Positions 1 to 64,000 of a DNA stretch of 64,000 nt are shown here, piece after piece. The position numbers and the translations under genes are program-made. The notes under the pieces are model-generated. The model searched no databases, was not told the DNA's origin, and saw only the letters and a program-made list of their open reading frames with translations. The stretch's first letter is position 1. Each line of letters begins with the position of its first letter. Location: positions 8,614,501-8,678,500 of the forward strand of contig NZ_JACHNC010000001.1 of the NCBI RefSeq assembly GCF_014205215.1. The letters are read 5' to 3'. The DNA is from Actinoplanes lobatus (lineage in GTDB: Bacteria > Actinomycetota > Actinomycetes > Mycobacteriales > Micromonosporaceae).

Positions 1-212
1 ACGGCGGCCAGATCCGCGAAGACGACGACATCCGGACCGTGGGTCGCCTCCCGGGTCTGCCGGTAGGGGTCGCTTGCGGCGTCCCGCAGCACCAGCCCCA
101 GGGTGAGTGTGCTGGTGGCGGCGAGGATGGCGAGGAGCAGGAGGACGGCCTCGGCGGGGCGGCGGCGCAGATCCCGGACGGCGAGGCGGGTGACGAGAAG
201 CAGGCGGCCCAC
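1..212 (-). CDS. ABC transporter permease, N-terminal part (runs off left edge)
   Basis: Only about 70 N-terminal residues are in the window. They begin at a GTG preceded by a GGAGG site that overlaps the end of the upstream ATPase gene. The visible protein starts with a short basic stretch (LAVRDLRRRPAEA), then a strongly hydrophobic segment rich in Leu, Ala and Ile at about residues 20-45, then a polar, probably extracytoplasmic, part. This is the usual opening of FtsX/MacB-type permeases. It lies 5 bp behind an ATPase of the LolD/MacB type in a PadR-led operon, so it should be the membrane half of that exporter. The substrate cannot be told from the fragment. Confidence 0.75.
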   Translation of the reverse strand, partial: MGRLLLVTRLAVRDLRRRPAEAVLLLLAILAATSTLTLGLVLRDAASDPYRQTREATHGPDVVVFADLAA

Positions 213-217
213 GGTTC

Positions 218-940
218 TCAGTCCTCCAGGCCGACGAGACTGCCGAGCCGCCCACCGGTGCCGCCGGTGAGCCGGGTCTCGTCGATGAGCACGCCGTCCC
301 GCATCGACAGGAGCCGGTCGGCGGTGGCCGCGATCCGCGCGTCGTGGGTGACGATGACCAGGGTCTGCCCGGCCTCGTGCAGGCTGTCGAAGAGTCGCAG
401 CACATCGAGGGTGGCGGCACTGTCCAGATTGCCGGTCGGTTCGTCGGCGAGCACCACCGCGGGCTCGTTGGACAGCGCCCGGGCCACCGCGACCCGCTGC
501 CGCTGACCGCCGGAGAGCTGCGCCGGCAGCGCCCCGGCCCGCCCGGCGAGACCGACCCGGTCCAGCAACTCGGTGGCGCGACGGCGTGCGGCCCGCGGGG
601 AACGGCCGGCCAGCAGGGCGGGCATCTCCACGTTCTCCACCGCGGTCAGCTCGTCCAGCAGGTGGAAGGACTGGAAGACGAAACCGATGCCGGTACGCCG
701 GAGCCGGGCCAGCGCCTTCTCGCCGAGATCGTCGATCCGGCGGCCGTGCAGCTCGATCCGGCCACCGGACGGCCGGTCCAGGCCGCCGAGCAGGTGCAGC
801 AGGGTCGACTTGCCGCAACCGCTGGGGCCCATGACGGCCACCGTCTCGCCGGCCATCACGTCCAGATCCACCCCGTCCACCGCCCTCTCGCCACCGCCGT
901 AATGCCGGCGCAGGTCACGGGCGCTCAATACGACGGTCAC
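218..940 (-). CDS. ABC transporter ATP-binding protein (LolD/MacB type)
   Basis: A 240-residue nucleotide-binding subunit that should power export by the permease encoded just downstream. Walker A is GPSGCGKST, the ABC signature is LSGGQRQRVAVARAL, Walker B is VVLADEPTGNLD, and the switch His is in VIVTHD. The ADEPTGNLD form of Walker B is typical of the lipoprotein, macrolide and peptide exporter family. I chose the GTG at 938-940, which has AAGGAG upstream and overlaps the PadR stop codon as GTGA. A longer reading to 1024 would only add PadR codons in another frame. The overlap implies translational coupling to the regulator. The gene is complete and all motifs are intact. Confidence 0.93.
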   Translation of the reverse strand: MTVVLSARDLRRHYGGGERAVDGVDLDVMAGETVAVMGPSGCGKSTLLHLLGGLDRPSGGRIELHGRRIDDLGEKALARLRRTGIGFVFQSFHLLDELTAVENVEMPALLAGRSPRAARRRATELLDRVGLAGRAGALPAQLSGGQRQRVAVARALSNEPAVVLADEPTGNLDSAATLDVLRLFDSLHEAGQTLVIVTHDARIAATADRLLSMRDGVLIDETRLTGGTGGRLGSLVGLED

Positions 941-1512
941 GATCCGCTCCTTCGACCGGCCCAGGTCCCGCTTGCCGGGTCGGTCCAGGTCCCGCCTCTG
1001 TGGTGGGTCCAGGTCCGTTCGCACGCCTCCAGCCAGCGCAGGTCCGCCTGCAACCGGAGGACGACGCCCTCGAGCAGCAGTGCCGCGGCCGAGTGCTCCG
1101 GCTCGGCCATCGCGGCCCGCTGGGCGTCGCGCAGCCGGCGCAGCAGCTCACGGCGCTGGGTGTCGACGATGGTCAGCGGGTCGGCCAGCCCGGCGGCTGC
1201 CGCCGCGATCAGCTTCAGGTGGAACTCGGCCAGGTCGGGCTTGGGCCAAGTCGTCTCGGCGATCCACGCGGCGACCCGCTGCTGGCCGTCGGGGGTCAGC
1301 GCGTACACCTTGCGATCCGCCCGGTCGGCGCCGTCGGCGGACCGCTCCGCGGTGAGCAGGCCGGCCCTTTCGAGGCGGGTGAGCGTGACATAGACCTGAC
1401 CGGCGTTCATCGCCTCGCCGAGCGGCCCGAGCGCGTCGCGCAGCCGGGCGCGCAGCTCGTAACCGTGGGAGGGCTCCTTGGCGAGCATCGCCAGAACCAC
1501 TTCCTGTTGCAT
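937..1512 (-). CDS. PadR-family transcriptional regulator
   Basis: A 191-residue protein. The N-terminal winged helix (about residues 5-85) has the PadR pattern EPSHGYELRARL and the wing followed by DRKVYALTPDGQQRV, and an alpha-helical dimerisation part follows. PadR proteins usually repress an adjacent multidrug exporter and are released by its substrate. Here the gene leads an operon with an ABC ATPase and a permease, and a perfect inverted repeat lies 11 bp upstream of its ATG, so autoregulation of the whole operon is likely. The last 25 codons contain a short degenerate repeat (GTWTDPASGTW), encoded by repeated GGTCCAGGTCC units, which looks like an expanded tail without a conserved role. 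Confidence 0.9.
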   Translation of the reverse strand: MQQEVVLAMLAKEPSHGYELRARLRDALGPLGEAMNAGQVYVTLTRLERAGLLTAERSADGADRADRKVYALTPDGQQRVAAWIAETTWPKPDLAEFHLKLIAAAAAGLADPLTIVDTQRRELLRRLRDAQRAAMAEPEHSAAALLLEGVVLRLQADLRWLEACERTWTHHRGGTWTDPASGTWAGRRSGS

Positions 1513-1523
1513 GCCACCCCCTA

Positions 1524-1560
1524 GGGATAACCGTTAGCCATAGTGTCTAACGGTTATCCC
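1524..1560. promoter_or_regulatory. Probable PadR operator: perfect 14-bp inverted repeat
   Basis: Left arm GGGATAACCGTTAG (1524-1537), 9-bp spacer, right arm CTAACGGTTATCCC (1547-1560), with no mismatch. Each arm also contains a near-palindromic TAAC-S-GTTA core, so the site could hold two dimers. It lies directly upstream of the padR ATG (1512), in the gap before the divergent gene at 1591, so it could control both directions. Confidence 0.75.
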
Positions 1561-1590
1561 CCACCTCCGTCAATACGCTAGGCTCGGCGC

Positions 1591-2556
1591 GTGTCGCATG
1601 TGGAGACGCAGGGCGTGCTCGCGCACCACGGAGGCCTGATCGTCGACCGGTCCGAGATGACCGTCGGCGTGGTGCGCGCGATCTCCCGCCCCACCGGCCT
1701 GGAGCTGGACCTTCTGGCGCGCCGCCCGCTCGACCGGCGCAGCGGCCCCGAACGGCAGGCCGACATCAGGGCCGGCCGGTTCACCCCGCCCGCCCCGCGC
1801 CGGCTGCTGCCGGAGCACGACGAGGGCATGGAGCTGCGGATCGCCTGGCTCGACCCGTCCGGGCGGGCGCACTGGCAGTTCGGCGGCTCGCGGTCGTCCT
1901 GGAGCGGCGACCACTACGAGGGCGTCGACGGGCCGAGCATCCGCACCGGTCTGATCCTGCCGCCGCTGTTCGACCGGGCGCCGCTCGTGTTCGCGTGGCC
2001 GGAGATCGGATTCCCGGAGACCGTCGTGGAGCTGCCACTGCCGGACCGGGCGACGGTCGAACGCGGCACCGTCCCGATCTGGGTGGCGCCGTTCGACGTC
2101 CGGCGGCCGCCCTCGCCGTTACGGAGCCGGACCGGCGAATACTGTCACCAGGCGCCACACATCGAAGCCGGGCGGATCATCGCCGGGCCCCGGGTCCTGA
2201 ACCGTGACGGCCGGGTGGCCGTCGTCCTCAACCGGCTCACCGCGGCCGGCGGGATCCTGTCGCTGGAGATCCTCAGCGTGGCCCACGGCGAAGCTGCGCG
2301 GGCGGCGAGCGACGACGCCTTCCCCGGCGGGCGCCCGGAAGGTGATCCGGGCGCGGCGGTCGCGATCCTGCGCGACCGGGAGGCGGTCTGGCTGCCCGCA
2401 CACGAGAGCGCGGCCGGGGGCGGTGACACCGAGTTCCGGTCCACCGCCGAGTTCCTGGTGGAGCGGCCCGACAGCGACACCCTCACCCTGGTGATCGCCT
2501 GGCCGGTGGCGGGTCTCCCGGAGGCCTGTGTGGACCTGCCCCTCAACCCGGCCTGA
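1591..2556 (+). CDS. Hypothetical protein, two-part soluble protein
   Basis: A 321-residue soluble protein starting at GTG, divergent from padR. I do not recognise a family. It has no signal peptide, membrane segment or catalytic motif that I can name. The text shows two similarly built halves. Each begins with a Gly/Ala-rich strand region and ends with a FAWPEIGFPE-TVVELPLP or IAWPVAGLPE-ACVDLPL pattern, at about residues 130-150 and 300-318. This internal similarity points to a duplicated beta-rich domain. Coding character is strong across the full length. The link to the PadR exporter operon is positional only. Confidence 0.7.
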   Translation: MSHVETQGVLAHHGGLIVDRSEMTVGVVRAISRPTGLELDLLARRPLDRRSGPERQADIRAGRFTPPAPRRLLPEHDEGMELRIAWLDPSGRAHWQFGGSRSSWSGDHYEGVDGPSIRTGLILPPLFDRAPLVFAWPEIGFPETVVELPLPDRATVERGTVPIWVAPFDVRRPPSPLRSRTGEYCHQAPHIEAGRIIAGPRVLNRDGRVAVVLNRLTAAGGILSLEILSVAHGEAARAASDDAFPGGRPEGDPGAAVAILRDREAVWLPAHESAAGGGDTEFRSTAEFLVERPDSDTLTLVIAWPVAGLPEACVDLPLNPA

Positions 2557-2588
2557 CACCCCTCGACCACGGCGGAGAGCGGGTCGTC

Positions 2589-3626
2589 TCAGCGGCCGCA
2601 CCTTTCGGCGGGGACCTGGATGGTCAGGTGGTCCGCCAGGGCGTCCAGGAAGTCCCGGGCGTCGAAGGCCGCGCCTGCCGACACCACGCCGACCGCCTTC
2701 GACCGGCCGGTGAGCAGACGGGCGACGGCCTCCACCGCGAGCGGTGCGGTGATCGCGTAGATGTCCCGGCCCGCTGCCGACATCCGGCGCTCCTCGCCAC
2801 CGGAACGGACGACCACGTCGACCACGAACGTCTGCGCCGACCGGCCACGATCGTCCACGGCGACCGGTGCCGACGTGGCGGCGGCCAGGTCGGCGGCCGC
2901 GACCGCGGTCATGTAGGTGCGCACCTCCGGGACGTCGAGGTGGCTGGGCACGGTGACCACATCGGCCATGGTGAACTCGCCGATCACCGGCTGTGTGCCC
3001 AGCGGCCCGGGGAAGGTCCACTCCAGGCTCGGCAGGGCGTCGTCGTGGTACCGCAGCTCGCCTCCGGTGAACCGGACCCGGCGACCGCCCCGGCGCTGCC
3101 CCGAGACGGTGCCCGAGGCCAGCGTCCCGGCCGTGGGGTGCCAGCCGCTCAGCCCGTACGCGATGTGCACCTCATCGGCGGTGTTCCACTCCCCTGTCGC
3201 GGCAGTGACCAGCAGGTCGCCCAGGCCACCGTAGAACGCCATGGCCGGAACCACCGGGACGCCCGCCTCCCGTGCCCGTTCGGCGAAGAGGGTGAACGTG
3301 TCGGCGTTCGCCTCGATCTCCGCGGCCACGTCGACATACGGGATACCGGCCCGCAGAGCCGCCTCGACCAGCGGCCCGGCGGTCTCCGCGAACGGCCCGG
3401 CGCAATTGATCACGGCGGCCGCACCGGTCAGCGCCAGGTCCAGCGAGGCCGGATCATCGACGGTCGCCTGCCGCGCCTCGCCCTGCCCCATGGCCCGCAG
3501 CCGGTCCAGGTCACGGCCGATGAGCAGCGGCTCGTGTCCCCGCTCCCGCAGCTCCGCCACCACGAACCGCCCGGTGTGCCCGTACGCCCCGAAAACCGCC
3601 ACACCCGCGTTCATCCCGTTTCCCAT
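2589..3626 (-). CDS. Saccharopine dehydrogenase-like NAD(P)-binding reductase
   Basis: A protein of about 345 residues with an N-terminal Rossmann fold. The nucleotide-binding loop GAYGHTGRFV lies near residue 15 and IGRDLDRL follows at the end of beta-2. This is the saccharopine dehydrogenase NADP-binding family, which in actinobacteria includes trans-acting enoyl reductases and many uncharacterised reductases. The middle carries a YVDVAAEIEAN segment typical of the family. I place the start at the ATG of MGNGMNAG (3626); an ATG four codons later is also possible. A reading back to 3779 would enter the divergent gene's promoter. It is paired head-to-head with a GlxA-type regulator, which probably controls it. 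Confidence 0.8.
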   Translation of the reverse strand: MGNGMNAGVAVFGAYGHTGRFVVAELRERGHEPLLIGRDLDRLRAMGQGEARQATVDDPASLDLALTGAAAVINCAGPFAETAGPLVEAALRAGIPYVDVAAEIEANADTFTLFAERAREAGVPVVPAMAFYGGLGDLLVTAATGEWNTADEVHIAYGLSGWHPTAGTLASGTVSGQRRGGRRVRFTGGELRYHDDALPSLEWTFPGPLGTQPVIGEFTMADVVTVPSHLDVPEVRTYMTAVAAADLAAATSAPVAVDDRGRSAQTFVVDVVVRSGGEERRMSAAGRDIYAITAPLAVEAVARLLTGRSKAVGVVSAGAAFDARDFLDALADHLTIQVPAERCGR

Positions 3627-3697
3627 GCCCAGAATCCTGTCCTGGCGCAGAGAGCCGAACCAGTGTCCGGAACGACAGGCACCGTACAATTTCCGAC

Positions 3698-4639
3698 ATG
3701 GACTCTGTCGCTGTCGCCGCCACCGACGGCATGCTGCATTTCGAGCTGGCGCTGGCGTACGAGGTCTTCGGCTCCCCACCGGACGCCATCCCCGGCCCCT
3801 GGTACGACGTCACCGTCTGCGGCACCCACCCGGTGCGTGCCGGCCGCTTCCTGGTCGAACCCGACCACGGCCTGGAGCACCTGGCCACCGCCCACACGGT
3901 GATCGTCCCGGCGCTGGCCGACGTGGAGGCGGACCCGCCCGCCAACCTGGTCGACGCGGTCCGGGCAGCACACGAGGCCGGCGCCCGGGTCGTCTCGCTG
4001 TGCACCGGCGTCTTCGTCCTCGCCGCCGCCGGACTGCTCGACGGCCTGCGCGCCACCACCCACTGGGCACACACCACCCACCTGGCGACCCGCTACCCGG
4101 AGATCGAGGTGGACCCCGACGTTCTGTATGTCGACAACGGTCGGGTCCTCACCTCCGCGGGCAAGGCCGCCGCCATGGACCTGTGTCTGCACCTGGTCCG
4201 GCGCGATCACGGCTCAGCGGTGGCCAACATCGTGGCCCGCCGCCTCGTCGTGCCACCGCACCGGGCCGGAGGTCAGGCCCAGTTCGTGTCCACCCCGGTG
4301 CCCGCACAGGACGGCCACCCCCTCACCGAGTTGCTGGTCTGGGTGATGGAACGGCTGGACCAGCCGCTGACCGTCGAGGACCTGGCCCGCCGGGCGAACC
4401 TGAGCTCCCGCCACCTGGCCCGCCACTTCCACGCGATCACCGGCACCACCCCGTTGCAGTGGCTGCACACCCAGCGCATCCGCCGCGCCCAGGAGCTCCT
4501 GGAGTCCACCGACGACAGCATCGAGTCGATAGCGACCGCGGCCGGCATGGGAACGGCCACCACACTGCGCCGCCACTTCCACCGTACGATCGGCGTCCCG
4601 CCGGACGTCTACCGCCGCACCTTCCGCACCAGCCCCTGA
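3698..4639 (+). CDS. GlxA/FtrA-type AraC regulator with DJ-1/PfpI-like sensor domain
   Basis: A 313-residue protein. Residues 1-185 form a class I glutamine amidotransferase-like (DJ-1/PfpI) domain with the nucleophile-elbow sequence VSLCTGVFVLAAAGLLDG. Residues 215-310 form an AraC double helix-turn-helix with SSRHLARHFHAITGTTPLQWLHTQRIRRAQ and a second helix at SIATAAGMGTATTLRRHF. The sensor domain probably binds a small metabolite and does not hydrolyse one. It is divergent from the saccharopine-dehydrogenase-like gene with 71 bp between start codons, so the reductase is the first candidate target. It is followed by a converging gene, with no operon downstream. Confidence 0.9.
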   Translation: MDSVAVAATDGMLHFELALAYEVFGSPPDAIPGPWYDVTVCGTHPVRAGRFLVEPDHGLEHLATAHTVIVPALADVEADPPANLVDAVRAAHEAGARVVSLCTGVFVLAAAGLLDGLRATTHWAHTTHLATRYPEIEVDPDVLYVDNGRVLTSAGKAAAMDLCLHLVRRDHGSAVANIVARRLVVPPHRAGGQAQFVSTPVPAQDGHPLTELLVWVMERLDQPLTVEDLARRANLSSRHLARHFHAITGTTPLQWLHTQRIRRAQELLESTDDSIESIATAAGMGTATTLRRHFHRTIGVPPDVYRRTFRTSP

Positions 4640-4752
4640 TCCTGGGTAGGGCGCGGTCCAGAGCGGGCGGTGGTCGCCAGGCGAGAAGTATCAGTCGTTG
4701 CGCCAGCAGCCTCTGAGGAACCACCGCTGTTGCCGGTCCACCACGGACCCGC

Positions 4753-5709
4753 CTATGGCGCTGACAGCAGCAGTCGGGTTTCGACGTTACGGTAACCCGA
4801 TTTCCGGAAAGCGGTGGCCATCGGAAAGTTGCCCACGTCTGTGGTCGCGGTGATCTGTTCAGCGCCCCGGTTCACGTGGCTCCGCGTGATCGCGTCGAGG
4901 ATGATCCGCGCGTACCCCCGTCCCCGCATCTCGGGGACCACGCCGAGGTATCCCACATTCGCGTTGTACGCCGTTGCGGACGGAATCGCCAGGCCGGCCA
5001 GCAGGCCGTCCGGCTGATACACCACTCGCCACCAGCCGCGTTCGCCCGGTGCGTCGAGATAGAACTGCATCTCGTGCCGGGCCGCCTCTCCCGGGCTCAA
5101 CCGTGCCCGCTTCTTGCGGGTCTCGTCGTCGAGACTGCCGTCACCGATGCGGCGAAAGACCTCAACCATCTTGTCGTCGTCCGGCTCCGCCACGAAGATG
5201 AGCCGGTCGTCTGCTTCCGGCACACCGCAGGCCGGTGTCCACTCGAACTGCAGCCGCTCCACCGCGTGGGTGAAGCCGGCTGCCGCGGCGGCGCCCTGAC
5301 GCCACGCCACCGCTTCCCGGCTGGCGGGATCGGCCCGCCAGCCGTTTTGCAGAGTCATCCGGAACGCCTCCGGCAACTGGTCTCCATGCTGCTCCTGGAA
5401 GCACCGATGTGCGGCGCCGAGCAGTCTCGCGGCGAGACCAGCCCGATCACGGGCCGAGGAATCGGTCCATAGGCAGTCGAGCAGCAACGGCCGGGTGCCG
5501 TCCGGCCGGCCCCACCACACCGCCCGGGCCACGATGCGGCCCTCGTCCTCCGCGATCCATGTCCATTCCGGGCGGAACGTTCGTCGCGCCAGATCCGCGC
5601 GGTACCGTTTTGCCGAGACGAAGCCGACCGGTTCCTGCGCGATGAAGACATCGACCTGCTGGAAGACCTCAACCGGGAGATCGTCGATGTGGAGGCTGCG
5701 GAAGTTCAC
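4753..5709 (-). CDS. GNAT-family N-acetyltransferase (two GNAT halves)
   Basis: A 318-residue protein starting at GTG. The C-terminal half has a clear acetyl-CoA-binding segment (VGYLGVVPEMRGRGYARIILDAI), then the ITATTDVGNFPMATAFRKSGYRNVET pattern of GNAT motif B. The N-terminal half looks like a second, degenerate GNAT fold (WIAEDEGRIVARAVWWG). Two-domain GNATs of this size include mycothiol synthase-like and antibiotic or peptide acetyltransferases. The substrate cannot be deduced. It stands alone: GlxA converges on its 3' end, and the decayed DUF397 region lies upstream. Confidence 0.82.
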   Translation of the reverse strand: MNFRSLHIDDLPVEVFQQVDVFIAQEPVGFVSAKRYRADLARRTFRPEWTWIAEDEGRIVARAVWWGRPDGTRPLLLDCLWTDSSARDRAGLAARLLGAAHRCFQEQHGDQLPEAFRMTLQNGWRADPASREAVAWRQGAAAAAGFTHAVERLQFEWTPACGVPEADDRLIFVAEPDDDKMVEVFRRIGDGSLDDETRKKRARLSPGEAARHEMQFYLDAPGERGWWRVVYQPDGLLAGLAIPSATAYNANVGYLGVVPEMRGRGYARIILDAITRSHVNRGAEQITATTDVGNFPMATAFRKSGYRNVETRLLLSAP

Positions 5710-6014
5710 ATCGCCTCGGTGAGCCGGTCAGACAGATCAGACATGTCGATGAGTGTGCCCTGCAGCCGCCAGCGTCGACTCCCGGCGGCCAGGTGACAGG
5801 ACCCATCGAGTGGGGATGTCGAACGGAAGTCGCACCGCCCCCGATCCTGAAGCACTGTTGCCGGGCGCCCGGCAGACGGCGACTTATGGCGCGAGTCCGA
5901 ACTGATCCGCGACCTCTACGCACGCACCGACTACGCGGGTGCCCTGGGTCGTCTCGTCGGCCTGGTACCGATGCTGCACACAGCTGCCCACGGCTCCGGC
6001 TCGGCCACCGCATT

Positions 6015-6161
6015 GACTGCCGCCGTGAGGTCGCGTTCGTTGGGCAGGCGATCGCGGTCCGCGACTCGAAGAACCCGGACGGCACGCCGCTGACTTGCAC
6101 GTCTGCGGAGTGGGATGCCTTCGTGGGCGGTGCGAAGGACGACGAGTTCGACCAGGCCTGA
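6015..6161 (+). pseudogene. DUF397 protein remnant (C-terminal half)
   Basis: The frame ending at 6161 reads CRREVAFVGQAIAVRDSKNPDG and continues to TSAEWDAFVGGAKDDEFD. This is the hallmark C-terminal half of DUF397, a small actinobacterial protein usually of 60-75 residues and usually next to an XRE regulator. The expected N-terminal Trp-Ser-rich half and a start with a ribosome site are missing. The bases upstream (about 5870-6014) read as other fragments (LIRDLYARTDYAGALGRLVG) in a different frame. I therefore call a decayed copy. The rest of the 5710-6230 gap shows no intact gene. The XRE gene at 6231 is of the MmyB type, not the usual DUF397 partner. Confidence 0.6.
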
Positions 6162-6194
6162 TCCGACCCAAGCACCACGCCAGAAGCCGCCAAG

Positions 6195-6217
6195 CCGTCC
6201 GGCGCAAGACCGGACGG
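6195..6217. terminator. Hairpin between converging genes
   Basis: Stem CCGTCCGG / CCGGACGG with a 7-base loop CGCAAGA. There is no T-tract, as is common in GC-rich actinomycetes. It lies between the DUF397 remnant (ends 6161) and the end of the MmyB-type regulator (6231). Confidence 0.55.
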
Positions 6218-6230
6218 GGTTCCTACCCGG

Positions 6231-7076
6231 TCATACGGCGCGCAGGGCACCTGGTCGGCGGCCGGACAGCCGGTCCAGCGCCACCCTCGTGGTCTCGTCG
6301 GCCGGGAGATGGACGATCAGCCGCTGCTCATCGGCATCCGGCAGGTCCAGCACCTCGAACGCGAGCCGCAACAGGCCCACCTCGGGATGTGCCAGCAACT
6401 CCACACCGGACCGCTCCGGGAAGCCACCCGGCGCCGCCATCCGCTCGGTGAACTCGGCCCCGACCAGCACCGTGAGATCGCCGGCCAGCTCCACCGCGTG
6501 TGGATCTCCGCGGCGCACCTCACTCTTGAGCTGGGCGATGTGGCCTTCGGCCACCCGGCCCCAGTCGGGGTACACACTACGAGCCCGCGGATCCACCATG
6601 ACGAACCGAAGAATGTTGTGCCGGCGACCGTCGAAGAGCCCGACCGGCCGGAACAACGCCTCGTATCCGCTGGTGGCGGCCAGCACGTCACCGAGCCGGT
6701 TGAGCACCACGGCCGGACCTGGCTCCAGTCTGCCGAGCAGCGCACGAACGGTCGGCCGCACCTCGGTGCCCGGCATGTGCCCGGCCGGGCACATCACCCC
6801 GGACGCGGCCTTGCCCAGCCAGCGCAGATTTTCCCGGTCAGCCCGGCTGAACCGCAGCGCGGTGGCGAGCGCGTTGAGCACCTCCGGCGATGGATGCTGG
6901 TCACGGCCCTGCTCGAGCCGCGTCAGATAGTCCACACTGACGCCGGCCAGCGTGGCCACCTCGCTACGGCGCAACCCCGGCGTCCGCCGGCGTGACCCGG
7001 CCGGAAGCCCCACCTCCGCCGGCGTGGTCGCCTCTCGCCGCTCCCGCAGGAATCGCCCCAGTTCGTTGTCGCTCAC
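6231..7076 (-). CDS. XRE-family regulator with MmyB-like ligand-binding domain
   Basis: A 281-residue protein. The N-terminal helix-turn-helix (about residues 25-95) contains RRTPGLRRSEVATLAGVSVDYLTRLEQGRD. The C-terminal two-thirds is the PAS-like MmyB domain, with PAVVLNRLGDVLAATSGYEALFRP near residue 135 and HPEVGLLRLAFEVLDLPDADEQRLIVH near the end. Members of this family in Streptomyces and relatives are commonly divergent from a short-chain dehydrogenase, as here (SDR at 7178, 101-bp gap), and their ligand domain is thought to bind a lipid-like molecule. A second copy of the same arrangement occurs at 37043-38982. Confidence 0.92.
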   Translation of the reverse strand: MSDNELGRFLRERREATTPAEVGLPAGSRRRTPGLRRSEVATLAGVSVDYLTRLEQGRDQHPSPEVLNALATALRFSRADRENLRWLGKAASGVMCPAGHMPGTEVRPTVRALLGRLEPGPAVVLNRLGDVLAATSGYEALFRPVGLFDGRRHNILRFVMVDPRARSVYPDWGRVAEGHIAQLKSEVRRGDPHAVELAGDLTVLVGAEFTERMAAPGGFPERSGVELLAHPEVGLLRLAFEVLDLPDADEQRLIVHLPADETTRVALDRLSGRRPGALRAV

Positions 7077-7177
7077 GCCTCGACGTTAGCCAATTCCCCC
7101 TCCCGCAGCCTGGCCCTGCCGGGGCTAGGATCGACCGGGCCTCCCTCCCTGCGGCCGACCGGGGCAGGGTGGTTCCC

Positions 7178-7927
7178 ATGGATCTGGGACTGAACGGCCG
7201 AACCGTGATCGTCACCGGCGCGACGGGCGGGCTGGGTGAGCCGATCGCCCGCCGGTTCGCCGCCGAGGGCGCCGACGTGGTGGTCACCTATCACGATGCC
7301 GCCGACGCGGCCGCCAAACTCGCCGCCGACCTGGGCGGGCGCGCCTTCCGGTTCGAGCTGGGCGATCCAGCCTCGGCCCGTGACCTGGTCGAGGGCGTGC
7401 TGGCCTGGACCGGCCGGGTCGATGTGCTGGTCAACAACGCGGTCCGCTGGGGCTCCGCCGAGCCCGACCGCACCGGTGGGTTCGAGAACACGCCGGACGA
7501 TCTGTGGCTGCGGGTGCTACGCGACAACATCGAGGGCGCTGTGGCACTGACCAGGCTCGTCACCCCCCACATGCGCGAGCGCGGTTGGGGTCGCCTCGTG
7601 CACGTGTCGTCGTCGATCGCCTCACACGGCATGGCCGGCGGCGAATTTTACGGGGCGGCGAAGGCAGCTCTCAGCGGCTTCAACCGATCGGCGGCGTTCT
7701 CCCTGGGCCGGTCCGGCGACATCCTGACGAATGTGGTGTCGCCCGGCCTCACCCGGACCCGCAACAACACGCACATCACCGACACGCTGCCAGAGGCCTA
7801 CCTGGACACCATCCCATTGGTCAGGCTACTGACGGCCGAGGAGATCGCCGCCCCGGTGGTGTTCCTCGCCTCGGCCGCCAACACCGGCATCACCGGGCAG
7901 GTGATCGCCGTCGACGGTGGCGTCTGA
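7178..7927 (+). CDS. Short-chain dehydrogenase/reductase (classical SDR)
   Basis: A 249-residue protein starting at ATG 7178 behind an AGGGTGG site; upstream in-frame codons belong to the promoter. It has the classical SDR features: cofactor loop TGATGGLGE near residue 13, NNAVRWG in place of NNAG, catalytic Ser in HVSSSIASHG, catalytic YxxxK as FYGAAKAAL, and a C-terminal TGQVIAVDGGV. The full tetrad is present, so it should be an active NAD(P)(H)-dependent alcohol dehydrogenase, ketoreductase or enoyl reductase. It is divergent from an MmyB-type XRE regulator, which is its likely controller. The substrate is unknown. Confidence 0.92.
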   Translation: MDLGLNGRTVIVTGATGGLGEPIARRFAAEGADVVVTYHDAADAAAKLAADLGGRAFRFELGDPASARDLVEGVLAWTGRVDVLVNNAVRWGSAEPDRTGGFENTPDDLWLRVLRDNIEGAVALTRLVTPHMRERGWGRLVHVSSSIASHGMAGGEFYGAAKAALSGFNRSAAFSLGRSGDILTNVVSPGLTRTRNNTHITDTLPEAYLDTIPLVRLLTAEEIAAPVVFLASAANTGITGQVIAVDGGV

Positions 7928-8047
7928 TCACATCGCGGGCGGGTCGAGTTCGGCCGTCACCGCCTTGGCACCGGGCCCGGACGTCACATGTCCTCGCCGA
8001 GGACGGCCCGGTGAGCGGACTCCTTGAGCTTCCCGGCCCGGCGTGGT

Positions 8048-9559
8048 TCATTGAGCGTTCGCGGTGCCTCGGAATTTTCCTCGCGCGGTCTTGCCGCCGT
8101 TCTCCTTCTCGAGCTTCTTGATGAGTTTGCGGGCCGCCTTCTCGTCGAGGACGGCGACCCCGGCCGGCGCGGTCTCGTCAGGCGCCGCCGCGTCGTCCGG
8201 TGTGGTGGCGGGCGGCGCGGTCACAGCGGCGCTCGGTGGGCTGCTTCGCGCGGGCGCCGTCTGCGGCCCCGGGCTACCGGCACCGGTGGCCGCGACCATC
8301 GCGAGCACCCCGGCGCCGACGGCGGTGCCGAGCCCGGTGAGAAGAAGCCCACCACCCTTTCGTCCGGACCGGCCGGCCGCCTCGCGGTCAGCCACCTTCG
8401 GATCCACGCCCAAAGCGGCCTCGCCGCCCTCGGTCACCGGAAGGAGCTGGGTTGCCCCACAAGCGGAAGCATCCCCAACCGCTCGCCCACGACGGACAGG
8501 GAGCCCGTCCAACGCCACAGCGGATCCGCCCCCGGCTCCTTCCCCACGACGGACAGGCAGCCCGTCCAACCCCACAGCCGGCGCATCCTCAACGACTCGC
8601 CCACGACGGTCAGGGAGCCCGTCTGACGCAGCGGATCCACCCCCGGCTACCTCCTGCCGGCGGGCGGGCTTCCGATTCTCGGTCGCCCGGCGAGATCGGG
8701 CCGGCTCCGGATCCGCGAGCATGCTGGGCGATGTGGGATCGGGGGCGAGGCTCATGTTCTCCAGGGCGGCGCGCACGGCTGCCGGGTCCGATGGCCGGTC
8801 GGCGGGGTATTTCGCCAGCATGGCCTGCAACAGGAGATCGAGTTCGTGTGGCACGGGACGGTGGGTGGAGGCGGGACGCGGGACGCGTTCGACGTGGTCC
8901 CAGGCGATCCGTATCGGGCTGTCGCCGGTGAACGGCGGGTTTCCGGTCAGCATGGCGTACAGGACGCAGCCGAGCCCGTACAGATCGGTGCGGACGTCGA
9001 CCGCGCCGCCGGCGACCTGTTCGGGTGCCATGTAGGTGCTCGTTCCGAGCATCTGCGCCGAACCGGTCAGTTCGCTGCGCGTGGCCCCGGCCACGCGGGC
9101 GATGCCGAAGTCGCAGACCTTGGCCCGGCCGTCGCCGGTGATCAGGATGTTGGCCGGTTTGATGTCACGGTGCACGATTCCGGCCTCGGACGCCGCCTCG
9201 AGTGCGGCGCACACCTGGGCCGCGATCCCGACCGCTCCGGCGATGTCGAGAGGGCCGGTCGACAGCAGTGCGGCGAGACTGCGGCCCGGCACCAGTTCCA
9301 TCACCAGGTAGGGGACGCCACTGTCGACACCGACGTCGTGCAGCGCCACGATGTTCGGGTGCGCGAGTCCGGCCACCATCCGGGCCTCCCGCTCGAACCG
9401 GCCCGCGACGGTCGGGTCGGCCAGCACCCGCTCGTGCAGAACCTTGACCGCGACCATGCGCCCGAGCCACCGGTCGGTTGCCTGCCAGACCACGGCCATT
9501 CCGCCGCTTCCCAGCATCGACCGCAGTTCATACCGGTCGTTCAAGACGTATCGTGCCAT
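8048..9559 (-). CDS. Membrane-anchored Ser/Thr protein kinase (PknB-like, no PASTA)
   Basis: A 503-residue protein. The cytoplasmic kinase domain (about residues 9-265) has an intact G-loop GSGGMAVV (17-24), VAVKVL with Lys39, HRDIKPANIL with Asp132, DFG (150-152), an activation loop with several Ser/Thr, and the YMAPE anchor. A Pro/Arg/Gly-rich linker follows, containing a 19-residue repeat three times. Then come one transmembrane helix (about 404-427) and a short external tail rich in Pro, Thr and Ala that ends in a basic KKLEKENGGK segment. PASTA or other sensor domains are absent. I chose the ATG of MARYVLNDRY; the frame runs on upstream only as a shadow of the UbiA gene. Confidence 0.93.
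   Translation of the reverse strand: MARYVLNDRYELRSMLGSGGMAVVWQATDRWLGRMVAVKVLHERVLADPTVAGRFEREARMVAGLAHPNIVALHDVGVDSGVPYLVMELVPGRSLAALLSTGPLDIAGAVGIAAQVCAALEAASEAGIVHRDIKPANILITGDGRAKVCDFGIARVAGATRSELTGSAQMLGTSTYMAPEQVAGGAVDVRTDLYGLGCVLYAMLTGNPPFTGDSPIRIAWDHVERVPRPASTHRPVPHELDLLLQAMLAKYPADRPSDPAAVRAALENMSLAPDPTSPSMLADPEPARSRRATENRKPARRQEVAGGGSAASDGLPDRRGRVVEDAPAVGLDGLPVRRGEGAGGGSAVALDGLPVRRGRAVGDASACGATQLLPVTEGGEAALGVDPKVADREAAGRSGRKGGGLLLTGLGTAVGAGVLAMVAATGAGSPGPQTAPARSSPPSAAVTAPPATTPDDAAAPDETAPAGVAVLDEKAARKLIKKLEKENGGKTARGKFRGTANAQ
8486..8656. repeat. 57-bp tandem repeat (3 copies) inside the kinase gene
   Basis: Three copies of a 57-bp unit start at about 8486, 8543 and 8600, each containing CCCACGACGG(A/T)CAGG(G/C)AGCCCGTC. 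On the coding strand they give a 19-residue unit (LDGLPVRRG plus a variable Ala/Gly stretch) in the linker between the kinase domain and the membrane helix. Because 57 is a multiple of 3, copy-number change keeps the frame and only alters linker length. Confidence 0.8.
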
Positions 9560-9658
9560 CGCGACACCTTGGCACAACTCCCCGCCACCCCGCACGTGTC
9601 GACCGGCGGCAATGCCCCGACCCGGTGAAAGCCCGATCAGGAGGCGGCCCGCTGAGGC

Positions 9659-10591
9659 ATGTCGGCGAACGCTGATCTCAGGGCGGGCACAGCGGCGGGG
9701 GCCGAGGATGCGGGGATGGTTCGCCTGTCGGAACGATCCGCTGTCGTCCTGCTCGCCGTTTCCCGGCCGTGGTTCTGGCCGGTCTCCTGGGTGCCCGCCT
9801 ATCTCGGCACCGTCCTGGCCGGAAAGGCGTGGATGCCCGTTGACCCGCCACGCGCGGCGGTGGCGTTGCTGATCCTCGGGCCGCTGGTGTGGGGTGCGGT
9901 CCTGGCCCAGAACGACCTGTACGACCTGGACAGTGACCGGGCCAACCCGCGCAAGGCGGACGCGCCGCTGGTCACCGGCGTGGTCACCGCCGGGCGGTTG
10001 CGCTGGTGGTACCGGGGCTTCGCGGTGGCGGCGCTGGGGTTCGCGCTGGTCGTCGGGCCGCTGTTCGTGCTCGGTGTGGCGGCGGTGCTCGGGCTGGGGT
10101 GGGCGTACAGCGTGCCGCCGCTGCGGCTGAAGACCCGGCCCGGCTGGGATGTGGCGGTCAACACGCTCGTCGTGGGTGCCGTGGCGCCGGCCGCCGGCTG
10201 GGCGATCACCCGGGAGCCGTGGGCGTTCCCGTGGCAGTTCGCGCTGATCGGGGTGCTGTTCGCGGCCGCCTTCTACGTACCGACCACGGTCACCGATCTG
10301 GCCGCCGACGCCACGGCCGGCTACACGACGTTCGCGACTCGTTTCGGGGCGCGTACGGCGTACCGGATCGGGGTGGTTCTCTGGATTCTCGCCATGGCCG
10401 TGGCGCTGATCTGCGCGCGTCTCGACCTGGTCGTGCCCCGGTCGACCCTGGTGCCGCAACTGATCGTCGCGCCGATGCTGGTGGCGGGTTATGCGGCGCT
10501 TACCCGGCGGCCGACGATTCCCCGCCTCGCGGCGTTGTCGGTGCTGTTCGCGGTGCCGACCGCCGGGTTCGCCCTCGCCTATGTCGGCTGA
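9659..10591 (+). CDS. UbiA-family prenyltransferase
   Basis: A 310-residue polytopic membrane protein with about eight or nine hydrophobic segments. The first Asp-rich motif is NDLYDLDSDRAN (NDxxDxxxD, about residues 83-94), followed by RKADAPLVTG and YSVPPLRLK. The second Asp-rich motif is TDLAADATAGYTT. These are the metal-diphosphate sites of UbiA enzymes, which join a prenyl diphosphate to an aromatic or other acceptor. The spacing and YSVPPLRLK resemble chlorophyll-synthase/4-hydroxybenzoate-type members. The acceptor is not known, and no quinone or prenyl-diphosphate genes lie nearby. The start is uncertain: ATG 9659 is used here, but an in-frame ATG 19 codons later is possible. Confidence 0.88.
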   Translation: MSANADLRAGTAAGAEDAGMVRLSERSAVVLLAVSRPWFWPVSWVPAYLGTVLAGKAWMPVDPPRAAVALLILGPLVWGAVLAQNDLYDLDSDRANPRKADAPLVTGVVTAGRLRWWYRGFAVAALGFALVVGPLFVLGVAAVLGLGWAYSVPPLRLKTRPGWDVAVNTLVVGAVAPAAGWAITREPWAFPWQFALIGVLFAAAFYVPTTVTDLAADATAGYTTFATRFGARTAYRIGVVLWILAMAVALICARLDLVVPRSTLVPQLIVAPMLVAGYAALTRRPTIPRLAALSVLFAVPTAGFALAYVG

Positions 10592-10640
10592 TCGGGGTCC
10601 GGCATCCGGCCCCGGGCCGCCCGGCTGTCGTCACGTCGGG

Positions 10641-11645
10641 TCACCGCCGAGCAGGCGGCGAAGGCCGCACCGGCGCCTCCATGACGTGCATGGTCTCCAC
10701 CGGCCGGAACCCGAATCGCTGGTTCGTGGCGATCATGGCGGCGTTCTCGTCGGCGGTCCAGGAGTGCAGATGGCCCACACCGGGGAAGCGTGCCGTCAGT
10801 TCGGCCAGGTTCGCCGCCTTCAGGGCCGTGCCGAGGCGACGGCCGCGGTGCGCACGCAGCACGAACGTGTCGTCCTGCTGCGCGTGGCGGCCGTCGGAGT
10901 TGACGAAGATCCGCGTGTACCCCGCTGGTGTGCCATCCGGGGCGCGCAGCAGCGTGGTGACGATGCCCCAGCCGGCGGCGGCCAGCCGCTCGTCGCCGTG
11001 CAGCACCTCGGCCGCGGCGAACGTGGCCGGCTCGTGGTCGCGGTCGCCGATCGGCACGTCCTGCTCCATCAGCGTTCGCATCGCCGCGAAGTCGGCCGCC
11101 GTCGCGGGTGACACCGGGCCGGTCCAGGTGTACGGCCGGTACCCCTCCGGCAGCTCGGCCGGCACGTCCGGAACCGGCAGGCCGATCAGGTAGCGGCGCT
11201 CGGTCAGTTTGCTCTCGAAGCCGCGTGCCAGCGCGAACCGGCCACCGGCATGCTCCGTGAGGGTGTCCGTCAGCGGCACGTTGACCTCGGTGGAGACGAT
11301 CCGGCGTCCCCGCTCGCCGGCCAGCGCGACCGCCGTCTCGAACAGGGCGGCGCCGGCGCCGCGCCGCCGATGCCGCGGCGCCACGGCGAGTTCCACCTCG
11401 ACGGTGTGCGAATTCGCCACCCGGGGCAGGTTCACGACGATCCCGCCGAGGCACTCGTCGCCGTCCCAGGCCCCGTAGGCCAGGCGTTCGAGGTGGGCGT
11501 TGCTCTCGGTGGTGCGCAGCGAGGTCAGCGTGGAGTCGGCGCCGGCCACGGTCGGACGGTCGCGGCCGGCGACGCTGCCGGCGTGAAACGCCGTGAACCA
11601 CGGGCCGGCTTCGGGACCATGCGGGTCGAGCGCACGCAACTGCAT
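10641..11645 (-). CDS. GNAT-family acetyltransferase (tandem GNAT domains)
   Basis: A 334-residue protein. The first GNAT domain has VEVELAVAPRHRRRGAGAALF, a textbook acetyl-CoA pyrophosphate loop. The second has DDTFVLRAHRGRRLGTALKAANL, then HSWTADENAAMIATNQRFGFRPVE. Both halves keep the R/Q-x-x-G-x-G/A pattern. Tandem GNATs of this layout in actinomycetes include aminoglycoside- or peptide-acetylating and mycothiol synthase-like enzymes; the substrate is undefined. I used the ATG at 11645 (MQLRALDP) with GAGGG nine bases upstream. A GTG/TTG further up would start in the gap next to the DUF418 gene. Confidence 0.85.
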   Translation of the reverse strand: MQLRALDPHGPEAGPWFTAFHAGSVAGRDRPTVAGADSTLTSLRTTESNAHLERLAYGAWDGDECLGGIVVNLPRVANSHTVEVELAVAPRHRRRGAGAALFETAVALAGERGRRIVSTEVNVPLTDTLTEHAGGRFALARGFESKLTERRYLIGLPVPDVPAELPEGYRPYTWTGPVSPATAADFAAMRTLMEQDVPIGDRDHEPATFAAAEVLHGDERLAAAGWGIVTTLLRAPDGTPAGYTRIFVNSDGRHAQQDDTFVLRAHRGRRLGTALKAANLAELTARFPGVGHLHSWTADENAAMIATNQRFGFRPVETMHVMEAPVRPSPPARR

Positions 11646-11694
11646 CCGGCCACCCTCGGACCCGGCAGCCGTGCGGCGCAACCGAATTCGGGCC

Positions 11695-14339
<2,645 letters not shown>

Positions 14340-14396
14340 CACCGGACAGGTGATCCGTGACCCCGTGGAGGCGCCACAGTCAGTACCCTCGATCCG

Positions 14397-15101
14397 GTGA
14401 GCGCCGCGCCCGATCCGCTGCACTATTCCGACATCGTCGCCGCCGGGGATCTCCGGACCGCCCTCCAGGCCAGGTTCGAGGAGTCCGGTGCGCCACTGCG
14501 TGCCGAGGTCCCGTCGTCGCCCGGCTGGATCCGGGTGGGTGCCCGGGTCGAGACCGGCGACCGGCAGGTGACCGTTCTGATGGCCGTCGACGACCGCGCC
14601 TTCCTGCTCGAGTTCTGGATGCGCGGTGTCGCGATGGCGCGGGGCCGCACCGCCGATCTCGGGGAGGTCGCCGCCGGGATCGGCACGTTCCTGTCCGGTG
14701 CGAAGGTGGCCGAATTGAGCGCCACCCACGCGTTCGTGACGTACGGCGGGTTCGCTGAGGCGTTCGAGCGGGGCGAGGCGGAGGCGATCGCGTTCCGGTG
14801 GGGGCGTTACCTGGACGGTGAGGAGCCGCTGCCGCACGGCCGCCAGCTGGACGGGTTCCTGCGGGCGGCCGCGGAGGAGCCACGGTTGCGGGCGCTGTTC
14901 CCGTTCACCAGTCACTGGGACCTCGGTCTGCGGCCGGGCGTCGCGGACGCCCCGAACCGGGCGGTCGCCTGGATCCGGCCGGTCGGCGGCCGCTACCTGG
15001 TGGCCGGCCGCGACCGTGGCGACCTGGAGCGCACCGCCGATGCGGTCGGGGCCTCGGATGCGGTCGCCCTGATTCTGGCCGCATGGGACCGGAACGCGTA
15101 G
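14397..15101 (+). CDS. DUF6193-like protein
   Basis: A 234-residue soluble protein starting at GTG, 57 bp behind rox on the same strand. The central part (FLSGAKVAELSATHAFVTYGGFAEAFERGEAEAIAFRWGRYL) and the following FLRAAAEEPRLRALFPFTSHWDLGLRPG fit the actinobacterial DUF6193 group, sometimes labelled 'natural product biosynthesis protein'. No catalytic role is known to me. It may be co-transcribed with rox, though the promoter-length gap makes that uncertain. No membrane segment or signal peptide is seen. Confidence 0.65.
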   Translation: MSAAPDPLHYSDIVAAGDLRTALQARFEESGAPLRAEVPSSPGWIRVGARVETGDRQVTVLMAVDDRAFLLEFWMRGVAMARGRTADLGEVAAGIGTFLSGAKVAELSATHAFVTYGGFAEAFERGEAEAIAFRWGRYLDGEEPLPHGRQLDGFLRAAAEEPRLRALFPFTSHWDLGLRPGVADAPNRAVAWIRPVGGRYLVAGRDRGDLERTADAVGASDAVALILAAWDRNA

Positions 15102-15184
15102 GGATCTGAGGGCAACGGACCGCTCAAGCCCGGCGCGGGCACAGCGGCCTGGAGGCCGCAGCTCCTCGGCGAAATCCCACCCTG

Positions 15185-15203
15185 GGTACGCGAACGGCGT
15201 ACC
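15185..15203. terminator. Hairpin between converging genes
   Basis: Stem GGTACGC / GCGTACC with loop GAACG; on the minus strand it is preceded by a short T-run. A second small hairpin (GCGGCC-TGGA-GGCCGC) lies at about 15144-15159. Both lie between the DUF6193 gene (ends 15101) and the LuxR gene end (15215), and may serve either direction. Confidence 0.5.
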
Positions 15204-15214
15204 GGAAAAAGGGG

Positions 15215-17857
15215 TCAGAGGAGGCCGAGGTCGCGGGCTCGGGCGACCGCCTCGCTGCGCTTGGCGACGCCCAGCTTGCGATAGATCGCACGGATGTGCG
15301 CCTTGACGGTGTTGACCGAGATGCCGAGTTCGCGGGCGATCTCGGCGGAGCCGAGCATGGTCGGCAGAAAGAGCAGCACCTCGGCTTCGCGTCCGCTGAG
15401 CACCTCGGTGGCCGCGGTCTTGCGGGTGGCGCGGAGCGCGGAGCGCAGCTCCTCGAGGAAGGTCGCATGGCCGTCGCCGGGGTGCAGGAGCTGGAGGCGC
15501 TGCAGGAGGTCGTCGAGGCGTCCGTCGGCGTGGACCAGGAACGGGCGGCGGATCTCTTCGCGTTCGGCCAGGTGGAGGGTGTCGCTGAGCAGCTCGACAG
15601 CCTGGCCGGCCTGGCCGCGGGCGTCCGCGATCAGGGCGATGATCAGGCCGGCCTCGACGGTGGCGGCGGTGTAGGGCAGGACCGCGGGCCGGGGGTCGAG
15701 CAGGTGCCCGGCCCGCCGGAAGTCCTTGTGGGCGAGGGCGAGCCGGGCGTGGGCGACCTGGTGGGCCAGATCTCCGCCGGCCATCGTGATTCCGGCCGGG
15801 GGCGCGCCGATGTCGCCGGCGGCCAGGTCGGCCTCGATCTCGATCATGGCGAGCCAACGGTCGAGCCACGGGATCCGGGTGCGCGGGCTCCGGTCGGCGC
15901 GGGCGGCTTCCAGGAAGACCCGCGCCTTGGCCGGCTCGCCGCGGGTCGCGGCCAATCTGGCCTGCGCGCCGAGCATGACGACGCGCTGCGCGGCCTCCGG
16001 CTCGCTGTGGTGGGCCCGCATCCCGTCCTGGAGGGCCTGTTCGGCGTCGGCGAACTCGCCGCGTTCCAGGTGGACCAGGACCATGGCGAGATGCGCGGCC
16101 ACCGCCTGCACGGTGTGCTGCCAGCCGCGTTTGGTGGCCAGTTCGCGGGCGTCGCCGGCGATCTGCCGGGCCGCGGCGACCGAACCGCACATCACCTCGA
16201 GCAGACCGAGATGGCCGTCGGCGTTGATCTCGGCGAGTTCCAGCCCGGCGGCACGGGAGGCGCCGGCCGACGCCCACAGGTCACGAACGGCGGCGTCCAG
16301 GTCGCCTGACCACAGGTTGGCCAGACCCCGGTTGTTGAGCGCGATCGCGCGCTGCTGGGTGACGGCGGCGCCGCCCGCGGCGACGTCGGTGGCCAGCAGC
16401 GCGAGCAGCTCGTCGCAGCCGGCCCGGACCGCCGGCAGGTCGCCGACCGCACGGTCGACGGCCAGTTGCAGGGTGAGGCGCATCAGCTCGACCGGCCGGT
16501 GCTCGTCGCCGGGGCGGCGGCGCAGCAGGCGGCGGGCGTGGTCGAGGCGCGCCGGGATGGCCTCGTAGTCGCCGTCGTGGAAGAGCAGGACGGCGGCGCA
16601 GATCATCAGTTCGGCGGTGGAGTCGAGCCGGTCGGCGGGCACCTGCCGCAGCAGCCGCACCAGCGCGGACCGGTGCGCGGAGAGGACGAGCGGGGCGGCC
16701 TGGCCGGTGACCAGCCGTCCGATGTAGGTCCAGTCGCCCGCCGAGACGGCGTGGGTGAGCGCTTCCATGACCGAGTCGTTGGCGGCGTGCCAGCGGGCGG
16801 CCCGCCGGTGCAGCTCGGCGACCATGGCCGGGCTCTCCACCTGGAGGCGGTGGCCGAGGGCGTCGCGGAGCAGGTGGTGGTAGCGGAACCACAGCGGACG
16901 GTCGCCGAGCCGGACCACGAAGTCGTTCTCGTGCTCGAACTCCTCCAGCATGCGCTGGCCGTCCCGGCCGGTGGTGATGGCGTTGGCCAGGCCGGCGCAG
17001 ATCCGCTCGCAGATGCTGGTCTGGAGCAGGAACCGGCGCTGCCGGCCGGTGCGGTTGGCCAGCACCTCCTCGGTGAGGTATTCGTCGATGCCGCGGCCGT
17101 CACCGGCGAACTCGGCGACCGACCGGCTGTGGTGCACGGCCAGGAAGCCGGCGCCGAGGTGCAGGCCGATGGCCCAGCCCTCGGTCCGGTTCAGGAGGGT
17201 GGCGAGGTCCGGGGCGGTGAGGGTGATCCCGTGCCCGGTCACCAGGTCGGCGGCCTCCGGCTCGGTGAACGCGAGGTGGCTGGCCCGGATCTCGGTGATC
17301 AGGCCCGCGGCACGCAGCCGATGCAGGTTGATGACGGGCCGTGCCCGGCTGATCAGAAGCAGCCGAACCGGCTCGGGCGGATATCGCAGCAGGTCGCTCA
17401 TCTCGGCCAGCACGCGCGTGTCGTCGATCTCGTGGAAGTCGTCGATGATCAGCACGGCCCGGTCCGGCAGATGGCTGAGACCGTCGGCGATGACCCGTAT
17501 TCGCTCCCGCTGGTCGGCCGGGACGGAGGTGAGCGCGGCGAGCGGGTTGCCGTCGGTGAGCAGGCCGGCGGTCCGCAGGGCGGCCACCACGTACGCCCAG
17601 AAGGTCTGCGGGTCGTTGTCGTGGCGATCCAGGTTGAGCCAGGCGACCGGCTTGCCCCCGGCCCGCGCCCAGGCCGAGACGAGCGTCGTCTTGCCCCAGC
17701 CGGCGCCCGCGCTGACCAGCGTGACCGGCGTGTCCATGGCCGCGTCGAGCAGGTCGAACAGCCGCTGCCGGTCGACGCCGGCGCGGGCCACCCGTGGCTG
17801 GGCGGTCTTGACGGGTATCAGGGGCAGGAGAGGTGCTCCGATCCGACTCGAGTCCAT
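15215..17857 (-). CDS. Large ATP-binding LuxR-family regulator (MalT-like, STAND class)
   Basis: An 880-residue regulator. The N-terminal nucleotide-binding domain has Walker A SAGAGWGKTTLV (about 49-60), Walker B AVLIIDDFHEI and a RLLLISRARP sensor stretch. A long alpha-helical, TPR-like ligand-binding middle follows. The C-terminal LuxR helix-turn-helix (about 815-880) reads LSGREAEVLLFLPTMLGSAEIARELGISVNTVKAHIRAIYRKLGV. MalT-type regulators activate transcription when ATP and an inducer drive oligomerisation. The start is ATG 17857 with GGGGGAG upstream. It is transcribed away from the helix-hairpin-helix/OmpA pair, across a 365-bp gap. The inducer and targets are unknown. Confidence 0.92.
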   Translation of the reverse strand: MDSSRIGAPLLPLIPVKTAQPRVARAGVDRQRLFDLLDAAMDTPVTLVSAGAGWGKTTLVSAWARAGGKPVAWLNLDRHDNDPQTFWAYVVAALRTAGLLTDGNPLAALTSVPADQRERIRVIADGLSHLPDRAVLIIDDFHEIDDTRVLAEMSDLLRYPPEPVRLLLISRARPVINLHRLRAAGLITEIRASHLAFTEPEAADLVTGHGITLTAPDLATLLNRTEGWAIGLHLGAGFLAVHHSRSVAEFAGDGRGIDEYLTEEVLANRTGRQRRFLLQTSICERICAGLANAITTGRDGQRMLEEFEHENDFVVRLGDRPLWFRYHHLLRDALGHRLQVESPAMVAELHRRAARWHAANDSVMEALTHAVSAGDWTYIGRLVTGQAAPLVLSAHRSALVRLLRQVPADRLDSTAELMICAAVLLFHDGDYEAIPARLDHARRLLRRRPGDEHRPVELMRLTLQLAVDRAVGDLPAVRAGCDELLALLATDVAAGGAAVTQQRAIALNNRGLANLWSGDLDAAVRDLWASAGASRAAGLELAEINADGHLGLLEVMCGSVAAARQIAGDARELATKRGWQHTVQAVAAHLAMVLVHLERGEFADAEQALQDGMRAHHSEPEAAQRVVMLGAQARLAATRGEPAKARVFLEAARADRSPRTRIPWLDRWLAMIEIEADLAAGDIGAPPAGITMAGGDLAHQVAHARLALAHKDFRRAGHLLDPRPAVLPYTAATVEAGLIIALIADARGQAGQAVELLSDTLHLAEREEIRRPFLVHADGRLDDLLQRLQLLHPGDGHATFLEELRSALRATRKTAATEVLSGREAEVLLFLPTMLGSAEIARELGISVNTVKAHIRAIYRKLGVAKRSEAVARARDLGLL

Positions 17858-18142
17858 CGCTCTCCCCCGGGAAATACCGCGTGCCTCAGCGAAACATGAT
17901 GGGTCATTCAAGTCCATACCGGCACACCCATCGCAAGTGACCGATTTTGATCGTGGTGCGGATCACTACGGCAGAAGCCATGACGCCCCGCCCTCCGCCG
18001 CCTGCCCGACGGTCCGTATCCTTGCCCAGCCTGACGACCGCATCAATCCCTACCGCGTGCCCGGAAATTATCCACGCCCTGTGTGGACGGTCAACAAACC
18101 TTCGAAATGACATTCGATGAGCACTCGGTCACTCACCGACAG

Positions 18143-18170
18143 GCGCCACAGTCCATTTTGCAAATGGCGC
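18143..18170. promoter_or_regulatory. Nested inverted repeat upstream of the OmpA operon
   Basis: Inner repeat CCATTT-TGC-AAATGG (18153-18167) inside an outer GCGCCA...TGGCGC (18143-18170), about 50 bp before the GTG at 18223. It is AT-rich compared with its surroundings and could be an operator for the downstream pair. The rest of the 17858-18222 gap shows only AT-enriched, promoter-like sequence. Confidence 0.4.
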
Positions 18171-18222
18171 GAGGACAGCTACTGTGTGCCGCATCGCAGG
18201 ACAGCTGTTTCCGGAGGTCACA

Positions 18223-18582
18223 GTGGCCTGGTTCGTCGGCCAGTCGCTCGTCGTCATCGCGCTCGCGTTCATTCTGGGCGTCACTGTCGGCAGGTTCTCC
18301 GCACGTTTCGGAAACGTTTCCCCCGACGGTCGCCGGCACGCCGATAATGCGCTGGAAAGCGACGGCGACGAACTGCAGCGGATCGAGGGCATCGATCCGG
18401 CCGTGGCCGCCGCGCTGCGCACCGCCGGGATCCGGACCATCGCACAGCTGGCCGATAGTGATGACGACGCCATGCGCGAGGCCATGCGGGCCGCCGGGCT
18501 CGGGTTCGTTCCCAGCCTGTCCACCTGGAGCCGGCAGGCACGGCTGATCGTCCACCGCGACGCCGAGACGGCGGCCCGGTGA
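18223..18582 (+). CDS. Small membrane protein with helix-hairpin-helix domain
   Basis: A 119-residue protein starting at GTG 18223, which has a clear GGAGGTCACA site. Residues 1-24 form a membrane helix (FVGQSLVVIALAFILGVTVGRF). Residues 50-110 resemble the helix-hairpin-helix found in small DUF4332-like proteins and polymerase fingers (LQRIEGIDPAVAAALRTAGIRTIAQLADS, then a second hairpin). A membrane-tethered HhH is unusual for DNA binding and may act as a protein-protein module. The stop codon overlaps the start of the OmpA gene (GTGA), so the two are co-translated. Confidence 0.75.
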   Translation: MAWFVGQSLVVIALAFILGVTVGRFSARFGNVSPDGRRHADNALESDGDELQRIEGIDPAVAAALRTAGIRTIAQLADSDDDAMREAMRAAGLGFVPSLSTWSRQARLIVHRDAETAAR

Positions 18583-19569
18583 CCGGCGCCATCAGCGGGG
18601 CGTTCACCGACGCCGCGACCCGGCGCTGGTTCGCGGGCCTGGCGCTGCTGTTCGGGCTGACCGCGCTCGCCGGGTTCCAGCTCGGGCCGAACCGGCACCG
18701 GATCGAGCACGACCTGGCCACCCGCTCGCGAGCCGCGCTGACCACGGCCGGGCACACCGGCGTACGGGTGTCGTTCTCCGGCCGGGACGCGACCGTCGTG
18801 ACCGGATCGCAGAGCCAGGCCGACGACGCCCGCGAGGTGCTCGCCACGGTGGCCGGGGTGCGTGCCGTGCACACCGAGGTGGTGGCGGCCGCGGTCCCGA
18901 TCGAACCGGCGTTCCTGCTGGTCGTGGTGGACGGCCGGGCCCACCTCAGCGGGCGGGTCACGGCCGCCGCCACCCGCACCGCCCTGCACGACGCCGCCGC
19001 CGGCACGTTCGGGACCGTCGACGACCGGATCACGGTGGCCGCCAAGGTTTCCGCCGACCCGATGCTCGACCGGCTGCCCGCCCTGGTCCGGGCGCTGCCG
19101 CCGGACGGGTCGATGCGCTTCGGCCACGGCACCCTCACGCTCACCGGCACGGCCCGCGACGAGACCACCCGTGCCGCGCTCACCACGGTCGCCCGCGACA
19201 CCGGCGCGATCGTCCTGGACCGGCTCACCGTCGCCGACCCGCAGGACCGGCTCGACGTCCTGCCGGCACTCACCTTCCGCACCGGCGGCTCCGAACTGAG
19301 CGGCGGATCCCGGGCGGTGCTGAGCCGGGTGGCCACGGTGCTGGCGGCCAACCCGAGCGCCCGGCTGCGCATCGAGGGCCACACCGACGCGGCCGGCGCC
19401 CGGGACACCAACGTGGCCCTCAGCCTGGAACGGGCCGGCGTGGTCCGCGATGTTCTGTGCGGCTACGGGATCGCCGCCTTCCGGCTGAGTGTCGTCGGGT
19501 ACGGCGAGGCCCGCCCCGCCGTACCCGACGACACCCCGGCCCACCGCGCCGAGAACCGGCGGGTGGAAC

Positions 19570-19598
<29 letters not shown>
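18579..19598 (+). CDS. OmpA-family protein with BON repeats (ArfA/OmpATb-like)
   Basis: A 339-residue protein. One N-terminal membrane helix (about 18-36) is followed by two BON-like repeats (about 40-210), with segments such as [23 protein letters not shown] and [25 protein letters not shown]-terminal OmpA peptidoglycan-binding domain follows ([65 protein letters not shown]). This is the architecture of mycobacterial OmpATb/ArfA, which supports survival in acid. The protein should sit in the membrane with the OmpA domain on the wall side. Its 3' end overlaps the converging aldehyde dehydrogenase by 29 bp. Confidence 0.88.
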
Positions 19599-20985
<1,387 letters not shown>

Positions 20986-21058
20986 CGCGCCACCTCCGCT
21001 GCGCTCCGGCGTCGCCATGAGTTCATGACTGAGCCTGATGATTCGCTCGCAAGCTCGC

Positions 21059-23011
21059 TCATTGCGCCACCTCCTCGATGTTGCCGGCGGTCCGCGAGGC
21101 CAGGGCCATGATGGTGATCATCGGGTTGGTGCCGGACGGGGTCGGGAAGGCCGACGCGTCGCCGATCCACACCCCCTTGGTGTCGTGCAGTTCGCCGCGC
21201 GGGTCGGCCACACTGGTCGCCGGGTCGGCGCCCATCCGGCAGCTGCCCATCTGGTGTGCGGAGAAGAGCGTCGCCCCGCCGGCCCGCAACGGCAGCCGCC
21301 GCGCCCGGTCGATGTAGGCCTCCAGGTCGTCGCCGAACCGCCAGCCCGGCATACCCCGGCCCAGCACCCGGATGCCGCGCGCCCCGGCCGCGTGGTGCAG
21401 CCGGATCTCCGCCTCCACCGCCCGCCGCATGTTGCGTACGTCGAGGTCGTCGGTGAGCGAGTACCAGGCCACCGTGTTCCCGGCCGGATCGAGGGTGACC
21501 CGGCCGTGCCCGCGGTCCCGGATCAGCCCGATGAACGACCCGTTGTTGCGGTAGTCGGCCATCGCCTGCTTGTGCTCGGCGGCCGTGGTGAACGGCAGCG
21601 CCGACGCCCCCAGCCCGGTGGTGTACTGCACGCTCTCCATCAGGAAGCCGTAGCCGTCCTCGACGTTCGCGAACTCGTTGACCAGCCCGGCCTGCGGCGC
21701 GCCCCACCACGCCTGCATGTCCGTGCCGTAGTCGCCCATGGTGACCGTGCACGGGTGCAGCCGCAGGTGGTCACCGGCCGCCGGGCCGCCGATCCCGGAC
21801 CGCAGCAGCACACCGGGCGTCTCCAGGGCTCCGGCCGCCACCACGACGACCGGCGCGCGGACCGTGACGGTCGCCGTGCCGGTGCCGTCCTCACCGGTCC
21901 AGCGGCCGACCACGCCGGCCGCCCGGCCCTGCTCGACCAGCACCCGCTCGGCGCGGCAGCCGTCCACCACCCGGGCTCCGTGCTCGGTGACGGCCGGTTC
22001 CAGGTAGACCTTCACCGTGGACCGTTTGGCACCGGACGGGTCGCCGAAACCGAGGTGGCCGGCGATCGCGGCGTCGTGGCGCTTCTCGTCCCAGTTGCGG
22101 CGGATGGTGGCGAACGACCAGCCCAGCGCCTCGGCGCCGCGGTGCATGGCCTCGTGTACCCGGTTCAGTTCGGAGCACTGATCGGTGACCGAGAGCTCCC
22201 GCCACACCCGGTCCAGGTGCCGGTCGAAGGCGTCGGTCGCCACGTCGGTCAGGCCGTGCTCGTCGGCCCACTGACGCCGTACCCAATCCTTGGTCTTGAG
22301 GCAGTTGGTCCAGTTGATCACCGTGCCGCCACCCAGGCCGGCCCCGGCCATCAGGGTGACGTTGAGGTCGCCGGTCGGCTGCGGGCCGCCGCGCCAGTAC
22401 GAGTTCTGGTAGGCGGCGAGTTCCAGCTGGTGGAAGTCGGCCTCGGTGCGGTAGCGGCCGGCCTCCAGCACGACCACGCGGCGCCCGGTGGCGGCGAGCC
22501 GGCCGGCGATCAGGCCGCCGCCCGCGCCGGAGCCGACCACCACGACATCGGCCTCGAGCTCCAGGTCGCCGCCGTCCGGCCGGACCGGGGTGATGGCCGG
22601 CCCGTCGGCCGGCGCCGCGGTGACCGGGCCGGGATAGCCGAGGCGGGTCCAGTTCGGATTGCGGCCGTCCGGGCCGACCGCGCCGTAGGTGATCAGCAGA
22701 ATGAGGCTGGTCAGCGAGCCGATGCCGGCCGCCGCCGGGGCGGAGGCCAGCGAGAGTGTGGTGAGGATCTGCTCGCGGGACTCCGGTGAGGCGGTGCCGA
22801 AGCCCTGCAACGCGAGGATGCCGAGCAGGCCGCCGATCGCCGCCTGCTGCTCGTCGGGCATGGTCGCGAGCATCGCGAGCACGCCCTGGTCGGCGCCGAC
22901 GTCGGTGGCGCTGCGCGCCCAGAACCCGTCGGTGTCGCCGGGATGCGGAAGGGAGGGGACGATGGTGTCGCAGAGCAGCCGCAACACCTGAGTCTGTGCG
23001 GATGAGAGCAT
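21059..23011 (-). CDS. GMC-family long-chain alcohol oxidase/dehydrogenase
   Basis: A 650-residue flavoprotein. Residues 1-130 form an alpha-helical extension like that of long-chain fatty-alcohol oxidases. The FAD Rossmann fold starts near residue 155 with [33 protein letters not shown] motifs follow: [31 protein letters not shown], and the C-terminal [16 protein letters not shown]...GLYVADASAFPT-type region (here [26 protein letters not shown]). The length and N-terminal region point to long-chain alcohols as substrates. An AAGGAGG site precedes the ATG. It forms an operon with the aldehyde dehydrogenase downstream and is divergent from an enoyl-CoA hydratase. Confidence 0.9.
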
Positions 23012-23200
23012 GCCGGTCCTCCTTGACCTGAGCCCTCAATCTAGGTCAGTTGATGTCGACGTGTGATTTCCGGTTTACTTTCTGCCGTGCCTCGTCGCGT
23101 TTGCGACGAAGCGGGCGGTCACCACGACCGGCCGCGACCCCGGATCTCAGCGCCGTGCGACCATGAGGGCTCGTTAAGGTTCCGCACCGGGAGGCACGTG

Positions 23201-23968
23201 GTGAGCACCGATCTGTCCGTCACCGTCGACGACGGGATCGCCCTGATCGAGATGCGCCGCCCACCGGCCAACCACTTCGACGAGGCGCTCATCGGGCGGA
23301 TCGTCGAGACGGCACTCGAACTCGACCACACCCCCGGCTGCCGGGTCATCGTGCTGGCCTCCGAGGGCCGCCACTTCTGCGCCGGAGCGGACTTCGGCGG
23401 CGGCGAGTTCGCCCGGGACCACGTGGACGCGGCGGAACGCCTCTACCGGCGTGCGGTGGAACTGTTCGACGTCCGTACCCCCATCGTCGCGGCCGTGCAG
23501 GGCACCGCGGTGGGCGGAGGTCTCGGCCTGGCGTGCGCCGCCGATTTCCGCGTAGCGGAAGCCGGCACCCGGTTCGTCGCCAACTTCGCCCGCCTCGGCT
23601 TCCACCAGGGCTTCGGCGTCAGCGTCACACTGCCCGAGCTGATCGGCCGGCAGGCCGCCACCGACATGCTGCTCACCGGCCGTCGCGTCGGCGGCGAGGA
23701 GGCCTTCCGCCTCGGGCTCGCCGACCGGCTCGCCGCACCCGGCCGGCTGCGCGAGACCGCGCACCGGCTCGCCGCCGAGATCGCCGCGTCGGCGCCCCTC
23801 GCGGTCCGCTCGATCCGCGCCACCCTCCGCGGCGACCTGGCCGAACGCGTCCGCAAGGCGCTCGACCACGAACTCGCCGAACAGAAGATCCACTGGGCGA
23901 CCCGGGACAGCGCCGAGGGTATCCTGGCCAGCCTCCAGCGGCGGACCCCCGTCTTCACCGGCGAATGA
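23201..23968 (+). CDS. Enoyl-CoA hydratase/isomerase family protein
   Basis: A 255-residue crotonase-fold protein starting at GTG behind GGGAGG. The CoA-binding and oxyanion-hole segments are visible: RHFCAGADFGGGEF (about 60-75) and QGTAVGGGLGLACAADFRVA (about 98-118), followed by RLGFHQGFGVSVTLPELIG. Hydratases carry two catalytic Glu residues in this region. Here the first site reads LGLACAAD and the second region GFHQGFGV lacks an obvious Glu, so isomerase or another crotonase activity is possible. It is divergent from the alcohol oxidase operon, which suggests fatty-acid or alcohol breakdown. The next gene starts 16 bp downstream. Confidence 0.88.
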   Translation: MSTDLSVTVDDGIALIEMRRPPANHFDEALIGRIVETALELDHTPGCRVIVLASEGRHFCAGADFGGGEFARDHVDAAERLYRRAVELFDVRTPIVAAVQGTAVGGGLGLACAADFRVAEAGTRFVANFARLGFHQGFGVSVTLPELIGRQAATDMLLTGRRVGGEEAFRLGLADRLAAPGRLRETAHRLAAEIAASAPLAVRSIRATLRGDLAERVRKALDHELAEQKIHWATRDSAEGILASLQRRTPVFTGE

Positions 23969-23983
23969 TCAGGAGTTTCCTCG

Positions 23984-24901
23984 TTGAACACGCCGTCGCT
24001 CGAAGATCTCGACCGGGAGATCGCCCGCCTCGCCACCCTGCTCACCGAACGTGACCAGCTCATGCCGCGGCGGACCACCCTCCAGGCCGCCATCACCAAG
24101 GCCGACGCCGAACTGGCGAGCCTGACCCGGCTGGCCGGCCGTGCCACCGCCACCGGTCCGGCCCGCCTGCTCGCGTCGCTGCGCGGCGGGCGGGCCGATG
24201 CCGCCGCCGCGGGCGTTCGGCTTCCGGCGGCCCGGGAGGAACTCGCCGCGTTGCGCGCGCAGCTCGACGACCTCGGCGCGCGCCTCGATGAGGCACGATC
24301 GACCCCTTCGGCGTACGCCGCCGCGCTCGCCGCCAAGGAGAAGCACCTGCGCGACACCGGCCACCCCACCGGTGAACGCCTCTCCGAACTGGCCGGGCTC
24401 CGCGGCGACCTGGTCGCCGAACTGGCCCGGCTCCAGCGCGCCGAGATCGCCGCGGGCAAGGCCGCCGAAGGCTTCCGGCGCGCCGACGAACTGCTCGGAT
24501 CGGCCGGGAAGTGGTCGGCCTACGACACGTTCATGGGCGGCGGCGCGTTCAGCAGCCACGTCAAGCACCAGCGCGTCGAGAGCGCCGACGACTACGTGGC
24601 CGCCGCCCAGCACCAGGTCGACGTCATGCGCCACGAACTCGGCGACGACCGGGAGGCGGCGCCGATCTCGCTGGAGATCAACGGGACCACGAAGTTCCTC
24701 GACGTCATGTTCGACAACATCTTCACCGACCTGGCGGTCCGCAGCCGGATCAACCGTGGCCAGAAGGAGATCGTCGAGGCGTTCCTGCGGGTCCGGGAGG
24801 TCCGGGCCGCGCTGACCGCCCGTACCGCCGAGGTCCGCACCCGCCTCCGCGAGATCGAGACCGAGCGGGACGGCCTGCTGGTCAACCCCTCAGGCCCGTG
24901 A
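23984..24901 (+). CDS. Hypothetical coiled-coil protein
   Basis: A 305-residue protein starting at TTG behind CAGGAG, 16 bp after the enoyl-CoA hydratase, so probably in its operon. Residues 5-100 and 255-300 are heptad-rich helices (LDREIARLATLLTERDQLM, REELAALRAQLDDLGARLDEA, VRAALTARTAEVRTRLREIETERD). The centre (160-240) is a conserved-looking segment with GKWSAYDTFMGGGAFSSHVKHQRV and ITFLDVMFDNIF-like strands. Such long helical hairpins with a glycine-rich middle occur in actinobacterial proteins of unknown function. No enzyme motif, signal peptide or membrane helix is seen. Its last 12 bp overlap the converging membrane-protein gene. Confidence 0.75.
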   Translation: MNTPSLEDLDREIARLATLLTERDQLMPRRTTLQAAITKADAELASLTRLAGRATATGPARLLASLRGGRADAAAAGVRLPAAREELAALRAQLDDLGARLDEARSTPSAYAAALAAKEKHLRDTGHPTGERLSELAGLRGDLVAELARLQRAEIAAGKAAEGFRRADELLGSAGKWSAYDTFMGGGAFSSHVKHQRVESADDYVAAAQHQVDVMRHELGDDREAAPISLEINGTTKFLDVMFDNIFTDLAVRSRINRGQKEIVEAFLRVREVRAALTARTAEVRTRLREIETERDGLLVNPSGP

Positions 24902-25300
24902 CGGCGTGAAGAAGTGCCGCAGCACCTGGCCGCGGAACAGGTTGACCCCGATCCACCCGGTGCCGGCCAGGACTATCAGCAGCGGCACCCCGATGACCAG
25001 GCCCATCTGCCACAGGGACCAGACCGCCACCAGCACCAGCGCCTGCGCGAACAGCGCCAGCACCCAGCTGAACGCCCAGCCGCGGGCGAACATCTTCGCG
25101 GCGGTGGCCGACAGCAGCCCGCCGAAGAACAGCCCGCCCAGGGCCAGGTAGGCGAACAACCCGTCGTCGCTCTCCAGTGGCGGCTGGAGCACCACGATCA
25201 GAGCCACGAACAGCAGGATCCCGACCATGTTCAGCATCAGCTGGATCCACAGCAGGGCCCGCGTCTGATCGACGTATCGCGGCATCGGCGTGACGGACAT
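24890..25300 (-). CDS. Small four-helix membrane protein, unknown function
   Basis: A 136-residue protein with four hydrophobic segments: about 18-40 (WIQLMLNMVGILLFVALIVVL), 48-68, 73-95 and 97-118. It has a short cytoplasmic N-terminus and an RHFFTPSRA tail. The spacing suits an integral four-helix protein like many small actinobacterial DUF membrane proteins; I cannot name the family. The 3' end overlaps the coiled-coil gene by 12 bp. Directly upstream lies the inverted-repeat element, whose left arm starts 25 bp before this gene's start codon and so may have replaced its original promoter. Confidence 0.72.
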   Translation of the reverse strand: MSVTPMPRYVDQTRALLWIQLMLNMVGILLFVALIVVLQPPLESDDGLFAYLALGGLFFGGLLSATAAKMFARGWAFSWVLALFAQALVLVAVWSLWQMGLVIGVPLLIVLAGTGWIGVNLFRGQVLRHFFTPSRA

Positions 25301-25324
25301 GGATGGGAACTCTATAGAACCTCT

Positions 25325-25848
25325 GTGGTCAAGGTCCGCGTTTCGCTTCCGCTTCTTTTCCGGTACGCGCGACCCCGTCCCGCCTCATCAGGGCCGTCCC
25401 GTCCGGTCGGCGCTCGCTTGCTGCCCGCTCCGTCCTTTGCCGCGCCCGCCGGGCGTAGATCGGTTGGATGGTCCCGCATGTGCTGCCACTCGCTGCGGGT
25501 GGGCGGTTGCGGTGGTGTTTGCCAGACATGCGGTGTGCTGCTCCCGGCCGTTGCGCCGGTCACGCCAGGCGGGCGGTGGCGCTTGATACCGGTCGCGCCA
25601 CGGGAACCCGACGGGAGTCACTCACCGTGACCGTGATGGTGAGCGCATGAAGGCGCGTGGTACATCGATGCTGTTCCGACGACCTCTATCTACCACAAGA
25701 GCCGGTGACCGGGGTCCCTCGCTCACACGGAGTTCCGGCCGGCGGGCAGCGAGATCGCGCCGACCGGACGGGACGGCCCTGACAAGGCGGGGACGAGGAC
25801 ACGCGTACCGGGCAAGGAGGCCGGAAGCGAAACGCGGACCTTGACCAC
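25325..25848. repeat. Element bounded by imperfect ~105-bp inverted repeats
   Basis: The left arm (25325-25428) and right arm (25742-25848) are inverted copies. Identical blocks include GTGGTCAAGGTCCGCGTTTC, CCGGTACGCG and CAGGGCCGTCCCGTCCGGTC, with small differences between them. The outer 28 bp are perfectly matched. The roughly 310-bp interior (25429-25741) has no gene with a credible start or known motif. Size and structure suggest a non-autonomous mobile element or a dispersed intergenic repeat. No transposase and no clear target-site duplication are visible. Confidence 0.75.
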
Positions 25849-25877
25849 GAATGCTTTCCGGCCTCCACCCATGGACG

Positions 25878-26121
25878 TCAGTCACGCCGGTAGTAGTGGC
25901 CGTTGCTGTCGTCGAAGCGCCCGCTCCGGCGGCAGCAGCGACGGAAACCGCCGCCCGGTGCCGCACGGGCAGGGGTCGTTGCCACCGAGCTTCTCGATCA
26001 GCTCGGTGTCCTCCCCGACGACTCGCAGCCCCCGTTTGACCTGCGACTCGCTAGAGGGAACCCCCGGCGGCGCTTGCTGGTCGGCTCAAAAGGAGAAGTC
26101 GGTCTCGTCGTCGCGGTACAT
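25878..26121 (-). pseudogene. SEC-C motif protein, frameshifted
   Basis: An ATG at 26121 has an excellent GGGAGG site, but the frame (MYRDDETDFSF) stops after 11 codons. Beyond the stop the same frame reads [29 protein letters not shown], a textbook start of the zinc-binding SEC-C motif. It continues only after a one-base shift at a GTTTCC run, as [15 protein letters not shown] and so on, to a stop at 25878. The CPCG...CC ligands are thus split over two frames. I read this as a small gene broken by at least one in-frame stop and one frameshift. The right arm of the inverted-repeat element ends 30 bp beyond its stop. Confidence 0.65.
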
Positions 26122-26151
26122 GATGGCCTCCCTCGTCGGCGGATCAATCGG

Positions 26152-27552
26152 TCAGACCGTAGTGGGCGCCGAACGGGCCCGCGACGCATTTACCGCGGTG
26201 GCCAGTTGCTCGGCCTGACGGCGGATCTCCGGGATCGCGGTGGTCTCCCAGAGGTGCCCGCGGCTCAGCGGGCCGATCACCCACAGGCCGGGCCCGGCTC
26301 GGCCGTCCGGGTCGGTGTCGAGGCCGAGCCGGTGCGGGCCGGGACGCAGCAGCCCTTCGTCGAGCAGGGCGCCGAGCAGGGGCCCGGGCGTGACGGGCGC
26401 CGGGGCGGGGCCGGTGCAGGCGACCACCGTCGCGTACCACTGTGGGGTCTCGTCGTTGATCGTGACGGTGAGGCCGCCGCCGGGACGGGGTTCGACGGAG
26501 CTGATCCGGCCGGCGCGGACGCGCAGGTCGCCGTCGCGGCGCAGCCGGTCGACGCGGGCGGCGATCGCGGGCGCCATGCGATGCCGGTGGATCTCCCAGA
26601 GGCGCTGGCAGTGGCGCAGGAAGCGGTCCTGGGCGGCGTGGTCGAGGCCGGCCCAGAGGTCGTCGGCGCGGCAGCGGACGGCGTCGACGACGGCGGTCCA
26701 GTCGGCGCCCGCGGTGACGGCGGCGCGCACGGCGCGCAGCAGCGGGGCCAGGTCGCGCGAGGCGGGCAGGTCCAGGTCGATCGGCGCGGGCGGCCGGTCC
26801 GGGTGGGCGAGCGGCAGCAGGCCGCGGCGGGAGATCAGATCCAGCGGGGTACGCCGTCCGCGCTCGCGCTCGGATCCGCGCTCACGCTCGGTGAGTGTGA
26901 GGGTGAGTGCGACGTCGATCGCCGTGAGGCCAGCGCCGATCAGCAGAACGGGCTGGTCGCGGGGTACGGCGTCGAGCGCCCCGGGCGCCCAGGGGTCGCC
27001 GATGTAGGCGCCGCTGTCGTACGCGGCGTCGCTGATGCCGAAAGGCCGGTGCGGCGGCGGGTTGCCGAGGGCGAGCACGACGTGGTCGGCGTAGGTGGCG
27101 GTACCGGTGTCGTCGAGGACGAGGTGCCCGTCGCCGTAGGGGCGTACCGCGGTGGCGGTGGCTCGCCGGTGGTCGAGCCGGCCGCTGCCGAGGGCGTGGG
27201 TGAACCGGTCGGCGAGGTAGGCGCCGTAGTGGGCGCGGGGCAGGAAGTCCGCCGGGTCCAGCGGCAGGCCGCGGGCGTGGCTCCAGCGGAGCAGGTGCTG
27301 GGGGTCGCCGGGGTCGGCGCTCATCGCGGCGGCACGGGAGTTGAGCAGGTGCCAGGGCCGGGCGGTGCCGTAGGCGACGCCGGGCCCCGGCGTCGTCCCT
27401 GGCTCGATCAGGATGATGCGGTGGTCGGGACATCGAATCAGGGCGCAGGCGGCGAGTACGCCGCTGGCGCCGCCGCCGATGATCACGACGGTGCCGGCGT
27501 GGGTGGCCGGATCGTTCGCCGCGCCCGTTCGGCGGATGACGGTGCTGGTCAT
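26152..27552 (-). CDS. FAD/NAD(P)-binding protein (amine/ornithine-oxygenase-like)
   Basis: A 466-residue flavoprotein of the 'FAD-NAD(P)-binding' family. It has an N-terminal VVIIGGGASGVLAACALI loop, the family motif GVAYGTARPWHLLNSRAAAMS (about residues 60-80), the second nucleotide loop LLIGAGLTAIDVAL, and a C-terminal GLWVIGPLSRGHLWETTAIPEIRRQAEQLA. This family (related to HpyO and to lysine/ornithine hydroxylases) is often found near siderophore or amino-acid oxidation genes, but its reactions are mostly unproven. ATG 27552 has GGGAGGA upstream. A stretch of charged repeats (ERERGSERERG) near residue 240 is a small local expansion. The SEC-C remnant lies 30 bp downstream. Confidence 0.85.
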   Translation of the reverse strand: MTSTVIRRTGAANDPATHAGTVVIIGGGASGVLAACALIRCPDHRIILIEPGTTPGPGVAYGTARPWHLLNSRAAAMSADPGDPQHLLRWSHARGLPLDPADFLPRAHYGAYLADRFTHALGSGRLDHRRATATAVRPYGDGHLVLDDTGTATYADHVVLALGNPPPHRPFGISDAAYDSGAYIGDPWAPGALDAVPRDQPVLLIGAGLTAIDVALTLTLTERERGSERERGRRTPLDLISRRGLLPLAHPDRPPAPIDLDLPASRDLAPLLRAVRAAVTAGADWTAVVDAVRCRADDLWAGLDHAAQDRFLRHCQRLWEIHRHRMAPAIAARVDRLRRDGDLRVRAGRISSVEPRPGGGLTVTINDETPQWYATVVACTGPAPAPVTPGPLLGALLDEGLLRPGPHRLGLDTDPDGRAGPGLWVIGPLSRGHLWETTAIPEIRRQAEQLATAVNASRARSAPTTV

Positions 27553-27658
27553 GTACACGTCCTCCCGGTGGGGTCTGACCTGCTCCCAGCTAACCACATC
27601 TCCCATTGACTTAGTAGGCTTTGCCCCGGCGCGCCGCCCGGCGATTATTGACAATTGA

Positions 27659-27764
27659 ATCAACGCTTTGTCGTTCGTTAATAGATGAGTCGTTATGCAA
27701 ATAGGTGTTAACCGATGAGGTCTTTTGCCGACGGTCCTACGTGGATATCGTGATCAACGCTTTG
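27659..27764. promoter_or_regulatory. AT-rich promoter region with direct repeats ATCAACGCTTTG
   Basis: Two identical 12-bp copies, ATCAACGCTTTG, lie at 27659-27670 and 27753-27764, spaced 94 bp start to start (about nine helical turns), in the most AT-rich stretch of the neighbourhood. They flank the divergent promoters of the flavoprotein (27552, minus) and the pathogen-related-like gene (27835, plus), so they could bind a regulator controlling one or both. Confidence 0.5.
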
Positions 27765-27834
27765 AATTACGGGGGGTAATCAAAACACGACACATCGAAG
27801 CCCCCCTGCCATCATTCTGGAAGGACACCAGACG

Positions 27835-28470
27835 TTGTCTGAGACCCCGTTGTGGCTGCAGGGCCGCACCGCCGTGATCGAGGCCGCCGACCAGGCCGAG
27901 TGGCGCCACGGCACCCCCGACTACCACCTGTCGCACACCGTGATGCCCGGCCAGCGGACCACCGAGCACGCCCCCGGTTCCCTGGAGGCGATCGTCGAGT
28001 CCATCGTGCAGGTCTTCGAGATGGAGGTCTCGCACAAGAAGGACCCGTCCACCTGGGTCTCGATGGTGACCGAGCACTTCCGCACCAACGTGAACGGCGG
28101 CCCGTGGGCGTCCGCGCAGGACATCGCCGACACCGGCAGCTACAACGTGCTGGTCGGTGACAGCCCGTTCTACAAGCCGGAGTCGTTCGACGGCCAGCAC
28201 GACGTCTTCCACGGCGCGTTCCCGAACGGCTTCTACTGGGAGGTCCTCGAGGTCCTCAGCCCGCCGCCGGTGGTCACCTTCAAGTGGCGGCACTGGGGCT
28301 CGTTCGACGGCGAGTACCACGGCCACCAGCCCAACGGCAAGACCATCGAGATGTACGGCCTGAGCGTCGCCAAGGTCGACGACGACCTCAAGCTGCTGGA
28401 GGTCGAGCACTACTACGACCCCAACCAGTTCCTCAGCAAGCTGACCGGCGGTTGCCCGGTCGCCCACTGA
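27835..28470 (+). CDS. SnoaL/NTF2-like protein resembling plant pathogen-related proteins
   Basis: A 211-residue protein starting at TTG with GGAAGGAC upstream. The C-terminal half (about 110-205) has FPNGFYWEVLEVLSPPPVVTFKWRHWG and then GHQPNGKTIEMYGLSVAKVDDDLKLLEVEHYYDP. Together with the N-terminal HKKDPSTW region and NVNGGPWA, this closely recalls the plant 'pathogen-related protein' family, which belongs to the NTF2-like/SnoaL fold. Function is unknown in both groups. An aromatic-lined cavity suggests small-molecule binding or cyclisation. Unlike most neighbours, it has a long AT-rich upstream region and a strong terminator, which points to regulated, possibly high, expression. Confidence 0.75.
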   Translation: MSETPLWLQGRTAVIEAADQAEWRHGTPDYHLSHTVMPGQRTTEHAPGSLEAIVESIVQVFEMEVSHKKDPSTWVSMVTEHFRTNVNGGPWASAQDIADTGSYNVLVGDSPFYKPESFDGQHDVFHGAFPNGFYWEVLEVLSPPPVVTFKWRHWGSFDGEYHGHQPNGKTIEMYGLSVAKVDDDLKLLEVEHYYDPNQFLSKLTGGCPVAH

Positions 28471-28478
28471 CCCGGCGG

Positions 28479-28506
28479 GCCGGTGCCGTTTGCCGGCGGC
28501 ACCGGC
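28479..28506. terminator. Strong bidirectional terminator hairpin
   Basis: A perfect 10-bp stem, GCCGGTGCCG / CGGCACCGGC, with an 8-base loop beginning TTTG. It lies 9 bp after the stop of the plus-strand gene ending at 28470, and its right arm touches the stop codon of the converging minus-strand gene (28506). Confidence 0.75.
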
Positions 28507-28904
28507 TACGTCGCGTTCAGCACCTCGATCAGTGGCAGCGGATTGATGTAGTCCCGGTACGACTCGATCAGCCCGTCCCGCACCCGGAAGACGGCGATGA
28601 CCGTCTGCCGGAACGGCGCCCCGCTCGCCACCACGGTCCCCTCGACGTCGTACTCGGCGATGACCACTTCGGGATCGGTGGTCTCGTGGATCACCACGTT
28701 CCGGTACTCGTCGAACCTGATCAGGCCGTTCGCCCCGGCCAGGAACTCCCTGATCCGCGCCCGCCCCGTCATCCGCGCGGGCGCGCCCGGCGGCCGGAAC
28801 GGCCACTCGATCCACCCGTCCGGCGCCATCAGCGCGGCGAGCGCCTCCCCGTCCTGTTCGCGCCCCGCCCGCAGCGCCTTCTCGACGATCCCGGTAGCGT
28901 TCAT
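28506..28904 (-). CDS. SnoaL-like/NTF2-family protein
   Basis: A 132-residue NTF2-like protein covering a full single domain. It has an N-terminal helix (IVEKALRAGREQDGEALAALMAPDGWIEWPFRPPG), then the strand pattern VVIHETTDPEVVIAEYDVEGTVVASG and a closing FRVRDGLIESYRDYINPLPLIEVL. DGLIESYRDYINP is the usual end of SnoaL-like proteins with ketosteroid-isomerase-type cavities. The reaction cannot be assigned. ATG 28904 was chosen. It lies 23 bp downstream of the NAD(P)-dependent epimerase gene on the same strand and is probably co-transcribed with it under the TetR repressor at 29902. Confidence 0.8.
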   Translation of the reverse strand: MNATGIVEKALRAGREQDGEALAALMAPDGWIEWPFRPPGAPARMTGRARIREFLAGANGLIRFDEYRNVVIHETTDPEVVIAEYDVEGTVVASGAPFRQTVIAVFRVRDGLIESYRDYINPLPLIEVLNAT

Positions 28905-28927
28905 TCGACAACCGTAGGCGGCCGGGC

Positions 28928-29815
28928 TCAGTGGAAGTAGTGGCCGGCGGTGAGATCGTCGAGCAGGGTGGGGTGGGTGGGCTTCCATCCGCGCAGGGTG
29001 CGGGTGGCCTCACTGGACGCCGGGGCGTCGGCGGCGAAGAAGCGGCCGATCCAGCCGAAGTGCTCGTCCAGGTCGGTGGCCGGAATCGGGGCGACCGGCA
29101 GGTTCAGGCCATTACCGATGGCCTCGGCGATGCGGCGGGCCGGGATGCCCTCCTCGGCGGCGGCGTGCAGGACCGAGCCGGCCGGGGCGTCCTCGACGGC
29201 CAGGCGGATCAGCGTGGCGGCGTCCCGCACGTGGACGGCCGGCCAGCGGTTGGCGCCGTCCCCGGCGTACCCGGAAAGGTTCTTGGTCTTGGCGACCTGG
29301 ACCAGCGTCGAGATGAAGCCGTGGTCGCCGGCGCCGTGGACGGTCGGCGCGAAGCGCACGACGATCGGGCGCACACCGGTGTCGGCGAGGGACAGCGCGA
29401 CGGTGGCGTTGGCCGTCCGCGGGTGCAGGGTGGCGTCCGGGATGTCGCTCTCGGTGATGACCCGGCCGAACGCGACCCCGAGGGTTCCGGCGGCGATGAG
29501 CAGCGGATGACCGGTTCCGGCCAGGCCGGCGCCGAGCGCCTCGATGGCGGCCCGGTCGGTCGCGGCGGCTTCCGCCATGCGGGAGAAGTCGTGGTTGTAG
29601 CCGAGGTGGACGACGCCTTCGGAGTCGGCGGCGGCAGCGCGCAGGCCGTCGGTGTCGTCGATGTCGCCGCGGCGGACGTCTGCGCCGAGCGCGGCGATGC
29701 GGGCGGCCGAGGCGTCCGAGCGGGCCAGACCGACGACCTGGTGGCCGGCGGCGAGCAGTTCGGTGACGGCGGCGGAGCCGATCCAGCCGCTGGCGCCGGT
29801 GACGAGGATACGCAT
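28928..29815 (-). CDS. NAD(P)-dependent epimerase/dehydratase-like SDR
   Basis: A 295-residue extended (atypical) SDR. It opens with MRILVTGASGWIGSAAVTELLAAGHQVVGLARS, the cofactor loop GASGWIG. DVRRGDIDDTDGL is a typical beta-3 region, HLGYNHDF follows, and VHGAGDHGFISTLV lies at about 165-180. The usual YxxxK is not obvious, as in many of these atypical SDRs, so a reductase role for an unknown substrate is the most that can be said. It starts 18 bp from two operator palindromes and is divergent from a TetR regulator. Downstream lies a SnoaL-like gene, probably in the same transcript. Confidence 0.85.
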   Translation of the reverse strand: MRILVTGASGWIGSAAVTELLAAGHQVVGLARSDASAARIAALGADVRRGDIDDTDGLRAAAADSEGVVHLGYNHDFSRMAEAAATDRAAIEALGAGLAGTGHPLLIAAGTLGVAFGRVITESDIPDATLHPRTANATVALSLADTGVRPIVVRFAPTVHGAGDHGFISTLVQVAKTKNLSGYAGDGANRWPAVHVRDAATLIRLAVEDAPAGSVLHAAAEEGIPARRIAEAIGNGLNLPVAPIPATDLDEHFGWIGRFFAADAPASSEATRTLRGWKPTHPTLLDDLTAGHYFH

Positions 29816-29832
29816 GTCGATCTCCAGGGGGT

Positions 29833-29888
29833 GTGATGTCACTTGATGACATCACGATAGCGCATGTGATGTCACTTGGTGACATGAC
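29833..29888. promoter_or_regulatory. Two tandem TetR operators, 33 bp apart
   Basis: Site 1: GTGATGTCA-N5-TGACATCAC (29833-29855), perfect 9-bp arms. Site 2: GTGATGTCA-N5-TGACATGAC (29866-29888), one step less symmetric. The start-to-start distance of 33 bp is about three helical turns, so two dimers would sit on the same face. They fill the gap between the epimerase gene (start 29815) and tetR (start 29902), which implies control of both. Confidence 0.85.
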
Positions 29889-29901
29889 TAGGATCACCGG
29901 C

Positions 29902-30474
29902 GTGGCACGTTGGGAGCCGGGCGCCGGCGGCCGTCTCGCGGAGGCGGCCATGCAGCTGTACGTGGAACGCGGCTACGACGAGACCACGGTGGCCGATATC
30001 GCCCAGCGGGCCGGGGTCACCGCGCGCACCTTCTTCCGTCACTTCGCCGACAAGCGCGAGGTGCTGTTCGCCGGTTCCGAGCCGCTGCGGGACGCCCTCG
30101 TACGAGCGGTGGCCGACGCCCCGGCCGCAGCGGCGCCGTTGACCGCGGTCGCCGCCGCCCTGGACGCGTCCACCGCCTTCCTGGGCCGCGACCACGCCCA
30201 TTCCCGGCGCCGCCAGTCGATCATCGACGCCCACCCCGAACTCCAGGAACGCGAGCTGATCAAGATGGCCCGGCTGGGCGCGGCCGTGGCCGGCGGGCTG
30301 CGCGACCGTGGCGTGACCGATCCGGAGGCCACGCTCGCCGCCGAGGCCGGGATGGTGGTGCTGCGGGTGGCGTTCGAGCGGTGGGTCGCCGACGTCGAGC
30401 CGGGCGACCTGCGGGCGCTGATGCGCGAGACGATGGCCGCGCTGCGGGCTACCGCCGGAACTGCTGCGGCGTAG
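29902..30474 (+). CDS. TetR-family transcriptional regulator
   Basis: A 190-residue regulator. The N-terminal helix-turn-helix (about residues 8-55) is typical: RLAEAAMQLYVERGYDETTVADIAQRAGVTARTFFRHFADKREVLF. The C-terminal ligand domain (60-185) is helical and ends in MRETMAALRA. I chose GTG 29902 with an AGGA site. An in-frame ATG at 29884 would lie inside the second operator. It probably represses itself and the divergent epimerase/SnoaL genes through the paired palindromes. Its last 26 bp overlap the converging AraC gene. Confidence 0.9.
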   Translation: MARWEPGAGGRLAEAAMQLYVERGYDETTVADIAQRAGVTARTFFRHFADKREVLFAGSEPLRDALVRAVADAPAAAAPLTAVAAALDASTAFLGRDHAHSRRRQSIIDAHPELQERELIKMARLGAAVAGGLRDRGVTDPEATLAAEAGMVVLRVAFERWVADVEPGDLRALMRETMAALRATAGTAAA

Positions 30475-31408
30475 AACCGCGCTCCCGCTTGAACGCGACG
30501 GTGAAAGCGAACGCGTTGGCGTACCCCACCTGCCGGGCGATCGAGGCGATCGTCGCGTCGGTGTCCCGCAGGGCCCCGGCCGCCAGATCCAGCCGCCACT
30601 GCGTCAGATAGGTCATCGGCGGCTGCCCGACCAGCGTGGTGAACCGCCGCGCGAACGCCGCCCGGGACGCGCCGGTGGCGGCCGCCAGCGACGCGACCGT
30701 CCATGACCGGGCCGGATCGTCGTGCATGATCCGCAGCGCCGCGCCGACCAGCGGGTCGCCGTGCGCGCGGTACCAGCCGGGCGGGTCGGCGGCCGGGCGC
30801 GCGAACCAGCCCCGCAGCGCGGCGACCAGCGCCAGGTCCAGCAGCCGGTCGAGCACCACCTGTTGACCCGGTTCGTCCCGTTCCACCTCGGCGGAGAGCA
30901 GATCCATGATCGACGACTGGACGTGCTCGCGCTCCACGTGCACGACCCGCGGGAGCGCGGCCAGCAGGCGGCCGCTGACCGAACCGGAGACCTGGTAGGT
31001 GCCGCTGGCCAGCAGCGTCGCGCCGTCGCCGGGGCCGCCGAGCCGGGCCGCCAAGGTACGCGTCTTGGTGTCTGCGGTGATGTCGAAGCCGTCGGCGGTC
31101 ATCAGGCGATTTTCCGGGTGCACGAAGACATCCGGACACGTGCCGGGATCGTCGGCCACCGTGTAGGGCTGCGGGCCCTGCACGATCGCCACGTCCCCGG
31201 TGCGCAGGAGCGTCGGTTCACCCTCGTCGGGCACGACCCACGCCTGTCCGCGCAGCGGGGCGGCCAGGGCCAGCGGCGCCCGGTCGACGATCCGCAGCCC
31301 CCACGGCGGGTCGAGGGTGGCCTGACAGAAGGCGGCGGTGTGCGCGCGTACCCCGCCTAAAAGGTCTCCCAGCGGATCCATGAGGCCGAAGCGTAGACGC
31401 TCAGACAT
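30449..31408 (-). CDS. AraC-family regulator with cupin-like sensor domain
   Basis: A 319-residue protein. Residues 1-170 form the 'AraC_binding_2/cupin_6' type sensor, with LLGGVRAHTAAFCQATLDPPWGLRI, GDVAIVQGPQPYTVADDP and LLASGTYQVSGSVSGRLLAALP. Residues 215-315 form the double helix-turn-helix, with WTVASLAAATGASRAAFARRFTTLVGQPPMTYLTQWRLDLAAG and ASIARQVGYANAFAFTVAFKRERGSTPQQFRR. This subtype is very often divergent from one oxidoreductase, as here (NmrA-like gene at 31484). The start is ATG 31408; nearby in-frame ATGs at 31381 and 31429 cannot be excluded. Confidence 0.9.
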   Translation of the reverse strand: MSERLRFGLMDPLGDLLGGVRAHTAAFCQATLDPPWGLRIVDRAPLALAAPLRGQAWVVPDEGEPTLLRTGDVAIVQGPQPYTVADDPGTCPDVFVHPENRLMTADGFDITADTKTRTLAARLGGPGDGATLLASGTYQVSGSVSGRLLAALPRVVHVEREHVQSSIMDLLSAEVERDEPGQQVVLDRLLDLALVAALRGWFARPAADPPGWYRAHGDPLVGAALRIMHDDPARSWTVASLAAATGASRAAFARRFTTLVGQPPMTYLTQWRLDLAAGALRDTDATIASIARQVGYANAFAFTVAFKRERGSTPQQFRR

Positions 31409-31483
31409 GCGAACGATCCCAGCGGACATGGATCGTCTCACCCCTCGCCGAAAGACTGTAATCACCAATCGAGGGAGGCACAC

Positions 31484-32308
31484 ATGTTCGCTGTCACCGG
31501 GATCACCGGCCGCGTCGGCGGCGCGGCCGCGCAGGCGCTTCTCGCCGCGGGCGCGCCGGTCCGGGCCGTCGTCCGCAACCCCGCGTCGGCCCACCCCGGC
31601 GGAGACGTCGCGGTTTCCGACCTTTCTGATCGTACGGGTCTGAGCACCGCGTTCTCCGGTTGCCGCGGCGCGTTCGTGATGCTGCCGTTCACCGGCGGAG
31701 CCGAGCCCACCATGATCGAGGCGATCGCCGGCGCGGTGGCCGACAGTGGCGTGCCGCACGTGGTGATGCTGTCGTCGATCGGCGCCGACCTGCCCGACGG
31801 CACCGGCCCGATCCGCTGGCTGCACCGCCTGGAGCAGGCGCTGCACGCGACCGGCGCCCGGGTCACCGCGATCCGGTCGCCGCACTTCCAGGAGAAGGCC
31901 CTGGAGACCGGGGCCGTCGAGTCCGGCGTCTACCCGGTCTTCGCCGACTCGGCCGACGTGCCGCTGCCGATGGCCGCGACCGTCGACGTGGGCGCGGCCG
32001 CCGCACGGGCGCTGCTCACCCCGCCCGCCGCGAGCGAGGCCGTCGACCTGGAGGCGCCCGCCTACACCGAGCGGCAGGTCGCCGAGATCCTGGGCAAACT
32101 GCTCGGCCGGGAGCTCGCCGTGGTCACCGTCCCGCAGCCCGCCTGGCTCGGCGCGCTGACCGGCGCCGGGCTGCCCCCGGAACTCGCCTCCGAGCTGGCC
32201 GCCCTGTACGACGCCGACAACCGGGGCATTCTGCGGCCGTGCGGCGATCGCCGGGTGCGCTGCGTCACCGAACTGGAACAGACACTGCGGGGTCTGCTCG
32301 CACGATGA
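31484..32308 (+). CDS. NAD(P)H-binding NmrA-like/quinone-oxidoreductase-type protein
   Basis: A 274-residue atypical SDR with a strong ribosome site (GAGGGAGG). It starts MFAVTGITGRVGGAAAQALLAAGAPVRAVVRNP, the NmrA/QorB-like cofactor loop TGITGRVG. GCRGAFVMLPF and VVMLSSIGAD follow, then TAIRSPHFQEKAL and the substrate-side YTERQVAEILGKLLGRELAVV. Such proteins reduce quinones or act as NADP(H)-sensing regulators, and residues alone do not decide between these. It is controlled most likely by the divergent AraC regulator (75-bp gap). A diguanylate cyclase/phosphodiesterase gene follows on the same strand. Confidence 0.87.
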   Translation: MFAVTGITGRVGGAAAQALLAAGAPVRAVVRNPASAHPGGDVAVSDLSDRTGLSTAFSGCRGAFVMLPFTGGAEPTMIEAIAGAVADSGVPHVVMLSSIGADLPDGTGPIRWLHRLEQALHATGARVTAIRSPHFQEKALETGAVESGVYPVFADSADVPLPMAATVDVGAAAARALLTPPAASEAVDLEAPAYTERQVAEILGKLLGRELAVVTVPQPAWLGALTGAGLPPELASELAALYDADNRGILRPCGDRRVRCVTELEQTLRGLLAR

Positions 32309-32387
32309 GTTCCCCCACCCTCAACTCTCGCCGGTGCGCGCCGATCGTGCGAATACGTCGGACATGGCAGAGGTGAGGGGAGGTCAT

Positions 32388-34616
32388 GTGGCTGGGCCGT
32401 GGTGGTTGACGAGGTTCGCCGTACTGATGGCCGTCGCCGAGGTCGTGCTCATCGTGGCCGGGACCCGGGCCGCGTACCCGGTGCTGCTGGTCTGGGTCCC
32501 GGCCGTGGCCGGGCTCGCGGCCGCGGTCACCGCTTTCCGTGGCGCCGCGGTCCGTACCGGCGGCGACCTGCGCGCCTTCTGGCGGCGGGTGGCCGTGGCC
32601 ATGGGCTTCGTGCTGCTGGCCGGGATCAGCCAGGCCATCGACGTCCTCACTCTGCCCTGGTCCGGGATGCCGCCGATCGGCACGCGCACCCTCTGCCTGT
32701 ACGTGGTGGGCACCGTCCTGGCGATCACGGCGCTGCTGCGGTTGCCGGACGGCGGGCGCACCTGGCGTCAACTGCTCACGGCGGTGCTCGACGTCGCCGT
32801 GGTCGCGGTGACCGGCGGCATCGCCACGTCGCAGTACATCGGCTGGTTCATGAACCGCTTCGGGGTCAGCGAGTCGGCCTGGTGGCTGAACATCGCGATG
32901 ATCGCGATCGCGGTGGCCGGCGCCGTGGTCGTCGTCAAGATCATGACCCTGCGGCGCAGCCCGATCCCCCGGGCCTCGCTCTGGTGGCTGGCCCCGATCG
33001 GGCTCGCCGGACCGCTGTCCACCCTGCTGATGACCGCGCTGCGGCCCTGGCCGCACCTCAACGGCAGCGCCGCCGTACTGCCGTTCGTCGGTCTGTTCGG
33101 CGCGCTCGCCGCCCACGCGCAGCACCGCCGGCTGGCCGCCGGCGGTGGCGGTTCCCCCTGGATCGCACACCCGTCGGCCGGCCGGCGCGGCAGCGCCGTG
33201 CCACTGGTCGCCACCGGCCTGATCAGCCTCCTGGTCGCCGTCGTCTTCCTGCGCACCGGGCACCTGAGCACGGTCCAGGTGGCCGGCACCACCATGCTGC
33301 TGCTGCTCGTGGTGGCCCGGCAGGCGATCGCGCTCGCCGAGAACAACAGCCTGCTCGACACGGTCGCCCGGCAGGCCATGCAGGACGAGCTGACCGGCCT
33401 GTTCAGCCGCCGCTACTTCACCGAGGCCGTCGCGTCCACCACCGGACCGCACACCGTGGTGCTGATCGACCTCAAAGAATTCCGGGCGATCAACGACGGC
33501 CTCGGACCGGCCGCCGGCGACGCGCTGCTCACCGCGTACGCCGAACGTCTCACCACCCTGGCCGGCCGCCACGCCGTGGTCGCCCGGCTCGGCGGCGACG
33601 AGTTCGGCCTCCTGCTGACCGCCGCACCCGACACCGTGGACCGGCTGCTCACGTCCGGCGCCGAGCCGCTGTCCGCCGCCGGTCACGAACTGCTGGTCGA
33701 GGTCTCCATCGGCGTCACGGACGGCGACGCCACCGACGCGGCCGACTCGTACCGGCGCGCCGAACTCGCGCTGCGCGAGGCGATGGCCGGCGCCGGCGGC
33801 CAGGTCGTCCGCTACGACGCCACCCTGGAACGGCAGCTCAGCCGCCGGGCGACCGTCGCCGCCGACCTGCGCCGGGGCCTGGCCGCGGGCGAATTCCACC
33901 TGCTCTACCAGCCGATCGTGAACCTGCCCGACGGCCGCCTGGTCGGCGTGGAATCGCTGGTCCGGTGGGGGGACATCTCGCCGGCCGGATTCATCCCCGT
34001 CGCCGAGGACACCGGCCTCATCGTCGAACTCGGTGCCTGGATCCTGGACACCGCGTGCGCACAGGCCGCCGAATGGCGACACCGGCACGGACCGGACGCG
34101 CTGCGCTCGGTCGCCGTCAACGTGTCGGCCCGGCAGCTGCTCGACCCGGCACTGCCCGAGATCGTGGCCGCCGCCCTGGCCCGGCACGACCTGCCGGCGC
34201 GACAGCTCACCATCGAGATCACCGAGACCGCCGTATTCGGTGGCGGCCGCGCCCTGGCCAGCGTCACCGCGCTCTCCGAGCTGGGCGTCAACATCGCCCT
34301 GGACGACTTCGGCACCGGCCACTCGTCGCTGGGCCTGCTGCGCACCTGCCCGGTCGACGCCATCAAGGTCGACAAGTCGTTCGTCGACGGCCTGGGCGGC
34401 AGCCCCCAGCAGGAGGCGATCGCGATCGCGCTGACCGGCATCGCCGAGACGATGGGCCTGCGCACCGTGGCCGAGGGCGTCGAAACCGCCGAACAGGCCC
34501 AGCGGCTGTACGAGCTGGGCTACCGCCAGGCGCAGGGCTTCCACTTCGCCCGCCCGCTGCCCGCCGAGGCCATCGACGAGATGCTGGGCGCCCAGCAGAA
34601 CCGGATAGCCGCCTGA
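32388..34616 (+). CDS. Membrane GGDEF-EAL protein (c-di-GMP turnover)
   Basis: A protein of about 742 residues. Residues 1-310 contain roughly eight or nine hydrophobic segments, a membrane sensor like those of other actinobacterial multi-span GGDEF-EAL proteins. The GGDEF domain (about 330-480) has DELTGLFSRRYF and an intact ARLGGDEFG. The EAL domain (about 495-740) has GVESLVRWGD (Ser in place of Ala in EAL), NVSARQL, ITETAVFGGG, LDDFGTGHSSLGLL, IKVDKSFVDGL and VAEGVETAEQA. Residues for c-di-GMP synthesis and breakdown both look present. The start is GTG 32388 behind GGGGAGG; an ATG eight codons earlier lacks a ribosome site. A 46-bp tandem repeat covers the stop codon. Confidence 0.92.
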   Translation: MAGPWWLTRFAVLMAVAEVVLIVAGTRAAYPVLLVWVPAVAGLAAAVTAFRGAAVRTGGDLRAFWRRVAVAMGFVLLAGISQAIDVLTLPWSGMPPIGTRTLCLYVVGTVLAITALLRLPDGGRTWRQLLTAVLDVAVVAVTGGIATSQYIGWFMNRFGVSESAWWLNIAMIAIAVAGAVVVVKIMTLRRSPIPRASLWWLAPIGLAGPLSTLLMTALRPWPHLNGSAAVLPFVGLFGALAAHAQHRRLAAGGGGSPWIAHPSAGRRGSAVPLVATGLISLLVAVVFLRTGHLSTVQVAGTTMLLLLVVARQAIALAENNSLLDTVARQAMQDELTGLFSRRYFTEAVASTTGPHTVVLIDLKEFRAINDGLGPAAGDALLTAYAERLTTLAGRHAVVARLGGDEFGLLLTAAPDTVDRLLTSGAEPLSAAGHELLVEVSIGVTDGDATDAADSYRRAELALREAMAGAGGQVVRYDATLERQLSRRATVAADLRRGLAAGEFHLLYQPIVNLPDGRLVGVESLVRWGDISPAGFIPVAEDTGLIVELGAWILDTACAQAAEWRHRHGPDALRSVAVNVSARQLLDPALPEIVAAALARHDLPARQLTIEITETAVFGGGRALASVTALSELGVNIALDDFGTGHSSLGLLRTCPVDAIKVDKSFVDGLGGSPQQEAIAIALTGIAETMGLRTVAEGVETAEQAQRLYELGYRQAQGFHFARPLPAEAIDEMLGAQQNRIAA

Positions 34617-34718
34617 GACTCGCACGGTGCTCGGCATCCAGCGGGACCGGGCGGCCGCCTGAGACTCTCACGATGCTCGGCACGAAGCCGGACCGGGCGG
34701 CCGCCTGAGACTTTCGCC
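34581..34718. repeat. 46-bp tandem repeat, three copies, covering a stop codon
   Basis: Copies start at 34581, 34627 and 34673. Each contains TGCTCGGC or TGCTGGGC near its start and a conserved C-C-G-C-C-TGAGACT block near its end; copies 2 and 3 share GACCGGGCGGCCGCCTGAGA. Copy 1 encodes the last residues and stop of the GGDEF-EAL protein, so its 3' end was duplicated into the gap before the methyltransferase gene (34738). The unit is not a multiple of three. Confidence 0.85.
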
Positions 34719-34737
34719 GGTGTGATTGCGTGGGCGC

Positions 34738-35373
34738 ATGCTGCTCGATGATCAGGCCCTGCACGTGTCGTCGGTGGTCGCGAACAACGCGATGAACCGG
34801 GAACGGCAACTGTCCGGGGTGAACAGTTACGCCAAGGTGCTCGGGTTCGATCCGGTGGAACTGCTGGCCGGAACAGACCGTTCCTGGCTGGACCTGTGCT
34901 GCGGCAGCGGCCGGGCGCTGATCCAGGCCGCTGCCCGCCTCGACGAGGCCACGATCGTCGGGGTCGACCTGGTCGACGCGTTCGCGCCCGGCACCGGACC
35001 GGAACTGATCGCCGCGCCGGTCGAAACGTGGACCCCGGACCGAACGTTCGACCTGATCACCTGCGTGCACGGGCTGCACTACGTCGGGGACAAGCTCGGG
35101 ATGCTCGTACGAATCCTGAAATGGCTGAAACCCGGCGGAAGGTTCGTCGCGGACCTGGACCTGACGAGCATCCGGATGACCGGCGGCCGCCCCGCCGGCC
35201 GGCGCCTGACCACACTGCTACGGGCAGCCGGGATCGAGTACGACGCCCGCCGTCACCGCATCAGCCGCACCGGCCCGCGCGAACTCGCCCTGCCGTACGT
35301 CTATCTCGGCGCGGACGACCGCGCCGGACCGAACTACACCGGCCAGCCAGCCGTCCACTCCTACTACCGATGA
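34738..35373 (+). CDS. Class I SAM-dependent methyltransferase
   Basis: A 211-residue protein with a compact Rossmann-type methyltransferase fold: motif I LDLCCGSGRALIQAA (about residues 46-60), acidic motif II ATIVGVDLVDAF, motif IV FDLITCVHGLHYVGDKLGML and post-motif LKPGGRFVADLDL. The tail (HRISRTGPRELALPYVYLGADD) is short and unfamiliar. The methyl acceptor is unknown. The ATG at 34738 lacks a strong ribosome site and comes immediately after the 46-bp tandem repeats, so its native upstream region may have been altered. It stands between a c-di-GMP gene and a converging HxlR gene. Confidence 0.85.
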   Translation: MLLDDQALHVSSVVANNAMNRERQLSGVNSYAKVLGFDPVELLAGTDRSWLDLCCGSGRALIQAAARLDEATIVGVDLVDAFAPGTGPELIAAPVETWTPDRTFDLITCVHGLHYVGDKLGMLVRILKWLKPGGRFVADLDLTSIRMTGGRPAGRRLTTLLRAAGIEYDARRHRISRTGPRELALPYVYLGADDRAGPNYTGQPAVHSYYR

Positions 35374-35392
35374 CCGATACAGATCATGCGGA

Positions 35393-35761
35393 TCACCCGC
35401 GCGACCCGGCGGAGTCGTAGGCGGCCCGCGCCGCGTCCACCGCTGGCAAATTGTCGGAGGCCCACGTCGACAGGTGCGCGAAGAGCGGCCCCAGACTGCG
35501 GCCCAGGTCACTGATCTCGTACTCCACCCGGGGCGGCACCTCCGGATAGTACGTCCGGGTGATCAGGCCGTCGCGTTCCAGCTGCCGCAGCCGCTGGGTC
35601 AGCACCTTGGGCGTGATCGACGGGATGCGGCGTTCCAGCATGACGAAACGCTGACGGCCGAACTCCTGCAACGCCCACAGAATCGGCGTCGTCCAGCGAC
35701 TGAACACGATGTCGACCACCGGAGCGATCGGGCAGGCCTGTTCGGGATCTGTCCCATGCAT
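35393..35761 (-). CDS. HxlR-family transcriptional regulator
   Basis: A 122-residue winged-helix protein with the HxlR signature: CPIAPVVDIVFSRWTTPILWALQEFGRQRFVMLERRIPSITPKVLTQRLRQLERDGLI and YYPEVPPRVEYEISDLGRSLGPLFAHLSTWA. The Cys in HGTDPEQACP lies where redox- or aldehyde-sensing HxlR/YodB-type members keep a reactive Cys, so thiol-based sensing is possible. It is divergent from an NmrA-like oxidoreductase with 94 bp between starts and short palindromes in that gap. It likely controls itself and that gene. Confidence 0.9.
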   Translation of the reverse strand: MHGTDPEQACPIAPVVDIVFSRWTTPILWALQEFGRQRFVMLERRIPSITPKVLTQRLRQLERDGLITRTYYPEVPPRVEYEISDLGRSLGPLFAHLSTWASDNLPAVDAARAAYDSAGSRG

Positions 35762-35785
35762 CCTCACAGGATAGCCACTCTCCTC

Positions 35786-35803
35786 TAGGTACCTACTATT
35801 ACC
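35786..35803. promoter_or_regulatory. Candidate HxlR operator
   Basis: A 10-bp palindrome TAGGTACCTA (35786-35795) overlaps a GGTA-N8-TACC arrangement (35788-35803) in an AT-enriched gap between the divergent HxlR and NmrA-like genes. The position and twofold symmetry suit a winged-helix dimer. Confidence 0.5.
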
Positions 35804-35855
35804 AGGAATGTAGCGTTCGGTCCGGCGTTGATCCATCGACGACAGGGAGCCGAAC

Positions 35856-36812
35856 ATGTACGCCATCACCGGAGCCACCGGCAACGTCGGGCGGCCGCTC
35901 ACCCAAACCCTCGCCGCTGCCGGAGCCAAGGTTCGCGCAATCTCCCGGCACGCCCCGGAAACACCATCCATCGGGCCAACCCCTCCTGGGCCGCTCGCCA
36001 CCAGGCCACTCGCCCCCGATGCGCTCCCCACCGGGGCGCTCACCACCGATGCGCTCCCCGCCGGGACGCTCGCCACCGGGGCGCTCGCCACCCAGATCGA
36101 ACATCATCGCGCCGACCTCGCGGATCCGGAGAGCCTGCGGGAGGCGGTGTCCGGAGCGGAGGCGTTCTTTCTGCTGGTCTCCGGTGCCGGCGCGCACCTC
36201 GACATCCCGGCGATCGTCGACGTGGTCCGGGCGGGAGGCGTCCGCCGGATCGTGGCCCTCTCCTCGCAGGCAGCCGGAACCAGGCCCAACTCGGCATCGC
36301 ACGCCCCACTGCGCGCGCTCGAGGACACCGTTCGCGGCTCCGGTCTGGAGTGGGTGCTGCTGCGGCCGGGAGGCTTCGTCTCCAACACCTTCGCCTGGGC
36401 CGAACAGGTACGCACGTCACGCACCGTCTCATCGCCTTTCGGCGATGTCGGCCTGCCGCTGGTCCATCTGGGCGACATCGCCGAGGTAGCCGCTGCGGCA
36501 CTCCAGGATCAAAGACACGACAAGCAGGTGTACGCCCTGACCGGCCCGAAACTGATCAGCCCCCGACAGCGGGCAGCAGATCTCGCGGCCGCTCTGGGCG
36601 AGCCGGTCCGGTTCATCGACCAGCCGGTCGAGGAAGCCCGCGAACAAATGCTGACCTTCATGCCCCCACCAGTGGTCGACGGCACCTTGGACATCATCGG
36701 CGCCCCCACCCCCGAGGAACAGCAGATCAGCCAGGCCGTGGAACAGGTGTTAGGCCGCCCACCCCGCACCTTCGCCGACTGGCTGTCCACCAACATCGAC
36801 GCCTTCCGCTGA
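35856..36812 (+). CDS. NmrA-family NAD(P)-binding protein with repeat insertion
   Basis: A 318-residue atypical SDR: MYAITGATGNVGRPLTQTLAAAGAKVRAISR (cofactor loop TGATGNVG), FFLLVSGAGAHLDIPAIVD, RRIVALSSQAAGTRPNS, LEWVLLRPGGFVSNTFAW and VHLGDIAEVAAAALQD. Unusual for the family is a stretch of about 40 residues (about 45-82) after beta-2, built from repeats of (D/G)-A-L-P-T-G-type units and encoded by a 30-bp tandem repeat. It probably forms a disordered surface loop. The remainder of the fold looks intact. It is divergent from an HxlR regulator, and the enzyme may reduce a quinone or carbonyl compound sensed by that regulator. Confidence 0.87.
   Translation: MYAITGATGNVGRPLTQTLAAAGAKVRAISRHAPETPSIGPTPPGPLATRPLAPDALPTGALTTDALPAGTLATGALATQIEHHRADLADPESLREAVSGAEAFFLLVSGAGAHLDIPAIVDVVRAGGVRRIVALSSQAAGTRPNSASHAPLRALEDTVRGSGLEWVLLRPGGFVSNTFAWAEQVRTSRTVSSPFGDVGLPLVHLGDIAEVAAAALQDQRHDKQVYALTGPKLISPRQRAADLAAALGEPVRFIDQPVEEAREQMLTFMPPPVVDGTLDIIGAPTPEEQQISQAVEQVLGRPPRTFADWLSTNIDAFR
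35988..36093. repeat. 30-bp in-frame tandem repeat inside the NmrA-like gene
   Basis: A unit beginning GATGCGCTCCCC and containing the half-unit GCGCTC(A/G)CCACC recurs with a 30-bp period (for example 36018 and 36048), with further degenerate 15-bp half units on both sides. It encodes the Ala/Leu/Pro/Thr loop of the protein and keeps the reading frame. Confidence 0.8.
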
Positions 36813-37042
36813 ACGGCGCCTCTCTCCCCTCAACAACGCCTGCCTACCACCCGACGAGGCTCATCGACCAACCGAACCCCCTCCCGGCGAAACCCGTCCC
36901 CCTCCCGGCGAAACCCGTCCCCACCCGACCGAAACCACCACCCCCGACGAAACTCATCCCCCGCCCAAGCAATCCACCACCCACCCGACGACACCCGTCC
37001 TCACAGGGCGGCAGGCACCGCCCGCCCGCTGCGATTGACCGG
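36813..37042. repeat. C-rich intergenic tract with 21-bp tandem repeats
   Basis: This converging-gene gap is strongly strand-asymmetric: long C and A runs and very few T on the plus strand. Two perfect 21-bp units containing CTCCCGGCGAAACCCGTCCCC start at 36881 and 36902, followed by decayed copies (CCCGACGAAACTCATCC, CCCGACGACACCCGTCC). The minus strand therefore has closely spaced G-runs (GGGGGACGGG, GGGAGGGGG) that could fold as a G-quadruplex. No gene with a start and ribosome site is present. Confidence 0.7.
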
Positions 37043-37897
37043 TTACCCGGCCGGGTCGGCGAACTCCTGCACACCGACGACCATCAGCAGAGCGAGCCGC
37101 TCGCGGGTCTCGTCGTCGGCCGGCGTGAACACGAGCAGCATCTGCCCCTGGTCGGGAGTCATCAGCGTCTCGCAGTCCATCCGCATCCAGCCCATCCGTG
37201 GATGGAGCAGCGTCTTGCGATCCGCCCGGCGCACCGCCACCTCGTGCTCGGCCCACCGGTAACGGAACTCGTCGGAGGCCGCCATCAACCGCTCGATCAG
37301 CCCGGTCACCTCCTCGTCCCCGGACCGCCGCCCGGCCGTCGCACGCAGGTCGGCCACCAACTGCCGGGCCTGCTGATCGTGCTCCTCGGGCGGATGGGCA
37401 GCGCGCGTCGCGGGCTCGGTGAACCAGCGATAGACCAGATAGCGGCGGTCACCGGTGCGACCACGCTGGTCACCCGCGAACAGCAGAGCCGCCCGATTCT
37501 GCGCGAGCACCTCCCCCAGGTCGGACATCACCAGCGCCGGGGTGTCACCGAGCAGGTCGAGCACGCGCAGCAGCCCGGCCCGCGCCAGGCGGGCCACCCC
37601 GGTGGCCGGTGGTGGCTGGTGCCCGGCCAGGTGGAACAGGTGGTCGCGCTCGTCGTCGGACAGGCGCAGCGCCCGGGCCAGCGCGACCAGCAGTTGCGTC
37701 GACGGCTGGCTGCTGCGGCCCTGCTCCAGGCGCACCACGTAGTCGACGGACATCCCGGCGAGCATCGCCACCTCCTCGCGGCGCAGCCCGACGGTCCGGC
37801 GGATGCCGCTGTCGGACAGGCCCACCTCGGTGGGACGGATCGCCGCGCGGCGGCGGCGCAGGAAGTCGGCGAGTTGCTCACGTTGCATGACGTCCAT
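37043..37897 (-). CDS. XRE-family regulator with MmyB-like ligand-binding domain
   Basis: A 284-residue regulator closely similar in layout to that at 6231-7076. The helix-turn-helix has RRTVGLRREEVAMLAGMSVDYVVRLEQGRSSQPS, and the MmyB domain has PALVMSDLGEVLAQNRAALLFAG and HPRMGWMRMDCETLMTPDQGQMLLVFTPADDETRERLALL. It is divergent from an aldo/keto reductase (119-bp gap containing a GGAGCG...CGCTCC inverted repeat), again the regulator-plus-oxidoreductase arrangement typical of the family. The start is ATG 37897 behind GGGGAG; an ATG three codons later is also possible. Confidence 0.92.
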   Translation of the reverse strand: MDVMQREQLADFLRRRRAAIRPTEVGLSDSGIRRTVGLRREEVAMLAGMSVDYVVRLEQGRSSQPSTQLLVALARALRLSDDERDHLFHLAGHQPPPATGVARLARAGLLRVLDLLGDTPALVMSDLGEVLAQNRAALLFAGDQRGRTGDRRYLVYRWFTEPATRAAHPPEEHDQQARQLVADLRATAGRRSGDEEVTGLIERLMAASDEFRYRWAEHEVAVRRADRKTLLHPRMGWMRMDCETLMTPDQGQMLLVFTPADDETRERLALLMVVGVQEFADPAG

Positions 37898-38016
37898 GCT
37901 GCTCCCCGCCTTTGCACGTAGCCAGGGAGCGCTTATCCCAGGCTCAACGCTCCGCTTTTCGTACACCGACCCGCCCCGCACTGTGGAGAGCACACCGACG
38001 AGCGAGAGGCACCACG

Positions 38017-38982
38017 ATGCGGAAACCGAAACTGGGGCTGGGCGCGATGGGCATGTCGGAGGTCTACGGGCCGGCCGACCGCGGCGAGTCCATCGCCACG
38101 GTGCACGCGGCGCTGGACGCCGGGGTGACCGTGATCGACACCGGCGACTTCTACGGCATGGGCCACAACGAGTTGCTGCTGGCCGAGGCGCTGCGCGGCC
38201 GTCCACGGGAGAGCTATCAGCTCAGCGTCAAGTTCGGTCATCTGCGCGGGCCGGGGCCGGTGTTCGGCGGGATGGACGGGCGACCGGAGGCGGTGCGCAA
38301 CTTCCTGGCCTATTCGCTGACCCGGCTGGGCGTCGACCACATCGACATCTACCGTCCGGCCCGGCTCGACCCGGCGGTGCCGATCGAGGAGACGGTCGGC
38401 GCGATCAAGGAGATGGTCGACGCCGGCTACGTCCGCGAGATCGGGCTCTCCGAGGTGACCGCGGAGACAGTCCGGCGGGCGCACGCCGTGCACCCGATCG
38501 CCGACCTGCAGATCGAGTTCTCGCTGCTGTCCCGGGCCGTGGAGGCGGAGATCCTGCCGACGTTGCGGGAGCTGGGCATCGCGATGACGGCGTATGGAGT
38601 GCTCGGCCGCGGCCTGCTCTCCGGCCGCTGGCGTGCCGGGCAGCCGACGGCGCCCGACGACATGCGCGGCACGAGTCCCCGGTTCGCCGACGGCAACGTG
38701 CAGCACAACCTGGCTCTCGTCGAGGACCTGCGACGGGTCGCCGACGCCAAGGGCTGCACCGTGGCGCAGCTGGCCATCGCCTGGGTGGCCGGGCAGGGCG
38801 CCGACATCCTCCCGTTGGTCGGCGCCCGCAGCCGGGAGCGGTTGTCCGAGGCTCTGGCAGCACTGGAGGTGAGGCTGGACGCCACGGATCTCGCCGAGAT
38901 CGAGAAGTCGGTGCCGGTGGGCGCGGCCCGCGGCGACCGCTACCCGACGGCGTTCATGTCCAACCTGGGCACCGACAGCTGA
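38017..38982 (+). CDS. Aldo/keto reductase (AKR13-like)
   Basis: A 321-residue TIM-barrel reductase. The catalytic Asp/Tyr lie in VIDTGDFYGMGHNELLLAEAL, and the Lys in YQLSVKFGHL. The usual His region reads IDIYRPARLDP, as in AKR13/YakC-type enzymes where the strict His is replaced. The NADPH-binding C-terminal part has VAGQGADILPLVGARSRERLSEAL. Such enzymes reduce aldehydes and ketones, including methylglyoxal-like compounds. GAGAGG precedes the ATG. It is divergent from the MmyB-type regulator and ends 6 bp before the end of the converging CHAT-STAND operon. Confidence 0.9.
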   Translation: MRKPKLGLGAMGMSEVYGPADRGESIATVHAALDAGVTVIDTGDFYGMGHNELLLAEALRGRPRESYQLSVKFGHLRGPGPVFGGMDGRPEAVRNFLAYSLTRLGVDHIDIYRPARLDPAVPIEETVGAIKEMVDAGYVREIGLSEVTAETVRRAHAVHPIADLQIEFSLLSRAVEAEILPTLRELGIAMTAYGVLGRGLLSGRWRAGQPTAPDDMRGTSPRFADGNVQHNLALVEDLRRVADAKGCTVAQLAIAWVAGQGADILPLVGARSRERLSEALAALEVRLDATDLAEIEKSVPVGAARGDRYPTAFMSNLGTDS

Positions 38983-38988
38983 CAGCCG

Positions 38989-40011
38989 TCAGTCCAGCAG
39001 ATCGGAGAGGGTCAGATGGGCCACCTGACGGGCGTTCGGCAGGCCGCGTTCGGCGACCATCCGGCCGATGGACGTGATGGTGCCGCGGGCGGAGACGCCG
39101 CGGCTCACCTCCTCCAGTTCCTCTTTGAGCCGGGCGGCGACCCGTTTCTGGTCAGTGTGCGTGAGGTCGGCGCAGGTGTAGACGAGAGCGAGCAGCTCCC
39201 GGCGGAGGCGGTCCAGCCGTTCGGTCTCCCCACGGGCGGCCGCCTCCCTGGCCGCCTGGAACAGCTCGTCCAGCTGCGGGAAGATCCAGTCGTCCCGGTT
39301 CCGGGTCGCCTGGATCTCGATCAGCAGATAGTCGAGGCCGTCGAGCGGGGCGCCGTGGTGAGTCAGCCGCCCGTCGGCGTAGGCCAGGCCGTTGACGTCG
39401 AAGGCGGCGGCCGGCGTGTTGATCACGACGATGTGCCCGGGGCGGAGCGCGCCAGTCGCACTGTCGGCGGCGTAGTCCTTGTCGAGGACCAGCACCGGCC
39501 CGGAGCCGGCGTCCTCGATCGCCGCCTCGACCCGGTCGATGCCCTTGGCGAGTTGCTCGCCCAGACCCGCCACCGAGGCCAGCGCGGGCGCGGCTGCCGA
39601 GGTAAGGGCACCGATCACCTCCATCGCCAGGCGCAACGAGTCGTTCGCCTTGATCGCGTAGAGGCAGGCCTGCACCGACACGGTCCCGCCGGAATAGGGA
39701 AACCAGCCGGTCAGCGCACCGGAGCGGACGCCCTGCGCCTCCTGGCCGGGTTCCGCCTGCCACACCGTGGACCGAACACCCCGCAGCCCGTCCGGCCGCG
39801 TCATGGCAACCGAGGCGCGCAGCGCGGGCAGTACGTCGGCGCCCTGGCGGCGGGCCTCCGCGATGAACAGGTCGCCGATCCACAACCGAAGGTAGCTGTC
39901 CCGCGGCACCGGTTCGGCGCTGGCTGTCGGCAGAAAGTGGTAGACCATGTGCTCGGCATCGCGGCTCCACCAGTGCCGAACGCGGTCACGAAGGTTATCC
40001 AGTGCCGTCAT
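38989..40011 (-). CDS. Unknown protein, last gene of the CHAT-STAND operon
   Basis: A 340-residue protein whose ATG lies 17 bp inside the end of the STAND gene, so it is translationally coupled. I recognise no family. The N-terminal 100 residues look globular (HMVYHFLPTASAEP, LRLWIGDLFIAEARRQGADVLPALRAS). Residues about 115-165 hold a moderately hydrophobic, Ala-rich helix (LAMEVIGALTSAAAPALASVAGLGEQL). Residues 175-235 form a strand-rich part (GPVLVLDKDY, HIVVINTPAAAFDVNGLAYADGRL), and the last 100 form long helices with DQKRVAARLKEELEEVS. Being last in a protease/ATPase operon, it could be the effector or substrate of the CHAT protease. That is inference. Confidence 0.7.
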   Translation of the reverse strand: MTALDNLRDRVRHWWSRDAEHMVYHFLPTASAEPVPRDSYLRLWIGDLFIAEARRQGADVLPALRASVAMTRPDGLRGVRSTVWQAEPGQEAQGVRSGALTGWFPYSGGTVSVQACLYAIKANDSLRLAMEVIGALTSAAAPALASVAGLGEQLAKGIDRVEAAIEDAGSGPVLVLDKDYAADSATGALRPGHIVVINTPAAAFDVNGLAYADGRLTHHGAPLDGLDYLLIEIQATRNRDDWIFPQLDELFQAAREAAARGETERLDRLRRELLALVYTCADLTHTDQKRVAARLKEELEEVSRGVSARGTITSIGRMVAERGLPNARQVAHLTLSDLLD

Positions 40012-43000
40012 CGGGTTCTCCTCTCAGAAATAGGACGACTTGTCCTCTGCTCGGTTCGGTGCTGTCCCGGGCGCTGTCGGCCAGCGCCATCAGGTCCATG
40101 GCGCGGGGGCGGCCGGGCCGGTCGTTCAAGTCGGCGGCCCGGTCGGCGATCCGGTCGGCGACCTCCGGCGACGGCTGGGGCAGCAGCAGCAGGTTGCGGA
40201 CACCGGCGGCCATGCATCGCACGGCCAGGCGCAGCGCGTCGATGTCCCGCACGTTGGCCGGTTCCTCACCCACCGGCGTAGTGGTACGCAGCACGATGGC
40301 GCAGGCGTTCAGCCGGGCCATATCGGCGGGGGTCATGATCTGCCGAGTGACCTGGTCGACGAAGCGGACCTCAGAGTGGTTCCGCCCGACCCCACCTTCC
40401 AGAACCCGTACCGGCGGGCCATCGGGGCGGCCTTCGGACGGCGCCGCCGGGACGGCCGCCACGCCCAGCGGCCACGCCCGGTACCAGCGCGGCATCACGG
40501 CATCGTCGGGCAGGCCGAGCCGCTCGGTGATCTCGGCCTCCCAGAAGCGCACCTGGTCGCCGAGTTGCAGGACCAGCCGCCACAGCCGGGGCGGATTCTC
40601 CCCGGCCATGGCCCGCATCGAGGCCGACAGGTCCGGCACCGCGTCGCCGGCCCCCATCCGGACGGCCCCGAACGGGCCCATTCCGGCGGCGCCACGCCAG
40701 CGTTCCCGGCCGGTGCTGAGCACCAGCTTGCGGGGCCGCGGCAGCACCTGCACGGTCAGCCGTGGGATCCGGCGGAACCGGGCCTGCATGGCGACCAGCG
40801 ACAGCCGCAGACGGTCCGAGCCGTCCAGCCGGGGCACGACGAACTTCGCGCCGCCCCGGTCCGCGACGGTCTCGGCCACGGCACCGAACCTGGTGGGGTA
40901 CAGCTCGACCGACCGGACGGCGGGGGCGGTCGGTGGCCCGTGGCCGGAGCGCCCGGCCAGCGCGGTGATCGCCACCCGTAGCCGGATCAGCCACCCGAAC
41001 CACGGATGGTCCGGGTCCGGCGGGGCGCCGGTCAGCGCCGCCCATTCCGGCAACTCGCCACCGAGATGCTCCCGCATCCGGGTGTAGGCGATGTTCAGCC
41101 CGAGTACCAGCGAGCGAGTGGTGAGGTCGCTGTGGTCGGCGCCCCCGTGCACGTGGGCCAGCGCCGCCAGGGTCGCGGCCTGGAAGGCGAGCACCGGGCT
41201 GCGCGACTCGCTGAGCCCGGCGGCCAGGTTGAGCAGCGGCTTCGCGCCCACCGGGTCGCGCAGGGCCCGCTGCTCGCCGAGTTCCAGCGCCGCGACGGCC
41301 ACGAAGAGCGGCGGATGAGCCGGATTGGCCTCACGGAACCGGTCCAGCTTCGCCGGGGTGGCCACGGCCAGCTCCAGGTGCATGGCGTCCAGCGGGGCAG
41401 CCGCCACCGGATCATCCGGTTCGGCGGTGGGCAGCACCCGTACCCGCGCCAGCGTCTGCTCGGCGTCGGCGCCCGCACCGCCCGCGGCGGCCTCCCGCAG
41501 ATCGGCGACGAGCAGTTCCCGCAGGCCGGGGCCGACAGGGCCGGGCTGCTCGGGCAGCGGTGGGAGGGTGACCGTCGCGGTCCGCGGGTCGACGCTGAGC
41601 GCCTGCCAATGGTGGTGCCAGCGAACGATCGATTCGCGCGCCGACCCGGGTGGCGGTGGCGTCCCGTCGGTCAGCGCCCGGGCCGCCCACTCCCTGCCGG
41701 CCAGGTCGGGTGCGGCCTGCTCGGGCAGGCCGGCCGGCAGGGTGCGGCGCATCCGGCGGCTCAGCCACAGCAGCCCGGCGGCGGCCGACCGGGTGGCCTC
41801 CTCGTCACCCTGTTCGTGCGCCCGTCCGAGGGCGCTGTCCAGCATCCGCTGCGCGCTGCCGATGTCGCCGAGCACCAGGTAGGCGTAGCCCAGGCTCTGG
41901 AACAGCGGCGGAATGAGCCGGTGCACCCGCAGCCGGGGAACGGCCCGATCGGTGGGGCCGGCCAGCGGACGCAGACGGTCGAGGTGGTCGCGGGCCACCG
42001 TCCCGTGACCGAGCCGCAGATGCAGGCAGACCGACAGCAGCCGGTCGCTGTCCACCGTCGCCGATCGAGCCTCAGCGTCGCGTTCCCACTGCTGCAAGGG
42101 CAGTTCCCGCAACGGCGCCCCGCTCAGGTAGGCACGTGCGGCCAGGTGCAGGTTGAGCCGGATCAGGACGCTCGGCGGGGCGATCCAGTCCGGCCACGGG
42201 TCGACACCCACCGGCGCCTCGCGTGCCGCCCGGTCCAGGTCGCGGACGTCCAGCGGATGCTCGGGCCCGCCCTGGGTGAGGCGGTACACGGCGAGCCGTG
42301 CGCAGATGGTGGTCACCGGGTCGGTGTCGACGGGCAGCCAGTCGTGCACGGCGGCGGCGATCGGCTCCAGACGGGGTCCGGCCTCCGTGACCTCGGCGAT
42401 CGCTTCGATGACCGCGACCACCCCACCGGTCAGACGGCGCTCGTGCTCGAGGGTGTCGCGGATCAGCGTGGTGGTTTCCGCGACCGCGTCCGGGGCGGCC
42501 ATGGCTTCCCGAGCGGTGGCCGCCAGGACGCCCAGCCGGGCACGCAGCCGCAGCCGTTCGGCGGCCCACCCGGTACGGTCGCCGACGAGACGCAGCACGG
42601 CCCGCCATTCCCCGGCCCGGTCGAATGCGGCGCCGGAGCGTGCCGCCACCGCGACGGCGGTGGCCCGGACGGCCGCGAGGAGCAGATCGTCGGGCGGCTC
42701 GGTGCCCTCCGGCTCGCCGTCCCGGCGCCGCCCCTCGGGGATCTTCGCCTCGGCCAGGGCGCCCAGCACCCGCGGACAGAGCCGGCTCATCCAGGCCCAG
42801 TCACCCGCTGTGCCCATCCGTGCCTCCAGTCGCTCCCACAGCCGGACGGCGACGACCGGTGCGGCGAGCCGGATCGCGGAGACCACGTTGGCGACGCTGA
42901 GCTGCTCCAGCGGCCGGGTCTCCAGTTGCGCGCCCAGCGCCACGGCGAGGTTGCGGCGGACCGTGGCGAGCTTCTCCTCGGCCAGCCCGTGCGCCCAGAC

Positions 43001-44668
43001 CCGCAGCAGCGGCAGCATCGAGGCGTGCACCTCGAGGACCTGGCCCTCACCCGCCGGGTCGGGGCGCGCGTCGATCCAGTCCTGTCGGGCGAACTCCGCG
43101 ATCACCGCCTCGACATCGCTCTGGTCGCGGATCACCGACTCCAGCGTCCGGCCATCGAAGGTCCCGAGCAGGGCGACCGCCGGCAGCGCGCCGACCGACC
43201 AGCGCTGGGTCAGCCGTCCCACGATGCGCTCCTGGACGTACGCCGACCGCCCCGACAACCGCAACTGCTCGTCGGTGATGTCCTTCTCGGAGGCCCACCA
43301 CTGGCGGTAGAGGCGTACGTCGAACGGGCTGAACCGTCGGCCGGAGCGGTCCGGTGGCTCGGCGTGCTCGGGCGAGAGGGTCAGGATCGCCTCGACCAGC
43401 GACGCCGGCATGACCACCCCGTCGTCGGGGCGGGTCAGGTAGCGGGTCGCCTCTTCCTCGTTGAACCCGCGTGCCCGGACGGTACGCATGCTCACCCCGG
43501 AGCCGGGCTCCATCGGGCGGCGGCCGCACAGAAGCACCCGCACGCTGGGCAGCCCTCGGTGCACCGCTGCCAGCACCTCGAAGGTCGCCGCCACGGCCGC
43601 ATCCGGGGCGCCGGCCGGGTCGGCGCGGGACAGTTCCTCACAGGTGTCGAGGATCAGCAGGACCCGGCCGGACAGCTCGGTCAGGAACCGGACGAAGGCC
43701 CGCAACGCGTCAGCGGTGGCCACGACACCGGCCGGTCCGGTCGCCTCATCGGCGACGTACGCCAGCCGGTAGAACTCGGCCCGGGCCTCCTCTGCGGCGC
43801 CGGTTCGCACCTCGGACGCCAGCTCGTGGGCGAACTCGGTCAGCAGGTGGGCCGGCCGCCGTGCCGGGTACTCCGGGCTGAGCAGGTCGAAGTCCACCCG
43901 CCCCACGGTGATCTGGGGCAGGCCGGTGTGCTCGGCGAAGTCACCGGACGCGACGTACCGGACGAACGAGGTCTTGCCGGTCCCGCCCGTACCGATCAGA
44001 TGCATCGCCCACTCCCGGCCGTCGCCGTTGAGCAACGTGCGCAGCTCGGCGGTCCACGCGGAGCGTGGTTGATACTCGCGAAGCGAGTGCCGGTCGTGTG
44101 CCCGCCGGTTGGCCAGGCGCACCAGCCGCCGTGCCGCCTCCACCGCCTCACCGAAGGCGGGCCGCGCCACCGGTTCGAAGATCTCCGCAGCGGTGATGTG
44201 CGCTTGCGCCTCGGACACGTGGTAGGAACGGCACAGCTCACGGACCCGGTCGAGGAACCGCCGCTCCGGATGCCCGGCACCGTCCGTGATCGCCAGGTCG
44301 ATCCAGTTGCGCATCACCGGATCCAGCGGGACGTCCAGGTCGAGGGCCTGGAGCCGGCCGGCGATCAGGCGTGCCTCGGCGGCCAGGGCCGGCCCGCCCA
44401 GCATGCTCACCGCCGCCTCCAGCACGGCCCGCCGCTGCGCCGTGGTGTGCCAGAACTCGGTGAGCCAGAGCTGGTCCGGCTTCAACGTCCCGTTGCGCTG
44501 CGCCACACCCCGCTGCTCCCAGTGGTGGACGAGTTCACCGAGTCGGTCGAAGTAGTCCTGCTCGTCGCCGGGGTCGGCCGCCGGGAAGCCGGTGGCCAGC
44601 GCCGACTCGCCGGTCCAGGACGGGGCCAGCGCCAGCCACAGTGCCGGGTCGTGGGCCGCGGCGGTCAC
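39995..44668 (-). CDS. Giant STAND/NACHT-like ATPase with helical repeats and degenerate CHAT-like C-terminus
   Basis: A 1557-residue protein starting at a GTG that overlaps the CHAT gene's stop (GTGA). Residues 1-200 form an unassigned helical domain. The NTPase core has Walker A LIGTGGTGKTSF (226-233), Walker B VLLILDTCEEL (about 330-340) and the sensor-like VRVLLCGRRPMEPG. A helical region of about 600-1230 is rich in TPR-like pairs (FQSLGYAYLVLGDIGSAQRML). The last 300 residues follow the strand/helix order of CHAT proteases (ITPADMARLNACAIVL..., LAVRCMAAGVRNLLLLPQPSPEVADRI), but the Cys site reads RTTTPVG and no His-Gly pair is seen. It is probably a signal-sensing scaffold that activates the CHAT protease encoded upstream. 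Confidence 0.85.
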   Translation of the reverse strand: MTAAAHDPALWLALAPSWTGESALATGFPAADPGDEQDYFDRLGELVHHWEQRGVAQRNGTLKPDQLWLTEFWHTTAQRRAVLEAAVSMLGGPALAAEARLIAGRLQALDLDVPLDPVMRNWIDLAITDGAGHPERRFLDRVRELCRSYHVSEAQAHITAAEIFEPVARPAFGEAVEAARRLVRLANRRAHDRHSLREYQPRSAWTAELRTLLNGDGREWAMHLIGTGGTGKTSFVRYVASGDFAEHTGLPQITVGRVDFDLLSPEYPARRPAHLLTEFAHELASEVRTGAAEEARAEFYRLAYVADEATGPAGVVATADALRAFVRFLTELSGRVLLILDTCEELSRADPAGAPDAAVAATFEVLAAVHRGLPSVRVLLCGRRPMEPGSGVSMRTVRARGFNEEEATRYLTRPDDGVVMPASLVEAILTLSPEHAEPPDRSGRRFSPFDVRLYRQWWASEKDITDEQLRLSGRSAYVQERIVGRLTQRWSVGALPAVALLGTFDGRTLESVIRDQSDVEAVIAEFARQDWIDARPDPAGEGQVLEVHASMLPLLRVWAHGLAEEKLATVRRNLAVALGAQLETRPLEQLSVANVVSAIRLAAPVVAVRLWERLEARMGTAGDWAWMSRLCPRVLGALAEAKIPEGRRRDGEPEGTEPPDDLLLAAVRATAVAVAARSGAAFDRAGEWRAVLRLVGDRTGWAAERLRLRARLGVLAATAREAMAAPDAVAETTTLIRDTLEHERRLTGGVVAVIEAIAEVTEAGPRLEPIAAAVHDWLPVDTDPVTTICARLAVYRLTQGGPEHPLDVRDLDRAAREAPVGVDPWPDWIAPPSVLIRLNLHLAARAYLSGAPLRELPLQQWERDAEARSATVDSDRLLSVCLHLRLGHGTVARDHLDRLRPLAGPTDRAVPRLRVHRLIPPLFQSLGYAYLVLGDIGSAQRMLDSALGRAHEQGDEEATRSAAAGLLWLSRRMRRTLPAGLPEQAAPDLAGREWAARALTDGTPPPPGSARESIVRWHHHWQALSVDPRTATVTLPPLPEQPGPVGPGLRELLVADLREAAAGGAGADAEQTLARVRVLPTAEPDDPVAAAPLDAMHLELAVATPAKLDRFREANPAHPPLFVAVAALELGEQRALRDPVGAKPLLNLAAGLSESRSPVLAFQAATLAALAHVHGGADHSDLTTRSLVLGLNIAYTRMREHLGGELPEWAALTGAPPDPDHPWFGWLIRLRVAITALAGRSGHGPPTAPAVRSVELYPTRFGAVAETVADRGGAKFVVPRLDGSDRLRLSLVAMQARFRRIPRLTVQVLPRPRKLVLSTGRERWRGAAGMGPFGAVRMGAGDAVPDLSASMRAMAGENPPRLWRLVLQLGDQVRFWEAEITERLGLPDDAVMPRWYRAWPLGVAAVPAAPSEGRPDGPPVRVLEGGVGRNHSEVRFVDQVTRQIMTPADMARLNACAIVLRTTTPVGEEPANVRDIDALRLAVRCMAAGVRNLLLLPQPSPEVADRIADRAADLNDRPGRPRAMDLMALADSARDSTEPSRGQVVLFLRGEPDDGTG

Positions 44669-46899
44669 ACCGGGCTCCCCGACGCCGGATAGTGCTCCAG
44701 GACGGCGTCGTCGTTGTCTTCCTCGAGGACCTTCTGCGACATCCCGGCGCGGGTGATCGAGGCCATCAGCTTCGCCGAATAGATCTCGCTGGTTCCACTG
44801 GTCTGCTCCCGTACCAGCTCCGCCCACTCGCCCTCCCGGTCGGCAACCACCGTGAGCGGCCGGGTGTGCCGGCCGTCGAGGGTCGGCAGTCGATGCATGA
44901 GCAGCCATCGCCAGGCGGCCGCCACGAAGTCCGGGTGCCCCTCCGGGGTCATCTGCTGGAACAGCATGACCGCCGCGGTACGCGCCCAGGCCTGATCCCG
45001 CAACGCCCTTGTCAGGCGCGACTCCCCACCGGCCGACCGGGTCCGCGGGTCCTTGGTGAAGACGACCACCGGGATCTTGTCACGGGACTCGCGGTCGATG
45101 TTCTCGGCGGACACCCCGCGAGAGGACAGCAGGCTCCCCAGCTGCACGAACAGGTGCGGCACCTCCTGCGGGTCGTCGAGCAGCAGAATCGGTCGGCCGG
45201 ACGCCGGGAACAGACCCGGGTACGCCTTCTGCGCCGCGGTCGCCATGGCCAGCAGGTCCTCCCGGATCCACGCGGCCAGCTCGTCGACGAAACCCTCCGG
45301 GTCCTCGGCCCCGAGCGCCGGGCGGAGCCGTTTCGCGCGCACCGCCGTGCACTGGCGGCGCGGCGGCAGCATCGCGTCGACCTTCTCCCGGCCGGCCTCG
45401 TCCTCGATGCCGGTCAGGATGGCGCTGGTGAAGTCGACGTCGAGGTCGAGCTCGGCCCGGGTGGCGCAGATCGCGCAGAGCACGTCGATGGCGAGCTGGG
45501 CGGCGTTGCGCGGTTCCCGTCCCGGGGAGAAGGTGACGTTGCACGGGATGTGGCCGGCCCGCAGCGAGGCTCCGGCCAGCTCCCGCAGCAGCCGGGTGCC
45601 ACCCGGACGGGCGTCCGCGCCGGGCCCCTCGGCGACCAGCACGGCAAGCTGGTCACGCGGGTCGAGCAGATGGTCCAACAGGTCGAAGAACTCGTCGCGG
45701 GCGTGGAAGACGGGCGCGCACACCGGGCCCAGCCGAAGCAGGAACTCCCGCAGTTCCCGGGTCTCCCGGTCGTCGATGACCCGGAAGTCGGCCGGTACGT
45801 CGGTGGCCATGAAGACGGCCGGCAGCGCCCAGTCGATCTCGCCGCCGTGCAGCCGGGAGAAGGCCAGCCGCCGGGCCTCGGCCGTCGCGAGGTGGAGCGG
45901 CTTGCCCTTGACCACGGCGGCCGCGAACGCGCGGGCGAACGTACGGCACGCGGTGTTGGAGATCCGGCCGGTCATGGAGACGACGATCGGCACCCCGGCG
46001 TCGACCAGCTCGGCGGCGATCGCGGCGCTGCCCGGCCGGGTGCTGCCACTCTCGCAGGCGCTGAGGATCACCATGAGGGGCAGCGTGCCGGCCGCCCGCA
46101 TCGCACCCGCGAGCGCCCGGGCATTGACGTGGTCGACGTCGTCGGTGTGCGCCGTGCCGGGTTCCGCCCGCAGCTGCACGGTGTTCTCGGCCAGTTCCGG
46201 GTGCCACGAGCCGTGCGCGATCAGGTGCAGGACGTGCGGCCGGACGTCACCGCAGGCACGTTCCAGCCCGTCCAGCGTGATCTGCGCCCGTACCCGGAAG
46301 TCGATCAGCGAGCAGGTCCGGTCGTACCCCCGGATGATGGTCATCACCTCGGTGCCGGCCCGCACCTGCGGATCGTGCAGCTCGCTGCCGACCGCGAAGA
46401 GCATTCGCGCGGTCCCGGTCACCGGGCGGACCTCCCGGTCCTCCTCGCCGGGACGGGTGGCGATCCCGCGGACGATCATGACGGGGTGCGACGGGTCCTG
46501 TGCGAGGAACTCGCCGTCGTCGTCCGGGTCGTGCAGCAGCTCCCAGGTCAGTCGATGCAGGTCGGCGTCGTCCGGCGGAAACCGCAGTTCCAGTTCCTCC
46601 GGGTGTGTTCCCGCGCCGGACAGCAGCTCCCATCCCTGCTGGCCGAGCAGGGTCTGGAACAGGAAGCGACCGTACGCCCGGGTGGTGGCCAGAGTGGGCG
46701 TGTCCTCGGCCAGGCTCCCGGTGAGCCGCAGCAGGATGTCCAGCTCGTCGTCGGTGGCGGACGGCCACCATCGGCCCGTCTCGTCCGGGCGCGCCGGCAT
46801 CCTCCTGGTCAGCTCGGCGCCGTCCACCGCGGTCACACGCACCGGCCAGTGCGGGACGCCGGTGCCGGCCCGGCGTTCCACGGTCACGATCGCCCTCAC
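44665..46899 (-). CDS. CHAT-domain protease with degenerate ATPase-like C-terminal half
   Basis: A 744-residue protein starting at a GTG that overlaps the metallopeptidase stop (GTGA). The CHAT caspase-like domain spans about 60-370: WELLHDPDDDGEFLA, the catalytic His in HVLHLIAHGSWHP (His229), the catalytic Cys in LMVILSACESGSTRPGS (Cys282), then VPIVVSMTGRIS and ATAEARRLAFS. Residues 395-744 look like a P-loop NTPase that has lost Walker A: VAEGPGADARPGGTRLLREL at 422-441 replaces GxxGxGKT, while ILLLDD (571-576) remains as Walker B. CHAT proteases cut partners such as gasdermins, Csx30 or separin-type targets. The adjacent genes are the candidate partners here. Confidence 0.9.
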   Translation of the reverse strand: MRAIVTVERRAGTGVPHWPVRVTAVDGAELTRRMPARPDETGRWWPSATDDELDILLRLTGSLAEDTPTLATTRAYGRFLFQTLLGQQGWELLSGAGTHPEELELRFPPDDADLHRLTWELLHDPDDDGEFLAQDPSHPVMIVRGIATRPGEEDREVRPVTGTARMLFAVGSELHDPQVRAGTEVMTIIRGYDRTCSLIDFRVRAQITLDGLERACGDVRPHVLHLIAHGSWHPELAENTVQLRAEPGTAHTDDVDHVNARALAGAMRAAGTLPLMVILSACESGSTRPGSAAIAAELVDAGVPIVVSMTGRISNTACRTFARAFAAAVVKGKPLHLATAEARRLAFSRLHGGEIDWALPAVFMATDVPADFRVIDDRETRELREFLLRLGPVCAPVFHARDEFFDLLDHLLDPRDQLAVLVAEGPGADARPGGTRLLRELAGASLRAGHIPCNVTFSPGREPRNAAQLAIDVLCAICATRAELDLDVDFTSAILTGIEDEAGREKVDAMLPPRRQCTAVRAKRLRPALGAEDPEGFVDELAAWIREDLLAMATAAQKAYPGLFPASGRPILLLDDPQEVPHLFVQLGSLLSSRGVSAENIDRESRDKIPVVVFTKDPRTRSAGGESRLTRALRDQAWARTAAVMLFQQMTPEGHPDFVAAAWRWLLMHRLPTLDGRHTRPLTVVADREGEWAELVREQTSGTSEIYSAKLMASITRAGMSQKVLEEDNDDAVLEHYPASGSPV

Positions 46900-48245
46900 C
46901 AGGCGTCGCTCCGCAGATCGTCCAGCACCTGCCTCGTCACCGCCGCGGCCTGCCGCTGCGGCCGGACGCCGACGTGACGGACGCTCTTCGGCCGGCTCTG
47001 CGGCAGGACCCGCAGCAGCCGCCGACGCAGCCGTTCGCGATCTTCGGCCCCGCCCGGCCCGGCCGTGGTGCGCCGCCATGCCATGGTGCCGCCCGCGACA
47101 CAGAGCCGGGCCGACTCCGGCGCCGTCCCGGCCGCCGGCTCGGTCGCACCCAGCAGCGCATCACGCCACCGCCGGGCGGTCCGCTCCCAGTCACGGCTAC
47201 GGACACCGATCTCGCGCAGCGTCGTGCCGCCGAACCGGATGCCGAGCAGCGCGCCGGCAATCGTCTCGGCGCGGGCCGCGTGCCCGGCGAACGGCGACCC
47301 GGCCAGCAGCGCCCGGTCGGCGGCCGGCACCACACCGGCCAGGCCGATCCCGGCGACCACCGCGTCGGCGACGCACCACCGCAACGCCGGCGGCGGGTAG
47401 CGGATGTCCGGCCTCAGCAGGGTGTCGGGCGTGCCCCGCTCCAGCTCCATCACCGACCACATGGGCGCGGTCCCCTTGGTGACCGCCGCGGTGGCGTCGG
47501 CGAACAGTTCCATCGCCCAGTTCCGCCACTCCCGCTGTTCGGCGTCGCCCGCGCCGGCCCGGGCCGCCGCCGCACCGAGGACCTCCGGCGGTGACCCGGA
47601 GCCGTCGTCGTCCTCGCCCACCTCGGCCGCGACCTGGTGCCCGCACTCGTGGGCGAGGACGACCAGCCACCATGGGCGGCGGGTGACGGTCGACGGCAGC
47701 GCGATCGTGGACAGCGGCATCATCGTCGTCCACCTGGCCAGCACCGGCTCGGCCGGGACGCACAGGTCCAGCGGTACCTCGTAACGGGCGGTGGACACGG
47801 CCGTGTCGATCGGGGCCACATGCGGCAGCGGGGTCGGCGGCCGGGTCGCGGCGTCCGGGAACAGGGCCTGCCAGGTGCTGTGGACGATCTCGTCCGCGGC
47901 GGCCAGCGTCGGCCGGTAGTCGTCGTGGTGCCGCTGGTCGAGGCGGTCGCCGTACCAGCGCCAGAACCGCCGCAGCAAGGCGGTCCGGTGGTCGGCGCGG
48001 CGGCACTGTTCGTAGAGCTCGCCGCCCGTCGCTCCGGTCGTCTGTTCGAGCAGATCGTGGCGCACCTGTGCGATCCCGGTTTCGGCTATCTCCGCCAGCA
48101 ACGACATCTGGTCGAGATATTGACCCTGCGGGCCGAGCTGCCGGGCGGAAACCGCCCATTCGGCAACGTCGTCGCGGAACTCGTCGAGATCTGAAATCGA
48201 TTCCTCAAGCCGGAACCGGATGGCTGCCTGCTGCACGCCGGCCAC
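46896..48245 (-). CDS. Zinc metallopeptidase-like protein (HECGH), first gene of the CHAT-STAND operon
   Basis: A 449-residue protein starting at GTG. LVVLAHECGHQVAAEVGE carries HExxH (199-203), and NWAMELFADA at 242-251 gives a Glu at the spacing of a third zinc ligand, so it should be a gluzincin-type metallopeptidase. The N-terminal 190 residues are helical, with several Trp/His-rich segments (RRFWRWYGDRLDQRHHDDY). The C-terminal 150 residues are Arg-rich and may be non-catalytic. No signal peptide or membrane helix is seen, so it probably acts in the cytoplasm. It leads an operon whose next gene overlaps by 4 bp. A role in processing or regulating the CHAT/STAND partners is inferred. Confidence 0.82.
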   Translation of the reverse strand: MAGVQQAAIRFRLEESISDLDEFRDDVAEWAVSARQLGPQGQYLDQMSLLAEIAETGIAQVRHDLLEQTTGATGGELYEQCRRADHRTALLRRFWRWYGDRLDQRHHDDYRPTLAAADEIVHSTWQALFPDAATRPPTPLPHVAPIDTAVSTARYEVPLDLCVPAEPVLARWTTMMPLSTIALPSTVTRRPWWLVVLAHECGHQVAAEVGEDDDGSGSPPEVLGAAAARAGAGDAEQREWRNWAMELFADATAAVTKGTAPMWSVMELERGTPDTLLRPDIRYPPPALRWCVADAVVAGIGLAGVVPAADRALLAGSPFAGHAARAETIAGALLGIRFGGTTLREIGVRSRDWERTARRWRDALLGATEPAAGTAPESARLCVAGGTMAWRRTTAGPGGAEDRERLRRRLLRVLPQSRPKSVRHVGVRPQRQAAAVTRQVLDDLRSDAW

Positions 48246-48531
48246 GATAAGGCCCTGTACGTGTGATGTTGACGGCCTGTTTGTCCGTCGTTCCGGGGCT
48301 TGCCGAACGTTCCCCTCTATGGGTTAGACATTCCGGCCGGAAAGGTTGTCCTGCAGGTCAGAAGCTGAGGTCGGAACCGGTCCAAGAATGATCATCCCAA
48401 ACGGTGACATTGCAATGTGCCCGCCCGGGAGCGAACTATGGCCTGGTGCCACCCGTATACGTCATCATGAAATTCCGCGGGACCTTAGCCGTCGCTTCAG
48501 CTATGTCGGCCACGTGAGCTGGAGGAAATTC
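48246..48531. promoter_or_regulatory. Divergent promoter region between the CHAT and STAND operons
   Basis: The 286-bp gap separates the start of the metallopeptidase (48245, minus) from the ATG of the first membrane STAND gene (48532, plus). It is more AT-rich than the genes. It contains stretches such as GGTTAGACATTCC and ATGATCATCCC, but I find no convincing palindrome or -35/-10 pair. Open frames continue upstream from 48532 without a ribosome site and are probably not translated. Confidence 0.4.
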
Positions 48532-50748
48532 ATGAGTCCAACGTGGCGCGAGAATTTCTCGCGAAATGCCGATCGGGTCGTCGCCGCCATTCTCCGGGCC
48601 CGGTGGGCCCCCCACATTCTTGCGGGCGGCGCGCTCCTGACAATTCTGGTCCGCGTCCGCGTCTCCCCCAGCCCGATCCATTGGTTCTCCTTCGGCATGC
48701 TGGTGGTCGCTGTCTCCCTGCTCGTCCTGCTGACCTGGCTCTACCGGCGACGGCCCCCGGCCCGCGACTATCTCGTACCGTCGGCGCTCGCCGCCATGCC
48801 CCCGGTCTTCGTCGGGCGCACCACCGAGATGAACCAACTCGACGCCTGCCTCAGCGACCCCCGCGGCCTCCGCGTCGCGGTGATAGCCGGCCCCAACGGC
48901 ATCGGAAAGACCGCCCTCGCCGCGGTCGCCGCCACCCGGCTCGCCGCCCGCTACCCGGGCGGTACCCTCTTCGGCGACCTGAGCCGGGAGCCACACGTCG
49001 CCAGCGGCAGGCGCAACGACGACGACATCGTCCGCGACGTTCTCGGCGCCTTCGTGACCGGGCTCGGAAGACCGGATCTCCCCGTCCACACCGCCCTCGA
49101 CGAACAGTTCAGGGACCTTGCGGCGCGATACCGCCCGGTCGTGGTCCTCGACGACGCCGACGACCCGGAACTCGTCCGGCGGCTGCTGCCGTCCGGCGCC
49201 GACTGTGCCGTGCTGGTCACCACCGCGAACGGCGCCGCGTTCGACGGCCACGGCTGGCCCGTCCTGGAGCTGCAGCCGCTCGCCGAGGAACAGTCCATGG
49301 ACCTGATCCGGGCCATGGTGTCGGCGACCTGGGTCGATGACGACGAGACCTGCCGCCGCATCGTCCGGGCGATGCACGGGCACCCCAACGCCCTCCGCCT
49401 GACGGCCACCCAGCTGGCCAGCCGGAGCGGTTCGCACGCGGACGCCATCCGGCGCATCTACAGCGACCCGGTCACCACCCTGTCCGCCCTGCGCCACGGC
49501 GGCGCCGTCACCGTCGCGCTCCAGGTCAGCTACAACCTGCTCGGCGACGACGAACGACGGGGGCTGCGCCTGATCGGCTGCCTGGACCGCGTCTCCTTCC
49601 CGCTGTCAGCGCTGGCTCCCCTGATCGGCGCCGACGAGGCCGAGACGCTACGCGTGGTCGACCGGCTGCTGGTCGCCGGCTTCCTGTCCCGCAACAGCAC
49701 CGACCCGCTCGGCGTGCCGGTCTACCGGGTCAGCGAGGACGTGCTGCTGTTCGCTCGGCAGAAGTTCCAGGAGGAGAGCAAACCGGCCGACCGCAGGCGG
49801 CTGGAGCGCCGCCGCGGCGAACCGGCCGCCGACATCGCCGGGCCGATCGCCGAGGCGCGGACCCTGCTGGAGGCCGGCCAGCTGCGGCGGGCGCTGGTCA
49901 CCGCGCGGCGTGCCGTGGAACTGGCCCGCGCCACCGTCGGCCGGCCCGTCGACCTCGCCCTGGCCACCCTGGCAGAGGTGCGGGTGGAGTCCGGGGTGGC
50001 CGGCCCGTTGCGCGACTTCGTGCCGGCCGGCCTGATCGACCGCTCGCTGCCCCAGGTCGCCACGTACCGGGCTCGCCGATGCGCCGCCGTGCTGGCGATG
50101 CGCTGCCGTGACGAGGACGCCGCCCGGCGGCTCCTGGCGTCGATCGTCGACCAGTGCGACCCCTCCAAACCCGGCGAGGACGAGGAACTCGTCCTCGCGC
50201 TGCTCGAGACGGCCCGGCTGGAGAGCCGCCGCGACGTGGATCTGGGTCTCGCCTCCGTCGAACGGGCGGCACGGATCTGCGACGACCTTCCGGACGATGG
50301 CATCGACCTGCGGGCCCGCCTGCATCGCGCCTACGGGCGGGTGTACGGCCGGGCCGCCCAGCCCGTCAAGGCGCGCTGGGCGGTCCAGGAGGCCGAACGG
50401 TGGGCTCTGCGCCGCGGCCAGCACCTGCGGCTCGCATGGATCGCCTATGACCGTGCCAAACTGGCCCAACCGGACGCGACCTCCGAGGAGGCGTTCCGCT
50501 ACGCCCGCGACGCGCTCTACGCGTTCTCCGACATGGAGCACCGGTACGGCCGTGGCCGCGCCGCCCTGCTGCTGGCCGAACTGCACCGGGCCGCCGCCGA
50601 CCGGCAGGCCGCGCACGCCGACGGCCACCGCCGCCGGGCGCACATGCACTGGCAGGAGGCCCGCGACGAACTGTCCGAATGCGGCGATGACGCGGCCGAG
50701 CGCGCCCGGGAGCGGCTCGCCACACCCCCGTTCGCCGAAATGCGATGA
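48532..50748 (+). CDS. Membrane-anchored NB-ARC/STAND ATPase with helical repeats (1)
   Basis: A 738-residue protein starting at ATG 48532 (GGAGG upstream). Two hydrophobic segments at about 28-44 and 51-71 anchor the N-terminus. The NB-ARC core begins with PPVFVGRTTEMNQLDACL, then Walker A VIAGPNGIGKTALA (120-127), Walker B RPVVVLDDADDPE, sensor CAVLVTTANG and the GHPNALRL site. A winged-helix region follows (LRLIGCLDRVSFPLSALAPLIG), then TPR-like helices to the end. No DNA-binding or toxic effector domain is visible, so the membrane anchor itself or the partner gene may carry output. Its stop overlaps the next start (ATGA). Confidence 0.88.
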   Translation: MSPTWRENFSRNADRVVAAILRARWAPHILAGGALLTILVRVRVSPSPIHWFSFGMLVVAVSLLVLLTWLYRRRPPARDYLVPSALAAMPPVFVGRTTEMNQLDACLSDPRGLRVAVIAGPNGIGKTALAAVAATRLAARYPGGTLFGDLSREPHVASGRRNDDDIVRDVLGAFVTGLGRPDLPVHTALDEQFRDLAARYRPVVVLDDADDPELVRRLLPSGADCAVLVTTANGAAFDGHGWPVLELQPLAEEQSMDLIRAMVSATWVDDDETCRRIVRAMHGHPNALRLTATQLASRSGSHADAIRRIYSDPVTTLSALRHGGAVTVALQVSYNLLGDDERRGLRLIGCLDRVSFPLSALAPLIGADEAETLRVVDRLLVAGFLSRNSTDPLGVPVYRVSEDVLLFARQKFQEESKPADRRRLERRRGEPAADIAGPIAEARTLLEAGQLRRALVTARRAVELARATVGRPVDLALATLAEVRVESGVAGPLRDFVPAGLIDRSLPQVATYRARRCAAVLAMRCRDEDAARRLLASIVDQCDPSKPGEDEELVLALLETARLESRRDVDLGLASVERAARICDDLPDDGIDLRARLHRAYGRVYGRAAQPVKARWAVQEAERWALRRGQHLRLAWIAYDRAKLAQPDATSEEAFRYARDALYAFSDMEHRYGRGRAALLLAELHRAAADRQAAHADGHRRRAHMHWQEARDELSECGDDAAERARERLATPPFAEMR

Positions 50749-53015
50749 AGAGAGCCTGGTCCCGGCGCCTGCGTCGCCGCTCGACGGCGGTGTTCCCCCT
50801 GCTCCTGGCGCTGGTCGCGGTCACCGGGGCGTGGCAGGGGACCTGGCGGTCGGTGCTGCTCGCGGGCATCCAGGTTCTGCTCGCCGCGGCCGTCACGACG
50901 GTCCTGCTCTGGCCGGACCGGCCGCCCCGACCGGCGCGGCGCCCCGCCGAGGACCGGCTCGTCGGCCGGGAGTCCGACCTGTTCCAGGTGGTCAGACTCC
51001 TCGACGAACCACGGGAGACCGGCGCGCCGGCGGCGCCCAAGGCGGTCCTGATCCACGGGATGCCGGGCGTCGGCAAGACCACCCTCGCCCGGCGGGCCGC
51101 CGAGGACGTGGCCCGGCACTACCCGGATGGGCTGGTACGGGTCAGCCTCACCGACGCCGGCGAGCCGGTGGCCAGCGGCGACCTGCTCACCATGGTGTTG
51201 CAGAAGTTGGCGTGGGCGTACGAGATCCCGGCGACCACCGGCGAGCGGGTCAGCCTGTTCCGGGCTCTGGTCTCCGGCCGCAGCATCCTGTTCGTCTTCG
51301 ATGACGCCCGTGAACCGTCGCAGCTGACCGAGCTGCTGCCGAACGCGCCCGGCTCGCTGATCATCATCACCAGCCGCCGGAACCTGTCACCGCAGCTCAA
51401 CGTGCATGGTTTCGCTCTCGAACCACTATCCCCGTGGGCGGCGCTCGACCTGCTGTGCACGGTCACCGACCTGGACGGGTTCACCGCGGTCGAGTCGAGC
51501 GTACGGCTCGTCGAGGCGTGCGGCCGACTACCCGCCGCGTTGCGGGCCCTCGGCGCGCGGGTCGTCGACGAGGACGCCGACCTGGCCACGCTGAGCCCGG
51601 AGTCGATCGCCGCCGACCTGGGTCGTGCCAGCCGGCCACGCTGGGCGACCGCGGCGGTGGCCGGCATCGCCGCCGAGTTCGGCCGTCTGAGCCGCCTGGA
51701 GCGCGACGCGCTCTGCCTGCTCACCCAGGTACGGTCGTCGTCATTCGCCTCCTGGGTACTGGGACCGCTGCTGCGGCTCAGCGCCGCCAAGAGCGATGTG
51801 ATCGCCACGACGCTGGCCGGGGCGCGGCTGCTCGAACCGGCCGGGCGGGACGACCGGTTCGAGTTGGCCCGCTACCGGTTCCACCCGCTGGTCCGGACGT
51901 TCGCCGAGGCCCACCTCAATCAGGACGCGGATCTCGCGTCGACCTGCCGGGACGCCGTCGACCGGCTGCGCGCCGTCTACCTCGAACTGGCCCGGTCGGC
52001 GCTGGACGGCAGCGCCCAGCACCCGCTGCCCGGCCTGGAGACGGCCCACCACTGGATCCCGGAGACGTCGCCGCGGGCCGGGGACGCCGACTGTCTCAGC
52101 TGGATCCGCTTCGAGCAGGAGAGCCTGTGGGAGGAGGTGCCGGCGCTGCTCGACAAGGACCGCGATTTCGCGTTGCGGCTGGTGGCCGGCTTCACCCGTC
52201 CGCACCCGGCGGCCGAGGTGGTCGCCGCCCGCACCGGGTGGGCCGAGATCGCCCCGTCACCGGATCTCACGTTCGACTATCTGCTGGCCCACGTACGGAT
52301 CGGCCTGATCGCCGGGCGCTACGAACAGTGCGAGACGGTGATCGAGAACGCCCGGACACGGAACCGTCCGGAGCCGCCGCAACGGCGGGCCCAGATGCAC
52401 CTGGCAGCCGCTGAGGTCTACGGCGAGCTCGGCTGGGCACACCGGGCGAAACGGCACGTGGACGCATGCGAGACGCTGGCCGGGGCGGACGGCGATCCCG
52501 CTCTGCTGGCCCGGCTGGAGACCGCCCGGCAACTCGCCGACCTGTATTCGGACGGGCCGCTTCCGGACGATTCCTACTGGGCGGCGACCGTGTCGGCGGC
52601 CCGTCATCACGCTCATCAGCGGTACCGCAACGTCATCGACGACCTGGATCCGGAGGCCACCCGCGAGGACGCCCACGACACCGGCGACGATCACCGCCGG
52701 ACGATGCTGCACAGGCGGCTCGCCCAGGCGAACTGGGAGCTGCACGACCAGCCCCGGGCCGACGTGCGCGCCGCCCTGCTCGCCGCGGCCCGGCACGCGA
52801 TGCTGGCGGTGCTCGCCGCGGAGAGCACCGGCAACCGCTGGGAGCAGGCACGCGGCCGGCTGCTGCTGGCCCGGGCGCTGACCGCGCACGGCCGTGACGA
52901 GGACGCCTGCGCCCAGAAGCACCTGGCCGAGAAGCTGATCGCGGACGGAGGACGGCCACCGCCGTACCTGACGGTCGACGATCCGCTGTGGGCGGTGCCG
53001 GGGCTTGTCGGCTGA
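50745..53015 (+). CDS. Membrane-anchored NB-ARC/STAND ATPase with helical repeats (2)
   Basis: A 756-residue paralogue of the preceding gene, coupled to it by an ATGA overlap. Two N-terminal membrane helices (about 14-30 and 36-55) follow a very basic first 13 residues. The nucleotide-binding part has RLVGRESDLFQVVRLL, Walker A LIHGMPGVGKTTLAR (105-112), Walker B ILFVFDDAREP, sensor SLIIITSRRN, and a divergent GxP site (GRLPAALRALG). The rest is helical, TPR-like. Two tandem, non-identical STAND proteins anchored in the same membrane suggest a hetero-oligomeric receptor. Its gene ends 1 bp before the end of the converging polytopic membrane protein. Confidence 0.88.
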   Translation: MKRAWSRRLRRRSTAVFPLLLALVAVTGAWQGTWRSVLLAGIQVLLAAAVTTVLLWPDRPPRPARRPAEDRLVGRESDLFQVVRLLDEPRETGAPAAPKAVLIHGMPGVGKTTLARRAAEDVARHYPDGLVRVSLTDAGEPVASGDLLTMVLQKLAWAYEIPATTGERVSLFRALVSGRSILFVFDDAREPSQLTELLPNAPGSLIIITSRRNLSPQLNVHGFALEPLSPWAALDLLCTVTDLDGFTAVESSVRLVEACGRLPAALRALGARVVDEDADLATLSPESIAADLGRASRPRWATAAVAGIAAEFGRLSRLERDALCLLTQVRSSSFASWVLGPLLRLSAAKSDVIATTLAGARLLEPAGRDDRFELARYRFHPLVRTFAEAHLNQDADLASTCRDAVDRLRAVYLELARSALDGSAQHPLPGLETAHHWIPETSPRAGDADCLSWIRFEQESLWEEVPALLDKDRDFALRLVAGFTRPHPAAEVVAARTGWAEIAPSPDLTFDYLLAHVRIGLIAGRYEQCETVIENARTRNRPEPPQRRAQMHLAAAEVYGELGWAHRAKRHVDACETLAGADGDPALLARLETARQLADLYSDGPLPDDSYWAATVSAARHHAHQRYRNVIDDLDPEATREDAHDTGDDHRRTMLHRRLAQANWELHDQPRADVRAALLAAARHAMLAVLAAESTGNRWEQARGRLLLARALTAHGRDEDACAQKHLAEKLIADGGRPPPYLTVDDPLWAVPGLVG

Positions 53016-53016
53016 C

Positions 53017-54795
53017 CTACGGCGCCTCGCGCAGCACGACACGCCCGGGACGGACCAGCAGGATGCGGCCGTCCTCGGCAACGGTGAGCAGCTCACGCTG
53101 CGGATCGCCGTCGTACCGGTCCATCGGCACGCTGTCGCAGGTCGCGCCGGTGCACCGCCACACGGTCTGCTGCCAGTGCCGGGCCGGCTCGCCGATGGTC
53201 AGGTGGAAGCCCCGGTCCGGCGGTCCGGGCAGGGCGGCGGCCACGTAGACCGACAGTCCGGCGACGGCCAGGCCGCCGGTGCCGTTCGCGCTGTCGGTGG
53301 CGACCTGCGTCAGATCCGTGCCGCGGAACAGCCGTTGGTCGAAGTAGGCCACGATCTGGTCGCCGGCGGTGGTCCAGATACCCCGGGGTGCGACGCCGTC
53401 GTTGGCGGTCTGGCGCGGATTCGCGCAGGTCACCGGGTCACAGCTGAACCGCAGGACGCTCATGCCGGTCCAGAACGCCGCGTCCGGGCGCCCGTCGGCG
53501 CCGATCGTCAGGCGGGCGCGTGTGCCGTTGCGGTAGCCGTCCTCCGGGCTCCGGTCGGTGACGCCGATCTCGTGCCGCTGCGGCTCGGCGCACTCCATGT
53601 CCGCGCACCGGATCAGTAGGAACCGGTAGCGTCCCAGCTCCCCGCCCTCGGCCGGCGCGGCCACGAAAAACCACAGCGAGCCGTCCGGCGCCGGCGCACC
53701 GGCGGCCTCCACCGACGCCATCGGGTCGAGCTTCTCCTTGGCGCTCGCCCTCACCGGCAGCCACGCTTCCCGACACCCCTCCGGTACGCAGCGCCCATAG
53801 TCCAGGAACGGCCCGCCCTTGTCCGGTCCCCCGGTGACGGCCGTCTTGACGACCGTCCCGTCGGCGCCGATCCCGACCGTGGCCCACCCGTCGATCGCCG
53901 GCGGGCCGCCGTTGACGTCGGTGAACTCCTCGCACAGGTCGTCGTCGCAGTACCAGACCCCGGCGTCGGTCACGATCACCGGATGCCGCCCGGCCGGCCA
54001 GGTCACCGCGACCGGCCCGCTCGGTCCCCCGTCGTTGGTGCGGACCGGCCCACCGAACCGCCCGGCCACCGCCGGGCCGCCCGCCACCAGCACGGCGACC
54101 GCGAACATGGCGACCCCCGGCCAGACCCGGACCCTCCGGCCCGCCACGGCCGCCGCTGCCGGATCCCCCTGATCGGCCGAAAGAGCCGCCTCCACCGCGT
54201 CGGCCGGGTTCCGCGGCATGTGCAGGCAAGCGCTCAGGCCCACCTGCGCGACCAGCAGGAGAGGCAGCAGAACGAAGTCCGCCACGAAATCCGGAAGGAG
54301 GTAGGCCGCAAGCGCCGGCACCACCACCCCACCCAGCAGGAACGTCCCCGCCTCACGCCAGGACGCCGGCCGGTCCCGCTCCCCGATCGCCCAGGCGACC
54401 CCGGCCAGCACCAGCCGGGAGGCGACCAGCCCGCCCGCCGCGAGCACGGCCGGCACCAACGGCACCGAGCCGCTGCCGGCGACCATCAGCAGGCCGAGGT
54501 GGACCGCCCCGCCGACGGCGACGAGCCCCACCGCGAAGACCGGCAGGAACGCAACCGCCCGCCGGACGGCGCCCACCACACCGTGGCCGCGTGCGACGGC
54601 GCCGACCCCGGCGAGCAGCCCGACGATCCAGGCCGCCACCAGCACGCCGGGCATCGCCAAGGCGACCGTCGGCCGGTCCCCTGCGAACCGGTCCAGCACC
54701 GCCGTCACCAGCAGCGCGACCGCCACCACCGGCAGCAGGACGGCCGCCAGCACTCGCCGGAACTCCCACGCGAGCCGGTAACCCTCGGTAAGCAT
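53017..54795 (-). CDS. Polytopic membrane protein with external cysteine-paired propeller-like domain
   Basis: A 592-residue protein. Residues 1-245 contain six or seven membrane helices. The remaining 345 residues appear extracytoplasmic and repetitive. Five C-x4-C motifs recur (WYCDDDLCEEF, RCVPEGCREAW, RCADMECAEP, SCDPVTCANP, RCTGATCDSVP), each next to strand-like sequence and recurring IGADG or VAEDG turns, as in a beta-propeller with disulfide-pinned blades. I know no named family with this pattern. It converges on the tandem STAND genes with a 1-bp gap. An external sensor for that membrane complex is possible but unproven. Confidence 0.75.
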   Translation of the reverse strand: MLTEGYRLAWEFRRVLAAVLLPVVAVALLVTAVLDRFAGDRPTVALAMPGVLVAAWIVGLLAGVGAVARGHGVVGAVRRAVAFLPVFAVGLVAVGGAVHLGLLMVAGSGSVPLVPAVLAAGGLVASRLVLAGVAWAIGERDRPASWREAGTFLLGGVVVPALAAYLLPDFVADFVLLPLLLVAQVGLSACLHMPRNPADAVEAALSADQGDPAAAAVAGRRVRVWPGVAMFAVAVLVAGGPAVAGRFGGPVRTNDGGPSGPVAVTWPAGRHPVIVTDAGVWYCDDDLCEEFTDVNGGPPAIDGWATVGIGADGTVVKTAVTGGPDKGGPFLDYGRCVPEGCREAWLPVRASAKEKLDPMASVEAAGAPAPDGSLWFFVAAPAEGGELGRYRFLLIRCADMECAEPQRHEIGVTDRSPEDGYRNGTRARLTIGADGRPDAAFWTGMSVLRFSCDPVTCANPRQTANDGVAPRGIWTTAGDQIVAYFDQRLFRGTDLTQVATDSANGTGGLAVAGLSVYVAAALPGPPDRGFHLTIGEPARHWQQTVWRCTGATCDSVPMDRYDGDPQRELLTVAEDGRILLVRPGRVVLREAP

Positions 54796-54837
54796 CGCGC
54801 CAGGATAGGGCCCTGATGATCTCGACGCGAGCCGGTG

Positions 54838-56850
54838 TCAGGCGAGCATGCGCGCGAACTCCTCCGGCTCGATCACCGGGATGCCGAGCTGGGCCGCCTT
54901 CTTGGCCTTGGCGGTGGTGGTCTCGGCGGTGACCAGCGCGGTGGTCTTCGCCGAGACGCTGCTGCTGGCCGACCCGCCCAGCGCCTCGATCCGCTCGCTC
55001 ACCGTCGTACGCGTGTAGCCGGGCACCGAGCCGGACACCACATACGTCTTTCCGGCCAGCGGCTTCGCCCCGCCGTCGTCGATCACCTCCATGGTCAGCC
55101 CGTACGCCGCCAGGCGGTCGATGACGTCGCTCATCGCCACCAGGCCGTCCACCACGTGCTGGGCCTTGATGAGGCCCATCTTGTCGATCTCGGCGATCTC
55201 CTCGACGGTGGCGGCCCGCAGCGCCGTCATCGATTTGAACCGCGCCGCCAGCCAGCGGCCGACGCTGCGGCCGGTCATCCGGATGCCGAGCCCGGTGACC
55301 ACCCGGTTGAACGGCTGCGCCTTGCTGGCCGCCAGCCCCGCGACGACCCGCTCCGCGTTGGCCCGGCCGAGCATGACCGTCCCGCCGGCGACGGTTTTGC
55401 CGACCGGCAGTTCGGCGATGTCGTCGACGGAGAGTCCGTACAGGTCGGCGACGTCGCGGGCCAGCCCCGCCTCGATGACGGCGTCGCAGAACGAGTCGCC
55501 GGCCCCGTCGACGTCGAGGGCCTCCCGGCTGCACCAGTAGGCCAGCGCGTTCGCCGCCGCGCAGGAGGCGGTGTGGCAGCGCCAGAGCAGGCTGCTCTTG
55601 TCCCACGCCTCGCCGCACTGTGGGCACACCTCGGGCGCCACCCACGGGGTCAGGCCGTGCGGTTGCTCGCCGATCGGCGAGGTGACCCGGGGGATGACGT
55701 CACCGGCCCGCCAGACGGCGACGGTCTGCCCGAGGGCGAGGCCCTGCTCGGCGACCCACTGCGGGTTGTGCAGGGTGGCCTTGGTGACGGTGGTGCCGCC
55801 GACCTGCACCGGGTCGATGATCGCGCGCAGGCTGATCCGCCCGGTCCGGCCGACCCGCACCTCGATCTCCCGCAGCACGGTGGAGGCGGTGTCCGGTGGG
55901 TACTTGAACGCGGTCGCCCAGTACGGCGTACGGGAGGCGAGACCGAGCCGCCGCCGGGTGCTCTCGGCATCGGCCTTGATGACCGCGCCGTCGATCGGGA
56001 AGACCAGCTCGGATCGCCGGGCCCCGATCGCCTCGATGGCCCCGATCACCTCCTCGGCGGTGAACAGCTCGCCGCCGACCCCGTCGATGAGCCGGCAGGC
56101 GGCCGGGAAGCCGAGCTCCTCGGCCCGCGCCATCCGCCCGAGGTGGCTGCCGGAGGGGTCGACCCCCTCGCCGGTGATCTCGTAGGTCGCGAAGGTCATG
56201 GGGGCTTCGTAGGCCCGGTCGATGCTGCGGATCGCCCCGGCGACCGCGCCCCGCGAGTTGACGAAGGCCTTGCCGCCGGCGGCCACCCGGTTGGCGCCGG
56301 CCGCCTCGAAGTCGGCCACGGTCATGTAGACCTCGCCGCGCACCTCGCCGGTCCAGGGGGTGGCCAGCTCGGAGGGCAGCCCGGCCACGCCGCGCCGGAC
56401 CTGGGCGGTGACCTCCTCGCCGGTGGCGCCGTCACCGCGCAGCGCGGCCAGCACGAGGCGACCCGCCACATACTCCGCGCGGAGGGCGAGGCCGTCGAGC
56501 TTGACCTCGACCAGGCACCCGTCGCCGCCGAGGGTGGCGACGAACGCGGCCACCTCCTCCGGCGTCTTGATCTTGTCGAGGGAGAGCATCGCGGTGGGGT
56601 GCCGGACGTCGCCGCCCGCCGAGGCCCCCGCGGCCACGGCGGTCGTGATGCCCTTGTCGTCCCAGTCCGGATGCCCGGCGAGGGCGGCGGCTATCCGGTC
56701 GGCGAGCACGTCGTACTCGGCGTCGGTCATCACCGCGTCGCCGGTGTCGTAATACGCCTGAGCCGCGTGCCGCGCCGACTCGACGGCCTGGTCGAACTCG
56801 GCTCGGGAGGCGAACGCGGCGATGCCGGGGGCAGGTGAACGATTGACCAT
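54838..56850 (-). CDS. ligA: NAD-dependent DNA ligase LigA-like protein (divergent paralogue)
   Basis: A 670-residue enzyme with the complete LigA order. The Ia domain has YYDTGDAVMTDAEYDVLADRI. The adenylation domain has VEVKLDGLALRAEY (nucleophilic Lys in KxDG) and GEVYMTVADFEAAG. An OB fold and a four-Cys zinc finger (CPQCGEAWDKSSLLWRCHTASC) follow, then helix-hairpin-helix repeats (LGIRMTGRSVGRWLAARF) and a C-terminal BRCT domain (PLAGKTYVVSGSVPGYTR). It joins nicked DNA using NAD. Sequence blocks are clearly less canonical than housekeeping LigA (KLDG, SREALDVDGAGDS), so this may be a second copy. The main ligA is presumably elsewhere. Confidence 0.9.
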   Translation of the reverse strand: MVNRSPAPGIAAFASRAEFDQAVESARHAAQAYYDTGDAVMTDAEYDVLADRIAAALAGHPDWDDKGITTAVAAGASAGGDVRHPTAMLSLDKIKTPEEVAAFVATLGGDGCLVEVKLDGLALRAEYVAGRLVLAALRGDGATGEEVTAQVRRGVAGLPSELATPWTGEVRGEVYMTVADFEAAGANRVAAGGKAFVNSRGAVAGAIRSIDRAYEAPMTFATYEITGEGVDPSGSHLGRMARAEELGFPAACRLIDGVGGELFTAEEVIGAIEAIGARRSELVFPIDGAVIKADAESTRRRLGLASRTPYWATAFKYPPDTASTVLREIEVRVGRTGRISLRAIIDPVQVGGTTVTKATLHNPQWVAEQGLALGQTVAVWRAGDVIPRVTSPIGEQPHGLTPWVAPEVCPQCGEAWDKSSLLWRCHTASCAAANALAYWCSREALDVDGAGDSFCDAVIEAGLARDVADLYGLSVDDIAELPVGKTVAGGTVMLGRANAERVVAGLAASKAQPFNRVVTGLGIRMTGRSVGRWLAARFKSMTALRAATVEEIAEIDKMGLIKAQHVVDGLVAMSDVIDRLAAYGLTMEVIDDGGAKPLAGKTYVVSGSVPGYTRTTVSERIEALGGSASSSVSAKTTALVTAETTTAKAKKAAQLGIPVIEPEEFARMLA

Positions 56851-56896
56851 GCCAGGAGGGTACGGCCGGGGTCCGACAAAATTTGTCAGCCGGGTT

Positions 56897-57499
56897 TCAA
56901 CCCAGCAGTGACCGCACTCCGGACACGTAACCGGACGGGTCGGTCAGCGGGACGAGCAGGCGCTGGAGCACGTACCCCTGAAGGAGGCTGAGCATCGCCG
57001 CGCCGATCTGGTCCGGATCGGTGCCGGCCGGCAGGTTGCCGGCGGCCTGCCAGCGGCGGGCCACCTCGGCGCAGTGGCCACGCAGTCGCAGCACCACCCA
57101 CTGGGCCCGGTCGTACACCTCGGGGTTGCGCAGCGCCTCGGCCCACACCTGTACGCCGAGCCGGGTGATGTCCACGCTCGGTAGCGGCCCGTCGACGAGC
57201 CGCTCGTGGATCGCCGTGATCATCGCGGCCACCGCGTCGGCCGGGGACGGCACGGCCCCGTCGGCGAGCAGCGCGCCGAAGACGTCGTCGGCGGTGGCGT
57301 GCGCGAGGTCGGCGACCGCCGCGATCAGCTCCTCCTTGCTGCGGAAATAGCTGTAGACGGCGCCGGCGGAGAGCCCTGACTCGGTGATCAGGTCGGCCAT
57401 CGAGGCGCCGTGGAACCCCTTGACGGCGAAGACCCGGGCGGCCGCGGCGAGGATCTCGGCGCGGCGCCCGGCCCGGTGTTCGTCGGTGACGCGTGGCAT
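56897..57499 (-). CDS. TetR-family transcriptional regulator
   Basis: A 200-residue protein. The helix-turn-helix (about residues 12-60) reads RRAEILAAAARVFAVKGFHGASMADLITESGLSAGAVYSYFRSKEELI. The C-terminal domain is helical, with AMLSLLQGYVLQRLL near the end. The start is ATG 57499, just inside two near-identical palindromes that lie between it and the divergent membrane protein at 57598. It therefore probably represses both itself and that gene, in the way of efflux regulators. A housekeeping-size gap separates it from the ligase gene. Confidence 0.92.
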   Translation of the reverse strand: MPRVTDEHRAGRRAEILAAAARVFAVKGFHGASMADLITESGLSAGAVYSYFRSKEELIAAVADLAHATADDVFGALLADGAVPSPADAVAAMITAIHERLVDGPLPSVDITRLGVQVWAEALRNPEVYDRAQWVVLRLRGHCAEVARRWQAAGNLPAGTDPDQIGAAMLSLLQGYVLQRLLVPLTDPSGYVSGVRSLLG

Positions 57500-57510
57500 A
57501 CGTCCCACGC

Positions 57511-57580
57511 TAAAACGAACGACCGTTCTTGACAAACACCCGGCACTCGGCCCATCGTTTAAAACGAACAACCGTTCACT
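57511..57580. promoter_or_regulatory. Paired TetR operators and a TTGACA box
   Basis: Two copies of an AAAACGAAC-(G/A)-ACC-GTTC site lie at about 57512-57528 and 57561-57577, each with GAAC-N4-GTTC symmetry and 49 bp apart. A perfect -35 box TTGACA (57529-57534) lies between them, pointing toward the gene at 57598; the -10 is weak (near 57553-57558). A repressor bound at both sites would cover that promoter. Confidence 0.8.
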
Positions 57581-57597
57581 TTATCGAAGGAGCCACC

Positions 57598-58587
57598 ATG
57601 AAGCAGGTCACCGCCACGGTCGGGCTGCTCACGGTCATCATCAGCGTGCTGCTCACCGCCTTCGCCTGGCCGGCGGTCCGGTCCTCGGTCCACGACGTCC
57701 CGATCGCCGTCGCCGGCCCGGCCCCCGCCGTCGCGCAGGTCACCGCCGCGCTGGAGCAGCGCCTGCCGGGAGCGTTCGACGTCACCGCCGTCACCGACAC
57801 GGCCGCCGCCGAGCGGCTGATCAAGGACCGGGAGGCGTACGGCGCGATCGATCTCACCTCCGGCACGCCCCAGGTGATCACCGCCTCGGCCGCCAGCACC
57901 GCGGTCGCCCAGACGCTCCAGGCCCTCGGCACGGCGCTCGCCCAGCAGGGCCAGGCGCCCACCACCGCCGTACGCGATCTGGCCGCCCTGCCCGCCGACG
58001 ACCCGCGCGGCGCCGGCCTGGCCGCCGGGGCCCTGCCGCTGGTGATGGGCGGCATCCTGGCCGCCGTCCTGCTCACCGCCCGGGTCCGCGGCACCGGCCG
58101 CCGGATGGCCGGCGCGCTCGCGTTCGCCGTGACCGGCGGCCTGGCGATGGCCGCGATCCTCCAGTTCTGGCTGGGTTCGCTGAGTGGCCACTACCTCGCC
58201 AACGCGGGCGCCGTCGGGCTCGCTGTCGCGGCCACCGCGCTCACCGTGCTCGGTCTGGAGTCCCTGCTCGGGATGGCCGGCGTCGGTATCGGGGCGGCGA
58301 CCATGATGCTGATCGGCAACCCGCTGTCCGGCGCCGCGACCGCCCCGCAGATGCTGCCCGGCTGGTCCGGCGCGCTGGGCCAGCTGCTGCCGCCCGGCGC
58401 CGGCGGTTCGCTGCTGCGCTCGACCGCCTTCTTCGACGGCGCCGCCGCCACCCGGCCGGTCGTCGTCCTGCTCTCCTGGCTCGCCGTCGGCGCACTGCTC
58501 TGCACGGCCGGCGCGATGCGTGCCCGCCGCCGCCCGGCGACGGCACCCATCGAGCAGGCCCGGGAGGTCGCGACTACGGCGGCCTGA
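57598..58587 (+). CDS. ABC-2/YhgE-type membrane protein
   Basis: A 329-residue membrane protein with an excellent GAAGGAG site. One N-terminal helix (residues 5-25) is followed by a roughly 120-residue external domain (VPIAVAGPAPAVAQVTAALEQ, ERLIKDREAYGAIDLTSGTPQV, AVAQTLQALGTALAQQ). Five more helices follow (about 145-165, 170-195, 205-225, 230-255 and 290-310). This is the layout of YhgE/Pip and DUF3533-like ABC-2 family proteins, without an ATPase alongside. It is under a divergent TetR repressor, so efflux or membrane-stress function is likely. The substrate is unknown. Confidence 0.82.
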   Translation: MKQVTATVGLLTVIISVLLTAFAWPAVRSSVHDVPIAVAGPAPAVAQVTAALEQRLPGAFDVTAVTDTAAAERLIKDREAYGAIDLTSGTPQVITASAASTAVAQTLQALGTALAQQGQAPTTAVRDLAALPADDPRGAGLAAGALPLVMGGILAAVLLTARVRGTGRRMAGALAFAVTGGLAMAAILQFWLGSLSGHYLANAGAVGLAVAATALTVLGLESLLGMAGVGIGAATMMLIGNPLSGAATAPQMLPGWSGALGQLLPPGAGGSLLRSTAFFDGAAATRPVVVLLSWLAVGALLCTAGAMRARRRPATAPIEQAREVATTAA

Positions 58588-58625
58588 AAGTCCGGCCTGT
58601 CGCCTTCCGGCGTCCCGTCGGCTTA

Positions 58626-58644
58626 TATTGGCGGGACGCCAATA
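58626..58644. promoter_or_regulatory. Perfect inverted repeat upstream of the DUF4334 gene
   Basis: TATTGGCG-GGA-CGCCAATA, 8-bp arms with no mismatch, ending 13 bp before the ATG at 58658 and next to its AAGGAAGG ribosome site. A bound regulator would block expression of the DUF4334/alcohol dehydrogenase/cupin genes. No regulator gene adjoins, so the protein that would bind it is unknown. Confidence 0.65.
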
Positions 58645-58657
58645 AGGAAGGCCGGTC

Positions 58658-59125
58658 ATGGACGCCGAAGCTGCCCGCCTCCGCCTCGCCGAGATCCGCG
58701 CGGCCGGCGGCGCGACCACCATCGACGAGCTCGACGACCTGTGGGCGGCCCTGCCACCGGTGCGCCCCGAGGACATCCTCGGCGCCTGGTGCGGGAGCGA
58801 GTTCGCCAGCGGCCACCGTTTCGAGGGCTACCTGCCGAAGATCCGCTGGCACGGCAAGCGGTTCGACTCCCTCACCGAGGTGGCGCCGCTGGTCTGCCGC
58901 ACCGACGGCGGCGAGCTCTTCGACGACGTCGAACGGGCCAAGGGCGGCGCCAGCCTGTGGCCGGTCGAGTTCCGCGGCGAGACCACGGCCACCATGGTCT
59001 ACGACGGCCAACCGGTGCTCGACCACTTCAAACAGGCCGGCGCGAGCACCCTGCTCGGCGTGATGAACGGCAAGGGCGTCCTGGACGAGGGCCGCCACTA
59101 CTACTTCGTCCTCGAACGGGAGTGA
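58658..59125 (+). CDS. DUF4334 (GXWXG) domain protein
   Basis: A 155-residue soluble protein. The GXWXG motif appears as ILGAWCGSEFASGHRFEGYLPKIRWHGKRFDS (about 38-70), and the DUF4334 part reads PVEFRGETTATMVYDGQPVLDHFKQAGASTLLGVMNGKG. This two-part family is widespread in bacteria and fungi and has a small-molecule-binding beta-barrel look, with no proven activity. A perfect inverted repeat overlaps its promoter. It is followed 3 bp later by the alcohol dehydrogenase gene, so the two should be co-expressed. Confidence 0.88.
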   Translation: MDAEAARLRLAEIRAAGGATTIDELDDLWAALPPVRPEDILGAWCGSEFASGHRFEGYLPKIRWHGKRFDSLTEVAPLVCRTDGGELFDDVERAKGGASLWPVEFRGETTATMVYDGQPVLDHFKQAGASTLLGVMNGKGVLDEGRHYYFVLERE

Positions 59126-59128
59126 TCG

Positions 59129-60169
59129 GTGCGCATCCAGGCGGCCCTCGTCGAGCGGGCCGGAGCGGCCTTCACCATCCGTGACGTCGATCTGGAGCCA
59201 CCCCGCGACGACGAGGTGCTGGTCCGGATGACCGCGGCCGGCATCTGCCACACCGACCTGGCGATGCGCGGCCGCTGGCCGGAAAAGATCTCCCCGATGG
59301 TCTTCGGCCACGAGGGCGCGGGCGTCGTGGAGGCGGTCGGCGCCGCGGTCGGCTCGGTCCGGGTGGGCGACACGGTGGCGCTCAGTTACCGCAGCTGCGG
59401 CGGCTGCGACCAGTGCACCGGCGGCCATCCGGCCTATTGCCTGCGCAGCGATCTCAACATGCGCGGCACGCGGGCCGACGGGAGCAGCCCGCTCAGCCTC
59501 GACGGCTCCGCCGTCTTCGGCAACTTCTTCGGCCAGTCCAGCTTCGCGACACACGCCCTGGCATACCAAACCAATGTGGTACGGGTACCCGCCGCGCTCT
59601 CCCCACTGATCGCCGCACCGCTGGGTTGCAGTGTGCAGACCGGCGCCGGCACCGTCCTCAATGTGCTGCGCCCCTCCCCCGGCGACACGGTGGCCGTCTT
59701 CGGCTGCGGCGGTGTGGGCCTGAGCGCCGTGATGGCGGCCGTCTCCCTGGGCTGCACGGTCGTCGCCGTCGACCCGAACCCGGCCCGCCTGGAGCTGGCG
59801 CTCTCGCTCGGCGCGACCGACGCGGACGTGACCGGCGCGCACCACGCGATCGACACCACCGGCCGCCCCGACGTGATCACCCGGGCGATCGGCGCGCTGC
59901 GGCGGCGCGGCACGCTGGCCCTGGTCGGCCTGGGTGGGAAGGCCGAGTTCGACATCATGACGGTGATGTACAACGGGATCCGGATCCGTGGCGTGATCGA
60001 GGGCGACGCCGCCCCGGCCACCTTCCTGCCGCAGCTCATCGACCTGCACCGGCTCGGCCGTCTGCCGGTGGAGCGGCTGGTCACCGAGTACCCGTTCACC
60101 GAGATCGAGGCCGCCGCACACGACGCCGCCACCGGCAAGGTGGTCAAACCGGTGCTCACTTTCGGGTAG
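59129..60169 (+). CDS. Zinc-dependent alcohol dehydrogenase (aryl-alcohol type)
   Basis: A 346-residue medium-chain dehydrogenase starting at GTG. The catalytic zinc site is AAGICHTDLAMRG plus FGHEGAGVVEAVG. The structural-zinc lobe has CGGCDQCTGGHPAYC with four Cys. The NAD(P) Rossmann loop is VAVFGCGGVGLSAVMAA, with VVAVDPNPARLELALSLGA. FGQSSFATHALAYQTN and LPLGCSVQTGAGT-like segments resemble aryl-alcohol dehydrogenases. It is probably co-transcribed with the DUF4334 gene upstream and the cupin 10 bp downstream. The substrate is not certain; an aromatic alcohol is the best guess. Confidence 0.92.
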   Translation: MRIQAALVERAGAAFTIRDVDLEPPRDDEVLVRMTAAGICHTDLAMRGRWPEKISPMVFGHEGAGVVEAVGAAVGSVRVGDTVALSYRSCGGCDQCTGGHPAYCLRSDLNMRGTRADGSSPLSLDGSAVFGNFFGQSSFATHALAYQTNVVRVPAALSPLIAAPLGCSVQTGAGTVLNVLRPSPGDTVAVFGCGGVGLSAVMAAVSLGCTVVAVDPNPARLELALSLGATDADVTGAHHAIDTTGRPDVITRAIGALRRRGTLALVGLGGKAEFDIMTVMYNGIRIRGVIEGDAAPATFLPQLIDLHRLGRLPVERLVTEYPFTEIEAAAHDAATGKVVKPVLTFG

Positions 60170-60179
60170 ACATGGGTCT

Positions 60180-60668
60180 ATGACATATCCGCCTCCGAAA
60201 TACCACGGTGAGACCGGGGAGAAGAGCGCGTGGCACCGGCCCGCCGACACGAAACCGGAGCTCGTCTACCCGAACGGCACACGCGTCCACTACCTCTCCA
60301 CCGGAGAGTCCACGGGTGGCCTCTTCGGCCTCTACCGGTGGGAGTGCGGGCCCGAGGTGACCGGGCCGAATCCGCATTTCCACCGTTCGATCAGCGAGTC
60401 GTTCTACATCCTGTCCGGGGTCATGAGCATCTACAACGGGGACCGGTGGATCGAGGCGGAGCCGGGTGACTGGGTGCATGTGCCGATCGGCGGCGTGCAC
60501 GGCTTCAAGAACCGGTCGGGCGCGCCGGTCTCGATGCTGCTGCACTTCTCACCGGGCGCGCCGCGGGAGGGCTACTTCGAGGGGCTGGCCCACCTGGACG
60601 AGATGACCGACGACGAGAAGGCCGCGTTCTACCGGGAACACGACAACGTCTGGATCGACCAGGGCTGA
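60180..60668 (+). CDS. Cupin-domain protein
   Basis: A 162-residue single-domain cupin. Metal ligands are visible in GPNPHFHRSISESFYILSGVMSIYNG (HxH and the Glu) and in the second motif PGDWVHVPIGGVHGFKNRSG (His). The sequence YREHDNVWIDQG ends the protein. Cupins of this type act as small dioxygenases, isomerases or metal-bound sensors. Because it follows an aryl-alcohol-type dehydrogenase by 10 bp, it may act on the same pathway. I see no signal peptide. The upstream ATG at 60180 is the only good start. Confidence 0.88.
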   Translation: MTYPPPKYHGETGEKSAWHRPADTKPELVYPNGTRVHYLSTGESTGGLFGLYRWECGPEVTGPNPHFHRSISESFYILSGVMSIYNGDRWIEAEPGDWVHVPIGGVHGFKNRSGAPVSMLLHFSPGAPREGYFEGLAHLDEMTDDEKAAFYREHDNVWIDQG

Positions 60669-60802
60669 TGCCGGAAGCGCCGCGGGGCCGGACCGGCTTG
60701 CCGGAGATGGCACGATGCGGCGCTTTCCGCGACCCCCGTGGGCAACCCATTTCGGATATCCTTCGGTTCGAACTCCATCCGCGCCTTCGGAAATGAGAAG
60801 CC

Positions 60803-63694
60803 GTGTCGGACCTGGCCTTTTCCCGTGAAAAGCTCCTCGAGACCCTTCTTCAAGTGCAAGGCCTGGCCGATCGCTCCGCGCGGGACGCACGCGTCGAGGA
60901 ACTGAACGGCATGCTCGCTGCTCCCCTGCGCATTCGCCGCTCGGACGACGCGGCCGAGGATCTCGCCGCCATCGTGGAGGCGGCCTCCACCGCGCCCAAC
61001 GGTCTGCGCCTGTTCGCCGAGACCGTGATCCGCTGGCATCCCGGTGACGCGTCCGCCCGGTTCGGGGCGCTCGCGGCGGGCAGCCGCCCGTCCCGGCCCC
61101 GGGTCTACCGGCCGGAGGAGCGGATCGTCGGCGACATCCCGATCCGGAACAGGAATTTCACCGGCCGGGTGGAGCTGCTGGAGCGGCTGGGCGCCACGCT
61201 GTCGAAGGAGTCGACCACCTCGGTCCTCCCGCCGACGCTCAAGGGCCTCGGCGGTGTCGGCAAGACCCAGCTCGTCATCGAGTACGTGCACAGGAATCTC
61301 GACCGCTACGACCTGATCTGGTGGATCCCGGCGGAGCAGTCGTCCACCGTGCTCGCCGCGCTGACCCAGCTGGCGCAGCGGATCGACCTGCCGATCGCCG
61401 ACGACCAGCAGGAGACCGCCCGGACCGTGCTGAACTGGCTGGCCGCCGGTGGTGACGACCGGGACTGGCTGCTCGTCTACGACAACGCCGACGAGCCGTC
61501 CGACCTGACGCCGCTGCTCCCGTCGACCGGCGGTCACGTGATCGTGACGACCCGGATCGAGGAGTGGAGCCACATCGGCATCCCGATCGAGGTCGACGTG
61601 TTCCGGCGGGACGAGAGCGTGCAGATGCTCACCCGGCGTACCCAGGACTCCAGCTCGCTGGCGCCGATCTCGGACGACGAGGCGGACGAGCTGGCCGAGG
61701 CGCTCGGTGACCTGCCGCTGGCCCTGGAGCAGGCGGCGGCCTGGTATCTGGCGACCGGCATGCCGGTCCCGGAGTACATCGAGTTGCTCGGTGAGCGCAG
61801 CGAGCTGCTGAACGAGGGCAAGCCCGCCGACTACCCGCTGACCGTCGCCGCGTTCGTGTCGGTCGCACTGGAGAAACTGGACAACAACGACCGGGCCGCG
61901 GCCCAGTTCTTCGCCCTGTTCGCGTTCCTCGGCGGTGAGCCGGTCCGGCAGTCGCTGCTGGTGCGCGGCGCCAACGCGGCGCTCACCGCGGAGCTGCGGG
62001 CCGCGCTCAACGACTCGATCTCGACCGGCCGGATGGTTCGCGAGCTGCGTAAGTACGGTCTGGCCAAACAGGTCGGCCGGTCCACGTCGGCGATGGCGGC
62101 CGGCGACCGGACACCGCGGCTCCAGGTTCACCGGCTGGTGCAGCGGGTGCTGCGCGACACGCTCAACCCGGAGGTGCGCCAGGAGACCCTGCGCAACGTG
62201 CAGCGGCTGCTGGCGGTGGCCAAGCCGGGCGACCCGGACGAGGTCGGCGAGCTGGCCCTGCAGAGCGAGATGGGCCCGCACCTGACGCCTGCGGACATGG
62301 TGCACTCGGGCACCCCGGAGGGCCGGCAGACGGTCCTCGACCACGCCCGCTACCTCTACATCGTCGGCGACTACGAGAACAGCCGGGCCCTGGCGAGCCG
62401 GGCCTCCGAGGAGTGGTCGAAGGACGAGACGGATCCGCTGCTCGGGCCAGACGGGCAGTCCACCCTGCTGGCCCGGGCGCAGATCGCCAACGCGATCCGG
62501 GCGCTGGGTGACAGCAGCACGGCGTCCGAGCTGCTGCTGGACACGTACAACCGGTTCCTGGGCAGTCCGTTGCTGGGGCCCGAGCATCCGTACACATTGA
62601 TCACCGGTAACCAGCGCGGGCACGACATGCGCATCGCCGGCCAGTACCGCGAGGCGATGGCGTTCGACGAGGACAGCTACCGGCTGCACCGGGAGGTCTT
62701 CGGCGACGAGGAGACGTACACGCTGCGGGTGAAGGGCAACCTGGCGGTCGACTACCGGCTGTTCGGTGACTTCGCGCAGGCGCTGAAACTGGACGAGGAG
62801 ATCGTCTCGCACTGGGCCGACCAGGGCATCGTCGACGCCAACGTGATCCGCACGCACATGAACGTGGCCCGTGACTTCTACGGTCTCGGCCACTACAACG
62901 CCGCGCTGGAGCGGCTGCGGGAGTGGCTGCCGGAGCAGGAGCGGCTGCTCGGCGCCCGGCACGGCTTCGTGCTGATGTCCGAGCGGACCCACGCCATCAC
63001 CCTGCGGAAACTGGGCCGGCTCGCCGAGGCGCTCGAAGTGATGCGGACCAACCACGAACGCACCGCCAACCGCTTCAACTCCCCGTTCAACCGCAGCCAC
63101 GAGTTCTCGGTGGCGGCCACGGTGAGTCTGTCCAACGTGCTGCGGCAGGCCGGCGAGTTGCAGGAGGCGGCGGAGCTGGCCGACGACGCGCTGACCCGCT
63201 ACCGCGACGACTTCGGCGACGACCACCCGCTGACCCTGGCCGCCGAGGTGAACCGGGCGATCATCCTGCGGGCCGCCGGGCTGTTCGAGGAGGCGTTCGG
63301 ACTGGACCAGCACGCGTACCCGCGGTTGCAGGTGAAACTGGGTTCGGACCACCCGTACACGATCTGCGCCGGCACGTCCCTGGCCAACGACCACGCGCTG
63401 GCCGGCCGGCACCGGGCGGCGCTGGAGCTGTCCGAGGAGATGCTGCGCCTGAGCCGGGAGGCCGACGCCAAGGGCACGGAGGCACGCGGCGGTCAGGAAC
63501 ATCCGTACGTACTGATGCGGGCCCTCAACCTGTCCCAGGATCTGCGGGCCACCGGCGCCGAGACGCGTGGCGCGAAACTCTTCCGGGACTCGCTGGATCA
63601 GTTGACCGGCCTGCTGGGCGCCAACCATCCCGAGGTGGTGGCGGCCGCGGCCGGGCAGCGGCTCGAGGGCGACATCGAGGCGCCGCCGACCTGA
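60803..63694 (+). CDS. NB-ARC/STAND-TPR protein with effector-associated-like N-terminal domain
   Basis: A 963-residue protein starting at GTG 60803. Residues 8-85 (LLETLLQVQGLADRSARDARVEELNGML..., DLAAIVEAASTAPNGLRLFAETVIRW) resemble effector-associated domain 2 (EAD2) of bacterial conflict proteins. The NB-ARC core has NFTGRVELLERLG, Walker A LKGLGGVGKTQLV (148-155), Walker B WLLVYDNADEP (222-232), VIVTTR and the GDLPLALEQAA site. Residues 500-950 are Kinesin-light-chain-type TPRs (ARAQIANAIRALGDSSTASELLLDTYNRFLG, HPYTLITGNQRGHDMRIAGQYREA). EAD2 normally recruits a separate effector carrying the same domain; none is encoded next door in this window. Confidence 0.88.
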   Translation: MSDLAFSREKLLETLLQVQGLADRSARDARVEELNGMLAAPLRIRRSDDAAEDLAAIVEAASTAPNGLRLFAETVIRWHPGDASARFGALAAGSRPSRPRVYRPEERIVGDIPIRNRNFTGRVELLERLGATLSKESTTSVLPPTLKGLGGVGKTQLVIEYVHRNLDRYDLIWWIPAEQSSTVLAALTQLAQRIDLPIADDQQETARTVLNWLAAGGDDRDWLLVYDNADEPSDLTPLLPSTGGHVIVTTRIEEWSHIGIPIEVDVFRRDESVQMLTRRTQDSSSLAPISDDEADELAEALGDLPLALEQAAAWYLATGMPVPEYIELLGERSELLNEGKPADYPLTVAAFVSVALEKLDNNDRAAAQFFALFAFLGGEPVRQSLLVRGANAALTAELRAALNDSISTGRMVRELRKYGLAKQVGRSTSAMAAGDRTPRLQVHRLVQRVLRDTLNPEVRQETLRNVQRLLAVAKPGDPDEVGELALQSEMGPHLTPADMVHSGTPEGRQTVLDHARYLYIVGDYENSRALASRASEEWSKDETDPLLGPDGQSTLLARAQIANAIRALGDSSTASELLLDTYNRFLGSPLLGPEHPYTLITGNQRGHDMRIAGQYREAMAFDEDSYRLHREVFGDEETYTLRVKGNLAVDYRLFGDFAQALKLDEEIVSHWADQGIVDANVIRTHMNVARDFYGLGHYNAALERLREWLPEQERLLGARHGFVLMSERTHAITLRKLGRLAEALEVMRTNHERTANRFNSPFNRSHEFSVAATVSLSNVLRQAGELQEAAELADDALTRYRDDFGDDHPLTLAAEVNRAIILRAAGLFEEAFGLDQHAYPRLQVKLGSDHPYTICAGTSLANDHALAGRHRAALELSEEMLRLSREADAKGTEARGGQEHPYVLMRALNLSQDLRATGAETRGAKLFRDSLDQLTGLLGANHPEVVAAAAGQRLEGDIEAPPT

Positions 63695-63710
63695 TCGGCC
63701 GGGCCGGGGG

Positions 63711-64000
63711 CTACCGGCCGTTGCGATCCTGCCAGGCGCCGTGGATCCGGGCGAGCGTGTCGTGCGCGTCGCGGGCCACGGCGTCCGGGACCGGTTCGGC
63801 CAGCAGCCGGTCGGCGGTGCGGCGCAGTTCGGCCGCGAAACGCAGACCGTCGGCGGTCAGCGACCCGGACTCCTCGACGGCGGTGAGCCCGCGGTCCACC
63901 TGCAACCGGGTCTCGGCGAAACGGGCCTCGGCCACCGCGACGGTGCCACGCAGCGCCCGCCACGTGTCGGCGACCCCGGCGAAGGCGTAGACGCCCTGCA
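63711..64000 (-). CDS. Unknown protein, C-terminal part (runs off right edge)
   Basis: An open frame enters from the right edge and ends at 63711, tail-to-tail with the STAND gene, 16 bp away. The visible 95 residues are helical and charged (QGVYAFAGVADTWRALRGTVAVAEARFAETRLQV, AELRRTADRLLAEPVPDAVARDAHDTLARIHGAWQDRNGR). No family is recognised. It could begin further right or, less likely, at an internal GTG at 63935. Coding character is good. Confidence 0.55.
   Translation of the reverse strand, partial: QGVYAFAGVADTWRALRGTVAVAEARFAETRLQVDRGLTAVEESGSLTADGLRFAAELRRTADRLLAEPVPDAVARDAHDTLARIHGAWQDRNGR

Follow-up and report, generated by a model that had tools for sequence, protein, structure and literature searches.

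What do a metallopeptidase, a CHAT protease, a giant STAND ATPase and a protein of no recognized family do when their genes overlap end to end? The question is raised by a locus of Actinoplanes lobatus, for which a preliminary description had reported four overlapping genes on the minus strand and proposed that they form a unit of fixed stoichiometry. We analyzed this locus within a 64,000-nucleotide stretch of the 10.4-Mb genome, referred to here as the window, and compared it with related loci in other genomes.

Results

Organization of the locus

Genes were called by GC position, with a simple script adjusted to genomes of high GC content, and start positions are approximate. The longest open reading frames exceed the GTG-start versions for CHAT (804 versus 744 amino acids) and STAND (1637 versus 1557 amino acids). 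The features were as follows.

46896..48245, minus strand: MET, predicted zincin-type metallopeptidase (449 aa, GTG start), with HECGH at residues 199-203 and ELFAD at 246-250
44665..46899, minus strand: CHAT, predicted CHAT protease (744 aa, GTG start), with a CHAT domain at residues 76-345, His229 and Cys282, and a putative ATPase-like domain at ~397-656
39995..44668, minus strand: STAND, predicted STAND/NLR-like NTPase (1557 aa, GTG start), with Walker A at residue 226, Walker B at 337 and a long C-terminal region
38989..40011, minus strand: UNK (340 aa), without a Pfam family; a rare family often encoded beside cysteine peptidase genes
48246..48531, no strand: divergent intergenic region between MET and NB1 (286 bp)
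48532..50748, plus strand: NB1 (738 aa), N-terminal hydrophobic segment and NB-ARC/AAA_16; associated module
50745..53015, plus strand: NB2 (756 aa), N-terminal hydrophobic segment and NB-ARC (2.9e-12); associated module

The coordinates agreed with the reported arrangement: all four genes lie on the minus strand and every junction overlaps, by 4 bp at MET/CHAT, 4 bp at CHAT/STAND and 17 bp at STAND/UNK. No sigma-70-type promoter or terminator pattern was found in the 286-bp region between MET and NB1. The NB-ARC gene pair (48532-53015) lies outside the coordinates of the preliminary description and was absent from it.

Conservation of the gene set

Scanning species genomes with the UNK alignment yielded nine loci, in Actinoplanes flavus, Microbispora hainanensis, Paractinoplanes rishiriensis and six Frankia. 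All four genes were together in seven of the nine; the other two (L043 and L046) are 14-kb contigs carrying UNK and part of STAND before the contig ends. Aligned pieces of the A. flavus locus were 66-87% identical to the window; the other loci were at about 25-42%, mostly near 30%. The Actinoplanes and Microbispora loci have the order MET-CHAT-STAND-UNK on one strand, and in all five Frankia loci with four genes, UNK is inverted and faces STAND from the opposite strand. The STAND reading frame of Frankia AgB32 (L035/L042) is split in two. Because the gene set and its motifs are conserved at approximately 30% identity in other genera, their conservation goes beyond chance.

Co-occurrence in actinobacteria, a check put forward in the preliminary description, gave a similar result. 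Among 394 genomes of the class, the UNK profile matched nine: the window's own genome, seven of one other genus, and G229. Run against an equally large draw from the class, the MET profile gave 14 matches, eight of them at E ≤ 1e-100, and these eight are the UNK genomes other than G229. The linkage evidence excludes G276 and G402, in which UNK and MET are on separate short contigs. Within the genus, MET matches occurred in 15 of 67 genomes (five at E ≤ 1e-100) and the complete set in four (G000, G019, G043 and G487). UNK was found in one of the 296 genomes of a phylum draw, in which only the top candidates per genome were scored. Since the genome searches score the best few candidates per genome, absences are soft.

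Single, unlinked homologs, which the preliminary description held would count against a unit, were not the rule. The exceptions were G016, in which MET stands alone, the other three genes going undetected in 20 kb, and G057, in which all that is left is a piece from the start of MET (residues 12-88) and one from the end of UNK (residues 226-333), within 1.2 kb of each other. The latter arrangement resembles what the deletion of an operon would leave behind. Weak UNK matches in G024 (2.8e-4) and G058 (9.6e-4) had no other operon gene there.

A chance cluster of independently selected genes might be read from the solitary zincin of G016, a solitary, broken UNK relative in G229 and the opposite-strand UNK of Frankia. 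This reading is contradicted by the linkage of the genes: the same 8 of 394 genomes carry UNK and the zincin, the order MET-CHAT-STAND is constant across families at ~30% identity, and G057 appears to retain both ends of a deleted operon. We consider chance exceedingly improbable, and the four genes are a true conserved unit.

The zincin

The preliminary description had identified MET as a zincin with an HECGH motif, and the motif indeed begins at residue 199. Residues H199, E200, H203, E246 and D250 were unchanged in all eight aligned rows, the window included. HExGH together with ExFAD was kept in 11/11 MET proteins (five of the operon kind and six of a related kind), and a motif count found HExGH in 10/10 operon-kind loci. 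Glu246 is likely the third zinc ligand. Having HExxH and this candidate downstream ligand, MET is predicted to be a zincin.

Database matches to MET were sparse. The window protein matched no Pfam family, and Pfam Zn_peptidase matched one of the seven rows of MET alignment A8 (2.5e-4). A PDB sequence search with MET returned nothing at E ≤ 10. The PADLOC profile peptidase_U41 matched 4 of 10 MET relatives (best 4.4e-11) and left the window MET unmatched. Window-kind MET and its relatives are one family according to hhalign (probability 99.9, E 7.5e-34).

The CHAT protein

The window CHAT protein matched Pfam PF12770 at 5e-21 (75.8 bits, cut-off 24). His229 and Cys282, described earlier as intact, were kept in 8/8 aligned rows, in 10/10 operon-kind loci and in 11/11 proteins when the related kind is included. 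Loss of the CHAT or zincin residues among orthologs, which had been named as a reason to doubt the proposal, was thus not observed in either protein.

PADLOC gave only weak CHAT matches on the four window proteins (SAVED_CHAT, 1.1e-5; chat, 0.0018). The SAVED_CHAT match spans residues 200-358 of the CHAT protein, which is its CHAT part, and the nearest solved CHAT structure is SAVED-CHAT. Pfam gave no match in the CHAT protein to SAVED or TPR, the CHAT domain starting at residue 76, nor to CARD, the first 75 residues being modelled at low confidence. Trypsin matched none of the four operon proteins. Elsewhere in the genome, a 753-aa gene gave a second CHAT match; neither a STAND gene nor a zincin gene was recognized in the 20 kb covering it.

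Residues ~397-656 of the CHAT protein resemble an ORC/STAND-like ATPase domain with a decayed P-loop (GGTR). The assignment draws on sub-cut-off Pfam matches in relatives, on hhalign (probability 45, E 2.2e-4) and on one moderate structural match. The structural evidence is moderate because the region was compared only inside the whole 744-residue model, with a method barely tested beyond residue 379. Taken together, these data give moderate support for a second, decayed ATPase-like domain.

The STAND protein

The window STAND protein matched AAA_16 (1.2e-5) and NACHT (1.5e-4), both under the Pfam cut-offs; the NACHT score was 22.1 bits versus a cut-off of 26.7. Walker A reads GTGGTGKT at residue 226 and Walker B reads LLILDT at 337. 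The motifs GKT, [LFV]DT and GR occur in 11/11 aligned STAND proteins, and Walker A in 9/10 operon-kind loci, the exception being the split reading frame of L042. On these motifs, the protein is predicted to be a STAND/NLR NTPase. The reported length of 1557 residues and the ATPase assignment hold up; the reported TPR-like repeats were not confirmed, as no TPR model in Pfam matched the window protein at E ≤ 1. The Sinorhizobium STAND relative has a weak TPR_21 match (0.025).

In related operons, described below, the C-terminus of the giant STAND protein is a decayed CHAT domain (hhalign E 6.3e-7). The same assignment for the window protein was rejected, the hhalign E of 0.13 being not significant.

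UNK and its relatives

Pfam gave only chance-level matches in the nine UNK rows scanned (for the window copy, DUF2062 at 0.073), and a PDB sequence search with UNK returned three weak rows only. An AlphaFold model from nine sequences, with L047 excluded from the alignment as it holds an X, had a pLDDT of 47.5, and a PDB search with the model found nothing at E ≤ 0.001; we therefore claim no fold for UNK. A role as pore former was rejected, as the most hydrophobic 19-residue stretch averages 1.69, too weak for a membrane segment.

UNK relatives occur outside the operon in five places. The window protein matched a relative on a Sporomusa plasmid at 2e-5 (UNK profile, hhalign probability 99.2). 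From this relative a second was reached in Pseudanabaena (3e-17), and from that one, relatives in Prosthecochloris (4e-31) and Rhizobium sp. TH2 (3e-5; profile probability 98.3). The fifth is the solitary relative in G229, broken by an in-frame stop.

In three of these five places, in three other phyla, the next gene encodes a cysteine peptidase 15-134 bp away: Sporomusa has a papain-type peptidase (134 bp), Rhizobium sp. TH2 a CHAT protein (18 bp), and Pseudanabaena a caspase (15 bp) whose gene cluster also encodes a MoxR ATPase. No peptidase was recognized in the two following genes scanned in Prosthecochloris, or by eye around the G229 relative. Because relatives sit beside such genes, UNK may be tied to cysteine peptidases, and the gene neighborhoods suggest that it is their substrate, inhibitor or effector. 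None of 17 pattern matches in viral contigs was an UNK relative, and phage records gave no match to the Sporomusa relative.

A wider core of CHAT, STAND and MET

We next considered 13 neighborhoods of MET relatives, found via MET alone and excluding G001, G018, G319, G413 and G375. L079 is a complete set, and L078 is the solitary MET of G016. Six (L081, L083, L085, L086, L088 and L090) have a small gene, CHAT, a STAND gene of 1555-1752 aa and MET last. In L081, L083 and L086, the product of the small first gene has a strongly hydrophobic segment; in L085, L090 and L088, it is a different, soluble-looking protein, which is shorter in L088. Neither CHAT nor STAND was detected near the MET relative in the other five (L080, L082, L084, L087 and L089). 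Alignment A6 excludes L033:5368-6570, a wrong-frame ORF.

A conjugative plasmid of Sinorhizobium terangae carries CHAT-STAND-MET in the same order as the related operons, and one of Bradyrhizobium quebecense carries MET followed by two CHAT genes. Since CHAT, STAND and the zincin recur with other partners, in another gene order and on a plasmid, we regard these three as the core and the fourth gene as exchangeable.

As a separate observation, the distant zincin relative of L084, one of the 13 neighborhoods, lies near genes that by eye resemble tail sheath and tube genes.

The hosts Actinoplanes, Microbispora and Frankia are filamentous, sporulating genera, and the cyanobacterial CHAT protein HetF gave a weak NCBIfam match (0.012). 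These points would suit HetF-like regulated proteolysis in mycelial development or sporulation, with STAND reading a growth signal and CHAT processing a differentiation regulator. We consider such a role unlikely: only 4 of the 67 genus genomes have the complete set, and the related core is found on a conjugative plasmid in Sinorhizobium.

The NB-ARC pair and flanking genes

NB1 and NB2, which overlap by 4 bp and diverge from MET, matched NB-ARC at 1.2e-6 and 2.9e-12, respectively. Both have an N-terminal hydrophobic segment and are probably membrane-anchored. The pair lies beside the operon in the same layout in A. flavus (G019; 78 and 84% identity) and in G487 (46 and 43%). The outer flanks are shared with A. 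flavus as well; the other flanking genes covered in G487 do not match. Among the 67 genus genomes, NB1 was matched at E ≤ 1e-40 in four: the window's own, G019, G487 and G003. The last has an NB1-NB2-like pair without any operon gene in 17 kb. Because it went undetected in the stretches covered around the operons of P. rishiriensis, Microbispora and Frankia, we treat the pair as an associated module outside the core. The other flanking window genes scanned encode an aldo/keto reductase, an HTH regulator, a DNA ligase and a protein without a family; of the flanks scanned, the NB-ARC pair alone hints at a conflict function.

Discussion

Comparison with known systems

In Caulobacter LypABC, an NLR-like ATPase bearing TPR-like repeats is combined with two peptidases, one of them a protease that carries a degenerate ATPase domain, and mutations of peptidase and ATPase residues abolish lysis (PMC13236601). 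CARD-NLR/LypABC systems occur in Lysobacter, Azospirillum and Caulobacter, and LypABC releases gene transfer agents (PMC13236601). The operon described here is alike in combining a protease bearing a putative degenerate ATPase, an NLR-like ATPase with a long C-terminal region (a long repeat region in those systems), and a second peptidase (PMC13236601). It differs in its proteases, which are a CHAT protein and a zincin and gave no Pfam match to CARD, whereas those systems use trypsin-like serine peptidases and CARD. UNK and, in some loci, the divergent NB-ARC pair are further differences. Because its proteases belong to other classes, the operon stands outside CARD-NLR as defined, and the likeness that we claim is one of working logic.

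This shared logic of protease/pseudo-ATPase, NLR-ATPase and peptidase also invites comparison with what LypABC does: the operon could run a host-lysis or particle-release program, or lyse cells for contractile injection systems, and the tail-like genes near the L084 relative would suit this. No particle genes were recognized adjoining the operon in an inspection short of a gene-by-gene scan, and neither CHAT nor STAND was detected beside the L084 relative. We regard such a program as distinctly unlikely.

Other CHAT- and STAND-containing systems differ more in their parts. SAVED-CHAT is gated by a cyclic nucleotide; the operon has no SAVED match, the companion domain of its CHAT protein is putatively ATPase-like, and the partner is a STAND protein. 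In a comparison with TPR-CHAT Csx29 of Craspase, no TPR match was found ahead of the CHAT domain, and none of the four operon proteins is gRAMP-like. Bacterial NACHT systems (bNACHT) and NLR-related defence proteins also have a NACHT/AAA_16-like NTPase with a long C-terminal region; here, the NACHT score is under the Pfam cut-off and the protease is a separate subunit. The STAND, VMAP and iSTAND conflict systems that occur in multicellular bacteria likewise include caspase-superfamily peptidases, STAND NTPases and inactive STAND domains (PMC7159879, PMC8195603), and in Pseudanabaena the UNK relative is clustered with genes for MoxR and a caspase. The operon differs from them in having no MoxR, vWA or EAD match and a zincin in every complete set. 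A MoxR-vWA ternary system was also sought, and neither MoxR nor vWA matched the four operon proteins or six further window proteins.

Two proteases in one operon may also recall peptide maturation or protein quality control, in which the proteases, controlled by STAND, would act on a peptide or on damaged proteins. In conflict systems of actinobacteria, FxSxx peptides are processed by zincin-type peptidases (PMC7159879). The overlapping genes argue against this reading, as they leave no gap for a small precursor gene. A STAND gate of 1557 residues is unusual for peptide maturation as well, and we hold this reading to be very unlikely.

Proposed function

The patchy presence of the operon fits a conflict system. 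We favor a conflict role over housekeeping because of this patchiness, the carriage of the related core on a plasmid and the NB-ARC neighbors. Specifically, we think it rather probable that the operon encodes a conflict or death system in which an NLR-type switch gates two proteases, by analogy with CARD-NLR/LypABC although with other proteases. It is probably a bacterial self-destruct or immunity switch whose logic is akin to that of animal inflammasomes.

We infer the trigger, assembly, order of cleavage, role of UNK and death output of such a system as follows. The giant STAND protein would act as an ATP-driven switch and scaffold. Once triggered, it would assemble with the CHAT protein via the ATPase-like domain of the latter, and crowding would switch on the CHAT cysteine protease by induced proximity. 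Active CHAT would then cut a partner, most likely UNK and/or the zincin. MET would serve as a second protease, activated by CHAT or acting after it, and UNK as substrate or executioner. The activated output would arrest or kill the cell, halting a phage or plasmid. The two NB-ARC proteins of the Actinoplanes form are candidate upstream receptors or helpers.

It is also possible, and we suggest this tentatively, that such operons make up a separate inflammasome-like class extending from Actinomycetota to Proteobacterial plasmids. In that class, CHAT, STAND and the zincin would be constant and their folds mirrored, an active CHAT with a decaying ATPase facing an active ATPase with a decayed CHAT. 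The fourth subunit would be an exchangeable executioner, namely UNK, a small membrane protein or another soluble protein, and the membrane-bound NB-ARC proteins of Actinoplanes would add a second NLR tier.

Significance

In searches of an open-access library of papers, we found no description of this gene set. Every part except UNK is of a known kind. What look new are the fixed set, the presence of a zincin in the core, the pairing of ATPase and CHAT folds, and the company that UNK keeps with peptidases. UNK represents a family that has no entry in Pfam and whose genes are found beside those of cysteine peptidases of several kinds. If the proposed function is true, NLR-gated protease immunity would extend to a pair made up of a cysteine protease and a zinc protease, and the operon offers a compact, clonable locus for asking how bacterial NLR-like proteins switch on proteases.

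Gene neighbourhoods of the operon and its relatives

The two NB-ARC protein genes at window positions 48532-53015 overlap each other, run divergently from the operon and encode proteins with an N-terminal hydrophobic part. This NB-ARC gene pair adjoins the operon in three Actinoplanes, and a comparable pair stands on its own, without the operon, in genome G003 (locus L103).

Remote relatives of the metallopeptidase MET were found in clusters of other kinds at loci L084, L087 and L089. At L084, the neighbouring genes include some that resemble, by eye, contractile tail sheath and tube genes, and one that resembles an M20-type peptidase gene. A gene of 270 codons adjoins the MET relative at L080 (8350-10564) and L082 (8776-11038). 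The L080 product matched Peptidase_M10/matrixin (1.9e-8), and L080 is, as predicted from sequence, a second metallopeptidase pairing for a MET relative.

The related STAND proteins of L085 and L081 each gave a weak internal match to a peptidoglycan-binding domain, below the cut-off in both (residues 1302-1334, 2e-4, and residues 1449-1492, 9e-4, respectively). A lone CHAT gene lies in the A. lobatus genome itself amid apparent copies, judged by eye, of a gene for a protein of ~356 residues (L014, 7383-12014).

Plasmid-borne relatives

Two rhizobial plasmids carry the following features:
L093 8733-14376, Bradyrhizobium plasmid: consecutive genes for a phospholipase-D-like protein, a relative of MET and two CHAT proteins
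L092 11419-12858, Sinorhizobium plasmid: gene for a C25-family cysteine peptidase, oriented convergently with the CHAT-STAND-MET operon

Patatin and S8 peptidase genes lie close to the L093 row. Genes of the family of UNK, the fourth operon protein, occur on plasmids of Bacillota, Cyanobacteriota, Chlorobiota and Pseudomonadota (L091, L095, L096 and L097); a cysteine peptidase gene adjoins three of the four, and a Pfam scan of three of the four proteins returned no family match.

Remnants and broken copies

The STAND reading frame of Frankia AgB32 is split into two ORFs (L035, 1394-6971), reflecting either gene decay or a draft-assembly error. Another genome of this genus contains a 50-residue MET piece (G319, contig C435, 8136-8285; profile positions 462-511), possibly a further remnant. 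Finally, in genome G057, the start of MET and the end of UNK both fall inside a 1.2-kb stretch with the remaining operon absent (L011, 7738-8888): these pieces look like the deletion scar of a former operon.
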